Shown here one piece after another: positions 1 through 64,000 of a stretch of DNA of 64,000 nt; the first letter of the stretch is position 1, and each line of letters opens with the position of its first letter. Made by a program: the position numbers and the translations under genes. A model generated the notes under the pieces. That model was not told the origin of the DNA, ran no database searches, and saw only the letters and a program-made list of their open reading frames with translations. The DNA is from Pseudomonas coleopterorum (GTDB taxonomy: Bacteria > Pseudomonadota > Gammaproteobacteria > Pseudomonadales > Pseudomonadaceae). The stretch spans positions 4,281,001-4,345,000 of the forward strand of contig NZ_FNTZ01000001.1 in assembly GCF_900105555.1 (NCBI RefSeq), given 5' to 3'.

Positions 1-2
1 AC

Positions 3-161
3 GTGCGGGTCGGGCTGGAGGACAACATCTGGCTGGAGAAAGGCGTGCTGGCCACCAACGGTCAACTGGTGGAACGGGCCGGCGAGATTCTGACCCGGCT
101 GGGGGCACGGGTGCTGACGCCGGCCGAGGGGCGGCAAAAGATGAACCTCGTTCGGCGGTGA
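3..161 (+). CDS. 3-keto-5-aminohexanoate cleavage family enzyme (BKACE), C-terminal fragment
   Basis: Only the last 52 codons are in the window; the reading frame enters from the left edge and stops at the TGA at 159-161. The tail contains GLEDNIW, which is typical of the C-terminus of BKACE (DUF849) proteins, followed by a basic end. BKACE enzymes condense a beta-keto acid with acetyl-CoA and release acetoacetate plus a CoA ester. In Pseudomonas carnitine clusters the member (often cdhC) cleaves 3-dehydrocarnitine to betainyl-CoA. The next two genes are an L-carnitine dehydrogenase and a thioesterase, which supports that role. The assignment rests on a short tail plus context. Confidence 0.75.
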
Positions 162-179
162 TTTTTTTGTGCCCTCAAA

Positions 180-253
180 GGCCTCTTCGCGGGCAGAGAC
201 CCGCTCCCACACGGTTCGTGCGGGCGCGAGCCCTCTGCCCGCGAAGAGGGCCT
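180..253. repeat. REP palindrome (family 1) inside the carnitine operon
   Basis: Inverted arms carrying TTCGCGGGCAGAG and CTCTGCCCGCGAA flank a short centre with CCGCTCCCACA. It lies between the BKACE gene and the carnitine dehydrogenase start at 283. The same consensus recurs at least eight times in this window, always outside coding sequence. It could attenuate or stabilise the operon transcript, but it has no T-tract of a classical terminator. Confidence 0.8.
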
Positions 254-282
254 CACCCCACACACTTCTCCAGGAACAACCA

Positions 283-1248
283 ATGACCTACATCACCCAC
301 ATCAACACCTTCGCCGCCTTGGGCAGCGGAGTCATTGGCAGCGGCTGGGTTGCCCGCGCCCTCGCCCATGGCCTGGACGTCGTCGCCTGGGACCCGGCGC
401 CCGGCGCCGAAGCTGCCTTGCGCCAGCGCATTGCCAATGCCTGGCCTGCCCTGGTCAAGCAAGGTCTGGCAGCGGGTGCGGCGCAATCGCGGCTGCGCTT
501 CGTGGCCACCATCGAGGACTGCGTGCGCGACGCCGACTTCATCCAGGAAAGCGCGCCGGAGCGGCTGGAACTGAAGCTGGAACTGCACGCCCGCATCAGC
601 GCCGCCGCCAAGCCTGACGCCTTGATCGGCTCCAGCACCTCAGGCCTGCTGCCCAGCGAATTCTACGAGGGCGCCACACACCCGGAACGCTGCGTGGTCG
701 GGCACCCGTTCAACCCGGTCTACCTGCTGCCGTTGGTGGAGGTGGTCGGCGGCCGACACACCGCACCCGAGGCAGTCCAGGCGGCCATCAGCGTTTACGA
801 AAGCCTGGGTATGCGCCCGCTGCACGTGCGCAAGGAAGTGCCCGGCTTCATCGCCGACCGCCTGCTCGAAGCGCTGTGGCGCGAAGCCTTGCACCTGGTC
901 AACGACGGCGTGGCCACCACCGGCGAGATCGACGACGCCATTCGTTTCGGCGCCGGCTTGCGCTGGTCGTTCATCGGCACCTTTCTGACCTACACCCTGG
1001 CGGGCGGCGACGCCGGCATGCGGCACTTCATGAACCAGTTCGGCCCAGCCCTGAAGCTGCCCTGGACCTACCTGCCCGCGCCGGAGCTGACCGACACGCT
1101 GATCGACGATGTCGTCGCCGGGACCTCGGCGCAACTGGGGGAACACAGTATCGGCGCCCTGGAGCGTTACCGCGACGATTGCCTGCTGGCAGTGCTGGAC
1201 GCGGTACGGATGACCAAGGCCCGTCACGGCATGAGTTTCGCCGAATGA
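283..1248 (+). CDS. cdhA: L-carnitine dehydrogenase (3-hydroxyacyl-CoA dehydrogenase fold)
   Basis: 321-residue protein that should oxidise L-carnitine to 3-dehydrocarnitine with NAD+ in the cytoplasm. The N-terminal Rossmann motif GSGVIG is at residues 14-19. The 3-hydroxyacyl-CoA dehydrogenase catalytic block GHPFNP has its His at residue 141. The length matches carnitine dehydrogenases (about 320). I chose ATG 283 over upstream in-frame starts because those would translate the REP element; the chosen ATG puts the dinucleotide-binding motif at the usual distance from the start. It overlaps the downstream thioesterase by ATGA, implying translational coupling. Gene order (BKACE, dehydrogenase, thioesterase) matches known Pseudomonas carnitine clusters, which separates it from a fatty-acid 3-hydroxyacyl-CoA dehydrogenase. 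Confidence 0.9.
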
Positions 1249-1697
1249 TCACCTACCAGACGCCCGTGCTCGCGGAGTGGGTGGACTACAACGGCCATCT
1301 GCGCGATGCGTTCTACCTGTTGATCTTCAGCTACGCCACCGACGCATTCATGGCCCGCATCGGCGTCGATCCGCAGCGTGACCAGCACTCGCTGTTCACC
1401 CTGGAATGTCACCTCAACTATCTGCACGAGGTGAAACGGGGGGCCGAGGTGCAGGTGCGCACGCGGGTGCTGGCCCATGACCGCAAGCGGGTGCAGGTGT
1501 ACCACACGCTGCACTTGCAAGGCGCAGACGAGGTACTGGCAGCCAGCGAGCAGATGCTCTTGCATGTGGATCTGCAGGGGCCGAGGTCGGCGGTGTTCGG
1601 GGAGGCTTCGCTGGCGGTGCTGGGCGAGGCTTTCGAGGCGCAGCGGCATCAGCCTGCAGCCGAGTATGCCGGACGACGGATTGCGTTGCCTGGCTGA
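1245..1697 (+). CDS. cdhB: Betainyl-CoA thioesterase (hot-dog fold)
   Basis: 150-residue single-domain hot-dog thioesterase of the 4-hydroxybenzoyl-CoA type. The N-terminal segment [13 protein letters not shown] has the Asp/Asn-Gly-His pattern seen at the active-site helix of this family. In carnitine catabolism the partner thioesterase hydrolyses betainyl-CoA to glycine betaine and CoA, which then feeds the betaine demethylation pathway. Its start codon overlaps the stop of the carnitine dehydrogenase (ATGA), so the two are almost certainly one operon. Substrate is inferred from context; the fold is well supported. Confidence 0.85.
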
Positions 1698-1708
1698 ATA
1701 CCGTGTCG

Positions 1709-1817
1709 CGCCCTTCGCGGGCAGAGTCCCGCTCCCACAAGACAACCTTGCCTTCCAAGGCGAGTACCCTCTTGTGGGAGCGGGGCGGGCGGCAAGCCCT
1801 CTGCCCGGGAAGAGGCC
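1709..1817. repeat. REP pair (family 1) between convergent genes
   Basis: Two inverted REP units carry CTTCGCGGGCAGAG, CCCGCTCCCACAAG, CTTGTGGGAGCGGG and a degenerate CTCTGCCCGGGAAGAG. It sits between the thioesterase (plus strand) and the HNH-like gene (minus strand), and probably limits read-through from both sides. Confidence 0.8.
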
Positions 1818-1838
1818 AACACTGCCCTTCCAGTTCAA

Positions 1839-2411
1839 TCAACCATCCCGCCGCTCCACCGCCCCGGCAATCAGCGGCGCCATCTCGCGCAGCCCTTCGA
1901 GCCCGATCTTGCCCTCCTCATACAAGCGCAACCACTGCCGTCGCACGCGCATCACGCGCTCGTCGTCGCGTAGTGGCAGGTGCTTGAGGGTGTACTCGGC
2001 CCGCGCCCGGACCGCTTCGGGCACCTTGTCGGTCAGCACCAGTTGCAGCGACGGCAGCAACACCTCGAACCAGCCCTCGCGCACCTCGAACGGATCGAGA
2101 AAGTCCTCGGCTTTCTTGCTGCCCTTGGCACTGTTCATCCAGGCATCGACATAGCGGTAGTTGCTCCACTCGTAGGCCATGCCGCGGTCTTCGTCACAGC
2201 TGATGAAATGCTCCACGGTGCCGCTGGGAATGTACATCGCGCCGAAGGCACAGCGGTTGGCAAAGCCTTCGCCCAGCTGCGGACGAAACGGCGACCAGTA
2301 GTCCCGCGGCCTGCCAACGTCGGGATTATCCTGCAACCAGGCATTACCGCGCTGGCGGCAGCGCTCGTCGAAGCCGTGGGGCTCGGGCAGTGGATGAACG
2401 AGCTCGATCAT
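1839..2411 (-). CDS. HNH-endonuclease-like protein, PtuB-like partner of the upstream ATPase
   Basis: 190-residue protein. The central region has an HNH-like arrangement: EHF at residues 67-69, W-S-N at 82-84, M-N-S-A-K-G at 92-97 and LDPF at 105-108. This follows the order of the PtuB/McrA-type HNH core (His, then Asn, then the Asn-x-x-Lys-Gly turn, then Asp-Pro). The two CxxC zinc knuckles common in PtuB are not present; only single cysteines remain (residues 18, 54 and 72). Its ATG overlaps the ATPase stop as ATGA, so the two genes are co-translated. Two-gene ATPase plus HNH modules are the signature of Septu-type anti-phage systems. Nuclease activity is inference and the missing zinc ligands make it a divergent member at best. 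Confidence 0.55.
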   Translation of the reverse strand: MIELVHPLPEPHGFDERCRQRGNAWLQDNPDVGRPRDYWSPFRPQLGEGFANRCAFGAMYIPSGTVEHFISCDEDRGMAYEWSNYRYVDAWMNSAKGSKKAEDFLDPFEVREGWFEVLLPSLQLVLTDKVPEAVRARAEYTLKHLPLRDDERVMRVRRQWLRLYEEGKIGLEGLREMAPLIAGAVERRDG

Positions 2412-3646
2412 GCCGGCAGGCCTCTTTTGGCGACGACCCACGCCGGCCAGAAATGATCCCCGGCGGGCAAGGTTAGCAACAACTGCGACTGGATTGCGTC
2501 CTCGCTGTCCAGCCCCTCCGGCAGGTCCGATCGCTCGCCGCGCATCCAGGCCTCGGCGGCGCCGATCGCGGCTTCCGCTTCCACCGAGCGCGCCTGGCGC
2601 AGACCGAAGCTCTGGGACACCAGCCAGTTCACCGCATCGCCCTGAGCCGCCCAGATTTGCTGGTGCAGCTGCACCTGGCCTTCCTCCACGCTCAGGGTAA
2701 ACAGCGCATCGCGCGCCTCGACGAACTGTGCCTCCATGGAAGCCAGCACCAGCGGCGAATGGGTGGCCACGATCATCTGCACTGCCAGGCGCTGGCGAGT
2801 CAGCGCGCCGACCACGTCCATCAGCGCAGGCACGATGCGACGCTGCCACTGAGCATGCAGATGGCACTCGACTTCATCCACCAGAAACACCAACTCATCG
2901 CTCGGCCGTACACCGGCCAGGCGGCAAGCTCGACGGTGCCCTTCCCAAGTCCAGACCAGCATGTAGGCCAGGGCCACCACGCGGCGAATCGCACTGGAGG
3001 TTTCGGGCAAGGGCACTTGTCCCTGGGGCCGCTGCAGGGTCGGGTATTCGATCTCATCGAGCAGGCCGATGTGGCACGGCCGGCCGGGCAGCAGCAACTC
3101 CTCGCGCGACGGCGACAATGCGCGCAGGACCTGCTTCAGGGCAGCGAACGCCTTGCAGCCGTGGGTTCGCTGCCAGCGTACCCAGTCGTTGATCAAGCCG
3201 TTGCACAGGCGCCCCTGCCCCGCCATCGACGTACCGTGCCACAGCTGGGTTTCATCGAAGTGATAGGCCGCCAGCTCACCCGCGTTGCGCACCGGATCCC
3301 AGGCACTGAAGGTGCCATTGGCATGGGCATACACCACCAGCGAACGGTTCGGCGTGGCGTCGCCTACTGGTGTCCAGCGGTCTCGCTGCCAGGCCCATTG
3401 CCCGGGGCTGCGGTCCGCGCCGGTGAAACGATAATCGATGACCGGCAGCGCCGACGACTGGCGCGCCTTGATCGGCTTGCCTGCGGCCCAGGTGCGGGTC
3501 AGCACCCACCATGCCGTATCGAGCACGAAGCTCTTGCCCAGGCCGTTGTCGCCGGTGATGAAGTTGAGGCGTGGCGCCAGTCCGATCGGGCCCAGGGCTG
3601 GAGAGGGGCCGACGCCTTGAAAGGAGAGAAAGTCGAGCATTTCCAT
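2408..3646 (-). CDS. AAA/ABC-type ATPase (OLD/RecF-like), PtuA-like
   Basis: 412-residue ATPase. Walker A GDNGLGKS is at residues 32-39, Walker B FLVDEVE has its DE pair at 257-258, and an H-loop ATHSP has its His near 296. The region before Walker B (LPETSSAIRRV) occupies the signature-motif position. This layout (single split ABC head with a long insert, no transmembrane segment) is that of OLD, RecF and PtuA ATPases found in defence systems. I chose the ATG at 3646 because the fold's first strand begins immediately after it; upstream ATG 3703 is possible. The stop overlaps the HNH-like gene (ATGA). Base composition is like the neighbours, so any acquisition is old or from a similar genome. 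Alternative: an SMC-like repair ATPase, but the HNH partner argues for defence. Confidence 0.65.
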   Translation of the reverse strand: MEMLDFLSFQGVGPSPALGPIGLAPRLNFITGDNGLGKSFVLDTAWWVLTRTWAAGKPIKARQSSALPVIDYRFTGADRSPGQWAWQRDRWTPVGDATPNRSLVVYAHANGTFSAWDPVRNAGELAAYHFDETQLWHGTSMAGQGRLCNGLINDWVRWQRTHGCKAFAALKQVLRALSPSREELLLPGRPCHIGLLDEIEYPTLQRPQGQVPLPETSSAIRRVVALAYMLVWTWEGHRRACRLAGVRPSDELVFLVDEVECHLHAQWQRRIVPALMDVVGALTRQRLAVQMIVATHSPLVLASMEAQFVEARDALFTLSVEEGQVQLHQQIWAAQGDAVNWLVSQSFGLRQARSVEAEAAIGAAEAWMRGERSDLPEGLDSEDAIQSQLLLTLPAGDHFWPAWVVAKRGLPA

Positions 3647-3863
3647 TGCCGTCCATTGAAAGTGAACGGCAAGGGTATTCAGGCCCGCCCCGCCAGGTGC
3701 CATACCCGGTTGCTACATGGCTGGCTTACAGCCGCTGCGAACACGGCGAAAAACGACCTGTTCGTGTGCAATCCGGCCATGCTGACCACCGCCTCTTGCC
3801 CAGCGCGTGCGCGGCTACCAGAATCCGGACAACGTCACGCCACCCATAAAAAGGATCAGCATC

Positions 3864-4121
3864 ATGATGCATGCGGACTTGATTGATCAGGAGGACCTGC
3901 TGGGCCAGCTGCGCGCACTGGGTTTCGAGATGCCCGCAGGCGCCACGGCCGAGCAGGCCTGTGAATGCGCAGTGCGCGGCCTGGACAGCGGCCGTGCCCA
4001 GGCCCTGCGCAAGATGGTGGAACAGATGCTGACGGGCAGCGCGACCATCCTGCCGGCGGTCCGCCAGGCGATCGACCGGACCTTGCTGCCGGCATTGGCC
4101 CAGCATTCGAAGCGGGCCTGA
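3864..4121 (+). CDS. Small conserved hypothetical protein
   Basis: 85-residue, mostly helical, acidic N-terminus, no signal peptide or membrane segment. An AAGGA ribosome-binding site lies 8 bases upstream of ATG 3864 (a second ATG follows directly). The gene is divergent from the ATPase/HNH pair, sharing the 217-bp intergenic region with it, and convergent with gbdR. I do not recognise a family; small proteins like this are common in Pseudomonas genomes. Whether it belongs to the neighbouring defence-like module is unknown. Confidence 0.6.
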   Translation: MMHADLIDQEDLLGQLRALGFEMPAGATAEQACECAVRGLDSGRAQALRKMVEQMLTGSATILPAVRQAIDRTLLPALAQHSKRA

Positions 4122-4148
4122 ATTTCAATCCGGCCCCAGCTGAGCCCA

Positions 4149-4290
4149 TTGTGGGAGCGTGGCGGGTAGTCTGACCTATCGCGGCGCGCTCTTCGCGGGC
4201 AGAGCCCGCTCCCACAGATGTGATGCAAGCTCTGTGTGATGTAAACCCTGTGGGAGCGGGGCTCTGCCCGCGAAGAGCGCGCCGCGGTAT
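4149..4290. repeat. REP cluster (family 1) with long inverted arms
   Basis: A partial REP unit (GTGGGAGCGTGGCGGG) is followed by a near-perfect inverted pair: left arm about 4178-4216 and right arm about 4249-4290. Besides the core TTCGCGGGCAGAGCC, the arms share the flank GCGGCGCGCTCTTCGC. It lies between two convergent genes and abuts the gbdR stop codon, so it probably acts as a bidirectional transcript end or barrier. Confidence 0.8.
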
Positions 4291-5384
4291 CAGATCCTCA
4301 CACTGGCAAAGGTCGATTCGTTGCGCGCCTGGCTCAACGCCGACAACGGTCCGGCCAGGACCATGGCTTGCGGGATGGGCAGCATCGCCACCTGCTGGGT
4401 GGTATTGGAGCCGACGCGTTCGTCACGCGGCGGAATGCCGAAATACTCGCGATAGCACTTGGAGAAATGCGGCGTGGACACAAAGCCGCACACCGACGCC
4501 ACCTCGATGATCGACATGGGCGTCTGCTTGAGCAACTGTCGGGCGCGAATCAGGCGCAACTTGAGGTAGTAGCGCGACGGCGAACAATGCAGGTACTTCT
4601 GGAACAGCCGCTCCAGCTGGCGTCGCGACACCGCCACATACACCGCCAACTCGTCCAGGTCGATCGGCTCTTCCAGGTTCGCCTCCATCAACGCGACGAT
4701 CTCCTGCAGCTTGGGCTGGTTGGTGCCCAGCATGTGCTTGAGCGGCACCCGCTGGTGATCCTGTTCGTTGCGAATGCGCTCGTAGACGAACATCTCGGAA
4801 ATCGCTGCGGACAACTCGCGGCCGTGATCGCGGCTGATCAGGTGCAGCATCATGTCCAGCGGCGCCGTGCCGCCCGAACTGGTGAAACGATTGCGGTCCA
4901 GGGTAAACAGGCGCGTGCTCATGGCCACGCGGGGAAAGGCCTCTTGCATCGAGGCCAGGCATTCCCAGTGCACGCTGCACTCGAAACCATCGAGCAGACC
5001 GGCGCAGGCCAGCGCCCAACTGCCGGTACAGACCGCACCCAGGCGCTTGGACTGCCGTGCCTGGCTCTGCAGCCAGCTGACGTGGTCGCGACCCACCGCT
5101 CGCTGGATACCGACACCGCCACAGACGATCACCGTGTCCATCGGCGCGGCCTTGTGCATGGCCGAATCCGGAGTGATCTGCAGACCATCGCTGGCCCATA
5201 CCTGGCCACCGTCCGCGCTCAGGGTGGTCCATCGATACAGCTCGCGCCCGGACAACTGGTTGGCCATGCGCAGCGGTTCGACTGCCGAGGCCAGGGAGAT
5301 GAGGGTGAAGTTGTCGAGCAACAGGAAGCCGATGGACTGAGGACTGCGAGTCTGCGGCTGAGCGCCGGTGGTGAAGGATGTCAT
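4290..5384 (-). CDS. gbdR: GbdR, AraC-family activator of glycine betaine/dimethylglycine catabolism
   Basis: 364-residue GlxA-type regulator: an N-terminal DJ-1/PfpI-like (class I glutamine amidotransferase-like) domain at about 15-190 with GAVCTGSWALA, then a C-terminal AraC double helix-turn-helix at about 230-330 (SRRQLERLFQKYL and CGFVSTPHFSKCYREYFG). The sequence closely resembles Pseudomonas GbdR as I remember it, including IGFLLLDNFTLISLASAVEP near the start. GbdR responds to glycine betaine and dimethylglycine and activates betaine demethylation, choline transport and carnitine genes. Its position between carnitine genes and cbcXWV/bet genes matches other Pseudomonas. An AraC-type tandem site near cbcX (7345-7378) is its most likely target here. 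Confidence 0.9.
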   Translation of the reverse strand: MTSFTTGAQPQTRSPQSIGFLLLDNFTLISLASAVEPLRMANQLSGRELYRWTTLSADGGQVWASDGLQITPDSAMHKAAPMDTVIVCGGVGIQRAVGRDHVSWLQSQARQSKRLGAVCTGSWALACAGLLDGFECSVHWECLASMQEAFPRVAMSTRLFTLDRNRFTSSGGTAPLDMMLHLISRDHGRELSAAISEMFVYERIRNEQDHQRVPLKHMLGTNQPKLQEIVALMEANLEEPIDLDELAVYVAVSRRQLERLFQKYLHCSPSRYYLKLRLIRARQLLKQTPMSIIEVASVCGFVSTPHFSKCYREYFGIPPRDERVGSNTTQQVAMLPIPQAMVLAGPLSALSQARNESTFASVRI

Positions 5385-5921
5385 TGCGGTATCTCCTTAC
5401 GCGAAGCGGATGGTGGCCTCAGGCAGGCTCTTGTTATTGCCCTCTGTTTAACAGGGGCTTTGTAATCACCACGCAAACCTCATGCCTAAAAACTGAGGAC
5501 GCACCCGATAAATCCTGAAAACGACGTCGCTAAGGGTGATTGCAGGCTACTGTCGCCGGCATGTGTCATGCGCAAAGGAAGGCACTATAGGTATAGCAGG
5601 GAGGAATTTGAGCAGATCCGTAGCAACACCTACGGGCACTGTAGGAAGACTGTCACCGCAAGCACGGGCAATCAGCGGTCTTGGCTTGTACTGCCGTGCG
5701 AGAGGTACCTGCAGGCACACACGCGCAAAAAGGATGCAAGACTTACAAAGCGTGTACGAAAACGGCGCGGGCATCAGGACTTCTCACCGTAGGCGCAATC
5801 GCGAAAAGTCCTGAATGTTGGGTATGGCCGCGCCCAACGGGCCTCGCACCCCTCAGATTGACCAGTATGCTTTTATCGGAAGAACCACCCAGTGTTCGAA
5901 GACCTTCTCACCTGACGGAAA
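5385..5921. other. Gene-poor stretch upstream of gbdR
   Basis: The first 100 bases must contain the gbdR promoter. The remainder has only short open frames without ribosome-binding sites or recognisable products. A 9-bp inverted repeat (TCAGGACTT at 5774-5782 and AAGTCCTGA at 5806-5814) is followed without a T-tract, and a second one (GTTGGG/CCCAAC) lies just after it at about 5817-5838. I see no RNA gene that I can name. Confidence 0.5.
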
Positions 5922-6407
5922 TCAAGCTTTGTTAGGAGGTGATGAGAAGAATCCAGAAGAGATAGTTATCCTGGGCCCCATTTTGATTTCGACCACGACA
6001 TTTTCCAATCTACCCTGCACATGCCTATTGGTCAGGTCAAACACTTCCAAAATCACATCGCCACTCTGGACGAAACCCGTTTCTGGAGCGTCAACATCAT
6101 CACGTATTGTGATTTCCATGAAAGCCGGAAAATCGTTGGGGCCCAAGGGGTATGTCCCAGGCACGATATGACTATCAAAGTAGAGCCCGAATCTTTCTAC
6201 CTTAAATTTTTCTTGCCCCCCGTGGAATATCGTCATTTTCAGCGGGCTTTCAATGACCTTCAGCTTACTGTCGGGCAGTACCAACTGTCCGCCAAAGTAG
6301 TCGGAACTCAAGTGTACGGTTGCGGGAAACGACACGGCATGGCCGGTGTCATTTGTCTTGCCTGCTAGCTGCACAGCAGCTTCACGGGTTAAGCCATGAT
6401 TTTTCAT
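5922..6407 (-). CDS. Orphan hypothetical protein in AT-rich accessory stretch
   Basis: 161-residue protein with no signal peptide, no transmembrane helix and no cysteine. It looks all-beta: repeated alternation such as SFPATVHLSS, KLKVIESPLKMTIFHGG and NVVVEIKMG, with a GTYPLG turn. The ATG at 6407 has a good ribosome-binding site (GAGGTG five bases upstream), which decides the start over upstream ATG 6518. Codon use and base composition are clearly AT-richer than the flanking genes, suggesting horizontal acquisition. No family recognised. It is monocistronic. Confidence 0.7.
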   Translation of the reverse strand: MKNHGLTREAAVQLAGKTNDTGHAVSFPATVHLSSDYFGGQLVLPDSKLKVIESPLKMTIFHGGQEKFKVERFGLYFDSHIVPGTYPLGPNDFPAFMEITIRDDVDAPETGFVQSGDVILEVFDLTNRHVQGRLENVVVEIKMGPRITISSGFFSSPPNKA

Positions 6408-7344
6408 ATTACACCTCAAATTTTGTAGTGGCTGGTAATAGGTACAGGTAAGGCTTGGCCAAGCAGACAAACTCGATATTGGTCCTTTGAACGTCTTCGG
6501 ACCTGTAGCCGCTGGCATTGACGTACGGCTGCAGGCTTACATCTGCTGATAAGTTAACGAGATGTAGTCACCTGCAGAGATAAGCGTAGCGTTCAATAAA
6601 ACGAGCGCAAATCGATTAAAAACCGAATAACCTTTGGCATTTCGTGCAACTGCCTGATAACACGACAAAACCTTTATCAGCTCCGAAAAAACATCTTCGC
6701 CAGGTAATTTAATAAAATTATTTTAACAGGCGTTAAAGAATAGAAAACTGAACGCATCACTACATACCGACAACCGCTATGAAACCCTCGCCTTTCTCTG
6801 ACACCGAAAAATCATATGGAAAAATATTTACCGATTAACGGTGAAACTACAGTGAAAGCATTACTAGCACGGAATTGACTCTTAGCCCCCCTTCGAAGGG
6901 TATCGAATCGAGCAAATATGCCGTTACCGGAATGCGACTGTCGAATCAACCGTCTCCGCCGCTGACCCACCGAGCCCATCATCATCTCAGTGTTGCCATC
7001 CTGGAGAATGCACATGACCAAAACGAGCCCGACGTAGATACTACGAGGCGACATACCTACTTCAGGCCCCGAACTCGATTTGGGCATGCAACTGGTAACT
7101 ACGCGAAATCGACACAGGCCCGGCGTGCGCGGTACCTGCAGTTTTGGGTATGCTCGCCAGCGCCTGGGCACTGCTACGCTGACAGATACCTTTTCCCGGC
7201 CAAGGCTTTCCCACATCCGCACCACGACTGCCTGCGATGTGATCATGCTTAACTGCGCCTGCTGGAAATAGCGATGTCTCAACCAGCGAGCACGCTGAAA
7301 AGCACGTTCGATGACAGCAAAAAATCTGTAAGCGACGTCACCGA
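6408..7344. other. AT-rich gene-poor stretch
   Basis: About 6540-6850 is the most AT-rich part of the window and probably holds the promoter of the orphan gene at 5922-6407. From 6850 to 7340 there are only overlapping short frames without good start sites; the longest (6812-7282, minus) has no recognisable fold. Together with 5.4-6.4 kb this looks like a remnant insertion between gbdR and cbcX. Confidence 0.5.
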
Positions 7345-7378
7345 CACTGGATGCGACTCTGCCCGCACTGGATACGAC
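7345..7378 (+). promoter_or_regulatory. Tandem direct repeat, candidate GbdR (AraC-type) binding site upstream of cbcX
   Basis: CACTGGATGCGAC (7345-7357) and CACTGGATACGAC (7366-7378) match at 12 of 13 positions and are exactly 21 bp apart, i.e. two helical turns. Direct half-sites with 21-bp spacing are the usual architecture for AraC-family dimers. They lie 157 bp or more upstream of cbcX, and gbdR is the nearest AraC-family gene. Assignment to GbdR is inference. Confidence 0.6.
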
Positions 7379-7534
7379 GCACCCGGTAGGCGGCTGATTT
7401 GCGCTGGTACATGATCACTCACGGCCCGATCGCCTGGCACCTTGGCGGCGCACCCGTCGCGGACGCGGCGATCGAGCATTCAAACAAGCGTGGCATGCCC
7501 TTGCGCCCCACGCCGAGAAAACCAGGAGCACACC

Positions 7535-8482
7535 ATGAAAGGTCCAACATCGATTCTGCTGGCCACCCTGCTGGGCCTGCCTGTACTGGCTCACGCAGCG
7601 GAACCGGCGCGATGCGCCACTGTGAATTTCTCCGATGTCGGCTGGACCGACATCACCGTCACCACCGCCGTCACCAGTGCGGTGCTGCAGTCACTGGGCT
7701 ACAAGACCAAGACCACGATGATTTCCGTGCCGGTGACCTACAAGTCCCTGGCCGATGGCAAGAACATGGACGTTTTCCTGGGCAACTGGATGCCGACCAT
7801 GGAAAACGACATCAAGCCCTACCGCGACGCCGGCACTGTGGAAACAGTACGGGCCAACCTGGAAAACGCCAAGTACACCCTGGCCGTCCCCCAGGCGCTG
7901 TACGACAAGGGCCTGAAGGATTTCGCCGACATCGTCAAATTCAAGAAGGAGCTGGACGGCAAGATCTACGGCATCGAACCGGGCAACGACGGCAATCGCC
8001 TGATCCAGAGCATGATCGACAAGAACGCCTTCGGCCTCAAGGACGCCGGTTTCAAAGTGGTCGAATCGAGCGAGGCCGGCATGCTGTCCCAGGTCGACCG
8101 CGCCCAGCGGCGCAACACCGACGTGGTGTTCCTGGGCTGGGAACCGCACCCGATGAACACCCGCTTCAAGCTGCAGTACCTGACCGGCGGCGATGACTTC
8201 TTCGGCCCCAACTTCGGCCAGGCCACCATCTATACCAACACACGCAAGGGCTACACCCAGGAGTGCAGCAACGTTGGCCAGTTGCTGAAGAACCTGCAGT
8301 TCAGCCTGGCCATGGAAAGCACGCTGATGGGCAACGTCCTGGACGACAAGCAGAAACCCGACGTCGCTGCTCGGGCCTGGCTGAAAAACAATCCACAGGT
8401 GCTCGACACCTGGCTCGCGGGCGTCACCACCGTCGATGGCAAGCCGGGTCTTGAAGCCGTCAAGGCCAAGCTCGCGCAATAA
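7535..8482 (+). CDS. cbcX: Choline-binding periplasmic protein of the CbcXWV ABC importer
   Basis: 315-residue substrate-binding protein with a signal peptide (residues 1-21, cleavage after AHA). The mature part is an OpuAC/ProX-type quaternary-amine binder: VNFSDVGWTD at the N-terminus, FLGNWMP in the middle and VFLGWEPHPMN later supply Trp and acidic residues of the kind used in aromatic cation boxes. ATG 7535 follows an AGGAG site. The permease and ATPase genes follow directly. In P. aeruginosa the orthologous set transports choline and is controlled by GbdR. Betaine or carnitine are alternative substrates of close relatives, but those often use separate binding proteins encoded elsewhere. 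Confidence 0.88.
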   Translation: MKGPTSILLATLLGLPVLAHAAEPARCATVNFSDVGWTDITVTTAVTSAVLQSLGYKTKTTMISVPVTYKSLADGKNMDVFLGNWMPTMENDIKPYRDAGTVETVRANLENAKYTLAVPQALYDKGLKDFADIVKFKKELDGKIYGIEPGNDGNRLIQSMIDKNAFGLKDAGFKVVESSEAGMLSQVDRAQRRNTDVVFLGWEPHPMNTRFKLQYLTGGDDFFGPNFGQATIYTNTRKGYTQECSNVGQLLKNLQFSLAMESTLMGNVLDDKQKPDVAARAWLKNNPQVLDTWLAGVTTVDGKPGLEAVKAKLAQ

Positions 8483-8557
8483 CGCTGGCAGGCGGGCCGG
8501 CGGTTGCCGGCCTCACCGGCCGGCCCTTCGTTTCCTCGCATGCGGACACTCACTACC

Positions 8558-9403
8558 ATGCTGACAGACCACAAGATCCCCCTGGGCGAGTACATCGCGG
8601 CTTTCGTCGACTGGCTCACCCAACACGGGGCTTCGACGTTCGATGCCATCGCGTCCACGCTCGAAGCGATCATTCATGGTTTCACCGCCGGTCTGACCTG
8701 GTTCAACCCCTACGTACTGACCGCCCTGATCGCTGCGCTGGCGCATTTCATCCAGCGCAAATGGGGCCTGACGCTGTTCGTGGCGCTGTCGTTCCTGCTG
8801 ATCCTCAACCTGGGGTACTGGCAGGAAACCATGGAGACCCTGGCGCAGGTGCTGTTCGCCACCCTGGTCTGCGTGATCATCGGCGTGCCGCTGGGCATAG
8901 TCGCCGCGCACAAGCCGATGTTCTACACCATGATGCGGCCGGTCCTCGACCTGATGCAGACGGTACCGACCTTCGTCTACCTGATCCCCACGCTCACCCT
9001 GTTCGGGCTGGGCGTGGTACCGGGCCTGATTTCCACGGTGGTGTTCGCCATCGCCGCGCCCATTCGCCTGACCTACCTGGGCATCCGCGACGTGCCGCAG
9101 GAACTGATGGACGCCGGCAAGGCCTTCGGCTGCTCGCGCCGCCAGCTGCTGTCGCGCATCGAATTGCCGCACGCCATGCCGAGCATCGCCGCCGGCATCA
9201 CCCAGTGCATCATGCTGTCGCTGTCGATGGTGGTAATCGCCGCCCTGGTCGGCGCCGATGGCCTGGGCAAGCCGGTGGTCAACGCACTGAACACCGCCGA
9301 TATCGCGCTGGGCTTCGAAGCCGGTCTGGCCATCGTGTTGCTGGCGATCATGCTCGACCGTATCTGCAAACAACCCGACGTCAAGATAGGGGGTGATGCA
9401 TGA
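8558..9403 (+). CDS. cbcW: Choline ABC transporter permease
   Basis: 281-residue inner-membrane permease of the OpuAB/ProW type with about six to seven hydrophobic helices. The conserved cytoplasmic coupling loop (EAA-like) is ELMDAGKAFGCSRRQLLSRIELPHAMP, written here only as its key parts: DAGKAFG followed by RIELPHA at about residues 187-207. I chose ATG 8558 over 8504, as the upstream frame would lengthen the N-terminus with a non-homologous tail. Its stop overlaps the ATPase start (ATGA), so cbcW and cbcV are translationally coupled. It forms the translocation channel for the CbcX-delivered ligand. Confidence 0.88.
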   Translation: MLTDHKIPLGEYIAAFVDWLTQHGASTFDAIASTLEAIIHGFTAGLTWFNPYVLTALIAALAHFIQRKWGLTLFVALSFLLILNLGYWQETMETLAQVLFATLVCVIIGVPLGIVAAHKPMFYTMMRPVLDLMQTVPTFVYLIPTLTLFGLGVVPGLISTVVFAIAAPIRLTYLGIRDVPQELMDAGKAFGCSRRQLLSRIELPHAMPSIAAGITQCIMLSLSMVVIAALVGADGLGKPVVNALNTADIALGFEAGLAIVLLAIMLDRICKQPDVKIGGDA

Positions 9404-10581
9404 GCATTATTCGATTCGACAACGTCGATGTGATCTTCGCCAAGGACCCACGCGAAGCGCTGAAACTGCTCGACCAAGGGCTGACCCGCAACGAGATCCT
9501 GAAGAAGACCGGGCAGATCGTCGGCGTGGAAAAGGCCAGCCTGGACATCAACAAGGGCGAGATCTGCGTGCTGATGGGGTTGTCCGGTTCGGGCAAGTCG
9601 AGCCTGCTGCGCTGCATCAACGGGCTGAACACGGTGAGCCGCGGCAAGCTGTTCGTCGAGCATGAAGACCGCCAGATCGACATCGCCTCGTGCACGCCGG
9701 CAGAACTGAAGATGATGCGCACCAAGCGCATCGCCATGGTGTTCCAGAAGTTCGCCCTGATGCCCTGGCTGACGGTGCGCGAGAACATCAGCTTCGGCCT
9801 GGAGATGCAGGGCCGTCCGGAAAAGGAACGGCGCAAGCTGGTCGACGAGAAGCTCGAACTGGTGGGCCTGACCCAGTGGCGCAACAAGAAGCCCGACGAG
9901 CTGTCCGGCGGCATGCAGCAGCGTGTGGGCCTGGCCCGGGCGCTGGCGATGGACGCCGACATCCTGCTGATGGATGAACCCTTTTCGGCGCTCGACCCGT
10001 TGATCCGTCAAGGCCTGCAGGACGAGTTGCTGGAGCTGCAACGCAAATTGAGCAAGACCATCGTCTTCGTCAGCCATGACCTGGACGAAGCGCTGAAGTT
10101 GGGCAGCCGCATCGCCATCATGAAAGACGGGCGGATCGTCCAGTACAGCGTACCCGAGGAAATCGTCCTCAACCCGGCCGACGATTACGTGCGGACCTTC
10201 GTCGCCCACACCAACCCACTCAACGTGCTGTGCGGGCGCAGCCTGATGCGCACGCTGGACAAGTGCACCCGCGTCAACGGTTCGGTATGCCTGGATCCGG
10301 GCGTGGATTCATGGCTGAACCTGGGCGCCGGCAATTCGCTGACCAGCGCACGCCAGGGCGACACCGTGCTCGACGTGCAGGGCTGGGCGCCCGGGCAGGC
10401 GATGGAAGGACTGGGCCGCCGGCCGACACTGGTCAGTGCCGACATCGGCATGCGCGACGCCTTGCAGATCCGCTATCAGACGGGCCACAAACTGGTCCTG
10501 CAGGACAGTGACAAACAGGTGGTGGGCATTCTGGGGGATACCGAGCTGTACCATGCTCTGCTGGGCAAGAACCTGGGCTGA
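9400..10581 (+). CDS. cbcV: Choline ABC transporter ATPase with C-terminal CBS-like region
   Basis: 393-residue ABC ATPase of the ProV/OpuAA type. Walker A GLSGSGKS is at residues 60-67, signature LSGGMQQR near 168, and Walker B ILLMDEP near 188. The C-terminal 120 residues are where ProV/OpuAA proteins carry CBS domains used for osmotic or ionic gating; the sequence is divergent there. It starts within the stop of the permease gene. It powers uptake of choline delivered by CbcX. A REP pair follows the stop codon. Confidence 0.9.
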   Translation: MSIIRFDNVDVIFAKDPREALKLLDQGLTRNEILKKTGQIVGVEKASLDINKGEICVLMGLSGSGKSSLLRCINGLNTVSRGKLFVEHEDRQIDIASCTPAELKMMRTKRIAMVFQKFALMPWLTVRENISFGLEMQGRPEKERRKLVDEKLELVGLTQWRNKKPDELSGGMQQRVGLARALAMDADILLMDEPFSALDPLIRQGLQDELLELQRKLSKTIVFVSHDLDEALKLGSRIAIMKDGRIVQYSVPEEIVLNPADDYVRTFVAHTNPLNVLCGRSLMRTLDKCTRVNGSVCLDPGVDSWLNLGAGNSLTSARQGDTVLDVQGWAPGQAMEGLGRRPTLVSADIGMRDALQIRYQTGHKLVLQDSDKQVVGILGDTELYHALLGKNLG

Positions 10582-10619
10582 TCCTCGCTGGCAGGAGCCC
10601 TGATGCGGTTGGTCTGATA

Positions 10620-10710
10620 CACCGCGGCGTCTTTTTCGCGGGCAGAGACCCGCTCCCACAGGTTGATGAAGCCGTGTGGGAGCGGGTCTCTGCCCGCGAA
10701 CGCCTCACCG
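10620..10710. repeat. REP pair (family 1), perfect 26-bp arms
   Basis: The arms at 10635-10660 and 10675-10700 are perfect inverted copies (starting TTCGCGGGCAGAGACC and ending GTCTCTGCCCGCGAA) around a 14-base centre. It lies 40 bases after cbcV and separates the transporter operon from the bet operon. It is the cleanest copy in the window. Confidence 0.9.
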
Positions 10711-10801
10711 CAATCTCCCTGATACCCCCCCGCTCAAACCTTATTGCCTTCCCCTCCCCGATCCTCTAAAAACCCTGCACACATTCCCCCATCCTTTTTT
10801 A

Positions 10802-10821
10802 TTGATTGATCGTTCAATCAA
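10802..10821. promoter_or_regulatory. BetI operator upstream of betI
   Basis: Perfect inverted repeat TTGATTGA and TCAATCAA around TCGT, 70-89 bases before the betI start. TetR-family BetI binds such A/T-rich palindromes containing ATTGA half-sites at bet promoters, and releases DNA in the presence of choline. The 309-base gap between cbcV and betI contains this site and the REP pair; nothing else evident. Confidence 0.8.
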
Positions 10822-10890
10822 AATAAACTAGACTGGCTTCAGTCGGCTGTCACTCACTGCCCGTACTGCAGGTCCAAGGAGATTCGCGCA

Positions 10891-11484
10891 ATGCCCAAGG
10901 TCGGTATGCAACCCATCCGCCGCCAACAGTTGATCGAAGCCACGCTCCAGGCTGTCGACCAGGTCGGCATGAGTGACGCCAGCATTGCTCTGATCGCCCG
11001 CCTGGCGGGTGTGTCGAACGGCATCATCAGTCACTACTTTCAGGACAAGAACGGCCTGATCGCAGCGACCATGCGTCACTTGATGAACATGCTGATCGAC
11101 AACGTCGCCACGCGCCGACAGGCCTTGACCGACGACAGCGCCAGGGCGCACCTGCAGGTGATCATCGAAGGCAACTTCGACGCCAGCCAGGTCAACGCTC
11201 CGGCCATGAAGACCTGGCTGGCCTTCTGGGCCACCAGCATGCATCAGCCGTCCTTGCACAGGTTGCAGCGGATCAACGACCACCGCCTGTATTCCAACCT
11301 GTGTTGCCAGTTCCGCCGTGAATTGCCGGTGGAACAGGCGCGCAGCGCCGCACGCGGCCTGGCTGCACTGATCGACGGTCTGTGGTTGCGCGGCGCCCTG
11401 TCGGGCGATGCTTTCGATACCGCGCAGGCACATCGCATCGCCTGCGAATACATGGACATGCAACTGGCAAAACAGCAGCGCTGA
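10891..11484 (+). CDS. betI: BetI, TetR-family choline-responsive repressor
   Basis: 197-residue TetR-family regulator. The N-terminal helix-turn-helix spans about 25-55 ([19 protein letters not shown]), typical of BetI. AAGGAG lies 8 bases before ATG 10891. BetI represses the bet operon and is relieved by choline. It is first in the operon betI-betB-betA and autoregulation through the palindrome at 10802-10821 is expected. Confidence 0.95.
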
Positions 11485-11532
11485 AGCTTCGCGCCTCGCC
11501 TGCTGCCACCTTAACTGCACCGCGAGGATCTT

Positions 11533-13005
11533 ATGGCCCGTTTCCCAACGCAAAAACTCTACATCGATGGCGGCTACGTGGACGCCAGCGGCAGCGGCAC
11601 CTTCGATGCCGTCAACCCGGCCACCGGTGAAGTGCTGGCGCAGGTCCAGCGCGCCACCGCCGAAGACGTCGAAAAAGCCGTCGCCAGCGCCGAAAAGGGC
11701 CAGAAGATCTGGGCCGCGATGACCGCCATGGAGCGCTCGCGCGTGCTGCGCAAAGCCGTCGACATCCTGCGTGAACGCAACGACGAACTGGCCCTGCTGG
11801 AAACCCTGGACACCGGCAAGGCCTACTCGGAAACCCGCTACGTCGACATCGTCACCGGCGCCGACGTGCTCGAATACTACGCCGGCCTGGTGCCTGCCAT
11901 CGAAGGCGAGCAGATCCCGCTGCGCGACACTTCCTTCGTCTACACCCGCCGCGAGCCCCTGGGCGTGACCGCCGGTATCGGTGCCTGGAACTACCCGATC
12001 CAGATCGCTCTGTGGAAGTCCGCTCCAGCGCTGGCAGCCGGCAACGCGATGATCTTCAAGCCCAGCGAAGTCACCTCGCTGACCACCCTCAAGCTGGCCG
12101 AAATCTACACCGAGGCCGGCCTGCCCGCTGGCGTGTTCAATGTGCTGACCGGTAGCGGCAGCGAAGTCGGCGCCTGGCTCACCGAGCATCCTGGCATCGA
12201 GAAAGTCTCGTTCACCGGCGGCGTCAGCACCGGCAAGAAAGTCATGGCCAGCGCCTCGAGTTCCTCGCTCAAGGAAGTAACCATGGAACTGGGCGGCAAG
12301 TCGCCGCTGATCATCTTCGACGATGCAGACCTCGACAAGGCCGCCGACATTGCCATGATGGCCAACTTCTACAGCTCCGGTCAGGTCTGCACCAACGGCA
12401 CTCGGGTGTTCGTGCCCAATGCCCTCAAGGCGCAACTCGAAGCCAAGATCCTGGAGCGCGTGCAGCGCATCCGCATCGGCGACCCTGAAGACGAAAACAC
12501 CAATTTCGGCCCGCTGGTGAGCTTCGCCCACATGGAAAACGTGCTGGGCCATATCGCCAAGGGCAAGGCCGAAGGCGCGCGCCTGCTGTGCGGCGGCGAG
12601 CGGCTGACCAACGGTGAGCTGGGCCAGGGCGCGTTCGTCGCACCGACCGTGTTCACCGATTGCAGCGACGAGATGACCATCGTGCGCGAAGAAATCTTCG
12701 GCCCGGTGATGAGCATCCTCGGCTACGACAGCGAAGACGAAGTGATCCGCCGCGCCAATGCCACCGAGATGGGCCTGGCCGCCGGCGTGGTCACCCGCGA
12801 CCTGAACCGTGCGCACCGCGTGATCCATCAGCTCGAAGCAGGCATCTGCTGGATCAACGCCTGGGGCGAATCCGACGCGAAGATGCCGGTGGGTGGCTAC
12901 AAGCAATCCGGCGTGGGCCGCGAAAACGGCATCAGCTCGCTGGCGCAATACACCCGGATCAAATCGGTACAAGTGGAACTGGGCGATTACGTTTCGGTGT
13001 TCTGA
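11533..13005 (+). CDS. betB: Betaine aldehyde dehydrogenase
   Basis: 490-residue NAD(P)+-dependent aldehyde dehydrogenase that converts betaine aldehyde to glycine betaine in the cytoplasm. The catalytic Cys is residue 286 in SGQVCTNGT, and the general-base Glu is in TMELGGKSP about 35 residues earlier. The length and C-terminus ([12 protein letters not shown]) are those of Pseudomonas BetB. GAGGA lies six bases before the ATG. A 49-base gap follows betI and a REP-containing gap of about 200 bases separates it from betA. Confidence 0.96.
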
Positions 13006-13016
13006 GCCTGAATCCC

Positions 13017-13154
13017 GTGTGGGGCGGGCGGTGAGCCCACTGCCCAAGAAGGGGCCTTGAGCAACACTGCGGCGCCTTCTTCGCGGGCAGAGCCCGCTCC
13101 CACAAGGATCAGCTGTGTCGGGCTTTTTTGTGGGAGCGGGCTCTGCCCGCGAAT
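13017..13154. repeat. REP pair (family 1) between betB and betA
   Basis: Arms at 13080-13104 and 13129-13153 are inverted copies (TTCGCGGGCAGAGCCCGC and its complement) with a T-rich centre; a degenerate half-unit (GGGGCGGGCGGTGAGCCC) precedes them at 13020-13037. The element lies within the bet operon, so it could set different levels of betB and betA. Confidence 0.85.
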
Positions 13155-13207
13155 AGGCCAGACCTGACACCCTGCCCACCTTGCCATTTTTCAAAGAGGG
13201 AACCTAC

Positions 13208-14911
13208 ATGTCCCAGGAATTCGACTACATCATCATTGGCGCCGGTTCGGCCGGTAACACCCTGGCTACGCGCCTGACCGAAGATCCAGGCGTCACCGTC
13301 CTGCTGCTCGAAGCCGGCGGCCCGGACTATCGCCTGGACTTCCGTACCCAGATGCCCGCCGCCCTCGCCTTCCCCCTGCAAGGCCGCCGCTACAACTGGG
13401 CCTACGAGACCGAGCCCGAGCCGCACATGAACAACCGGCGCATGGAGTGCGGCCGCGGCAAGGGCCTGGGTGGCTCTTCGCTGATCAACGGCATGTGCTA
13501 CATCCGCGGCAACGCCATGGACTACGACGGCTGGGCCAAGCTGCCCGGCCTTGAAGACTGGAGCTACCTGGACTGCCTGCCGTATTTCCGCAAGGCCGAA
13601 ACCCGTGACATCGGCCCCAACAATTACCACGGTGGCGAAGGTCCGGTCAGCGTCACCACGCCCAAGCCCGGCAACAACCCACTGTTCGCCGCCATGGTCG
13701 AAGCTGGCGTGCAGGCAGGCTTTCCGCGCACCGACGACCTCAATGGCTACCAGCAGGAAGGCTTCGGCCCCATGGACCGCACCGTGACGCCCAAAGGCCG
13801 CCGCGCCAGCACCGCACGTGGCTATCTGGACCAGGCCAAGCAACGCGACACCCTGACCATCGTCACCCACGCCTTGACCGACAAGATCGTCTTCGAAGGC
13901 AAGCGCGCGGTCGGCGTCAGCTACCTGGTCGGTGACAGCGACGAGCGCATCCAGGCCCGTGCCCGCAAGGAAGTCCTGCTGTGCGGCGGTGCGATCGCCT
14001 CGCCACAGATTCTCCAGCGCTCCGGTGTGGGCCCTGCCGAAGTGCTGCAGCCGCTGGGCATCGACGTCGTGCACGACCTGCCAGGCGTCGGCCAGAACCT
14101 GCAGGACCACCTGGAAATGTACCTGCAATACAGCTGCACCCAGCCGGTCTCGCTGTACCCGTCGCTGAAGTGGTGGAACCAGCCGCAGATCGGCGCCGAA
14201 TGGATGTTCCTGGGCACCGGTATCGGCGCCAGCAATCAGTTCGAGGCCGGTGGTTTCATCCGTTCGCGCCCTGAGTTCGAATGGCCGAACATCCAGTACC
14301 ACTTCCTGCCGGTGGCGATCAATTACAACGGCACCAAGGGTGTTCAGGAGCATGGTTTCCAGGCCCACGTCGGCTCCATGCGCTCGCCGAGCCGCGGCCG
14401 GGTCAACGTCAAGTCGAAGAATCCGCGCGACTACCCGAGCATCCTGTTCAACTACATGGCCAGCGAGCAGGATTGGCAGGAATTCCGCGACGGCATCCGC
14501 CTGACCCGCGAAATCATGCAGCAACCCGCGCTGGACCAGTACCGCGGCCGCGAAATCAGCCCCGGCATCGAGGTGCAGACGGACGAGCAGTTGGATCAGT
14601 TCATCCGCGAGCACGCCGAAACCGCCTATCACCCGTCGTGCTCGTGCAAGATGGGCACCGATGAGATGGCCGTGGTCGATGGTCAGGGCCGCGTGCATGG
14701 CCTGCAAGGCCTGCGTGTGGTCGACGCCTCGATCATGCCGATCATCACCACCGGCAACCTGAACGCGCCGACCATCATGATCGCCGAGAAGATCGCCGAC
14801 CGCATTCGTGGCCGCAAGCCCGAAGCACGCTCGACCGCGGCCTACTACGTGGCAGGCGATGCGCCGGTGCGTGGCAAGCCGATGCGCGAAGTGGGTGCGC
14901 CTCACAGCTGA
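13208..14911 (+). CDS. betA: Choline dehydrogenase
   Basis: 567-residue FAD-dependent GMC oxidoreductase that oxidises choline to betaine aldehyde, membrane-associated in Pseudomonas. The FAD-binding Rossmann motif GAGSAGN is at about residues 11-17, the GMC signature region [15 protein letters not shown] follows at about 87-101, and the active-site His is near 475 in [16 protein letters not shown] precedes ATG 13208; the ATG at 13181 is less likely as it would add a non-conserved tail. It is the last gene of the bet operon and supplies the substrate of BetB. Confidence 0.95.
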
Positions 14912-14978
14912 TATGGATTTGCCCCATGGCGGCGGTGGGGCCTAAGCTGTGGGCCTGCTCAACTCGGCTCGGCATGCC

Positions 14979-15058
14979 GGCCCCTTCGCGGCTGCTAGCC
15001 GCTCCTACGTGGGATCGCGTTTCCTCTGTAGGAGCGGCTAGCCGCCGCGAAGGGGCCG
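14979..15058. repeat. REP-like inverted repeat (family 2)
   Basis: Near-perfect inverted arms at 14980-15006 and 15029-15056 with GCGGCTAGCCGCTCCTA-type cores. The core differs from the family 1 sequence (GCTAGCCGCTCCTAC instead of GCAGAGCCCGCTCCCAC), but layout and size are alike, so it is probably a second REP family. It separates betA from the TldD-like pair. Confidence 0.8.
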
Positions 15059-15085
15059 AAACTGCCCCACCACAGAGGCCTTTGA

Positions 15086-16528
15086 ATGTTCGATTCCACC
15101 GCGCTGTTGCAACAACGCTTCGCCGCGCTGCGCACTCGCGCCGAATTCTTCTCCCTGCGCCATGTGCGCCAATCCAGCCAACACCTGGCGGTGCGCAAGA
15201 ACATCGCCGAGCCGCCCAGCCTGAGCAGCGACGAAGGCGTGATGATCACCGTGCGCGTCAACGGCGTGGAAGCCTATGCCGCGACGGGCAACCTGTCCCA
15301 AACCGGTCTGCAACAGGCCCTTGAGCATGCCGAGAGCCAGGCCCGCGGCATCTCCGCTCATGCCCTGCTCGACCTGCGCGAGCAGCCCGTGGCCGATGCC
15401 CGTTTCGACTACCTCTCGCCTGACCTGCAGCAACCCTTTCCCAACCTCGCCGACTGCTACCAATTGCTCGCCGACGAGTCCGCACGCGTGCCGGGCGATC
15501 CGCGGCTGGTCAGCTGGTATGCCGGCCTGGGCATCACCGATGTCGAACAGATCTACCTCAACAACGCCGGCGCGCAGATTCGCCAGGCGCAGCGCTTCGT
15601 CTTCCCCGGCCTGAGCGTGACGGCCTTCGATGGCAGTGACAGCCAGACCCGCAGCCTGGGCCGCGACAACTTCGGCCAGCAAGGCGGTGTCGACGTGATC
15701 GAGCGCTGCGGCATTGTCGGCGCCGGCCGCCAGGTCGCCGACCAGGCCCTTCAGTTGCTGTTGGCGCCCAATGCCCCGCAAGGCCCGCGTGACCTGCTGC
15801 TGACACCCGACCAGATGATGCTGCAGATCCACGAATCCATCGGTCACCCCCTGGAGCTGGACCGTATTCTGGGCGACGAGCGCAACTACGCAGGCACCAG
15901 CTTCGTCAAGGTCGAGGACTTCGGCCACCTGCGCTATGGCTCGCCGTTGCTCAACGTGACCTTCGACCCCGATATCCCGCACGAACTGGCCAGCTACGCG
16001 CACGACGACGATGGCACTCCAGCCAGCAAGCAGTGGCTGATTCGCGATGGCGTGCTCGTGCGCCCACTGGGCGGCGCCATGTCGCAATACCGCAGCGGCA
16101 TGGACGGCGTCGCCAACAGCCGTGCCAGCAGCTGGAACCGGGCCCCGATCGATCGCATGGCCAATCTGAACATCGAGCCGGGCGAGCACAGCCAGGCGCA
16201 GCTGATCGCCGGCATCGAGCACGGCATCCTGATGTCCACCAACCGCTCCTGGTCGATCGATGACGCACGCAACAAATTCCAGTTCGGCTGCGAGTGGGGC
16301 CAACTGATCGAGAACGGCGAACTCAAGGGCGTGGTCAAGAACCCCAACTATCGGGGTATCTCCGCCAGCTTCTGGAAAAACCTGCGGGCGGTCGGCGACG
16401 CCAGCACCCTGCAGGTGCTGGGTACGCCCAACTGCGGCAAGGGTGAACCCAACCAGGTGATCCGTGTGGGGCATGCATCGCCCAGCTGCGTGTTCAGCCA
16501 GATCGACGTGTTCGGAGGTGACGCATGA
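15086..16528 (+). CDS. TldD/PmbA-family metalloprotease, TldD-like subunit (divergent paralogue)
   Basis: 480-residue TldD-family protein. The zinc motif HESIGH (H249, E250, H254) is intact, and Cys450 in NCGKG sits where TldD places its third zinc ligand. TldD acts as a heterodimer with TldE/PmbA on unfolded or small peptides, for example microcin B17 leader removal and CcdA degradation. AGAGG lies before ATG 15086. The following gene starts inside its stop codon, so both subunits are made together. It differs in key motif wording from housekeeping TldD (HEAVGHGLEGD), which suggests a distinct subgroup. No peptide-precursor gene is evident next to it. Confidence 0.85.
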   Translation: MFDSTALLQQRFAALRTRAEFFSLRHVRQSSQHLAVRKNIAEPPSLSSDEGVMITVRVNGVEAYAATGNLSQTGLQQALEHAESQARGISAHALLDLREQPVADARFDYLSPDLQQPFPNLADCYQLLADESARVPGDPRLVSWYAGLGITDVEQIYLNNAGAQIRQAQRFVFPGLSVTAFDGSDSQTRSLGRDNFGQQGGVDVIERCGIVGAGRQVADQALQLLLAPNAPQGPRDLLLTPDQMMLQIHESIGHPLELDRILGDERNYAGTSFVKVEDFGHLRYGSPLLNVTFDPDIPHELASYAHDDDGTPASKQWLIRDGVLVRPLGGAMSQYRSGMDGVANSRASSWNRAPIDRMANLNIEPGEHSQAQLIAGIEHGILMSTNRSWSIDDARNKFQFGCEWGQLIENGELKGVVKNPNYRGISASFWKNLRAVGDASTLQVLGTPNCGKGEPNQVIRVGHASPSCVFSQIDVFGGDA

Positions 16529-17853
16529 GCCATCACGCCGAGCATTTCCAGGCACTGGTGCATGGGTTGCAACACACCGTCGCCCCGAGCCAGCGCTTCA
16601 CCCTGAGCTACAACGCCGAAGCCTCGGATTTCATCCGCTTCAACCATGCCAAGGTGCGCCAGGCGGGACAGGTGGCCCAGGCCACGGTGTCGCTGAAGCT
16701 GATCGAAAACGGCCGCCAGGCCGAGTTGCAGCTGACCTTGTCCGAGGATCTGGAGGTGGACCGACAGCGTCTGACCCAGGCCGTGCACCAGCTGAGCCAG
16801 ACGCTGCCGCTGCTGCAACCGGACCCTTACCTGCAACTCAACACCTCGCAGTGGCAGACGCACCATGTCGACGACACACCATTGCCCGATGCGGCTGAAG
16901 TCGTCGAGCAGATCGGCGCGGCAGCCCGTGGTCTGGACCTGGTCGGTATCTATGCCGCGGGCACGATCTGCCGGGGTTTTGCCAGCAGCGACGGGGCCAC
17001 TGGCTGGCATCAGGCCAACAGCTTCAATTTCGATTTCAGCCTGTTCCATGCCAATGGCGAAGCGGTCAAGGCCAACTACGCCGGCCAGCAGTGGCAGGCA
17101 CAAGCCTTCGCCAACCGCCTGGCCCAGGCCCGCGAGCAACTGGACCACCTGAGCCGTCCGCTCAAGGTGCTGCCACCGGGCGCCTATCGCGCCTACCTGG
17201 CACCGGCTGCGCTGGATGAAATCATCGGTATGCTGGGCTGGGGCGGTTTCTCGGCGCAGGCCATTGCCAGCAAAAACAGCCCGTTGCAACGACTGTATGC
17301 AGGCGAGGCCCGGTTGAGCGCACAGGTGAGCTTCGAGGAGCGCGTCAGCGGTTCGTTGACCCCGGCGTTTTCCCAGGAAGGCTATCCGCGCAAGGACCTT
17401 TCGCTGGTCAGCCACGGGCTCGCCGCCGAGCGCCTGGTGGACTCGCGCAGCGCGGCCGAGTACGGCTTGCAGGGCAACGGCGCGGACAACTCGGAGATGC
17501 CGGGCGCGCTGCAGATGGCAGCGGGCGATCTGCCCCTGGCCGACGTGCTGCAACGCCTCGGAACCGGGCTGTACATCAGCAACCTGTGGTACCTGAACTA
17601 CTCCGACATGCCAGCGGCGCGCATGACCGGGCTGACCCGCTTTGCCACTTTCTGGGTGGAGGACGGTCACATCGTTGCACCGGTCAATACCATGCGTTTC
17701 GACGACAGCGTCTACAGTGTCCTGGGTGACCAGCTGGAAGCCTTGACGACCGAGCGCGAGCTGATTCTCTCGACCAGCACCTACGGCGAGCGCCAGACCC
17801 ATTCCAGTTTGCTCCCCGGCGCGTTGGTGAAGCGGTTGCTGTTGACGCTGTAG
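16525..17853 (+). CDS. TldD/PmbA-family protein, TldE/PmbA-like non-catalytic subunit
   Basis: 442-residue partner of the preceding TldD-like gene, starting in its stop codon (ATGA). It has the overall two-domain TldD/PmbA layout but lacks the HExxxH zinc motif, as TldE/PmbA proteins do. The C-terminal region (GTGLYISNLWYLNYSD and later TRFATFWVEDG) corresponds to the substrate-channel part of the family. It should pair with the upstream subunit to form a processing chamber. Biological substrate unknown; the housekeeping tldD and pmbA genes usually lie elsewhere in Pseudomonas genomes. Confidence 0.8.
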   Translation: MSHHAEHFQALVHGLQHTVAPSQRFTLSYNAEASDFIRFNHAKVRQAGQVAQATVSLKLIENGRQAELQLTLSEDLEVDRQRLTQAVHQLSQTLPLLQPDPYLQLNTSQWQTHHVDDTPLPDAAEVVEQIGAAARGLDLVGIYAAGTICRGFASSDGATGWHQANSFNFDFSLFHANGEAVKANYAGQQWQAQAFANRLAQAREQLDHLSRPLKVLPPGAYRAYLAPAALDEIIGMLGWGGFSAQAIASKNSPLQRLYAGEARLSAQVSFEERVSGSLTPAFSQEGYPRKDLSLVSHGLAAERLVDSRSAAEYGLQGNGADNSEMPGALQMAAGDLPLADVLQRLGTGLYISNLWYLNYSDMPAARMTGLTRFATFWVEDGHIVAPVNTMRFDDSVYSVLGDQLEALTTERELILSTSTYGERQTHSSLLPGALVKRLLLTL

Positions 17854-17984
17854 GAACCGTCTCTGGTCGCGAAAACCACACCGCGGTGGATCAGGCTCAC
17901 CGCAGTGCATGTTTCGCGGCCGCTGACCGCTCCTGCCGGCTGGCCATGAACATTCATCATCAACCTCAAACAACAAGAGGCCCC

Positions 17985-19412
17985 ATGTCCACGCGCCCAA
18001 CACTGGATCCCGTTACCGCTCGCTGGCTGCCCTGGGTCATCGCCATCGCCTTCTTCATGCAGGCCCTGGACGGCACTATCCTCAACACCGCGCTGCCGGC
18101 CATGGCCAGCGACCTGGCGGAAAACCCGTTGCGCATGCAGTCGGTGATCATCGCCTACATGCTGACGGTCGCGCTGCTGATTCCGGCATCCGGGTGGATT
18201 TCCGACCGCTTCGGCACGCGCAAGGTGTTCTTCAGCGCCATCATGCTGTTCAGCATCGGCTCGCTGTTGTGCGCGCTGTCCCAAAGCCTGGCGATGCTGG
18301 TGGTGGCCCGGGTGATCCAAGGCCTGGGCGGTGCCCTGATGCTCCCGGTGGGGCGGCTGGTGGTGCTGCGCGCCTACCCGCGTTCGGAGCTGGTGCGCAT
18401 CCTCAGCTTCATCACCGTGCCAGCGCTGCTCGGCCCCCTGCTCGGGCCGACCCTGGGCGGCTGGATGGTGGAATGGTTGAGCTGGCACTGGATCTTCCTC
18501 ATCAACCTGCCGGTGGGCGCACTGGGTTGCTGGGCGGTCTGGAACCTGGTGCCCGACCTGCGCGGTGCCGAACGCACGCGCTTCGACGGTATCGGCTTCC
18601 TGCTGTTCGGTGCCGCCATGGTGCTCATCACCATCGCCATGGAAGGCCTGGGCGAGCTGCACCTGCCGCACTTGCGGGTGATGCTGCTGCTGTTCGTCGG
18701 CATGGCTTGCCTGGCCGCCTACTGGCTGCGTGCAGGCAAGATCGACAACCCGCTGTTCTCGCCGAAACTGTTCCACACGCGCACTTTCGCCATCGGCATT
18801 CTGGGCAACCTGTTCGCGCGCCTGGGCAGCGGCGCCCTGCCCTTCATGGTGCCCTTGCTGCTGCAAGTGGCGCTGGGGCACTCGCCCTCCGAAGCCGGCA
18901 TGAGCATGATCCCGCTGGCGGCGGCGGCCATGGTGGCCAAATCGTTTTCCCGGCCAATCATCGAGCGCTTCGGCTATCGCATCGTGCTCACCGGCAACAC
19001 CTTGCTGCTGGGCCTCTTGCTGGCCAGCCTCGGCCTGGTGTCGGAAACCACCCCCTACTGGCTGCTGCTGACCCAGCTGGGCCTGCTCGGCGCGGTGAAC
19101 TCGTTGCAGTTCGCGGCGATGAACACCGTGACCCTGATCGACCTGGATGACGAAAGCGCCAGCAGCGGCAACGGTCTGCTCTCCGTGGTGGCGCAGCTTT
19201 CCCTGGGCTTGGGCGTGGCCTGCGCCGGTGCTCTGCTGGGCGGTTTCACCGCGTCGTTGGGCAACGAGGGCGTGGACACGGTGCTGGGCGCCTTCCAGGC
19301 GACCTTCCTGACCATCGGCCTGATGGCAATGCTGGCCGCCGGGATCTTCGTGCAGCTGTCCGACAGCGATGGACGGCGCGCACCTCGTCAGGAACCTCCG
19401 GTTGAACACTAA
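17985..19412 (+). CDS. mdtD: MdtD-type MFS exporter (DHA2 family, 14 helices)
   Basis: 475-residue major facilitator with many hydrophobic segments consistent with the 14-helix DHA2 group. The motif A loop GWISDRFGTRKVFF is near residue 65 and motif C-like GPLLGPTLGGW near 150. It resembles the MdtD (YegB) multidrug transporter, but substrates are not predictable. AGAGG precedes ATG 17985, which I prefer to 17946 and 17886 because the first transmembrane helix follows directly. It stands alone: the TldD pair ends 130 bases before it and dbpA starts 67 bases after. Confidence 0.8.
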   Translation: MSTRPTLDPVTARWLPWVIAIAFFMQALDGTILNTALPAMASDLAENPLRMQSVIIAYMLTVALLIPASGWISDRFGTRKVFFSAIMLFSIGSLLCALSQSLAMLVVARVIQGLGGALMLPVGRLVVLRAYPRSELVRILSFITVPALLGPLLGPTLGGWMVEWLSWHWIFLINLPVGALGCWAVWNLVPDLRGAERTRFDGIGFLLFGAAMVLITIAMEGLGELHLPHLRVMLLLFVGMACLAAYWLRAGKIDNPLFSPKLFHTRTFAIGILGNLFARLGSGALPFMVPLLLQVALGHSPSEAGMSMIPLAAAAMVAKSFSRPIIERFGYRIVLTGNTLLLGLLLASLGLVSETTPYWLLLTQLGLLGAVNSLQFAAMNTVTLIDLDDESASSGNGLLSVVAQLSLGLGVACAGALLGGFTASLGNEGVDTVLGAFQATFLTIGLMAMLAAGIFVQLSDSDGRRAPRQEPPVEH

Positions 19413-19479
19413 GGAGGCTTAGGGCGAAAGGTCACGGGGCTGATACACTGCGCGACATTTTGTTTTGCAGGCCCGTCCC

Positions 19480-20865
<1,386 letters not shown>

Positions 20866-20877
20866 CTGCAGGTCAGG

Positions 20878-20938
20878 CCCTTTCGCGGGCAGAGCCCCCC
20901 GCTATCGTGTGGGAGCGGGCTCTGCCCGCGAAGAGGCC
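20878..20938. repeat. REP element (family 1, short-spaced and imperfect)
   Basis: TTTCGCGGGCAGAGCCCCCC is followed after a few bases by GTGTGGGAGCGGGCTCTGCC and CGCGAAGAGG. One arm has lost part of the CCGCTCCCACA core, so it is a degenerate copy. It lies between dbpA and the YhiN-type gene. Confidence 0.75.
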
Positions 20939-20973
20939 ATCCCTGACACCCCACGAAGCAAGAGGACCCAGCA

Positions 20974-22152
20974 GTGCGCTCTACCCCCGTCATCATCATC
21001 GGCGCCGGCGCTGCCGGTCTTATGTGTGCCCTGAGCGCCGCACAGCGAGGCCGTGAAGTGCTGCTGATCGACCACGCCAACAAACCGGGCAAGAAGATCC
21101 TCATGTCCGGCGGCGGTCGCTGCAACTTCACCAACATGTACACCGAACCTGCCAACTTCCTCTCGCAGAACCCGCATTTCTGCAAGTCGGCCCTGGCCCG
21201 CTACACCCAATGGGATTTCATCGCCCTGGTGGCCAAGCACGGCGTGCCCTATCACGAGAAGAAACTGGGTCAACTGTTCTGCGACAACAAGTCCAGCGAC
21301 ATCCTGGGCCTGCTCCTGGCCGAGTGTGAAAGCGCAGGGGTCGAGCTGCGCATGGACACCTCGGTGCAGGCCATCGAGAAAACCGCCGAAGGCTATCGCT
21401 TGCAGACTTCAATGGGGCCGTTGGCGTGCCAGTCCTTGGTGGTGGCCACCGGTGGCCTGTCGATTCCGACCCTGGGTGCCACCGGTTTCGGCTACCAGAT
21501 CGCTCGCCAGTTCGGCCACAGCGTCCTGCCCACCCGCGCCGGCCTGGTGCCGTTCACCATCACCGACCAGCTCAAGGAGATCTGCGCCGAGCTGTCCGGG
21601 ACCTCGGTGGATTGCCTGGTGAGCTGCAACGATCAGGCGTTTCGCGAGAACCTGCTGTTCACCCATCGCGGCCTGAGCGGCCCGGCGATCTTGCAGATTT
21701 CCTCCTTCTGGCAGCCTGGCGACAGCGTCGAGATCAACCTGCTGCCCGATCACGATGCACTGGCCTGGTTGCAGCAACAGCAGGCCGAACGACCCAATTC
21801 GGAGCTCAAGACCCTGCTGGGTGAAGTCTTCACCAAGAAAATGGCTAACCTGCTGGCCGAGCACTGGTTCGTGTCCAAGCCGATGAAGCAGTACACCCCG
21901 GCCGAGCTGCAGGCGGTGGCGAACGCGTTGGGCGCCTGGCAACTGGTGCCCGCCGGCACCGAAGGCTATCGCACTGCCGAGGTGACCCTGGGCGGGGTCG
22001 ACACCCGCGAGGTATCGTCCAAGACGATGGAATCGTTGAAGAGCCCGGGCCTGTATTTCATCGGCGAAGTGCTCGACGTCAGCGGGCACCTGGGCGGGTT
22101 CAATTTCCAGTGGGCCTGGGCCTCAGGCTACGCAGCCGCGCAGTACGTGTAG
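20974..22152 (+). CDS. YhiN/HI0933-family FAD-dependent oxidoreductase
   Basis: 392-residue flavoprotein. The N-terminal FAD motif GAGAAGLMCA is at about residues 10-19, SGGGRCNFTN follows near 45-54 (family hallmark), and the C-terminal FAD-contacting block GEVLDVSGHLGGFNFQWA is at about 360-377. The start is GTG 20974 with AGAGGA nearby. Members of this family are widespread and have been proposed as reductases, with no firmly assigned substrate. It appears monocistronic. Confidence 0.85.
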   Translation: MRSTPVIIIGAGAAGLMCALSAAQRGREVLLIDHANKPGKKILMSGGGRCNFTNMYTEPANFLSQNPHFCKSALARYTQWDFIALVAKHGVPYHEKKLGQLFCDNKSSDILGLLLAECESAGVELRMDTSVQAIEKTAEGYRLQTSMGPLACQSLVVATGGLSIPTLGATGFGYQIARQFGHSVLPTRAGLVPFTITDQLKEICAELSGTSVDCLVSCNDQAFRENLLFTHRGLSGPAILQISSFWQPGDSVEINLLPDHDALAWLQQQQAERPNSELKTLLGEVFTKKMANLLAEHWFVSKPMKQYTPAELQAVANALGAWQLVPAGTEGYRTAEVTLGGVDTREVSSKTMESLKSPGLYFIGEVLDVSGHLGGFNFQWAWASGYAAAQYV

Positions 22153-22187
22153 CCCAGCACGAGGTGTCGGACGAATCGCGGTACAGG

Positions 22188-22226
22188 TGGGAGCGGGGCT
22201 CTGCCCGCGAAGAACACAGCGCGGTG
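22188..22226. repeat. Single REP unit (family 1)
   Basis: GTGGGAGCGGGGCTCTGCCC followed by GCGAAGA without an inverted partner. It lies in the 195-base gap before the YccS-type gene, whose promoter must be after it. Confidence 0.7.
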
Positions 22227-22347
22227 TCTCAGGTAAATCGCAATGCAGTCAAAACCGCCCCACCTCCACGCAGTACCCGTCCACCGCCGACAATGATAAA
22301 TTGGCGCCGTTCATCAGCTCCCTTGCCTACAGGTCGATCCCCTCTTC

Positions 22348-24537
22348 ATGGCATCCAGGTCGTTCCGCCAATCCATGCGCCGCTTGTGGGCGCTGGACAA
22401 GTTCAGCTACAGCGTCCGGGTGTTCATCGCCCTGTCCGGCAGCATGGCGCTGTGCTGGTATGAAAACGAGATGCGCCTGCTGGTCCCGCTGTTCCTGGGC
22501 ATCATCGCCTGCGCCCTGGCCGAAACCGACGACAACTGGCAAGGCCGCATCCGCGCCCTCGCGGCCACGCTGACCTGCTTCACCGTCGCTGCCTTCTCCG
22601 TCGAGCTGCTGTTCCCCTACCCCTATGTGTTCGTCACGGCCCTGGCCGTGGCCAGCTTCGCCCTGACCATGCTCGGCGCGCTGGGCGAACGCTACGGAGC
22701 GATCGCCTACGCCACGCTGATCCTCTCGGTCTACACCATGATCGGCGTCGACCAGCGCGGTGGCGAGGTCAGCAACCTGTGGCGCGAGCCGTTGCTGCTG
22801 GTCGCCGGTGCCGCCTGGTATGGCCTGTTGTCGGTGCTGTGGCAGGTGCTGTTTTCCAACCAGCCGGTGCAACAGGCCCTGGCGCGGCTGTTCAGCGAAC
22901 TGGGGCAGTACCTCAAGCTCAAGGCAAGCCTGTTCGAACCGATTCGCCAACTGGATGTGGAGGCCCGCCGCCTGGAGCTGGCCAAGCAGAACGGTCGAGT
23001 CGTGGCGGCGCTCAATGCTGCCAAGGAAATCATCCTGCACCGGGTCGGCAACGGCCGCCCCGGCTCCAAGGTCAGCCGCTACCTGAAGCTGTATTTCCTC
23101 GCCCAGGACATTCACGAACGCGCCAGCTCTTCGCACTACCCGTACAACGCCCTGGCCGAGGCGTTCTTCCACAGCGACGTCCTGTTCCGCTGCCAGCGCC
23201 TGCTGCGCCAGCAAGGTGTCGCCTGCCAGCGCTTGGGCGAGTCGATCCAGTTGCGTCAGCCGTTCATCTACGACGACAGCTTCGCCGAAGCACTGAGCGA
23301 CCTGCACGCCTCGCTCGAACACCTGCGCATCCAGAGCAACCCCGCCTGGCGCGGTCTGCTGCGATCGCTGCGCGCGCTGGCCGCCAACCTCGGCACCCTC
23401 GACCGACTGCTCAGCGACGCCGGCAACCCCGACCGTCTCGCCGACGCCCGCGACAGCAGCCTGCTGGACCGCTCGCCGCATACCCTCAAGGACTTCTGGG
23501 GCCGCATTCGGCAGAACCTCACGCCCACCTCGCTGCTGTTCCGCCACGCCCTGCGCCTGCCTCTGGCGCTGGTGATCTGCTATGCCATGGTCCATCTGAT
23601 CCACCCCAGCCAAGGCTACTGGATCATGCTGACCACCCTGTTCGTGTGCCAGCCCAGCTACGGCGCCACCCGACGCAAGCTGGGCCAGCGCATCATCGGC
23701 ACCGCCATCGGCCTGACCGTGGGCTGGGCGTTGTTCGATCTGTTCCCCAGCCCCATCGTGCAATCGCTGTTCGCCATCGGCGCCGGGCTGGTGTTCTTCG
23801 TCAACCGCACCACGCGCTACACCTTGGCCACGGCAGCCATCACGCTGATGGTGCTGTTCTGCTTCAACCAGACCGGCGACGGCTACGGCCTCTTTCTGCC
23901 GCGCCTGTTCGACACCCTGCTCGGCAGCCTGATCGCCGGCCTTGCAGTGTTCCTGTTCCTGCCCGACTGGCAGGGCCGCAAACTGAACAAGGTGCTGGCC
24001 AACACCCTGACCTGCAACAGCATCTACCTGCGCCAGATCATGCAGCAATACGCCAACGGCAAGAGCGACGACCTCGCCTACCGCCTGGCCCGGCGCAACG
24101 CGCACAACGCCGACGCCGCGCTCTCCACCACCCTGGCCAACATGCTCATGGAGCCGGGGCACTTCCGCAAGGAAGCCGACGTCGGCTTCCGCTTCCTGGT
24201 GCTGTCGCACACCCTGCTCAGCTACCTGTCCGGACTGGGCGCGCACCGTGGCACCGAGTTGCCAGCCGAGGCGCGTGAGCAACTGATCGGCGAGGCCGGC
24301 GAAAGCCTGGCGCGCAGCATCGATGAAATAGCCACCGGCCTGGCCACGCGTGAACCGGTGCAGGTGCAAAGCGACAGCGAGGAAGCGCTGGCCGACACGC
24401 TGGAGCAGATGCCCGACGAGGTCGACGAAGGCCAGCGCCTGGTGCAGACCCAACTGGCGCTGATCTGTCGTCAATTGGGGCCGTTGCGCACCCTGGCCGC
24501 GCATCTGATCAAAGGGCCGACCGCAGTCGTCACCTGA
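22348..24537 (+). CDS. yccS: YccS/YhfK-family membrane protein (FUSC superfamily)
   Basis: 729-residue inner-membrane protein of the TIGR01666 type. Two blocks of about five to six transmembrane helices (about 20-160 and about 395-530) are each followed by a cytoplasmic domain, the duplicated layout of the FUSC/ArAE aromatic-acid exporter superfamily. The function of YccS itself is not established. ATG 22348 is used, with a second possible start nine codons on (MRRLWALDKF). The stop is 45 bases before the acetyltransferase start, so they may be co-transcribed. Confidence 0.82.
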   Translation: MASRSFRQSMRRLWALDKFSYSVRVFIALSGSMALCWYENEMRLLVPLFLGIIACALAETDDNWQGRIRALAATLTCFTVAAFSVELLFPYPYVFVTALAVASFALTMLGALGERYGAIAYATLILSVYTMIGVDQRGGEVSNLWREPLLLVAGAAWYGLLSVLWQVLFSNQPVQQALARLFSELGQYLKLKASLFEPIRQLDVEARRLELAKQNGRVVAALNAAKEIILHRVGNGRPGSKVSRYLKLYFLAQDIHERASSSHYPYNALAEAFFHSDVLFRCQRLLRQQGVACQRLGESIQLRQPFIYDDSFAEALSDLHASLEHLRIQSNPAWRGLLRSLRALAANLGTLDRLLSDAGNPDRLADARDSSLLDRSPHTLKDFWGRIRQNLTPTSLLFRHALRLPLALVICYAMVHLIHPSQGYWIMLTTLFVCQPSYGATRRKLGQRIIGTAIGLTVGWALFDLFPSPIVQSLFAIGAGLVFFVNRTTRYTLATAAITLMVLFCFNQTGDGYGLFLPRLFDTLLGSLIAGLAVFLFLPDWQGRKLNKVLANTLTCNSIYLRQIMQQYANGKSDDLAYRLARRNAHNADAALSTTLANMLMEPGHFRKEADVGFRFLVLSHTLLSYLSGLGAHRGTELPAEAREQLIGEAGESLARSIDEIATGLATREPVQVQSDSEEALADTLEQMPDEVDEGQRLVQTQLALICRQLGPLRTLAAHLIKGPTAVVT

Positions 24538-24581
24538 TGGCGCTGCGGCTTGCCGGAATCGAAACACCGAACGAGGTAAAC

Positions 24582-25052
24582 ATGGCCATTGAATGGACGT
24601 GCATGCACCACCGCGAGCTGGATATCCACCAGCTATACGAAATCCTGCGCCTGCGCAGCGAGGTCTTCGTGGTCGAGCAGCAATGCCCCTATCAGGACGT
24701 CGACGGGCAGGATCTGCACGCCGACACCTGCCATCTGCTGGGCCGGGACAACGGCCAACTGGTGGCCTACCTGCGCCTGCTGGACCCTTCGACCCAGGGC
24801 GGCGACGTGGTGATCGGCCGGGTGATCACCGCCGCATCGGCTCGCGGCACCGGACTGGGCCACGCGCTGCTGACCCACGCACTGGAGCAGGCCGCCCAAC
24901 GCTGGCCGCAGGTGCCGATCCAGCTATCGGCCCAGGCCCACCTGCAGGGCTATTACGGCCGCTACGGTTTCATCGCCCAGGGCCAGGAATACCTGGAGGA
25001 CAACATCCCGCACATCGCCATGCGGCGCGAGGTCGGGGCCGCTCAGGGGTAG
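24582..25052 (+). CDS. elaA: ElaA-type GNAT acetyltransferase
   Basis: 156-residue GNAT protein. The acetyl-CoA binding segment is VIGRVITAASARGTGLGHAL, about residues 78-97, and the early block LRSEVFVVEQQCPYQDVDG is diagnostic of ElaA. The substrate of ElaA is unknown. ATG 24582 with GAGGT upstream is preferred to 24537. Its last ten bases overlap the end of the minus-strand HTH gene (convergent). Confidence 0.85.
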   Translation: MAIEWTCMHHRELDIHQLYEILRLRSEVFVVEQQCPYQDVDGQDLHADTCHLLGRDNGQLVAYLRLLDPSTQGGDVVIGRVITAASARGTGLGHALLTHALEQAAQRWPQVPIQLSAQAHLQGYYGRYGFIAQGQEYLEDNIPHIAMRREVGAAQG

Positions 25053-25339
25053 CCGAGCACCTGGCGGATCTGGCCCAGGTTCTGGCCGATCCATTCGCGA
25101 TCGATCGCACCCCACTGCCTGATCACATAGCGACCGATGTGGTTGCGCTCGCCGTCCTGCTGCTCGAACTCGCAGGCAATGTCCAGATCGGCGAGGGCCG
25201 CAATGGTGTCCTGAGCGGTACGCCGAGGCATGCCGGTCGCCTCGATGAGGGCCGGCACGGTGGCCGCCTGGCCACTGTCGATCAGCCACGCCACGTAGAG
25301 CCGGCGGTAGAAACTGCTGCGGGTCTTGCTGACTTGCAT
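25043..25339 (-). CDS. Small winged-helix DNA-binding protein
   Basis: 98-residue protein with a predicted helix-turn-helix (about 20-60: VPALIEATGMPRRTAQDTIAAL) and a short wing, as in FaeA/PapI-like regulators. ATG 25339 has AAGGA seven bases upstream; GTG 25354 is an alternative start. It begins 11 bases after the stop of the YgjP-type gene, so both are likely one transcript. Target unknown. Confidence 0.7.
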   Translation of the reverse strand: MQVSKTRSSFYRRLYVAWLIDSGQAATVPALIEATGMPRRTAQDTIAALADLDIACEFEQQDGERNHIGRYVIRQWGAIDREWIGQNLGQIRQVLGYP

Positions 25340-25350
25340 GGGAGTATCCT

Positions 25351-25851
25351 TCACGTCGCAGGGGGCAGATCACGGTAGGTCAGGTAGACGCGCAGGTCGA
25401 ATTCCAACTGGTGATAACCGGGCAGCATGTGCTCGCACAGTTGGTAGAACGCCTTGTTGTGGTCACTCTCGCGAAAGTGCGCCAGCTCGTGCACCACGAT
25501 CATTTCGAGAAACTGCGGCGCCGCGTCCTTGAACAATGAAGCGATGCGGATTTCCTTCTTGGCCTTGAGCTTGCCGCCCTGCACCCGCGACACCGCCGTG
25601 TGCAGGCCCAGCGCGCGGTGCGTGAGGTCCAGCCGGTTGTCGAACAGCACCTTGTCGATGGCCGGTGCGTTGCGCAAGTGCGCCTGCTTCAAGGCCACGG
25701 CATAGTTGTACAGCGCCTTGTCGCTCTGCACGGCGTGACGATCGGGGTAACGCTGGCCGAGATAGTCCGCCAGCTGCCCGCGCTCGATCAGTTGCCGTAC
25801 CTGCTCCTGCAGTGCGGGTGGGTAGGCTTGCAGGTACTTCAGCGCGATCAT
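25351..25851 (-). CDS. YgjP-type zinc metalloprotein (DUF45/M48-like)
   Basis: 166-residue protein with the metal-binding motif HELAHFRESDH at about residues 126-136 and further His downstream (CEHMLP), as in the YgjP/WLM families. Such proteins are predicted zinc-dependent peptidases without a defined substrate. ATG 25851 is chosen; the longer frame to 26034 would read back into the end of the GGDEF-EAL gene region. The stop lies just upstream of the winged-helix gene. Confidence 0.8.
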   Translation of the reverse strand: MIALKYLQAYPPALQEQVRQLIERGQLADYLGQRYPDRHAVQSDKALYNYAVALKQAHLRNAPAIDKVLFDNRLDLTHRALGLHTAVSRVQGGKLKAKKEIRIASLFKDAAPQFLEMIVVHELAHFRESDHNKAFYQLCEHMLPGYHQLEFDLRVYLTYRDLPPAT

Positions 25852-25907
25852 GGTGCCCGTTTCGACTTGAGAAAGGCGCCCAGTGTAACGCCTGCCCGGT
25901 GCCGGCG

Positions 25908-28037
25908 TCACACCGCCGCCGGCTGCACGCCCGCGCTGACCAATGGAAAATCGCTGGCGGCCTGCGCGGTCAACGGCCGGGCAATGACAAAGCCCTGGAT
26001 CCACTCGCAGCCAGCAGCGCGCAGCCACCGACACTGCTCGGCGGTCTCCACCCCTTCGGCGATCACCGTGATGTCGAAAGCGTTGCAGGCCTGGATCACG
26101 CTGCGTGCGAACACACCATCAGGGTGAGAGTCAGGCAACTTGGCAATCAGGTGACGGTCCAGCTTGAGCGTGTCGATGGGCAGATCGCGCAGCAGCTTCA
26201 GCGAACACGGGCCGGTGCCGAAATCGTCCAGGGCGATGCGCACGCCCAGGTTGCGCAGCTGGTGCAGCTGTGCGGTGGCCTGGGCCAGGTTGTGCATCAG
26301 GGAAGACTCCACCACTTCCACTTCGAGCTGCTGCGGGCGCAACCCGTGCAAGGCGATGGCGCGCTGCAGCTCGGAGACCAGATTGGGCATGGCGAACTGG
26401 GCGTTGCTGAGGCTGATGCTGAGTACCAGCTCGTCGGGAAAGAGGTTGAACCAGGCGCGACGCTGGGCGGCGCCCTCGGTGTAGATCCAGCTCGACAGGC
26501 GGCTGATCAACCGCGCTTGTTCGAGCAGGGGAATGAACAGCCCCGGCTGCACGTCGCCGACACTGGGATGGCACCAGCGCAACAGCGCTTCGAAACCGCG
26601 CAGACGACCGTCGAGCAGCGACACCTGCGGCTGGTAGACCAGGCTGAAATCGCGGTTCTCGATGGCTTCGCCGACACTGGTTTCCAGCAGCAGACGCGAT
26701 CGCGCCCGACCGTTCAAATCCTGGTCGTAGTAACGGTATTGCTGACGGCCCGCCTGCTTTGCGGCATACATGGCAATGTCGGCGGCGCGCAGCAGGCTGT
26801 CCAGGTTGGCGCCGCACTCGGGATAGGTGGCGATGCCGATGCTCACGCCCAGATTGATGTCCACCCCGTCCACGGTCTGTTCCATGGCGATGCGTTCCAT
26901 GAGTTTTTCCGCCACCTTGGCGGCCTGCTCGGGGTAGTCGAGGTTGTCCAGCAGCGCGGTGAATTCGTCACCGCCCAGGCGGGCCACCACATCGAAGGGG
27001 CGCAGCACGGCCTTGATCTGTTCGGCCACCCAGCGCAAGGCCCGGTCGCCCGCGTCATGGCCATGACGGTCGTTGATCCGCTTGAAACCGTCCATGTCCA
27101 GATACAGCAAGGCCTGGGCCTTTTCCGCGCGCTCGTTGCGCACCAGGGCGCTCTCCACTGCCTGATAGAAGCCACGGCGGTTGAGCAGCCCGGTCAACGG
27201 GTCTGTGACGGCCTGGTATTCGAGTTGCTGGTGCAGGCTGCGCACCACCGACATGTCCAGGATCGTCACCACCATCGCACGCTGCTCGCCGGGCAACGGC
27301 GCGCATGACAAGGCCACCGGCAGTTGCTGGCCATTGGCCGTGCGCATCAGCCCATCGTGAACGCGGTACGTCGTGCGCGTGCTGTAGGCGCGATAGAAGT
27401 CGGACTCGAACCACACGGGGATCTGCGGCTTGTGCAGATGGTTGGCCAAGGCACCACCCTGCAGTTGCTCGACACTGGCACCGAGCAGGCGCGAGATGGC
27501 CGGGTTGGCAAAGGTGATCAGGCCCTGTTCATTGACCACGAGAATGCCTTCCCCGGCGTTTTCGAGCACCGATGCGTTGAAGGCGCGTGCCGCTTCCAGG
27601 TCCCGGCTCAGGCGCTGCAGGTCGCGTCGGTTGCGCTGCTGCTCGAGCAGGGCCTGGACCTTGGGCCGCAGAATCTGCGGATCGAACGGCTTGAACAGAT
27701 AGTCCACCGCGCCCGTGGCATAGCCCTTGAGCACGGCAGCCTGCGACTGCTCGTTGGCGGTCAGGAAGATGATCGGAGTCAGGCGCGTACGCTGGCTGCC
27801 GCGCATCAGGCGCGCCACTTCGAAACCGTCCATGCCGGGCATCTGCACGTCCAGCAGAACCAGATCGACCTCATGCTCCAGGAGCTTGCCCAACGCTTCC
27901 ACACCGGAAGCGGCAGTGATCACCTGCCAGTCCTGGCGCTCGAGCAGAGCTCTCATGCTCAGCAGGTTTTCCGGGTAATCATCGACCACCAACAACGTAG
28001 AACCGCCGTCCGTGGACGGATAAAGGGCGCATTCCAT
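25908..28037 (-). CDS. Receiver-PAS-GGDEF-EAL cyclic-di-GMP signalling protein
   Basis: 709-residue soluble response regulator. Receiver domain at about 14-130 with phospho-acceptor D63 (LLDVQMPG); PAS domain at about 150-265; GGDEF domain at about 275-440 with intact GGDEF at 355-359 and an RxxD inhibitory site at 346-349; EAL domain at about 450-700 with E483 in FEALLRW and DDFGTG later. Both catalytic signatures look intact, so it could make and degrade c-di-GMP; often one activity dominates. No cognate histidine kinase gene is adjacent, so its input is unknown. Confidence 0.92.
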   Translation of the reverse strand: MECALYPSTDGGSTLLVVDDYPENLLSMRALLERQDWQVITAASGVEALGKLLEHEVDLVLLDVQMPGMDGFEVARLMRGSQRTRLTPIIFLTANEQSQAAVLKGYATGAVDYLFKPFDPQILRPKVQALLEQQRNRRDLQRLSRDLEAARAFNASVLENAGEGILVVNEQGLITFANPAISRLLGASVEQLQGGALANHLHKPQIPVWFESDFYRAYSTRTTYRVHDGLMRTANGQQLPVALSCAPLPGEQRAMVVTILDMSVVRSLHQQLEYQAVTDPLTGLLNRRGFYQAVESALVRNERAEKAQALLYLDMDGFKRINDRHGHDAGDRALRWVAEQIKAVLRPFDVVARLGGDEFTALLDNLDYPEQAAKVAEKLMERIAMEQTVDGVDINLGVSIGIATYPECGANLDSLLRAADIAMYAAKQAGRQQYRYYDQDLNGRARSRLLLETSVGEAIENRDFSLVYQPQVSLLDGRLRGFEALLRWCHPSVGDVQPGLFIPLLEQARLISRLSSWIYTEGAAQRRAWFNLFPDELVLSISLSNAQFAMPNLVSELQRAIALHGLRPQQLEVEVVESSLMHNLAQATAQLHQLRNLGVRIALDDFGTGPCSLKLLRDLPIDTLKLDRHLIAKLPDSHPDGVFARSVIQACNAFDITVIAEGVETAEQCRWLRAAGCEWIQGFVIARPLTAQAASDFPLVSAGVQPAAV

Positions 28038-28224
28038 GCTACTACTCGTTCAGACGGGGCTTGATCCGGAGGCATCCGGAAAATTCATGCATCACTTTAG
28101 ACGGGCCCCGCACAAAGCTGTAGGACAATTTCCAGGTGTTTGCGGCATGGACCGATATCGGCCGATGGACGGCGCGTTTGGTGCAGGGACCGTGGAGCTT
28201 GCGAAACACCCGGCCAAAACGAAA

Positions 28225-28246
28225 GAACCCGCCAATAGGCGGGTTC
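28225..28246 (-). terminator. Rho-independent terminator of fba
   Basis: GAACCCGCC and GGCGGGTTC form a 9-bp stem with an AATA loop. On the minus strand it is followed by TTTCGTTTT, so it ends the fba transcript, 18 bases beyond the stop codon. Confidence 0.85.
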
Positions 28247-28263
28247 TCTGGTCGCGATGACGC

Positions 28264-29328
28264 TTAGTTGACCTTGGCGTTCAACTCGCCGCTGGCGTAG
28301 CGCTGGAACATGCCTTCCAGGGAGATCGGCTTGATCTTCGAGGCGTTGCCCGCGGTGCCGAACGCTTCGTAGCGCGCGATGCACACGTCACGCATGGCTT
28401 TCACGGTTTCGGCGAAATACTTGCGTGGGTCGAACTCGGCCGGGTTCTGCGCCATGAAGCGGCGAATCGCACCGGTGGAGGCCAGGCGCAGGTCGGTATC
28501 GATATTGACCTTGCGCACGCCGTACTTGATGCCCTCGACGATTTCCTCGACCGGCACGCCGTAGGTTTCCTTGATGGCGCCACCGTACTCGTTGATGATC
28601 GCCAGCCATTCCTGCGGTACCGAGGAGGAGCCGTGCATCACCAAGTGAGTATTGGGGATCCGCGCATGGATTGCCTTGATGCGGTCGATGGCCAGGATGT
28701 CGCCAGTAGGCGGCTTGGTGAACTTGTAGGCGCCGTGGCTGGTGCCGATGGCGATGGCCAGGGCGTCGACCTGGGTCTTGGCGACGAAATCAGCCGCTTC
28801 TTCCGGGTCGGTCAGCATCTGGCTGTGATCCAGGATGCCCTCGGCACCCACGCCGTCTTCTTCACCGGCCTGGCCGGTTTCCAGCGAACCCAGGCAGCCC
28901 AGCTCGCCTTCTACCGACACGCCGCAGGCGTGGGCGAAGGAAACGGTCTGCGAGGTCACGCGCACGTTGTAGTCGTAATCGGTCGGGGTTTTGCCGTCGG
29001 TGCCCAGCGAGCCGTCCATCATCACCGAGCTGAAGCCCAGTTGAATCGAACGCTGGCAGATGTCCGGGCTGGTGCCGTGGTCCTGGTGCATGCACACCGG
29101 GATGTGCGGGAATTCCTCGATCGCCGCGAGGATCAGGTGGCGCAGGAACGGGGCACCGGCGTATTTGCGGGCGCCGGCCGACGCCTGGACGATGACGGGG
29201 GAGTCGGTCTTGTCGGCCGCTTCCATGATGGCGCGCATTTGCTCGAGGTTGTTGACGTTGAAAGCTGGTACGCCGTAGCCGAATTCGGCGGCGTGATCCA
29301 GCATCTGCCGCATGCTGATAAGTGCCAT
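28264..29328 (-). CDS. fba: Fructose-bisphosphate aldolase, class II
   Basis: 354-residue zinc-dependent aldolase (class IIB type). It interconverts fructose 1,6-bisphosphate with glyceraldehyde 3-phosphate and dihydroxyacetone phosphate. Metal-binding motif HQDHG is near residue 80 and VMMDGSL follows; a later His in the segment [10 protein letters not shown] is the third metal ligand. GGGAGA lies upstream of the ATG. In Pseudomonas it serves gluconeogenesis, and it follows tktA-epd-pgk in the same direction with small lipoprotein genes between. Confidence 0.97.
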
Positions 29329-29431
29329 TATTATGTGTCTCCCGGTTCAGGGTCGTTGATCGTTGCAGCTCACCGCAGGCGGCCGCTATTGAAGTAATGC
29401 CTATCATCGGGCAGGCCCTGGGGCCCAGCCG

Positions 29432-29758
29432 TCACGGAGCCTTGCAACCCCGGCCAATCAAATCGTCGGTAGCGACCCAGTACACCAGGCCTTCGTCACC
29501 TTTCTTGTGGAACGCCAGCACACCATCGCTGAACAATTCACCCTCGGCACCGGCCTGAGGGGTCAACGCATACTCCTTGTCGCTGCCCGCCAGGCGCACT
29601 TGCATCGCGCTCTTGTCGGCGGCGCTGTAGCGCCATTGCACATCGACTTGGCTGTCACATTGCCAGCGTGTCCAATTAGGAGACACCGGCATCTGTTTGT
29701 CCATATAGGCGCAGCCGGACAGCAGCGCCAAGACCATTATCGCCATACCGCCTTTCAT
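29432..29758 (-). CDS. MliC-like lipoprotein (putative C-type lysozyme inhibitor)
   Basis: 108-residue lipoprotein with a lipobox LSGC at residues 13-16. The mature part resembles the MliC/COG3895 beta-barrel: one Cys near the N-terminus (WQCDSQ) and one at the end (RGCKAP), which could form the family's disulphide, and a central GAEGELFSDG turn. The exact lysozyme-binding motif SGxxY is not present, so inhibition is uncertain. GAGGT precedes the ATG. It is one of three consecutive small lipoprotein genes between pgk and fba. Confidence 0.65.
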   Translation of the reverse strand: MKGGMAIMVLALLSGCAYMDKQMPVSPNWTRWQCDSQVDVQWRYSAADKSAMQVRLAGSDKEYALTPQAGAEGELFSDGVLAFHKKGDEGLVYWVATDDLIGRGCKAP

Positions 29759-29805
29759 TCATATACCTCGAAGCGCGGGGCACTGCTGCCCCATGCAGCA
29801 CTGGC

Positions 29806-30018
29806 TCAGGCCCCACAATCCTGCGCCGTGTTCTGAGTACTGGCCGGCGCGCCCGTGGAGTTGGTCTGCACGCGCTGATCATCTTGTGTGGTCGGCGTGA
29901 CCACTGCCGCCGGGCTGAACACTTCACAGGCGCTGCCTGCGCCGGAACTCATGCAACCGCTGGATAGCACTGCTGCCAGCAGGGTGACCAAGCCGAGTGT
30001 TGCGGAACCGATCTTCAT
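29806..30018 (-). CDS. Small lipoprotein, unknown function
   Basis: 70-residue protein with a clear lipoprotein signal peptide and lipobox SSGC at residues 19-22. The mature part is low-complexity, rich in Thr, Ser, Gln and Ala, with two further Cys. AAGGAG six bases before the ATG supports translation. No family recognised. Confidence 0.65.
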   Translation of the reverse strand: MKIGSATLGLVTLLAAVLSSGCMSSGAGSACEVFSPAAVVTPTTQDDQRVQTNSTGAPASTQNTAQDCGA

Positions 30019-30097
30019 GGTGAACTCCTTGTGCCAAAGGCGGTGATAATCGTGAAACTCACCACAGAAGACCGCTGGCGAGCACTATTGGTTGCCC

Positions 30098-30319
30098 TCA
30101 AGGACAACCGGGTGCCTGCGCCTGCTGTTCCGGCTCGTAGCGCTCCAGCGCCTCGGGCCCCATGCGTTTGCCCACCACCGGGATGCTTTCGGCTTGCCAC
30201 TGCGACTGCGAACAGCCTCCAGGGGTCGCTGACGGCTCGTCGTCAATCGAGGTTGCCGGCGCACCGGAACAACCGGCCAGCAGGCCGACCAGCAACGCCA
30301 GAGTGGCAGCCTTGAGCAT
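30098..30319 (-). CDS. Small lipoprotein, unknown function
   Basis: 73-residue protein with lipobox LAGC at about residues 14-17 after a short basic/hydrophobic signal. The mature part has two more Cys (GGCSQ and APGCP) that could pair. ATG 30319 follows GAGGAGA, which decides it over 30340. It starts 27 bases after the pgk stop, so it is probably on the pgk transcript. No family recognised. Confidence 0.65.
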   Translation of the reverse strand: MLKAATLALLVGLLAGCSGAPATSIDDEPSATPGGCSQSQWQAESIPVVGKRMGPEALERYEPEQQAQAPGCP

Positions 30320-30346
30320 CCGTCTCTCCTCGAAACTCACAGGGCG

Positions 30347-31510
30347 TCAGGCCTTGGCACGCTGTTCCAGCATTTCCACGGCCGGCAGGACCTTGCCCTC
30401 GACGAATTCGAGAAACGCACCGCCACCGGTCGAAATGTAGGAAATGTCTTCAGCGACGCCGTACTTGTCGATGGCCGCCAGGGTGTCACCGCCACCGGCG
30501 ATGGAAAAGGCTGGGCTCTGCGCGATCGCCTTGGCCAGCACTTGGGTACCGTTGCCGAACTGATCGAACTCGAAGACGCCTACCGGGCCGTTCCACAGGA
30601 TGGTCTTGGACGATTTGAGCAACTCGGCGAACTGTTCGGCGGTCTGTGGGCCGATGTCGAGGATCATGTCGTCATCGGCCACATCGGCGATGAGCTTGAC
30701 CGTGGCTTCGGCGCTTTCGGCGAACTCCTTGGCCACCACCACGTCGACCGGCAACGGGACGCTGACCTTGGCAGCGATGGCGCGCGCGGTGTCCAGCAGG
30801 TCAGGCTCGTACAGCGACTTGCCGACCTTGTGCCCGGCCGCGGCCAGGAAGGTGTTGGCGATGCCACCGCCGACGATCAACTGATCGCAGATGGCGCTGA
30901 GGCTGTTGAGCACGTCCAGCTTGGTCGACACCTTGGAACCGGCGACGATGGCCGCCATCGGCTTGGCCGGGGCACCCAGTGCCTTGCCCAGTGCCTCCAG
31001 TTCGGCGGCCAGCAGCGGACCGGCAGCGGCCACCTTGGCGAACTTGGCCACGCCATGGGTGGAGCCCTCGGCGCGATGCGCGGTGCCGAACGCGTCCATC
31101 ACGAACACGTCGCACAGGTCGGCGTACTTCTGCGCCAGCTCATCGGCGTTCTTTTTTTCGCCCTTGTTGAAGCGCACATTCTCGAACAGCACGACAGAGC
31201 CGGGCTCGACCTGAACGCCGCCCAGATAGTCGGCCACCAGCGGCACGTCGCGGCCCAGTGCCTTGCTCAGGTACTCGGCGACCGGCTTGAGGCTGTTCTC
31301 GGCCGAGAACTCGCCTTCGGTGGGCCGGCCCAAGTGCGAGCAGACCATTACCGCTGCGCCCTTCTCCAGAGCCAGCTTGATGGTGGGCAACGAGGCGACG
31401 ATGCGCGCGTCGCTGGTTACCTTGCCATCCTTGACGGGCACGTTGAGGTCTTCGCGAATCAATACGCGCTTACCTTGCAGGTCGAGGTCGGTCATCTTCA
31501 ACACGGTCAT
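30347..31510 (-). CDS. pgk: Phosphoglycerate kinase
   Basis: 387-residue enzyme of glycolysis/gluconeogenesis, transferring phosphate between 1,3-bisphosphoglycerate and ADP. N-terminal signature [11 protein letters not shown] is near residues 15-25; substrate-binding HLGRP near 60; the nucleotide-site motif [13 protein letters not shown] is near residues 345-357. ATG 31510 follows AAGGA; the longer frame reads into epd. It starts 14 bases after the epd stop, so the two are co-transcribed. Confidence 0.97.
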
Positions 31511-31524
31511 TGCGTTCAGTCCTT

Positions 31525-32580
31525 TCAAGCTCGTTTGGAATTGTTCATGACGCGCAGGTAGTGCCCCGCGACGTCGAGCATACGATTGGCGAAGCCCCAT
31601 TCGTTGTCGAACCAGGCCAGCAGGTTCACCAGGCGCGGCCCGGATACACGGGTCTGGCTGGCATCGACGATGGCCGAATGGGGGTCGTGGTTGAAATCAC
31701 AACTGGCGTGCGGCAGCTCAGTGTAGGCCAGCAGACCTTGCAGCGGGCCGCTGCCTGCGGCTTCACGCAGGATCCGGTTGACCTCGACGGCACAGGTGTC
31801 GCGCGCCATCTGCAGGGTAATGTCCAGGCATGACACGTTGACGGTCGGCACGCGCACAGCTTTGGCCTGGATCCGGCCGGCAAGTTCCGGCAACAGGCGT
31901 TCGATACCGCGGGCCAGGCCGGTGGAAACCGGAATGACCGACTGGAAGGCCGAGCGCGTGCGGCGCAGGTCTTCGTGGTGATAGGCATCGATCACCGGCT
32001 GGTCGTTCATGGCCGAGTGAATGGTGGTGATGGACACGTATTCCAGGCCAATGGCCTGATCCAGCAGGCGCAGCAGCGGCACGCCGCAGTTGGTGGTGCA
32101 GGACGCGTTGGACACCAGCTTTTCGTGCCCGGTGAGGCAGTCCTGGTTGATGCCGAACACGATGGTGGCATCGACATCGGCCTCGCTGGCCATGGGCTGG
32201 GAAAACAGCACGGCCGGTGCGCCGGCAGCCAGAAAACGCTGGCCGTCGGCGCGGGTGTTGTAGGCCCCGGAGCATTCGAGCACCAGGTCGATGTCCAGCG
32301 CAGCCCAGTCGATCGCCTCGGGCGTGGCGCTGCGGATGACCCGTATGGGGCGCCCGTTGATCAACAGATGGTCGGCTTCGACCGTGACTTCACCGGGAAA
32401 ACGTCCGTGGGTCGAGTCGAAGCGCGTGAGGTATTCGAGACTGGCCATGTCGGCCAGGTCGTTTATCGCCACTACCTCGAAGTCAGCCTGCGCGCCGCGC
32501 TCGCACAACGCACGCAGCACGCAACGGCCAATCCGGCCGTAACCGTTGAGGGCGACTCTGTAGGGGCGTTTCTGAGACAT
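31525..32580 (-). CDS. epd: Erythrose-4-phosphate dehydrogenase
   Basis: 351-residue GAPDH-family enzyme. NAD-binding motif NGYGRIGR is near residues 9-16 and the catalytic Cys is in SNASCTTNC near residue 155. Position between tktA and pgk is the standard context for epd, whose product makes 4-phosphoerythronate for pyridoxal phosphate biosynthesis. It could alternatively be an additional GAPDH, but context and the motif pattern favour Epd. A REP pair separates it from tktA. Confidence 0.92.
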
Positions 32581-32610
32581 GGAGAGTTACGCCTGAAGTC
32601 ATTCAGATCA

Positions 32611-32700
32611 TGTGGGAGCGGGTTCTACCCGCGAAGAGGACACTGCGGCAGCACATGACTGCGTGTTGTGTTCTTCGCGGGTAGAACCCGCTCCCACAGG
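32611..32700. repeat. REP pair (family 1 variant) between tktA and epd
   Basis: Inverted arms at 32611-32636 and 32673-32698 (TGTGGGAGCGGGTTCTACCC and its complement). The core is GGTTCTACCCGCG instead of GGCTCTGCCCGCG, the same two changes in both arms, so both halves have co-varied. It lies inside the tktA-epd-pgk cluster. Confidence 0.85.
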
Positions 32701-32708
32701 GGTGTGGA

Positions 32709-34706
32709 TCAGTCTTCGAGCAATTCTTCGGCGGTGGCCAGGATGTTCTCCAGGGTGAAGCCGAACTCTTCGAACAGCGCCGGTGCCGGTGCCGACTCGC
32801 CAAAGCTGGTCATGCCGATCACCCGACCTTCAAGGCCCACGTACTTGTACCAGTAGTCGGCGTGCGCTGCCTCGATGGCGATGCGCGCGCTGACCTGCAG
32901 CGGCAGCACCGATTGCTTGTAGCCGGCGTCCTGCGCGTCGAACACGCTGGTGCACGGCATCGACACGACGCGCACATTGCGGCCCTGTTCGGTCAGCTTG
33001 TCGAAGGCTTTGACGGCCAGGCCCACTTCGGAACCGGTGGCGATCAGAATCAGCTCAGGCTCGCCAGCGCAATCCTTGAGCACGTAACCGCCACGAGTGA
33101 TGTCGGCCAACTGGGCCTGATCGCGTGCCTGGTGATCGAGGTTCTGACGCGAGAAGATCAGCGCCGACGGACCGTCGTTGCGCTCCAGGGCGAATTTCCA
33201 TGCTACCGCCGACTCGACCGCATCGGCAGGACGCCAGGTGTCGAGGTTCGGGGTGCAGCGCAGGCTCGCCAGCTGTTCGATCGGCTGGTGGGTCGGACCA
33301 TCTTCGCCCAGACCGATGGAGTCGTGGGTGAACACGTAGATCACGCGCTTCTTCATCAGCGCCGACATGCGTACCGCGTTACGGGCGTATTCCATGAAGA
33401 TCAGGAAGGTCGCGCCGTATGGCACGAAGCCGCCGTGCAGGGCGATCCCGTTCATGATCGCGCTCATGCCGAATTCGCGTACGCCATAATAGATGTAGTT
33501 GCCAGCGGCGTCATCCGCTTCGACACCCTTGCAGCCTTTCCACAGGGTCAGGTTGGAACCGGCCAGGTCGGCCGAGCCGCCGAGGATCTCCGGCAGCAAC
33601 GGACCGAAGGCATTCAAAGCGTTCTGGCTGGCCTTGCGGCTGGCGATGGTCTCGCCCTTGGCAGCCACTTCGGCGATGTAGGCGCTGGCCTTTTCGGAGA
33701 AGTCGGCAGGCAGCTCGCCACTCATGCGGCGCACGAATTCGTTGGCCAATTCAGGGTAGGCAGCAGAGTAGGCGGCGAAGCGCTGATTCCACTCGGCTTC
33801 CAGGGCCACGCCGGCTTCCTTGGCGTCCCATTCCTTGTAGATGTCGGCCGGGATTTCGAACGGGCCGTGGTTCCACTTCAATGCTGCGCGGGTCAGGGCG
33901 ATTTCCTCGGCACCCAGTGGCGCGCCGTGGCAGTCTTCCTTGCCCTGCTTGTTCGGCGAGCCGAAACCGATGGTGGTCTTGCAGCAGATCAGCGTCGGCT
34001 GCTCGCTCTTGCGGGCGGTTTCGATGGCGGTCTTGATTTCGTCCGCATCGTGGCCGTCGACGTTGCGAATCACCTGCCAGCCGTAGGCTTCGAAGCGTTT
34101 CGGCGTGTCGTCGGTGAACCAGCCTTCGACTTCGCCGTCGATGGAAATGCCGTTGTCATCGTAGAAGGCGATCAGCTTGCCCAGGCCCAGGGTACCGGCC
34201 AGCGCGCTCACCTCGTGGGAGATGCCTTCCATCATGCAGCCGTCGCCCAGGAACACGTAGGTGTTGTGGTCGACGATCTTGTGGCCGTCGCGGTTGAACT
34301 GCGCTGCCAGCACTTTCTCCGCGAGCGCAAAGCCCACCGCGTTGGCCAGGCCCTGGCCCAGAGGACCGGTGGTGGTCTCGACGCCTGGGGTGTAGCCGTA
34401 CTCGGGGTGACCCGGCGTGCGGCTGTGCAGCTGGCGGAAGTTCTTCAGGTCTTCGATGCCCAGGTCATAGCCGGTGAGGTGCAGCAGCGAATAGACCAGC
34501 ATCGAGCCATGACCGTTGGACATGACGAAACGGTCGCGGTTGGCGAACGCCGGGTTGGCCGGGTTGTGCTTGAGGAAGTCACGCCACAGTACTTCGGCGA
34601 TATCCGCCATACCCATGGGGGCACCTGGGTGACCGCTGTTGGCTTTTTGCACGGCATCCATGCTCAGTGCACGAATGGCATTGGCGCGCTCACGACGGCT
34701 GGGCAT
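32709..34706 (-). CDS. tktA: Transketolase
   Basis: 665-residue thiamine-diphosphate enzyme of the pentose phosphate pathway. N-terminal [16 protein letters not shown] is near residues 25-40; ThDP motif [12 protein letters not shown] near 154-165; central pyrimidine domain with [21 protein letters not shown] sequence ([14 protein letters not shown], near residue 455). The start at 34706 has a GGAG-type site (CCAGGAGATAAGCG). First gene of the tktA-epd-pgk cluster and divergent from the ArsR-methyltransferase gene. Confidence 0.97.
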
Positions 34707-34833
34707 CGCTTATCTCCTGGGGTCTGTGTAGGCAGGGATACAACAAAGGAGGGCATTTTCCCCCACCGGCAGGGGGTTGGGCAATCGGACATTTACCCTG
34801 AGCGGCAATTGCCGGCCAATGAACCTGCCGAAG

Positions 34834-34857
34834 CAATATCAAAACTTTTTGATATTG
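34834..34857. promoter_or_regulatory. Perfect palindrome in the tktA / ArsR-methyltransferase intergenic region
   Basis: Eleven-base arms CAATATCAAAA and TTTTGATATTG flank a two-base centre (CT). It lies immediately upstream of the predicted -35 box at 34861-34866. ArsR-family repressors bind A/T-rich palindromes of this size, so autoregulation by the adjacent gene is likely. A shorter palindrome, CGGCAATTGCCG, is at 34803-34814. Confidence 0.75.
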
Positions 34858-34860
34858 GTC

Positions 34861-34889
34861 TTGCGACGCCGCCCGTCGCTCTCTAGACT
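34861..34889 (+). promoter_or_regulatory. Predicted sigma-70 promoter of the ArsR-methyltransferase gene
   Basis: TTGCGA (34861-34866) and TAGACT (34884-34889) with a 17-base spacer. Start of transcription would be around 34896, only a few bases before ATG 34899, so the mRNA would have almost no leader. No Shine-Dalgarno sequence is visible before this ATG. Confidence 0.5.
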
Positions 34890-34898
34890 GCCAAGCCT

Positions 34899-35900
34899 AT
34901 GAACCTTCGTGCCCCTGCGTTCGACCATCAGGCAAGTGACGATCTGGCTGCCCTGTGCAAAGCCGGTGGCGACCCCCTGCGCCTGAACGTGCTACGCGCG
35001 CTGGCCAGCGATTCGTTCGGCGTGCTGGAACTGGCGCAGATCTTCGCGGTGGGCCAGTCGGGGATGAGTCATCACCTCAAGGTGCTCGCGCAGGCCGACC
35101 TGGTGGCCACGCGACGCGAAGGCAACGCGATTTTCTATCGTCGCGCCCTGCCCAACGGTCGTGTGCTGGGCGGACGCCTGCACAGCGCCCTGCTCGAGGA
35201 AGTCGACGGGCTGAGCCTGCCGGCCGAGGCCCAGGCGCGCATGGCCGTGGTGCAGCGCCAGCGCGCGGCGGCCAGCGAAGACTTTTTCTCGCGCATGGAA
35301 GAGAAGTTCCGCGCTCAGCAGGACCTTATCGCTGGCCTGCCGCAGTACCGCGAAAGCCTGCTGGCCCTGCTCGACAAACTGAGCTTCGCCCACCAGGCCA
35401 GCGCTCTGGAAGTGGGTCCGGGCGATGGCGGCTTCCTGCCCGAACTGGCCCGACGCTTTGCCCAGGTCACGGCGCAGGACAACAGCCCGGCGATGCTCGA
35501 ACTGGCCCGCCAGGTCTGCCTGCGCGAGCAGTTGAGCAACGTGCGCCTGGAACTGGCCGATGCCTTGGCCCCCACCAGCCTGCGCGCCGACTGCGTGGTG
35601 CTGAACATGGTCCTGCACCATTTCAGCGACCCGGCTCAGGCGCTTGGCCATCTGGCGCAGCGGGTGCAGCCAGGCGGCAGTCTTTTGGTAACAGAATTGT
35701 GCAGCCACAATCAGAGTTGGGCCAAAGAGGCCTGCGGTGATCTCTGGTTGGGGTTCGAACAGGAAGATCTGGCCCGTTGGGCCATCGCTGCGGGGCTCGT
35801 TCCCGGAGAGAGCCTCTACGTGGGCTTACGTAATGGTTTCCAGATTCAGGTCCGCCATTTCTCGCGGCCGGCTGGCGACACTCACCATCGGTCAATTTAG
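34899..35900 (+). CDS. ArsR-family regulator fused to SAM-dependent methyltransferase
   Basis: 333-residue two-domain protein. Residues about 10-95 are an ArsR winged helix (PLRLNVLRALASDSFGVLELA and QSGMSHHLKVLAQADLV). Residues about 140-310 are a class I methyltransferase with motif I EVGPGDGGFLPELA near 170-183. It lies 12 bases upstream of metK in the same direction, which makes SAM or S-adenosylhomocysteine a plausible ligand or substrate. ArsR regulators of the SAM cycle (e.g. SahR) are known in other proteobacteria. No metal-binding ELCVCD motif is present, so metal sensing is unlikely. The gene has a perfect palindrome just upstream. Confidence 0.85.
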   Translation: MNLRAPAFDHQASDDLAALCKAGGDPLRLNVLRALASDSFGVLELAQIFAVGQSGMSHHLKVLAQADLVATRREGNAIFYRRALPNGRVLGGRLHSALLEEVDGLSLPAEAQARMAVVQRQRAAASEDFFSRMEEKFRAQQDLIAGLPQYRESLLALLDKLSFAHQASALEVGPGDGGFLPELARRFAQVTAQDNSPAMLELARQVCLREQLSNVRLELADALAPTSLRADCVVLNMVLHHFSDPAQALGHLAQRVQPGGSLLVTELCSHNQSWAKEACGDLWLGFEQEDLARWAIAAGLVPGESLYVGLRNGFQIQVRHFSRPAGDTHHRSI

Positions 35901-35912
35901 GAAACCGTCGAG

Positions 35913-37106
35913 ATGAGCGAATACTCCCTTTTCACCTCCGAGTCCGTCTCCGAAGGACACCCGGACAAGATCGCCGACCAGATTTCCGACGCGGTGCTGG
36001 ACGCCATCATCACCCAGGACAAGTTCGCCCGCGTGGCCTGCGAAACCCTGGTCAAGACCGGCGTGGCGATCATCGCCGGCGAAGTCAGCACGTCGGCCTG
36101 GGTCGACCTGGAAGACATCGTGCGCAAGGTCATCGTCGACATCGGCTACAACAGCTCCGATGTCGGCTTCGACGGTGCCACCTGTGCGGTCATGAACATC
36201 ATCGGCAAGCAGTCGGTGGACATCGCCCAGGGCGTGGACCGCAGCAAGCCGGAAGACCAGGGCGCTGGCGACCAGGGCCTGATGTTCGGTTATGCCAGCA
36301 ACGAAACCGACGTGCTGATGCCTGCACCTATCTGCTTCTCGCACCGTCTGGTCGAGCGCCAGGCCGAAGCGCGCAAGTCCGGCCTGCTGCCGTGGCTGCG
36401 CCCCGATGCCAAGTCCCAGGTCACCTGCCAGTACGAAGGCGGCAAGGTCGTGGGTATCGACGCCGTGGTGCTGTCGACCCAGCACAACCCGGACGTGTCC
36501 TACGCCGACCTGCGCGAAGGCGTCATGGAGCTGATCGTCAAGCACGTGCTGCCGGCCGAACTGCTGCACAAGGACACCCAGTTCCACATCAACCCGACCG
36601 GCAACTTCATCATCGGTGGCCCGGTGGGTGACTGCGGACTGACCGGACGCAAGATCATCGTCGACAGCTACGGCGGCATGGCTCGCCACGGCGGCGGCGC
36701 CTTCTCCGGCAAGGACCCGTCCAAGGTCGACCGCTCGGCCGCCTACGCTGGTCGCTATGTGGCCAAGAACATCGTCGCCGCCGGTCTGGCCGAGCGTTGC
36801 GAGATCCAGGTGTCCTACGCCATCGGCGTAGCCCAGCCCACGTCGATCTCGATCAACACCTTCGGCACCGGCAAGATCAGCGACGAGCAGATCGTCAAGC
36901 TGGTGCGCGCGCACTTCGACCTGCGTCCGTATGCCATCACCACCATGCTCGACCTGCTGCACCCGATGTATCAGGCCACCGCTGCCTATGGCCACTTCGG
37001 TCGTGCACCGGTGGAAATGACCGTCGGCGACGACACCTTCACCGCGTTCACCTGGGAGCGCACCGACCGTGCCGCCGCCCTGCGCGATGCCGCCGGCCTG
37101 AAATAA
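35913..37106 (+). CDS. metK: S-adenosylmethionine synthetase
   Basis: 397-residue enzyme that makes SAM from methionine and ATP. N-terminal [14 protein letters not shown] is near residues 11-24; the hexapeptide-like FGYASNETD is near 126-134; the P-loop-like [19 protein letters not shown] is near 262-280. It follows the ArsR-methyltransferase gene by 12 bases and is terminated by a strong hairpin at 37126. Full length for the family. Confidence 0.98.
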
Positions 37107-37125
37107 GCGCCTTGCAGCACCCCGT

Positions 37126-37163
37126 AAAAAGCCCCGGCCGGGTGACTGGCCGGGGCTTTTTTT
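37126..37163 (+). terminator. Rho-independent terminator of metK
   Basis: AAAAAGCCCCGGCC and GGCCGGGGCTTTTT form a long GC-rich stem with an eight-base loop and are followed by a run of T. It lies 20 bases after the metK stop. Confidence 0.95.
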
Positions 37164-37358
37164 CGTGTCGGCGCCAACGTTCCGGAACTGGCCAGGACGC
37201 GATCGCTTTGACCTGGCGGGCAAAAGGTCCTTCAATAGGTGGATCTCGTCGCCGGCGACTGCACCCTCTCGATCTATCCAGCCGTGAATAAGACGCGTCC
37301 TACAGACAGCCACTTCAATTCATCGTCAACTATTCAGAATCATCTTCTCGGAGTCACC

Positions 37359-37766
37359 ATGAACACGTTTTCCTCGCTGTGCGCCGTACTGGTCGCCGGT
37401 GTGCTGGCCGGCCAGGCGATCGCAGCGCCCGCCGCTCCCGCCTCGGCCCCTGCAGCCACCGGCTGCGCCGCCAAGCAGCAGCATGTACAGGCGCAGATCG
37501 ACATCGCCGAGGCCAACGGCAATCAGAACCAGGTCGACGGGCTGAGCACCGCGCTACGGGAGATCCAGAACAACTGCACCGAAAACGGACTGCGCAAGGA
37601 GCGTGAGGGCAAGGTGCTCGATGCCAAGCGCGAAGTCAGCAAGCGTCAAAGCGATCTGGACAAGGCCATGAAGAAAGGCGATTCGGAGAAGATCAACAAG
37701 CGCAAGGACAAACTTGCCGAAGCCCGCAAGGAGCTGCAAGACGCCATGGATGAGTTGGACAAGTAA
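37359..37766 (+). CDS. DUF1090 (YqjC-like) periplasmic protein
   Basis: 135-residue secreted protein: signal peptide at 1-22 (cleavage after AIA), then a helical domain with two Cys (GCAAKQQ and NNCTENG) and a charged coiled-coil C-terminal half rich in Lys, Glu and Asp. The pattern matches DUF1090/YqjC, a family of unknown function. ATG 37359 is preceded by CTCGGAG; the longer frame upstream reads through an unlikely tail. Monocistronic. Confidence 0.8.
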   Translation: MNTFSSLCAVLVAGVLAGQAIAAPAAPASAPAATGCAAKQQHVQAQIDIAEANGNQNQVDGLSTALREIQNNCTENGLRKEREGKVLDAKREVSKRQSDLDKAMKKGDSEKINKRKDKLAEARKELQDAMDELDK

Positions 37767-37823
37767 CGAGCATCCGGCGGCGCGTCATATCGATGACCCG
37801 TCGCCACTGCCGCACCCTGTTGG

Positions 37824-38210
37824 CTACATCGAAACGAAGAAGTAACTGACGATGATCGCAAATCCGGCGAACCATACCAGCGATCGCAACGTCGCCCAGT
37901 CGGCCAGATAGCAAATGATGTACAGCAGACGCGAAGTGATGAACACCACCGCCAGTACATCCAGCGTCACCTGCTGCGCATTGCCGACGATATCGGAAAT
38001 CACCACGGCGGCAATGAAGCCGGGGAGAATCTCGAAACTGTTCAACTGAGCCGCGTGCGCCCGCTTGGGCAGGCCCTCCAACGCATCCAGATACGTGCGC
38101 GGATCATGGTTCTGCTTGAGGCCGAACTTGCCGCCCGTGAACTTGGCGATATACGCGCAACCGTAGGGCAATATCAAAGCGATCAAGACACACCAGAAGG
38201 CGACGGTCAT
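37824..38210 (-). CDS. MAPEG-family membrane protein
   Basis: 128-residue protein with four predicted transmembrane helices. The sequence NSFEILPGFIAAV after the first loop, with AHAAQLNSFE, matches the MAPEG family (membrane-associated proteins in eicosanoid and glutathione metabolism). AAGGAA precedes ATG 38210. Bacterial members are of unknown function. It is divergent from the AraJ-like gene. Confidence 0.8.
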   Translation of the reverse strand: MTVAFWCVLIALILPYGCAYIAKFTGGKFGLKQNHDPRTYLDALEGLPKRAHAAQLNSFEILPGFIAAVVISDIVGNAQQVTLDVLAVVFITSRLLYIICYLADWATLRSLVWFAGFAIIVSYFFVSM

Positions 38211-38327
38211 ACAGAGTTCCTTGTGCAAGTAGTCCACAGCGATGTGCCCATGCACGGCCGGTACGGAGTAAGAGGACAGGTGCCGGGAAAGGTTCGCTGG
38301 CGCAGAGTTCCATTGCAATTATCAATT

Positions 38328-38355
38328 TTGCCGACTTAAGTGGCCTCCCTATAAT
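38328..38355 (+). promoter_or_regulatory. Predicted sigma-70 promoter of the AraJ-like gene
   Basis: TTGCCG (38328-38333) and TATAAT (38350-38355) with a 16-base spacer, about 120 bases before ATG 38480. The -10 box is a perfect match. The region just upstream (GCAATTATCAATTTTGC) is a loose inverted repeat and could hold a regulator site. Confidence 0.65.
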
Positions 38356-38479
38356 AAGCGTCGCTGTATCGTTACAGCTTTTTGCGCACCCATTCCAATA
38401 AATCGTGTTCTCTGCAGCTCATGCGGAGGCTGGCGCATGCCCTCTTCGGGCAACTCACCTCCTACTCGAGAGAATCCGT

Positions 38480-39646
38480 ATGCCACTTGCATTGTTTGCA
38501 TTGGCCGTCGCCGCATTCGGCATCGGCACCACCGAATTCGTCATCATGGGCCTGTTGACCGATGTGGCCAAGGACCTGTCCGTCAGCATCCCGGACGCTG
38601 GCCTGCTCATCACCGGCTACGCGCTGGGCGTGGTGTTCGGCGCGCCGGTGCTGGCGGTGCTCACTGCCAACCTGCCACGCAAGGCTACCCTGCTGGGCAT
38701 GACCCTGATATTCATCCTCGGCAACGTGCTGTGCGCGATGGCGCCCAACTACGCCACGCTGATGGGTGCACGGGTCATCACGGCCCTGTGCCACGGGGCC
38801 TTCTTCGGGATCGGCTCGGTGGTCGCCGCAGGGCTGGTGGCGCCGACCAAGCGAGCCCAGGCCATCGCCCTGATGTTCACCGGACTGACCCTGGCCAACG
38901 TGCTGGGTGTACCGCTGGGGACCGCTCTGGGGCAGTTCGCGGGCTGGCGCTCCACGTTCTGGGCGGTTTCGGTCATCGGCGTCATCGCCCTGCTGGCGCA
39001 GATCGTCTGGCTGCCCAAGGCCATTCCCATGGAGCGCGGCAACCTGGCGCGCGAGTTCCGCGTGTTGCGCAAACCCAACGTGTTGCTGCCGCTGGCGATG
39101 AGCGCGATGGCCTCCTGCAGCCTGTTCAGCGTGTTCACCTACATCGCGCCGATCCTGCAGGACGTTACCGGTGTCAGCGCCCACGGCATCACCGTGATGC
39201 TTCTGCTGTTCGGCGTCGGCCTGACCATCGGCAGCATGCTTGGAGGTCGTCTGGCCGACTCACGCCTGTTGCCTTCGTTGCTGGGCATGGCGATCGCGGT
39301 GGTGTTGATCCTGGCCCTGTTCACGCAGACCAGCGGCTCGCTGATCCCGGCCGCGATCACCTTGCTGGCCTGGGGCGTGTTCGCCTTCGCGCTGTGCCCG
39401 ATTCTGCAATTGCTCATCATCGACCAGGCGCACGAGGCGCCGAACCTGGGATCGACGCTGAACCAGAGCGCCTTCAACCTCGGCAACGCAGCAGGCGCCT
39501 GGGTCGGCGGCCTGGTCGTGGCCAGTGGTGCGCCGCTGGTGGACCTGCCCTGGACCGGCGCCATCACCGGTCTGGGCACGCTTGCCTTGGCATTGGTGTT
39601 CATCTATTGGCAGCGACGGCCGGTGGCGGTCAACGCTGCGGGATAA
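38480..39646 (+). CDS. AraJ-like MFS transporter (DHA1 type, 12 helices)
   Basis: 388-residue major facilitator with 12 predicted helices. Opening AAFGIGTTEFVIMGLL and YALGVVFGAPVLAVL match the AraJ/YdhP sugar-efflux-like group, and the HGAFFGIGSVVAAGLV segment is typical. Such exporters handle sugars or drugs; substrate cannot be told here. ATG 38480 (GAGAGAA upstream) begins right at the first helix, so the longer frame from 38405 is rejected. Confidence 0.8.
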   Translation: MPLALFALAVAAFGIGTTEFVIMGLLTDVAKDLSVSIPDAGLLITGYALGVVFGAPVLAVLTANLPRKATLLGMTLIFILGNVLCAMAPNYATLMGARVITALCHGAFFGIGSVVAAGLVAPTKRAQAIALMFTGLTLANVLGVPLGTALGQFAGWRSTFWAVSVIGVIALLAQIVWLPKAIPMERGNLAREFRVLRKPNVLLPLAMSAMASCSLFSVFTYIAPILQDVTGVSAHGITVMLLLFGVGLTIGSMLGGRLADSRLLPSLLGMAIAVVLILALFTQTSGSLIPAAITLLAWGVFAFALCPILQLLIIDQAHEAPNLGSTLNQSAFNLGNAAGAWVGGLVVASGAPLVDLPWTGAITGLGTLALALVFIYWQRRPVAVNAAG

Positions 39647-39689
39647 ATGAAGTGTGCCGTGCGGGCATGCGGCAACATCCAACCATAGC

Positions 39690-39710
39690 AGGGCGCCTGA
39701 TAGGCGCCCT
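39690..39710. terminator. Hairpin between the AraJ-like gene and the antiporter gene
   Basis: AGGGCGCCT and AGGCGCCCT form a perfect 9-bp stem around GAT. There is no T-tract after it, so it may be only a weak terminator or an mRNA-stabilising hairpin. Confidence 0.5.
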
Positions 39711-39749
39711 CTATCGATAGATCTTCACCACCTGAACCAGGGAGCCCGG

Positions 39750-41009
39750 ATGCTCGAGATAGTCGCGACATTCATTTGCCTCACCACACTGCTCACCTAC
39801 GTGAACTTCCGCTTCATCGGCCTGCCCCCGACCATCGGCGTGATGGTCACTGCCCTGATGTTCTCGCTGATCCTGCAAGGCCTGAGTTTCATCGGCTACC
39901 CAGGCCTCGAGGATCGCGTCGAAGCACTGATGAACCAGATCGACTTCGGCGACCTGCTGATGAACTGGATGCTCTCGTTCCTGCTGTTCGCCGGCGCGCT
40001 GCACGTGAACCTGGCTGACCTGCGCAACTACCGCTGGCCCATCGGTCTGCTGGCCACCTTCGGCGTACTGATCGCCACCTTCGTGATCGGCACCCTGGCC
40101 TTCTGGATCTTCGGCCTGTTCGGCTGGCACGTCAGCTTCCTGTATTGCCTGCTGTTCGGCGCCCTGATTTCACCGACCGACCCTATCGCGGTGCTGGGCG
40201 TGCTGCGAACGGCCAACGCCTCCAAGCCGCTGAAGACCACCATCGTCGGCGAATCGCTGTTCAATGACGGCACGGCAGTCGTGGTGTTCACCGTCCTGCT
40301 GGGCATCGCCCAACTTGGCGAAACCCCCACGGTTGGCGCGACGGCCATGCTGTTTCTGCATGAAGCCGTGGGCGGCGTGCTGTTCGGTGGGCTGATCGGC
40401 TACATCGTCTACCGCATGATCAAGAGCATCGAGCAGTACCAGGTCGAAGTCATGCTGACCCTGGCGCTGGTCATCGGCGGCTCGGCCATGGCTTCCGAGC
40501 TGCATGTCTCGGCGCCGATCGCGATGGTGGTGGCCGGGCTGATCATCGGCAACCTGGGACGCAACCTGGCGATGAACGACATGACCCGGCGCTATATGGA
40601 CGGCTTCTGGGAGCTGCTCGACGACATCCTCAACGCCCTGCTGTTCGCCTTGATCGGGCTGGAGCTGTTGCTGCTGCCGTTCTCCTGGCTGCACCTGTTG
40701 GCAGCCTCCCTGCTCGCCGTGGCGATCCTGCTGTCGCGGTTGCTCACCGTGGCCCCGGCGATTCTGCTGCTGCGGCGCTTTCGTAGCGTGCCGCGCGGCA
40801 CGATTCGCGTGCTCACCTGGGGCGGCCTGCGCGGCGGCGTCTCGGTCGCCCTGGCCCTGGCTCTGCCCATCGGCCCGGAGCGCGACCTGCTGCTGAGCAT
40901 CACCTACATCGTCGTGCTGTCCTCGATCCTGCTGCAAGGCCTGAGCATCGGCAAGCTGGTCAAGGCCGTCACCCGCGAACCCGACCCGCAGGCAGTGCGC
41001 GAGCACTGA
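39750..41009 (+). CDS. Sodium/proton antiporter, CPA1 (NhaP-like) family
   Basis: 419-residue membrane protein with about 12-13 helices. The ion-binding unit has GALISPTDPIAV at about residues 142-153 and GESLFNDGTAVVVF at about 168-181, the CPA1 signature with the paired Asn-Asp. AGGGAG lies before ATG 39750. It exchanges cations such as Na+ or K+ for protons across the inner membrane. A hairpin at 41037-41056 follows the stop and also serves the convergent porin gene. Confidence 0.88.
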   Translation: MLEIVATFICLTTLLTYVNFRFIGLPPTIGVMVTALMFSLILQGLSFIGYPGLEDRVEALMNQIDFGDLLMNWMLSFLLFAGALHVNLADLRNYRWPIGLLATFGVLIATFVIGTLAFWIFGLFGWHVSFLYCLLFGALISPTDPIAVLGVLRTANASKPLKTTIVGESLFNDGTAVVVFTVLLGIAQLGETPTVGATAMLFLHEAVGGVLFGGLIGYIVYRMIKSIEQYQVEVMLTLALVIGGSAMASELHVSAPIAMVVAGLIIGNLGRNLAMNDMTRRYMDGFWELLDDILNALLFALIGLELLLLPFSWLHLLAASLLAVAILLSRLLTVAPAILLLRRFRSVPRGTIRVLTWGGLRGGVSVALALALPIGPERDLLLSITYIVVLSSILLQGLSIGKLVKAVTREPDPQAVREH

Positions 41010-41036
41010 TCACTGCCCTTCTGCGCAAAACAAAAA

Positions 41037-41056
41037 ACCCCGCGAATGCGGGGTTC
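41037..41056 (-). terminator. Rho-independent terminator for the OprD-family gene
   Basis: AACCCCGC and GCGGGGTT with a GAAT loop. On the minus strand it is followed by TTTTGTTTT-like sequence; on the plus strand by TCTTGTT. It lies between the convergent antiporter and porin genes and may act in both directions. Confidence 0.85.
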
Positions 41057-41077
41057 TTGTTCAGTGCCGGGTCGACA

Positions 41078-42367
41078 TCAGAAGATGTTGATCGGGTACT
41101 CGACGAAGGCGCGTACTTCGTTGCCGTCGTCGTTGTAGCCCGAGGCACGGACGTTGTCCGAAGTGCGCAGCCACGAGCCGCGCAGGCGCAGGGTCAGGTC
41201 CTTGGCCGGGCCGTTCTGTACCACGTACTGGAGCTGGTTGAAGATCTCGCGCTCCTGACCGTCGCCGGTCGGGGTGCGGATGTTGTCGCCACGCACGTAG
41301 GCCACCTTGTAGGTCAGGCCCGGCACGCCAAATGTGCGGAAGTCGATGCCGTAGCCCAACTGCCAGGAGACTTCGTCTTCGGCGTTGAAGTCCGACCAGT
41401 ACGAGTTGGCCAGGAAGATGGTCGAGCCACCGTCACCCACACCGCCGGCGTTCTGGTAGAAACCGTAGTTGTAGCCGGTGTCACCGGTGCTGCGCTGATG
41501 CGCCAGAGTCAGCGAGTGCGGACCGAAGGCCCAGGTAGCGGCCAGGCTCCAGATCTTGTTGTCGCGACCGGTGCCCAAGGTGCTGGCGTAGTCCTTGTCC
41601 AAGTGGGAGCGGTAGCCGTTGAAGTCGAACGTCAGCGATTGCTCGCTCGGCAGGGCCAGCACGTAGTTGAGGTTGATGTACTGCTTCTTCAGTCGATCTT
41701 CGACATCCGAGGCATACAAGGCGCCGGTCAGGCTGTCGGTGAACTGATAGCTGCCGCCGTACACGTCGATCTTCTTCAGGCCGCCACTGTCGCGGGCTTC
41801 GGCGCTCTTGCGCGCTTCCTGGGTGAAGCGCCCGGCGTTGAGCACCAGGCCGTCGATTTCCTTGGAAGTGATCAGGGTGCCGGTGAAGCTTTCCGGCAAC
41901 AGGCGTGAATCGTCGAAGTTGAGCACCGGCAGTGCTGGCATCTGATCGCCGTACTTGATCACGGTGTTGGAAATACGCACCTTCACCGCTGCCCCGGCGC
42001 GGGCCAGGTCGTGGGGCGCGCTGCTCGGATCATCCGAAGTACCGCCACGCTTGAAGAAGTCGATGCCGCCAGCACCGGCGCGACCGGTACCGCCATCCAG
42101 GCGCAGAGCATACAGACCGAAGGCATCGACGCCGACGCCGACCGTGCCCTGAGTAAAACCGGAGTTGAACTTGGCGATCACGCCCTGGCCCCACTCGGCC
42201 TTGTCCTGCCCGCCATGCTTGTAGTCACGGCTGATATAGGCATTGCGCAGCAGTACATTGAGGTGGCTGTCTTCGACGAAACCCTTGGCATCGGCCTGCT
42301 CGTTGGCCATGGCTTGGGTAGCCGCCATCACGCCCAAGGCGAGGACAGCCCATTTCTTGTTCAACAT
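41078..42367 (-). CDS. OprD-family outer-membrane porin
   Basis: 429-residue protein with a signal peptide (about 1-22, cleavage after AMA). The mature start FVEDSHLNVLLRNAYISRDY is typical of OprD/OccD-OccK channels, and the rest is beta-barrel-like, ending in an aromatic residue (NIF). ATG 42367 follows AGGGAAAA. Members transport amino acids, carboxylates or aromatic acids; substrate cannot be named from sequence alone. No adjacent transporter indicates one. Confidence 0.9.
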   Translation of the reverse strand: MLNKKWAVLALGVMAATQAMANEQADAKGFVEDSHLNVLLRNAYISRDYKHGGQDKAEWGQGVIAKFNSGFTQGTVGVGVDAFGLYALRLDGGTGRAGAGGIDFFKRGGTSDDPSSAPHDLARAGAAVKVRISNTVIKYGDQMPALPVLNFDDSRLLPESFTGTLITSKEIDGLVLNAGRFTQEARKSAEARDSGGLKKIDVYGGSYQFTDSLTGALYASDVEDRLKKQYINLNYVLALPSEQSLTFDFNGYRSHLDKDYASTLGTGRDNKIWSLAATWAFGPHSLTLAHQRSTGDTGYNYGFYQNAGGVGDGGSTIFLANSYWSDFNAEDEVSWQLGYGIDFRTFGVPGLTYKVAYVRGDNIRTPTGDGQEREIFNQLQYVVQNGPAKDLTLRLRGSWLRTSDNVRASGYNDDGNEVRAFVEYPINIF

Positions 42368-42505
42368 CTTGTTTTCCCTAATCACCAGTGAGGACGCTAC
42401 ACGACCACCCGCTTGTTTTCCGTCGTTCGTGCGACCTGCGCAGCGCTCTGCAACAGGCGTTCGAACGGTGGGGCAGGGTCTATGAGGATCCGTGTGCGGG
42501 GTCGG

Positions 42506-42535
42506 ATCCTAGCGATGGGGGACAACGAAAGTCAA
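42506..42535 (-). promoter_or_regulatory. Predicted sigma-70 promoter of the OprD-family gene
   Basis: On the minus strand TTGACT (42530-42535) and TAGGAT (42506-42511) are separated by 18 bases, about 140 bases before the porin ATG. Confidence 0.5.
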
Positions 42536-42591
42536 AATTTCGTGAAACTTTGTGGCTATAAGAGGGTCGCGCGATGGAATAACGCCCATGA

Positions 42592-42618
42592 AAAAGCCCG
42601 GCATCAGGCCGGGCTTTT
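42592..42618 (-). terminator. Rho-independent terminator of aguA
   Basis: AAAAGCCCGGC and GCCGGGCTTTT form an 11-bp stem around a five-base loop, 20 bases after the aguA stop, with A/T tracts on both sides. Confidence 0.9.
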
Positions 42619-42637
42619 CAGGACGTCTCAGGCCGAC

Positions 42638-43744
42638 TCAACCGCGCAGAGGTGCCGGCTGCTGCTGGGTGAGGCAGTGGATGTTGCCGCCGCCGAGCAG
42701 CAGTTCGCGGCCCGGCACCATGACCACTTCATGCTCTGGAAACAGCTTCTGCAGCAAGGCCTGCGCCTCGCCGTCGAGCGGATCGTCGAAGCTTGGGGCG
42801 ATGATGCCGCCGTTGACGATCAGGAAGTTCACGTAGGAACCGGCCAGACGCACGGACGGATGACGCTCCTGGCTGCCGGCAACTAGATCGACGCCGTCGC
42901 ATTCCTCCTGAGTGGCGTACAGAGGCCCGGGGATCGGCATCTTGTGCACCACCAGCGCCCGTCCCTTGGCATCGACGCTGTTTTCCAGCACCTGCAAAGC
43001 GGCCTGGCAACGCGGATAGTTCGGGTCGCTGGCGTCGTCGGTCCAGGCCAGCAGCACTTCACCGGGGCGCACGTAGCAGCAGAAGTTGTCGACGTGGCCG
43101 TCGGTCTCGTCGTTGAACAGGCCGTCGGGCAGCCAGATGATCTTCTCCACCGCCAGATGATCGGCCAGGATGCGTTCGATCTGCCCGCGGTCCAGGTGTG
43201 GGTTGCGATTGCGGTTGAGCAGGCACTCTTCGGTGGTGATCAGCGTGCCTTCGCCGTCAACGTGGATGGAGCCACCCTCGAGCACGAAACCCTGGGTGTG
43301 ATAACGCTGGCAACGTTCCATGTCCAAGACCTTGCTGGCGACCTGCTCGTCGCGGTTCCAGGGCGCGTAGAGCCCGCCCAGAAAGCCACCCCAGGCGTTG
43401 AAGGCCCAGTCCACGCCACGGACTTCGCCACCGTGGTCGACGACGAAGGTCGGCCCGGTATCGCGCATCCAGGCATCGTCGCTGCTGATCTCGACCACGC
43501 GAATGTTGGGCACGTCCAAGCGTGCGCGCGCGTTGTCGTATTGCCCGGCAGACACACCGACCGTGACCGGTTCGAAACGCGCGATGGCCTTGGCCAGGGC
43601 GACATGCGCCGCCTGCACCGGCTTGCCACCCAGGCGCCAGTTGTCCGGGCGCTCGGGCCACAGCATCCAGGTCTGGGTATGGGGTGCCCATTCGGCCGGC
43701 ATGTGGAAACCGTCGGCGCGAGGGGTACTGTCGAGCGTGGTCAT
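42638..43744 (-). CDS. aguA: Agmatine deiminase
   Basis: 368-residue guanidino-group hydrolase that turns agmatine into N-carbamoylputrescine, part of arginine decarboxylase-route polyamine catabolism. Conserved blocks: [12 protein letters not shown] near 88-99, NAWGG near 115, THG-like [12 protein letters not shown] near 216-227, and the catalytic Cys near residue 358 in [13 protein letters not shown]. Full length for the family. No aguB (carbamoylputrescine amidase) gene lies beside it here. The next gene in the same direction starts from an independent region 100 bases away. Confidence 0.95.
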
Positions 43745-43844
43745 GGGTCAGGGCTCCGGTGGTCCATGAAAAGGTATGGGCGCACTCTACAGGTGTCGGG
43801 CGGATCGTGAAACACGCCCGCCGTAGGACGCGCCAGCGGCGGTT

Positions 43845-46757
43845 TCAGCAGGTCATTTCGCCCAGCACCTGCGCCACGCTGTCGACGAAGAAATCCACGC
43901 TCTGCCGGGTAGTCACCATCGGTGGCTTGATCTTGAGGATGTTCAGATAGTCACCGGTGGGTTGCATGAAGATGCCCAGTTCCCGCAGCCGCTCGCACAA
44001 CAGCGCCGTCTCCTGGGTCGCCGGCTCCAGGCTGTGGCGGTCGCGCACCAGTTCCAGACCCAGATAGAAGCCGGAACCGTGCACGGCACCTACCAGCGGA
44101 TGCTCATCGAGCAAGGCCAGCAGGCGGGCCTGGAAATGCCCGCCGATCACCCGTGCATTCTCCCAGAGACCTTCCTCGGCCATGACGTCGAGCACTGCCA
44201 GGCCAATGCGACAGCTCACCGGGCTGCCACCGGCCGACGAGAAGAAATAACCCTCGGATTCCAGCGCTTCGGCAATCTCGCGGCGGGTGATCACCGCACC
44301 CAATGGATGACCATTGCCCATGCCCTTGGCCATGGTGATGATGTCCGGCACGACGCCTTGCTGTTCGAACCCCCAGAAATACTCGCCGAGTCGCCCATAC
44401 CCGACCTGCACTTCGTCGGCGATGCACACGCCTCCGCGGGCGCGGACCCGTTCGTAGACCTGTTGCAGATACCCCTCGGGCAGGGCAATGCCACCGGCGT
44501 TGCCGTAAACCGGCTCGCAGATGAAACCGGCCAGTTGACGCCCCTGCGCATCCAACCGATGCAAGGCATCGTCGACACTGCGCACGTAGCCCGCAGTGCT
44601 GTCGGCGCCGCGGAACGTGCCCCGATAACTGTTGGCCGCAAGCACCGGATGGACCCAGTCCGGACGCGTGCTCAGGGCCTGGGGATTATCGGCGATGGAG
44701 GTGGAGATGGCATCGGTGGCCACCGACCAGCCATGGTAGGCCTCGAGCATGCTGAGCATGTCGCGACCACCGCTGGCCGCCCAGGCCAGCCGAATCGCCA
44801 GGTCGTTGGCCTCCGTGCCGCTGTTGACCAGAAACACCCGATCGAACCCTTCGGGCGCCAACGCCAGCAGGCGCTCGGAAAACTCGGCGATCGCGGCATA
44901 GTGGAAGCGTGAGTTGGTATTGAGCAACGACCATTGTCGCGCCGCCACCTGGGCCATGCGCGGATGCCCATGGCCAAGTACCGCGACGTTATTGAGCATG
45001 TCCAGATACGCCTGGCCGTGCATGTCGAACAGGTGGTTGCGCCAGCCGCGCTCGATCTGCGGCGGCGCCTGGTAGTAATGTTTCTGCGAACGCGCGAAGC
45101 TGGCGTCGCGACGCTGCAGCAGAAGGTCCGCGTCCGGGGGTGGCGGCGCATCGCAATCCATGCCCAGCACAAGCGCTGGCGAAGGGCACAGACGCTGCCA
45201 GGCTGCTGCCCGCGCCGGCGTACAGAACAGCGGCGGACTCAGCTCGGGAATGCGGCACAGTTGCACCAGCAGCGAACCGTCGACTCGGCCCAGCGGGGCG
45301 CCCGCCGCCAGCACCGTCCCGGCTGGGCAAGGACAATCGAGCCCCCACAGGTGCAGGCTCGCGAAGGCGCCTTCGAGCACCACGCTGGCATCGGCCAGTC
45401 GCCGCAGCGTGCCAGCCCAGGGCGCTTGCAGGGATGTGCCCGGCGGCGCCTGGACCTGCACATGCAGTGCGCAGGTCGCCGATGCCGAGCAGGTGTCGAT
45501 GCGGGTACGCGAGAGGCGGTACTCGCCATACCGGGTGCAGGCCCAGCCACCGACCGCTGCGGCATCGACCAGCAGCCGTTCGTCGATATTCGCTTGCTCC
45601 CAATTGCCGTCCGCGAAATGCTCGCTGAGCACGCTCAAATCCACGGGGCAAACTGTCGAGTGCGTCACGCCGACGAACAACGGCAATATGCCATCGCTTG
45701 AAGATTCGGGTATGCTCCGAACCACACTGCTGAAAATTGCCGCTTCCATCAATTCGAATGGTTCTGCGGTAGCTATGTCGAAGATCTCCCACTCATGTTC
45801 GACATTGGCCCGGATGTAGTCGTTACCCGGCGCCACGCTCAACTGCCGGGCGCTGCTGGTTACCAGCACCGCCGCCCGCAGCACCACCAACGGCCACAGC
45901 GCACGCAACTCGGCTTCGCTCAGCGGATTGACCTGCTGATAGGCCATCACTGCCGGCAACACCGCGAACGGATCGCCATGGGCATGATGCAGCAGCGCGG
46001 CGCAGGTTGCCGCCAGGTCCGCCACACGCCAGGTGTGCACCAGATCACCAAAATCGATCAGACCCGCCAGTTGCCAGCGCAGATTCACATCGCGCTGCCA
46101 GACACTGTTGTCGTCGGTGATGTCCAGGTGCACCGCCTGCATCGGCAGATCGGCGCTCACCTCCCCCAGGCGACGCTGGGCCTCGAACGCCATTTCAACC
46201 ACACGGCCACGTTGCCGTGGGTCGTCCAGCGTCGGCAACAGGCGATCAAGCAACTTATGCGCGTGGCGCGGGTCCCATTGCAGCGTGCGCGTAAGGCCTG
46301 GGTGCCGAAAGTCGATCAAGGCGCGGTCCACCTCGCCGCACAATCTGCCGATGCGGGCGATCGGTTCGGGCCCCAGGTGCTTGAGATGGGTCAGCGGCTG
46401 GCCTTCCAGATAGCTCAACACGCGCATCTGCAGGCGTTGCTGGCCAAGCGTCACGGCCACGGTGTCGCGACCGCTGGTCGCCAGCAGCACATGAGGCACT
46501 GACAGGCCACTGCGGGCCAGATGCAGCATTGCGGCATGCTGGGCAGCCAGTGCCTGACGGGCTCCCTCATCGTGACAGAACTTCAACACCCAGCGGCCCT
46601 GTGGGTTTTCGACCCGAAAATTCAGGTCCTGCTGGCTACCCAGGCTGTACAACTGGCCCTGCAGGCCGTAGTGCTCGAACAACAATGCCTGCGCCTGTTC
46701 GATACTCACCACGGGGTTGGGAAGACTGGCACGTTGCACGAGCGAGTCGAGCGGCAT
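43845..46757 (-). CDS. Kinase/M23-like/class-III aminotransferase fusion
   Basis: 970-residue three-part protein. Residues about 20-330 are an APH/ChoK-type kinase with the Brenner motif HLDITDDN and LIDFGD. Residues about 400-550 resemble an M23/LytM fold but the zinc ligands (HxxxD and HxH) are not visible. Residues about 570-970 are a class-III PLP aminotransferase; the Schiff-base Lys is in [10 protein letters not shown]. Human homologues of the two ends are hydroxylysine kinase and the phospho-lyases for phosphoethanolamine or phosphohydroxylysine, which suggests sequential phosphorylation and PLP-dependent elimination on one polypeptide. ATG 46757 is used. Substrate is inference; it may be an amino alcohol. 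It starts upstream of aguA in the same direction. Confidence 0.8.
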
Positions 46758-46976
46758 GAGTGAAACCTCGATGGCCTGATTTGCAAGTACTGTAGCGGTT
46801 CGCCGCGCGACATTTCCACCATCGGCAAGGTTGTCTGGCGCGACGCGATCGCGCAGGCCGGTGGCTACTGAACCATGCTGCACATTCGTTTAACCAACCG
46901 GGCTTGCACCGCCGCGCCCATCCACACAAGCTAGGCTGCAACGAATCTTTGTCAGCTAAGGAAGAAGGCTTTCGAC

Positions 46977-48055
<1,079 letters not shown>

Positions 48056-48059
<4 letters not shown>

Positions 48060-48931
48060 TGAAAGGTATCGTTCTGGCCGGAGGCTCCGGCACCCGCCTG
48101 CACCCCATTACCCTGGGTGTTTCCAAGCAGTTGCTGCCCATCTACGACAAGCCGATGATCTACTACCCGATCTCGGTACTGATGCTGGCCGGCATCCGCG
48201 AGATCCTGCTGATCTCCACGCCCCAGGACCTGCCGCAATACCGCCAGTTGCTGGGCGATGGCAGCCAGTTCGGGATCAACATCCAGTTCGCCGAACAACC
48301 GGCGCCGGACGGCCTGGCCCAGGCGTTCCTGATCGGCGAGGAGTTCATCGGCGATGACCCGGTGTGCCTGATCCTGGGCGACAACATCTTCCACGGTCAG
48401 CACTTCAGCGATCAGCTCAAGCGGGCCTCGGCACACCCTACCGGCGCTACCGTGTTCGGTTACTGGGTCAAGGACCCCGAGCGTTTCGGCGTGGTCGAGT
48501 TCGACGAGGACGGTCGCGCACTGTCCATCGAAGAGAAACCGGCCGAGCCCAAGTCCAGCTACGCGGTCACCGGCCTGTACTTCTACGACAACGACGTGGT
48601 GCGCATCGCCAAGGACGTCCAGCCTTCGCCGCGCGGCGAGCTGGAAATCACCGATGTCAACAACGCCTACCTCGAGCGCGGCGACCTGCGCGTCGAGCGC
48701 TTCGGCCGTGGTTTCGCCTGGCTCGACACCGGTACCCACGACAGCCTGCTCGATGCCTCGCAATACGTGCAGACCATCGAACACCGCCAGGGCCTGAAAG
48801 TCGCCTGCCTGGAAGAAATCGCCTACCAGAACCACTGGATCGATCGCGAACAGCTGCTGGTGCGCGCCAAGTACTTCGGCAAGACCGGCTACGGCCAGTA
48901 CCTGTACGCGCTGGCCGGAGAAACCCGATGA
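48056..48931 (+). CDS. rmlA: Glucose-1-phosphate thymidylyltransferase
   Basis: 291-residue nucleotidyltransferase (rfbA) that makes dTDP-glucose. N-terminal [13 protein letters not shown] with the signature GGSGTRLxP is near residues 7-19, and the product-site segment YDKPMIYYP near 30-38. Starts in the rmlB stop codon and its own stop overlaps rmlC (ATGA), so the three proteins are coupled. Full length. Confidence 0.97.
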
Positions 48932-49473
48932 ACGTGATCGCTACCGAACTGCCCGATGTATTGATCATCGAGCCGAAGGTTTTCGGTGACGAGCGCGGCT
49001 TCTTCTACGAAAGCTTCAACGCCCGGGCTTTCAAGGAAGCCACCGGCATCGAGCTGCCGTTCGTCCAGGACAACCACTCGCGTTCGGCCCGTGGCGTGCT
49101 GCGCGGGCTGCACTACCAGGTGCAGCATGCCCAAGGCAAGCTGGTGCGCGTGGTTGCCGGGCAAGTGCTGGACGTGGCGGTGGACATCCGCCGCAGTTCG
49201 CCCAACTTCGGCAAGTGGGTGGCCGTCGAGCTGTCCGCGCAAAACAGCCGCCAGCTGTGGATTCCACCGGGCTTCGCCCACGGTTTCGTGGTCCAGAGCG
49301 AATACGCCGAATTCCTCTACAAGACCACCGACTACTACGATCCGTCTTCGGAACGCAGCATCGCCTGGGATGACGAGCAGTTGGCGATCGACTGGAAATT
49401 GGACGCAGCGCCGTCGCTGTCGGCCAAGGACCTGGCCGGCAAGCGCCTGGAAGAGGCCGACGTGTTTCCGTGA
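48928..49473 (+). CDS. rmlC: dTDP-4-dehydrorhamnose 3,5-epimerase
   Basis: 181-residue cupin epimerase (rfbC). Diagnostic motifs are [11 protein letters not shown] near 22-32, [18 protein letters not shown] near 46-63 (with the catalytic His in GLHYQ) and IPPGFAHGF near 113-121. It overlaps rmlA. No rmlD follows: the next gene is dctB, and none lies elsewhere in the window. Thus the last reduction to dTDP-rhamnose needs a gene at another locus. Confidence 0.96.
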
Positions 49474-49564
49474 TCGCCTGTGGCAACGTCGCGATGCATG
49501 TCACCCGTGCTTCGCGGCGGTTGCCTGACGCATAATACGTCGGTCTCTCCCGGCGTGTTGTCTT

Positions 49565-51379
49565 ATGACCTCCAGATCTTCCTCCACTCGCAGACCCCGC
49601 TGGCGCAGCCTGGCGATCCTCGCCTTGTGCCTGGCGCCCCTGTTGTGGCCGCTGGAACATTTGGCCGAGCGCTATTACAAAAGCGAGCTGGTCAGCCAGA
49701 ACCGGCAGACGCTGGACCTCTACGTCGCCAACCTGCTGGGCACCCTGCACCGCTACGAAACCCTGCCGCAAATCCTTGGTGACCTGCCCGCGCTGCGTGC
49801 GCTGCTGGCTGCACCTCGCGACCCTCAAGCAACGCTAGACGCCAACCATCTGCTCAAGGACATCCGCGAACAGACCGGGGCGGAAGTCATGTACCTGCTG
49901 GACGCCGATGGTAATACGTTGGCTGCCTCCAACTGGGAGCAGCGCGACAGTTTCGTCGGTCGCAACTTCGCCTTTCGCCCCTATTACAGCGATGCCGTCG
50001 CCGGACGCCTGGGGCGCTTCTTCGGGCTTGGCACCACGTCGGCAAAACGCGGCTATTTCTTCGCCGCCGCCGTACATGACCAGGACAAGGTCATCGGCGT
50101 GCTGGTGGTGAAGGTCGACCTCGACCACACCGAAACCCTGTGGGGCAAGACCCCCGAACAGCTCCTGCTCACCGACCACAACGGCGTGGTCATCCTCACT
50201 TCGCGCCCCGAATGGCGCTTCCGGGCCACACGCCCGCTCAGCGATGGCGAGCGTCAGGCCATCGTCTCGATCCTGCCCTACCCCACCCGCGACCCGCAGC
50301 CGCTGAATCTGGACGCCGACGCCTGGCTCACCCAGACGCGAACCATCGCCGAAACCGGCTGGAACGTCAGCATCCTCGCCCCCAAGACCTTGCTCGATCG
50401 CCCGGTGCGCACCGTCGTGGCGGTGGGCGGAGCCCTGCTCCTGGCATTGATGCTGCTGCTTGGCCTGATGATGCAGCGTCGCCGCCACTACCTCGAACGC
50501 ATCGAATTCGAAGGCCGCACTCGGCACGAGTTGGAAACGCGGGTGGTAGAGCGCACCAGCGCACTGGAAGGGCTCAACAGCAAGCTGCGCCAGGAAGTGC
50601 TCGAGCGCGAGCAGGCCCAGCAGGAGCTGGTGCGTGCCCAGGACGAACTGGTCCAGGCCGGCAAGCTGTCGGCGCTGGGCACCATGTCGGCCAGCATCAG
50701 CCACGAGCTCAATCAGCCCCTGGCAGCCATTCGCAGCTACGCCGAGAACACCGAAGTGCTGCTCGACCACGAGCGCATCGAGGATGCGCGGGGCAACCTC
50801 AAGTTGATCAGCGAACTGACCGGCCGCATGGCGTCGATCATCGCGCACCTGCGTGCCTTCGCCCGCCGCGACCGCCACGCCCTGGAAAGCGTCGCCCTGC
50901 AGCCGGCCCTCGACGATGCCCTGGCGCTGCTCGCCAAGCGCCGCCGGGCCATGGCCGTCGAGCTGATCCGCGACCTGCCCGATGCGCCGCTCTGGGTCCA
51001 GGCCGGCGAAACCCGGCTGCGTCAGGTGCTGGGCAACCTGCTGGCCAATGCCCTCGATGCCCTGACCGAAAAAGCCACGCCACGCTGCCTGTGGCTCAGC
51101 GCCGAACAGACGGCCGACGGCGTGGAGCTGCGCATCCGCGACAACGGCCCCGGCTTCACCAGCGAGGCCATGGCCCGGGCCCGCGAGCCATTCTTCACCA
51201 CCAAGACACGCACACAAGGGCTTGGCCTGGGCCTCGCGATCTGCGATACGCTGATGCGCGCACTGGGCGGCGAACTGCTGCTGTCCAACCATCCCCAAGG
51301 CGGCGCCCTGCTGATCCTGCGTTTGCGCGCCGGAGAGCCGGGCGTCAGCCTGCAAGCCCCCGAGGACCCATCGGCATGA
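49565..51379 (+). CDS. dctB: DctB-type sensor histidine kinase
   Basis: 604-residue inner-membrane kinase. Two transmembrane segments (about 15-33 and about 281-304) enclose a periplasmic dCache-type sensor domain with YLLDADGNTLAASN and RNFAFRPYY, as in DctB dicarboxylate sensors. After a coiled coil, the kinase core has H380 in ISHELNQPLAAIRSYA and the ATP-binding motifs RIRDNGPGF and GLGLGLAI. It overlaps the response regulator gene (ATGA). In Pseudomonas aeruginosa dctBD also follows rml genes, but dctPQM then follows; here no transporter is adjacent. Confidence 0.9.
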   Translation: MTSRSSSTRRPRWRSLAILALCLAPLLWPLEHLAERYYKSELVSQNRQTLDLYVANLLGTLHRYETLPQILGDLPALRALLAAPRDPQATLDANHLLKDIREQTGAEVMYLLDADGNTLAASNWEQRDSFVGRNFAFRPYYSDAVAGRLGRFFGLGTTSAKRGYFFAAAVHDQDKVIGVLVVKVDLDHTETLWGKTPEQLLLTDHNGVVILTSRPEWRFRATRPLSDGERQAIVSILPYPTRDPQPLNLDADAWLTQTRTIAETGWNVSILAPKTLLDRPVRTVVAVGGALLLALMLLLGLMMQRRRHYLERIEFEGRTRHELETRVVERTSALEGLNSKLRQEVLEREQAQQELVRAQDELVQAGKLSALGTMSASISHELNQPLAAIRSYAENTEVLLDHERIEDARGNLKLISELTGRMASIIAHLRAFARRDRHALESVALQPALDDALALLAKRRRAMAVELIRDLPDAPLWVQAGETRLRQVLGNLLANALDALTEKATPRCLWLSAEQTADGVELRIRDNGPGFTSEAMARAREPFFTTKTRTQGLGLGLAICDTLMRALGGELLLSNHPQGGALLILRLRAGEPGVSLQAPEDPSA

Positions 51380-52758
51380 CCAGCGACAGCGCCATCGACA
51401 GCAAGATCCAGGTCGTGCTGATCGACGACGATCCCCATCTGCGTCAGGCCTTGAGCCAGACCCTGGACCTGGCCGGCCTCAAGGTGCTGGCCCTGGCCGA
51501 TGCCCAGGGCCTGTCCGCGCGCATCGAGCGCGACTGGCCTGGCGTGGTGGTCAGCGATATCCGCATGCCGGGCATCGACGGCCTGCAATTGCTCGAACAA
51601 CTGCATGCCCGCGATACCGAGCTGCCGGTCCTGCTGATCACCGGGCACGGCGACGTGCCGCTGGCCGTGCAGGCCATGCGCGCCGGGGCCTACGACTTCC
51701 TCGAAAAACCGTTCGCCAGCGACGCGCTGCTCGACAGCGTACGCCGCGGCCTGGCCGTACGCCGCCTGGTGCTGGACAACCGCAGCCTGCGCATGGCCCT
51801 GAGCGATCGGCAGCAATTGAGTACGCGACTGGTCGGCCAGTCGGCCTCCATGGCACGCCTGCGCGAGCAGATCGGCGCGCTGGCCGGGACCCGCGCCGAC
51901 GTGCTGATCCTGGGTGAAACCGGCGCCGGCAAGGAGGTCGTGGCGCGCGCCCTGCACGACCTGTCCAGCCGCCGCAGCGGGCCTTTCGTGGCGATCAACG
52001 CCGGCGCCCTCGCCGAATCGGTGGTGGAAAGCGAGCTGTTCGGCCATGAGCCCGGCGCCTTCACCGGCGCGCAGAAACGCCGCATCGGCAAGTTCGAGTT
52101 CGCCAACGGCGGCACCCTGTTCCTGGACGAAATCGAAAGCATGAGCCTGGACGTACAGGTCAAGCTGCTGCGCCTGCTGCAGGAACGGGTGGTCGAACGC
52201 CTGGGGGGCAACCAGCAGATCCGCCTGGATATCCGGGTGATCGCCGCGACCAAGGAAGACCTGCGCCAGGCCGCCGATCAGGGACGCTTCCGCGCCGACC
52301 TGTATTACCGCCTCAATGTCGCCTCGCTGCGCATCCCGCCCTTGCGCGAGCGGGGCGAAGACGTGCTGACGCTGTTCCAGTACTACGCCGATGCCGCGGC
52401 CGAACGCCACGGCGTGCTGGCCAACGAACTCTCCGCAGCGCAACGCGCGTTGTTGTTGCGACACAGCTGGCCGGGCAACGTGCGCGAACTGCAGAACGCT
52501 GCCGAGCGCTTCGCCCTGGGCCTGGAGCTGGCGCTGGACAACGGCGAGCCCGGCCCGGTGGAGATGACCCGCACGGTCACGGGCGGGCTCAGCGATCAAG
52601 TCGAGCATTTCGAACGCGCCTTGATTGCGGCCGAGATGAGCCGCTCGCACACTTCCGTTCGCAGCCTGGCCGAAGCCCTCGGCATCCCCCGCAAGACCTT
52701 GCACGACAAGCTGCGCAAGCACGGCCTGAGCTTTGGTGGAGGCGAGGAACATGAGTGA
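51376..52758 (+). CDS. dctD: DctD-type sigma-54-dependent response regulator
   Basis: 460-residue NtrC-family activator. Receiver at about 12-125 with D61 in VVVSDIRMPG; AAA+ domain at about 150-390 with Walker A GETGAGKE, the sigma-54 contact loop GAFTGA, and Walker B-like GTLFLDEIE; C-terminal Fis-type helix-turn-helix at about 410-455 (LAEALGIPRKTLHDKL). Starts in the dctB stop codon. It should turn on C4-dicarboxylate transport genes in response to DctB. Its last codons overlap the thioesterase start by 8 bases. Confidence 0.93.
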   Translation: MTSDSAIDSKIQVVLIDDDPHLRQALSQTLDLAGLKVLALADAQGLSARIERDWPGVVVSDIRMPGIDGLQLLEQLHARDTELPVLLITGHGDVPLAVQAMRAGAYDFLEKPFASDALLDSVRRGLAVRRLVLDNRSLRMALSDRQQLSTRLVGQSASMARLREQIGALAGTRADVLILGETGAGKEVVARALHDLSSRRSGPFVAINAGALAESVVESELFGHEPGAFTGAQKRRIGKFEFANGGTLFLDEIESMSLDVQVKLLRLLQERVVERLGGNQQIRLDIRVIAATKEDLRQAADQGRFRADLYYRLNVASLRIPPLRERGEDVLTLFQYYADAAAERHGVLANELSAAQRALLLRHSWPGNVRELQNAAERFALGLELALDNGEPGPVEMTRTVTGGLSDQVEHFERALIAAEMSRSHTSVRSLAEALGIPRKTLHDKLRKHGLSFGGGEEHE

Positions 52759-53218
52759 AATCCAGGCCCTCGAGCGGCTGCTGCATCATGACATTCCGCT
52801 GACCGGCGACATGGGCCTGCGCGTGCGGGCCTGGGACAACCATTGCCTGCGCCTGCATGTGCCGCTGGCCCCGAACGTCAATCACAAGAGCACGATGTTC
52901 GGCGGCAGCCTGTACTGTGCCGCCGTGCTGGCGGGCTGGGGTTGGCTACACTTGCGCCTGGGCGAGGCCGGCCTGAGCGGTGGCCATATCGTCATCCAGC
53001 AGGGCCAGATCGACTATCCCCTGCCGGTGGCCGGCGACGCCCTGGCCGTGTGCGAAAACATCGACGAGGCCCTGTGGCAGCGCTTTCTCAAGACCTACCG
53101 ACGCCATGGCCGGGCGCGTCTGCAACTGCAGACCCAGGTGCTGGATGGCGAGCGCTGTGCGGTCACGTTCAGCGGTCAGTACGTGGTAGTTGCGCACACC
53201 CCGCCTGCGCCAGCGTAA
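52751..53218 (+). CDS. YiiD-type hot-dog thioesterase domain protein
   Basis: 155-residue hot-dog protein resembling the C-terminal thioesterase domain of YiiD. The segment NVNHKSTMFGGSLY is the active-site helix region. ATG 52751, preceded by GGCGAGGA, lies inside the last codons of dctD. Substrate unknown. The end overlaps the convergent cysQ gene by 50 bases, which is unusually long. Confidence 0.8.
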   Translation: MSEIQALERLLHHDIPLTGDMGLRVRAWDNHCLRLHVPLAPNVNHKSTMFGGSLYCAAVLAGWGWLHLRLGEAGLSGGHIVIQQGQIDYPLPVAGDALAVCENIDEALWQRFLKTYRRHGRARLQLQTQVLDGERCAVTFSGQYVVVAHTPPAPA

Positions 53219-54026
53219 CCAGCGACTGACGCCAGGGCACATTGCTGGGCAGCGCCAGGAACGACGGATTGAGCAGTGACTCGCGGGCCGCATAGACAAA
53301 CGGCTGTCCGTCGATCTGCAACACTTCGCCACCCGCGCCTTCGAGCACGCCCTGGGCCGCAGCGGTGTCCCACTGCGAGGTTGGCGCCAGGCGCGGATAG
53401 CAATCGGCGGCGCCTTCGGCCAACAGGCAGAACTTCAGCGAGCTGCCGACACTGACCAGCTCCAGCGGGCCCACCACGGTGCTCAGACCGGCCAGCAGGT
53501 GCTCCTGTTCGGGGCTGGAATGTCGCCGACTGGCGACCACGGTAAACGCGCTGCCGGGCGCAGGCACACTGCGTACGCCGATCGGTTGGGCCGGTTCTCC
53601 GCCCGCTGCATGCCAGGCACCCAGCCCGGCACCGCCATAGTAGGCACTGCCCGTTGTCGGCACGGTGACCACGCCGAACACCACCCGACCGTTCTCGATC
53701 AACGCGATGTTGACGGTGAATTCTTCGCTGCCGTTGATGAACTCCTTGGTGCCGTCCAGCGGATCGACCAGCCACCAGCGGGTCCAGCGTTCACGCACCG
53801 CGAGGGCGATGTCTGCATCCTCTTCGGACAGGATCGGGATATCGGGCGCCAGCGCCGTCAACCCGTCGACGATGATCTGATGCGCCGCCAGATCGGCGGC
53901 AGTCACCGGCGACTCGTCGGCCTTGGCCATGACCTGCACATCGGCCCGCCAGAACGGCAGGATTGCCGCGCCGGCCTGATGGGCCAGCGCCACGATTTCG
54001 GGCAACAGACGTTCCATGTCGCTCAC
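53169..54026 (-). CDS. cysQ: 3'(2'),5'-bisphosphate nucleotidase CysQ
   Basis: 285-residue metal-dependent phosphatase that hydrolyses 3'-phosphoadenosine 5'-phosphate to AMP in sulphate assimilation. Motifs: LSEEDAD near 66-72, VDPLDGTKEFINGSEEF near 87-103 (Mg site) and QWDTAAAQGVLEGAGG near 218-233. Start is GTG 54026 overlapping the nudE stop, or ATG 54017. The nudE-cysQ pairing is usual in gamma-proteobacteria. The 3' end overlaps the thioesterase gene on the other strand. Confidence 0.94.
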   Translation of the reverse strand: MSDMERLLPEIVALAHQAGAAILPFWRADVQVMAKADESPVTAADLAAHQIIVDGLTALAPDIPILSEEDADIALAVRERWTRWWLVDPLDGTKEFINGSEEFTVNIALIENGRVVFGVVTVPTTGSAYYGGAGLGAWHAAGGEPAQPIGVRSVPAPGSAFTVVASRRHSSPEQEHLLAGLSTVVGPLELVSVGSSLKFCLLAEGAADCYPRLAPTSQWDTAAAQGVLEGAGGEVLQIDGQPFVYAARESLLNPSFLALPSNVPWRQSLVTLAQAGCAQLPRTDR

Positions 54027-54589
54027 AGGCTGAACACTCCGCGCTGGATCAACAGGTCGCGCGCCAGGTACAGGGCGGCCAATGCGCGGCCTTCGGAAAA
54101 CTGCGGATGCTGGGCCAGGCCGGCCAGGTCACGCAGGTTGACCCGTTCGACGCGCATCGGCTCCGGCTCGTCGCCCTCGAGCCGCTCCTCGTACAGCCCC
54201 TGCGCCAGCACGACCTGGATCTTCTGGCTCATGTACCCCGGCGACAGCGACAGTTCGGTGAGGTGCTCCAGTTCACGTGCGCCGAATCCGGCCTCCTCCT
54301 TGAGCTCGCGGTCGGCGGCCGCCAACACGTCTTCGCCCGGCTCGATCAAACCCTTGGGCAACGACAATTCATAAGCATCGGTCCCGCCGCAATATTCCTC
54401 GACCAGCAGGGCATGCTCGGCATCGGCCATCGCCACGATCATCACCGCACCGTAACCAGTGCCGCGGCCCACCAGACGCTCGTAGGTGCGCTCCACGCCA
54501 TTGGAGAAGCGCAACTGCACTTCCTCGACACGGAACAGGCGACTGCTGGCAACGATTTCGCGGGCGAGGACTTCGGGTTTCTGGCGCAT
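54023..54589 (-). CDS. nudE: ADP compounds hydrolase NudE
   Basis: 188-residue Nudix hydrolase acting on ADP-ribose, NADH and Ap3A-type molecules. The Nudix box GLIEPGEDVLAAADRELKEE with AGFG is at about residues 80-103 and fits Gx5Ex7REUxEExGU. ATG 54589 is chosen. It is divergent from yrfG, with 91 bases between starts, and overlaps cysQ at its stop; this nudE/yrfG/cysQ neighbourhood is conserved in Pseudomonas and enterics. Confidence 0.93.
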   Translation of the reverse strand: MRQKPEVLAREIVASSRLFRVEEVQLRFSNGVERTYERLVGRGTGYGAVMIVAMADAEHALLVEEYCGGTDAYELSLPKGLIEPGEDVLAAADRELKEEAGFGARELEHLTELSLSPGYMSQKIQVVLAQGLYEERLEGDEPEPMRVERVNLRDLAGLAQHPQFSEGRALAALYLARDLLIQRGVFSL

Positions 54590-54680
54590 CGGGCAGCTCC
54601 TGGACGTGAACGGGTTACTATACCGTGGCTTGGCCTGCGGCAGGCCACCCTTGATCCACCACTGCCCGAGAATCTTCGCT

Positions 54681-55343
54681 ATGCCTTGCCTCGCCTGGAG
54701 CACCATCGACACCGTCCTGCTGGACATGGACGGCACCCTGCTCGACCTGCATTACGACAACCACTTCTGGCTGGAGCATCTGCCGCAACGCTATGCGCAG
54801 CTGCACGGGGTCAGTCTGGCGATGGCGCAGTTGGAGCTGCAACCGCTGTTCACCGACAACGCCGGCAAGCTGAACTGGTACTGCCTGGATTTCTGGACCC
54901 GCGAGCTGAACATCCCGGTGCGCGAGCTCAAACGCGAAACCGCCGAGCTGATTGCCCTGCGGCCCGACGCCGACACGTTCCTGGCCGCCATCAAGCAGGC
55001 CGGCAAGCGCGTGATCATGATTACCAACGCCCACCGCGACTCGCTGTCGCTGAAACTGGAGCGCATCGAGCTGGCGCCCTATTTCGAGCGGATGATCAGC
55101 TCTCACGACTACGGCTACCCCAAGGAAAACGCGCAGTTCTGGGACGCTCTGCAGGCCGACATCGGCTTCGACCCGGCGCGCAGCCTGTTCATCGATGACA
55201 CCCTGCCCGTGCTGCGCAGTGCCCGGGCCTACGGGATCAAGCACCTGCTGGCGGTCAGCGAGCCCGACAGCCGCAAGGGCGCCAAGGACACCGAGGAGTT
55301 CGCGGCAGTGGGTGACTACCGCGAGCTCATCGCGGGTTTGTGA
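54681..55343 (+). CDS. yrfG: HAD-family GMP/IMP nucleotidase YrfG
   Basis: 220-residue haloacid dehalogenase-like phosphatase. Motif I DMDGTLLD is at residues 15-22, motif II ITNAHRDS near 113-120, and motif III with K150-type PKENAQFW and the acidic FIDDTLP. YrfG dephosphorylates GMP and IMP in E. coli. ATG 54681 is used. Divergent from nudE. Confidence 0.9.
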   Translation: MPCLAWSTIDTVLLDMDGTLLDLHYDNHFWLEHLPQRYAQLHGVSLAMAQLELQPLFTDNAGKLNWYCLDFWTRELNIPVRELKRETAELIALRPDADTFLAAIKQAGKRVIMITNAHRDSLSLKLERIELAPYFERMISSHDYGYPKENAQFWDALQADIGFDPARSLFIDDTLPVLRSARAYGIKHLLAVSEPDSRKGAKDTEEFAAVGDYRELIAGL

Positions 55344-55415
55344 CCCGCCCGGCCGGCCAGGGACCTACCGCCAGCGCGTGTCGCTATACTGCGCATCGCC
55401 AACCCAGGAGCGAGC

Positions 55416-56291
55416 ATGGACATCAAGCAACTCAAATTCCTCATCGCGTTGGATGAAACCCGGCACTTCGGCCAGGCCGCAGCGCGCTGTCATATCACCC
55501 AGCCGACCCTCTCGATGCGCCTGCGCAACCTTGAAGAAGAACTCGACTTGCCGTTGGTGAAGCGCGGCCAGCGCTTTGAAGGTTTCACCGCGCCCGGCGA
55601 GCGCGTGCTGGCTTGGGCGCGTACCGTCCTGGCCGCCTACGATGGCCTGCAGGCCGAAGCGGCGGCGTGCCGCGGCCACCTGGTCGGGACGCTGCGTCTG
55701 GGTGTGGTGCCACTGTCCAGTTTCGACCCGGTGCCGCTGCTGCAGACCCTGCACGGCGAGCACCCCAACCTGCGCTTCGAACTCAGCTCGCTGAGCTCCG
55801 AGCAGATCCTCGAACAGCTGGCGAGCAACCGCATCGACCTGGGCGTCTCGTTTCTGGAGCGGCTGGACCAGGAGCGCTTCGAATCGCGCGCACTGGGCGA
55901 AACGCGCATGGGCCTGCTGTTCGATCAACGTCACTACGATTTCGGCGAGCAGGCCCTGAGTTGGGAAGCCCTGACCGAACTGCCCCTGGGCATGCTCACC
56001 ACTGGCATGCATTTTCGCCAGTCCATCGACCACAACTTCCACTCGCGCGGACTCGCACCGCAACCGCTGCTGCAGACCGATGCCGTCCATCAATTGATCC
56101 AGGCCGTTCACGGTGGCCTGTGCTGCGCGATCATGCCGTTGGCGGGCGGGCTCGAAGGCTTGACCGAGCACCTGCGCCTGCAACCCATCGCCGAGGCCCA
56201 CACGCTGGCGCCTCTGGGCTTGATCATGCGCCGCGCGGCGCCCCGTTCGGCACTGGCCGAAGCCTGCTTTAAGCTCTACGACGCGCCATGA
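55416..56291 (+). CDS. LysR-family transcriptional regulator
   Basis: 291-residue LTTR with an N-terminal winged helix (about 1-60: LKFLIALDETRHFGQAAARC then TQPTLSMRL) and a periplasmic-binding-like effector domain. It lies 94 bases upstream of fdhD in the same direction, so it may regulate fdhD and the formate-dehydrogenase-like gene. LysR regulators are usually divergent from their targets, so this layout is a modest hint only. Confidence 0.88.
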   Translation: MDIKQLKFLIALDETRHFGQAAARCHITQPTLSMRLRNLEEELDLPLVKRGQRFEGFTAPGERVLAWARTVLAAYDGLQAEAAACRGHLVGTLRLGVVPLSSFDPVPLLQTLHGEHPNLRFELSSLSSEQILEQLASNRIDLGVSFLERLDQERFESRALGETRMGLLFDQRHYDFGEQALSWEALTELPLGMLTTGMHFRQSIDHNFHSRGLAPQPLLQTDAVHQLIQAVHGGLCCAIMPLAGGLEGLTEHLRLQPIAEAHTLAPLGLIMRRAAPRSALAEACFKLYDAP

Positions 56292-56385
56292 TCAATGCGG
56301 TCTATCGTCGCATCGGTAATAGCAATTAGACGCTAGGCAATCCTGCGCCTAGGCTTAAAGCTGAATTCATTGCCGGTCCATTCCC

Positions 56386-57233
56386 ATGAACGCCAAGCAC
56401 CCGGCCAGCGCGGTGCCCGTTTCTACCTCGGCTGCCCCTCTCGCCAGTCCCACCGCCAGCCAGACCTACAGTTACTGCAGCTTGAGCCTGGACGAACCCG
56501 GCAGCACGCCACTGGCCGAAGAAGTGGCGCTGGCGATCGCCTACAACGGCATCAGCCAGGCCGTCATGCTGGTCACCCCCACCGACCTCGAAGACTTCGT
56601 CACCGGCTTCAGCATCGGCAGCGGGATCGTGGCCGGCGCCGATGAAATCTATGACATCAAGCTCAGCGGCGCAGGCTCGGCACGTCATGCCGAGGTGCAG
56701 ATCGCCAATCGCGCCTTCTGGAACCTCAAGACCCAACGTCGGCAATTGGCCGGCAGCAGCGGCTGCGGGCTGTGTGGCGTAGAAGCCGTCGAACAGGCAT
56801 TGCCTGACCTGGCGGTATTGCCCGGCGCGGCCCTGCCGCCAGCGCAATGGCTCGAGGGCCTGCGCCAGCGCATCGGTGTCTTCCAGCCACTGGGCCAGCG
56901 CAGCGGCGCGGTCCACGCGGCGCTGTTCATGGACGCCACCGGCACCCTGCTGTTGGGCCGCGAAGACATTGGCCGCCACAACGCGCTCGACAAAGTGATC
57001 GGCGCCCTGGTGCGGCAGAACATCGACAGCACCGGCGGGCTGGCCATCGTCACCAGCCGCTGCAGCCTGGAACTCATCCAGAAAGTATTGCGCGCCGGCA
57101 TCCAGACCCTGGTCAGCCTGTCGTCGCCGACCGGCCTGGCCCTGCAATGGGCACGCCGGCACAACCTGAACCTCATCCACCTGCCGCAGCACAGCGCGCC
57201 GCGGGTCTATAGCCCTGCGTTGGAGAATCAAGC

Positions 57234-57237
<4 letters not shown>
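56386..57237 (+). CDS. fdhD: FdhD sulphurtransferase for molybdoenzyme maturation
   Basis: 283-residue protein that transfers sulphur from IscS to the molybdenum cofactor before insertion in formate dehydrogenases. The catalytic loop Cys pair is in SSGCGLCGVEA near residues 124-134, and GREDIGRHNALDKVIG follows near 189-204. It overlaps the next gene by GTGA, meaning translation of the chaperone and its client is coupled. Confidence 0.93.
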
Positions 57238-59570
<2,333 letters not shown>

Positions 59571-59585
59571 GGCCCCACGCAAACC

Positions 59586-59611
59586 CTTGTCGCGGCTCGT
59601 GCCGCGACAAG
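59586..59611. terminator. Perfect hairpin after the YdeP-type gene
   Basis: CTTGTCGCGGC and GCCGCGACAAG form an 11-bp stem with loop TCGT, 16 bases after the stop. No T-tract follows; it may act as a terminator-like or stabilising hairpin. Confidence 0.55.
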
Positions 59612-59641
59612 CCCTCATGCCAATCAAGGGTGAACGCTACC

Positions 59642-59755
59642 CCTGTAGCAGCGGCGCAAGCCGCGTAGCCCTTGATCTTGACCCTACCCCTCGGCCGCCC
59701 CAAAAAGACGCCTCTCCTGTAGCAGCGGCGCAAGCCGCGTAGCTCTTGATCTTGC
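59642..59755 (+). repeat. Two direct copies of a 38-bp REP-like unit (family 3)
   Basis: CCTGTAGCAGCGGCGCAAGC plus CGCGTAG and CTTGATCTTG occur at 59642-59681 and 59716-59755, differing at two positions. Each contains a small inverted repeat CGGC-GCAA-GCCG. The unit differs from the family 1 and 2 REPs in this window. Confidence 0.75.
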
Positions 59756-59944
59756 CCTTAACCTTCAACGCCAGCAAAAGACGCCACTCCGGAAGTACGT
59801 GCGACCACCCTCTCCGCTCAAAGTTTCCCCATGAAAGTTCAGAATCTCAGAACTGCGCACCCATCGTGCTTTCCATCACATCGCGCTTGTCGGACGACCG
59901 ATCGCATAGCAAAGTCGCGCCGTCATCCCTCTGAGATCTGATCG

Positions 59945-60418
59945 ATGAAATTTCCCTCGATACTTTTGTTGACCCTCGGCCTGGTAACAGGCGCTGCCTC
60001 TGCTGGCAGCAACACCGAAGCCGGTGTAGGGGGCGCATTGGGTGGGGTACTGGGCGCGGTGGTCGGCCAGCAACTGGGCGGCAGCACCGGCTCGACCATC
60101 GGCGCAGGCCTGGGTGGTGCGGCAGGTAGCGCAGTCGGCGCCGACAAGCGCAGCCGTGGCCAGGCCGCCATCGGTGGCGCCCTGGGTGCTGCAGGCGGCA
60201 ACGTGGTGGGCCGCAACGTAGGCGGCAGCACCGGCGGCCTGATCGGCGCCGCCACCGGCGGTGGTGCCGGCGGCGCGCTGGGCAACTACATGGGCACCTC
60301 GTCCGACCGCGACGATCGTGACGATCGCCGCTATCGCGGCCACGACAACCGCGGCAAATGGAAACACCGCGACCGCGGCCGCTATGTCGGCCACAACAAG
60401 CATTGGCGTGATCGCTAA
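59945..60418 (+). CDS. Glycine-zipper outer-membrane-type protein
   Basis: 157-residue secreted protein. Signal peptide about 1-20 (cleavage after ASA), then repeated Gly-rich segments (GGALGGVLGAVVGQQLGG, GAGLGGAAGSAVGA, GGALGAAGGNVVG) giving several GxxxG zippers at about 25-115, then a basic, Asp/Arg/His-rich tail. Similar proteins (YMGG-like, glycine-zipper family) are predicted to insert in or associate with membranes. Function unknown. Upstream 374 bases carry repeats but no gene. Confidence 0.75.
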   Translation: MKFPSILLLTLGLVTGAASAGSNTEAGVGGALGGVLGAVVGQQLGGSTGSTIGAGLGGAAGSAVGADKRSRGQAAIGGALGAAGGNVVGRNVGGSTGGLIGAATGGGAGGALGNYMGTSSDRDDRDDRRYRGHDNRGKWKHRDRGRYVGHNKHWRDR

Positions 60419-60641
60419 TTGCTCATACAGCAATATTCACCCAGTCATCTCGCTTGAAAACTTCCGCGCTCTGGCGAGCGCGGCATATAACTCACCCGCC
60501 GCGCTCACTTGTCGCTCCCATACCTCTTTCAGCTATAGTCAACGCCTGATCAGTTCCGTCACGGGCTGATGTCGTGCCATGGACCGAGCCACAGCCATTC
60601 GTTAATCGAGAGTGGACCGGTGCTCACTTCAGGAGACCTTC

Positions 60642-60932
60642 ATGAAACCGTCTGCCGCGCTTGCTCTGAACAGGACCGCTGTACGCGAGGCCGTTGGCCG
60701 CTACCGAAGCGCCAACCCCAGAGTATTCGGATCAGTCTTGGCGGGCACGGATACCGAGGGCAGTGATCTTGATCTACTCGTCGATACCCTGCCTGGGGCA
60801 ACATTGTTCGACTTAGGCGGGCTACTGGAAGAACTGGAGGAGCTCCTCGGTGTTTCGGTAGATCTTTTGACCCCTGGCGATCTTCCTATCAAGTTTCGTG
60901 ACGACGTATTGACCCAGGCTGCACCCGTATGA
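60642..60932 (+). CDS. mntA: MntA-type nucleotidyltransferase antitoxin
   Basis: 96-residue minimal nucleotidyltransferase (MNT). The catalytic signature GSx10DxD is exact: G30, S31, then D42 and D44 (GSVLAGTDTEGSDLDLLVD region). In MntA/HepT systems this enzyme adds AMP units to the HEPN toxin and neutralises it. AGGAGA precedes ATG 60642. The stop overlaps the HEPN gene start (ATGA). Confidence 0.88.
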   Translation: MKPSAALALNRTAVREAVGRYRSANPRVFGSVLAGTDTEGSDLDLLVDTLPGATLFDLGGLLEELEELLGVSVDLLTPGDLPIKFRDDVLTQAAPV

Positions 60933-61288
60933 CACGCCTTGGGCTCGAAGACCACCTAGCCCAAATGACTACGGCAGCACAGGACGCGTTGACGTTCGTG
61001 GACGGTCTGGAACTGGAAGATTTTCTGGCGGACAAAAAGACCCAACAAGCCGTGACCATGAGTCTCGTTATCATCGGCGAGGCGGCTACCAAGGTGCTTG
61101 CAATGCATTCGGAGTTTGCAGCCACGCACCCGCAGGTGCCTTGGAGGAGCATGCGCGGCATGCGCAACAAGATTGCGCATGGTTATTACGAGGTAGCGTT
61201 CGACGTGGTGTGGGATACGATTCACGAGTCACTTCCTGCACTGTTGACCGCACTCAAAGCGCTACCACACTGTGACTGTTCTTTTTGA
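60929..61288 (+). CDS. hepT: HepT-type HEPN-domain toxin (DUF86)
   Basis: 119-residue HEPN RNase-like protein. The active motif Rx4HxY is intact at R79, H84 and Y86 (RNKIAHGYY). A four-helix bundle with acidic loop is expected. In known type VII systems HepT is an RNase kept inactive by AMPylation of a Tyr near this motif. It is translated from the mntA stop codon and terminated at 61303-61334. It could be functional in plasmid or phage defence or simply a stabilisation module. Confidence 0.88.
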   Translation: MTRLGLEDHLAQMTTAAQDALTFVDGLELEDFLADKKTQQAVTMSLVIIGEAATKVLAMHSEFAATHPQVPWRSMRGMRNKIAHGYYEVAFDVVWDTIHESLPALLTALKALPHCDCSF

Positions 61289-61302
61289 AACGGGTATCCC
61301 AC

Positions 61303-61334
61303 AAAAAACCGCCTTGAAAAAGGCGGTTTTTTTT
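61303..61334. terminator. Bidirectional Rho-independent terminator
   Basis: AAAAAACCGCCTT and AAGGCGGTTTTTT form a 13-bp stem with loop GAAA and T/A tracts on both sides. It ends both hepT (plus) and pckA (minus). Confidence 0.93.
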
Positions 61335-61348
61335 GTTTCAGCGAATGC

Positions 61349-62958
<1,610 letters not shown>

Positions 62959-63069
62959 GCTAAAAAGTGGGCCGGATTATGCCAGAAACGCCCGAAAAGA
63001 ATAGCGTCCTCCTGTCGGTAACGGCGTTATTCCGGCGTCCGTTTGTTAATTTAGCGAGACTAAATCGCT

Positions 63070-63972
63070 TCAGTGACGGGTATCTGACGGAGCGTCCACA
63101 CCAGCGCCACTGAAGAGCTGATCGACGTCGGTGGCGTCAAACAAGTAGCGCTGGTTGCAGAACTGGCAGTCGATCTCCACCGTACCGCCATGCTCCTTGA
63201 GCAATTCGCGTGCATCGTCGTGCCCAAGGCTGACGAGCGCTCGTGCCGAACGCTCCCTGGAACAGCTGCAGCGAAACCGAATCGGCTGGGTATCGAAAAG
63301 CCGCAATGCCTGCTCGTGGTACAGGCGGTACAACACGGTTTCGTTATCCAGGCCCAACAGTTCTTCGGCCTTGAGGGTATCGGCCAGGGTGATGGCGGTC
63401 TTCCAGCTCTCGGCGCGGTCGTCTTCGTCCTTGATCACAGCGGCAGGCAATTGCTGCAGCAGCAGGCCACGGGCACGCTGGCCATCGGCCTTGAGCCAGA
63501 AGCGCGTACCGAGCTGTTCGGAGAGGGCGAAGTAATTGGAGAAACTTGCCGACAGGTCGGCACCTTCCAGATCCACGATGCCTTGGTAGCGCTGACCTTC
63601 GGTAGGGTCGATGGTCATCGCCAGGGTACCGGCGGGCATCAATTCTGGCAGGCCATCGGTGTCGTTGATCTGCTCGGCATGGAAACGCGCCAGGCCGCGG
63701 ATATCACGCTCGCTGGAGCATTCGATCATCAGCAACGGCACGGGGCCTTCGGAGCGGGCCTGCAGAATCAGCAAGCCATCGAACTTGAGCGTCCCTACCA
63801 GCAGGGCCGCGGCAGCCATGAACTCGCCCAGCAGCAACTGCACCGGCAGCGGGTAATCGTGCTTGGCCAGGACCTCGGCGTAGCTGCGTTCCAATGCTAC
63901 CGCCTCACCGCGTACATCGGCGTCGTCGAAAATAAAGCGTTGGGTGAAATCGGCTTCAGGAAGATCGTGCAT
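63070..63972 (-). CDS. hslO: Redox-regulated chaperone Hsp33
   Basis: 300-residue chaperone activated by oxidation, which binds unfolded proteins under oxidative stress. The four zinc-binding Cys are present as CSCS near 236-239 and CQFC near 269-272, the redox switch. ATG 63972 matches the usual start ([13 protein letters not shown]); upstream ATG 63999 would add nine residues. It ends about 180 bases before pckA in the same direction; pckA has its own promoter region. Confidence 0.96.
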
Positions 63973-64000
63973 AAGTCCAGTATCTGAGAATGGTGACAAA

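Follow-up and report, generated by a model that had tools for sequence, protein, structure and literature searches.

A probable type I Septu gene pair with a PtuB lacking CxxC zinc knuckles beside gbdR in Pseudomonas coleopterorum

The closest described relatives of the gene pair reported here are the two-gene Septu systems (PtuA and PtuB). According to the available text of its report, defence by Escherichia coli Septu EcB88 is abolished by mutation of the Walker residues K43 or D316 of PtuA or of H75 or N91 of PtuB, and tRNA-Tyr is cleaved within its variable loop as a result of infection (PMC13096335). For the Septu of E. coli ATCC 25922, the target reported in the accessible part of the paper is nicked DNA (PMC11555353). 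Extracts of one review give PtuA-PtuB as a 6:2 complex and describe the PtuAB of retron Ec83 as inactive while held by msDNA and as degrading ssDNA thereafter (PMC12948488); detection of phage SSB by Septu is given in an extract of another review (PMC12904381). In the excerpted text of PMC8565338, the retron-associated form of ptuAB is the Septu type II of PADLOC.

Identity and pairing of the two genes

We analysed a 64,000-nucleotide stretch of the P. coleopterorum genome (positions 4,281,001 to 4,345,000 of contig NZ_FNTZ01000001.1), referred to as the window. A sequence-only reading had described an ATPase gene and a gene for a small HNH-like protein, joined by an ATGA overlap, and had likened the module to Septu. 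Both open reading frames are present and intact (Table 1), and the ATGA was found at 2411-2408, from which translational coupling of ptuA and ptuB may be inferred. The 190-residue PtuB-like protein has one match in its own genome (search at E 0.001).

Table 1. Positions of the gene pair, of its flanking genes and of a second PtuAB pair in the same genome
Feature	Position	Strand	Description
ptuB-like gene, 190 aa (P0001)	1839..2411	-	predicted HNH (beta-beta-alpha-metal) nuclease, CxxC zinc knuckles absent; stop codon included
ptuA-like gene, 412 aa (P0002)	2408..3646	-	SMC/OLD-like ABC ATPase; stop codon included
ATGA overlap, ptuA stop / ptuB start	2408..2411	-	read from sequence
L-carnitine dehydrogenase	283-1245	+	NF005471, 647 bits, cut-off 414; left boundary of the site, with the next gene
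150-aa thioesterase-like gene	1245-1697	+	NF005716 match confined to the C-terminal part of the model, below cut-off
small conserved Pseudomonas ORF	3864..4121	+	right boundary of the site; synteny
gbdR, AraC-type regulator of choline metabolism	4290..5384	-	NF052371, 645 bits, cut-off 480; core flank
second PtuAB pair (PtuA 457 aa, PtuB 213 aa)	contig C2, L164:5704-7696		PADLOC PDLC00283, E 2.3e-143; PDLC00325, E 3.7e-77

The PADLOC models (version 2.0.0, 2023) match both proteins near full length: PtuA1 (PDLC00307) covers residues 3-408 of the window PtuA with an E-value of 9.3e-165, and PtuB1 (PDLC00348) covers residues 1-188 of the window PtuB with an E-value of 3.1e-68. The PtuB1 model also matches all 84 rows of our PtuB alignment A2, which consists of the window protein and 83 relatives (60 of the 64 prepared loci, out of 80, and 23 listed proteins). 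In a structural comparison, the PtuA and PtuB folds were recognised near full length, the 190-residue protein being predicted to have the PtuB fold. Counted against these results are the NCBIfam retron Ec78-type equivalogs NF041760 and NF041761, which score far below cut-off on the window PtuA and PtuB (46.9 of 500 and 12.3 of 150 bits), the lack of any Pfam match, HNH families included, on the window PtuB, and the sequence searches of solved structures with PtuB, both as a single sequence and as a profile, which found no PtuB. The link to PtuB is made by the PADLOC models and the predicted fold. On the window PtuA, Pfam finds generic ATPase domains only. The PtuA model match, the PtuB model match and fold, the adjacency and pairing of the genes, and the catalytic residues (Walker A and B in PtuA, the HNH His and Asn in PtuB) are all those of Septu type I, and the assignment to Septu in the sequence-only reading was right.

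The two genes are consistently found together. We scanned one genome per species for 84,980 species and kept the best 80 of 89 stretches with a relative of the small protein; a PtuA sequence lies directly upstream on the same strand in all 80. At least 85% of the window PtuA is covered in one frame in 72 of these loci, where the PtuA and PtuB alignments are 5 to 314 bases apart, and PtuA is partial or spread over several frames in eight (L043, L054, L061, L067, L068, L070, L088 and L092), some of them at contig ends. Among 199 Pseudomonas genomes, the ATPase is present in nine (E 1e-10) and the small protein stands beside it in each of the nine, with the pair of genome G006 split over two contigs. 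A profile of the small protein found 17 of 398 Pseudomonas genomes, including those nine, and PtuA is adjacent in 17 of 17. An ATPase occurring mostly without this partner had been named as evidence against the module; no partnerless ATPase was found in the 199 Pseudomonas genomes.

Conserved motifs and the zinc-free state of PtuB

The PtuA start at 3646 (minus strand) agrees with the start of its homologues, and M3 and L4 are nearly invariant. The OLD/RecF-like ATPase motifs described earlier are borne out, namely Walker A GDNGLGKS (G32-S39), Walker B LVDEVE (D257, E258) and the H-loop ATHS (H296), with G32, N34, G37, K38, D257, E258 and H296 invariant in the 60 rows of alignment A3 (59 of the 80 loci and the window protein). 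The stop-to-stop PtuA frames of L023, L026, L038, L082, L083 and L091 are longer, and by eye the excess looks like upstream read-through. A PtuA of the same branch from an Acidobacteriota genome (L044:6204-7961) has at its N terminus a possible restriction nuclease domain of the Mrr type (Pfam Mrr_cat, 21.1 bits, cut-off 21), and because of this domain the L044 system possibly combines two nucleases.

In the window PtuB, the motifs E67-H68-F, W82-S-N84, M92-N93-S-A-K96-G and L105-D106-P107-F follow each other in HNH order, as claimed earlier, and none of the 84 rows of A2 departs from H68, W82, N84, N93, K96 or P107. A further alignment, A1, holds 26 of 120 listed proteins (670 were found) and the window protein; rows left out of A1-A3 were broken, cut, near-identical or dropped to shorten the list. 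It had been considered that the small protein might fold as something other than a beta-beta-alpha-metal nuclease; the predicted structure contains this core, with strands at 65-68 and 85-88 and a helix at 90-96.

The earlier observation that the CxxC zinc knuckles are absent also stands, C54 being the only aligned zinc-ligand position kept in the window PtuB. Over 81 PtuB rows (80 loci and the window), cysteine is found at position 54 in 78, at position 57 in three, at position 89 in one and at position 92 in none, and the same rows keep H68 in 79, N84 in 80, N93 in 81 and K96 in 81. Position 67 is D in 73 rows and E in six, among them the window protein and its two closest relatives; the retron-type PtuBs of Pseudomonas likewise have E there. 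The lack of the CxxC pairs is thus a feature of the branch, which spans Pseudomonadota, Cyanobacteriota, Chlorobiota, Myxococcota and other groups. Seven more distant Pseudomonas PtuBs lack CxxC pairs too, four of them having CxxxC instead (L176-L179), and 11 retron-type or related Pseudomonas PtuBs (from 12 loci, L102 being left out for its wrong frame) keep the CxxC and later cysteines. Some PtuBs (P0010, P0018, L016:8001-8912 and L017) are extended by about 115 residues at the C terminus; Pfam gave no family over cut-off in the three scanned, P0010, P0018 and L016. Two of the four, L016 and L017, are gbdR-slot copies.

The gbdR slot and the history of the pair

The position of the pair between carnitine catabolism genes and gbdR was confirmed, NF005471 and NF052371 both scoring over their cut-offs. 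The 150-aa protein is presumably a thioesterase. The small ORF between ptuA and gbdR belongs to no Pfam or NCBIfam family and adjoins gbdR in most of the sampled Pseudomonas loci. REP elements are common intergenic repeats, and they had been described as bounding the pair on both sides. This is roughly so: on the left, 1717-1738 holds a variant that is one base longer (seen by eye, outside the search pattern), and a perfect REP core lies on the right at 4195-4215, but the latter is beyond the small ORF and adjoins gbdR, not the pair. Six matches to the Pseudomonas REP core with at most three mismatches occur in the window (4195-4215, 13083-13150, 20909-20929 and 32612-32697), where 0.02 are expected by chance.

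The pair occupies the same slot in the same orientation in P. baltica, Pseudomonas sp. 286, Q11, SJZ074, P. marginalis, P. grimontii and genomes G139 and G006. A gamma-butyrobetaine dioxygenase gene lies between the thioesterase-like gene and PtuB in L016, L017, L022 and G006 (over the TIGR02409 cut-off in L022). We surveyed the slot in 36 Pseudomonas genomes (G000-G035), of which 32 have a GbdR match; the loci of 30 were examined, 25 being judgeable and five not. PtuA is at the slot in two of the 25 (the window's own genome and G006) and not in the other 23. In 12 of the 25, the neighbour of the small ORF is the gamma-butyrobetaine dioxygenase gene, which is absent from 1697-1842 of the window. 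We also considered the slot as a site where other defence genes are swapped in; in the 23 genomes a butyrobetaine-dioxygenase or thioesterase-like gene lies only 137-411 bp from the small ORF, thus leaving no room for cargo. The PtuA of G006 at this slot is read in two frames on two contigs (L101:2-999 and L100:14447-14719), cut by the contig ends.

We built a PtuA tree with 63 rows, rooted at the midpoint only. Its eight copies from the gbdR slot group in a single clade (100/96), apart from the remaining Pseudomonas copies (L030, L069 and L072). This topology suits a single insertion at the slot that was then inherited and in places lost, or else dissemination through recombination of the flanks. 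Between the window and two close relatives, dS is 0.38-0.61 for the pair and 0.31-0.43 for four neighbours, so the pair is like its surroundings or somewhat above them. Between P. marginalis and P. grimontii, the dS of the pair (0.78-1.13) exceeds that of gbdR and the carnitine dehydrogenase gene (0.21-0.41), which hints at exchange in this case. The dN/dS of the pair against the two close relatives is 0.05-0.11, showing purifying selection.

Our neighbour scan covered 89 of 206 prepared ORFs from 24 of 35 loci away from the gbdR slot, with the 25 commonest families listed. The commonest PADLOC and Pfam families among the 89 were ResIII (six), SWI2/SNF2 (five), type I specificity subunits (four), type I restriction endonucleases (three) and PglX (three); there were also one BrxL and three glycosyltransferases, some further entries were metabolic, and most of the 89 are not demonstrated defence genes. 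As the scan had no control set, this restriction-modification company is a hint only.

Readings, proposed mechanism and relation to known systems

We estimate a probability of roughly 0.88 that the pair is an anti-phage Septu system (type I) belonging to the zinc-free PtuB branch, acting by the mechanism proposed below. This reading draws on identity, predicted fold, the conserved catalytic set, consistent pairing, purifying selection and the fixed site; counting against it is the place of the window pair among metabolic genes rather than in a defence island. That setting, together with the fixed slot and orientation, the single clade and the PtuA of G006 in its two frames, would suit a remnant or domesticated pair that has lost its defence role beside the carnitine genes. 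The low dN/dS and intact catalytic residues speak against this reading, absence from most of the sampled genomes speaks against a housekeeping role, and we regard it as very unlikely. That the genes instead form another ATPase-nuclease module of the OLD/RecF kind (Gabija, PARIS, OLD or retron) is hardly credible, the idea being largely refuted by the PADLOC matches, the PtuA and PtuB folds and the lack of RVT_1.

Another alternative is the divergent or undescribed Septu subtype suggested by the sequence-only reading, in which loss of the zinc knuckles would set the branch apart as a class with a chemistry or target of its own. The branch does lack CxxC pairs while keeping C54, the distant Pseudomonas PtuBs without CxxC pairs (some with CxxxC) fit the idea, and the retron-type Pseudomonas PtuBs and the second Septu of the same genome retain the pairs. 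Against it, PADLOC already names both proteins, so that the pair is covered by known models, and the zinc lack is not special to the window pair. Nor does it separate the branch from studied Septu, because the displayed residues (47-174) of the solved E. coli PtuB contain no CxxC pair either. We therefore regard a new subtype as unlikely. Zinc knuckles, then, do not define PtuB.

Under the Septu reading, PtuA (an SMC/OLD-like ATPase) would form ATP-bound dimers, and these would join into a larger assembly to which PtuB is attached. PtuB would be a divalent-metal HNH nuclease (E67/H68, N84, N93, K96), the core of which needs no zinc knuckle to hold together. Before infection, the assembly may restrain PtuB; a change caused by the phage would release or activate it, and cleavage of nucleic acid (phage DNA or host tRNA) would stop phage growth. 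Complex formation, ATP gating and defence are here extrapolated from studied relatives. A broader picture, speculative and rather doubtful as a whole, is that a widespread zinc-free branch, from Pseudomonas to Cyanobacteriota, Chlorobiota and Myxococcota, has exchanged the zinc knuckle for an HNH core that is packed by protein alone and retains one cysteine, has a target or trigger unlike that of the studied zinc-bearing retron PtuAB, and in Pseudomonas is an old, mostly vertical defence pair at the gbdR slot that does not move with mobile elements. We found no description of the slot or the branch in the titles and abstract starts searched, a scope mostly outside subscription journals, and make no claim that they are unpublished.

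The effectors of retrons Ec78 (Eco7) and Ec83 (type I-A retrons; PADLOC Septu type II) have a PtuB with CxxC and two later cysteines, unlike the window PtuB, and work with a reverse transcriptase. A search of the complete genome for RVT_1 (PF00078) at E 0.001 found nothing (a control search was positive in three of 14 genomes, E. coli included), so the window pair is not the retron form. With the NCBIfam models missing by far and no Rfam match in window positions 1-12000, we rejected a retron origin. The second pair of this genome is also Septu by PADLOC, but by other models, and its PtuB, unlike that of the window, has CxxC pairs (CVYC and CADC). Its contig C2 (65.8 kb) appears plasmid-like because it carries a gene for conjugative transfer, TrbC, that scores over cut-off and a ParA-like gene that scores below it. 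One genome thus holds a chromosomal zinc-free and a zinc-bearing PtuAB, permitting direct comparison of target and trigger, which is worthwhile since the available text on studied PtuAB reports action on DNA or on tRNA-Tyr (PMC11555353, PMC13096335).

The closest match is Septu type I (PDLC00307 and PDLC00348; E. coli PtuAB 8eea, PtuA 8ee4). The window PtuA is shorter than the solved E. coli PtuA (412 against 465 aa), and structural alignments of the window proteins with the solved PtuA and PtuB chains give only 13-19% identity. K38, D257, H68 and N84 lie in the same motifs as the EcB88 residues, with an H-to-N spacing of 16 in both. The window pair and Septu type I share the two-gene layout without a reverse transcriptase, the folds, the Walker motifs and H-loop, and the HNH residues.
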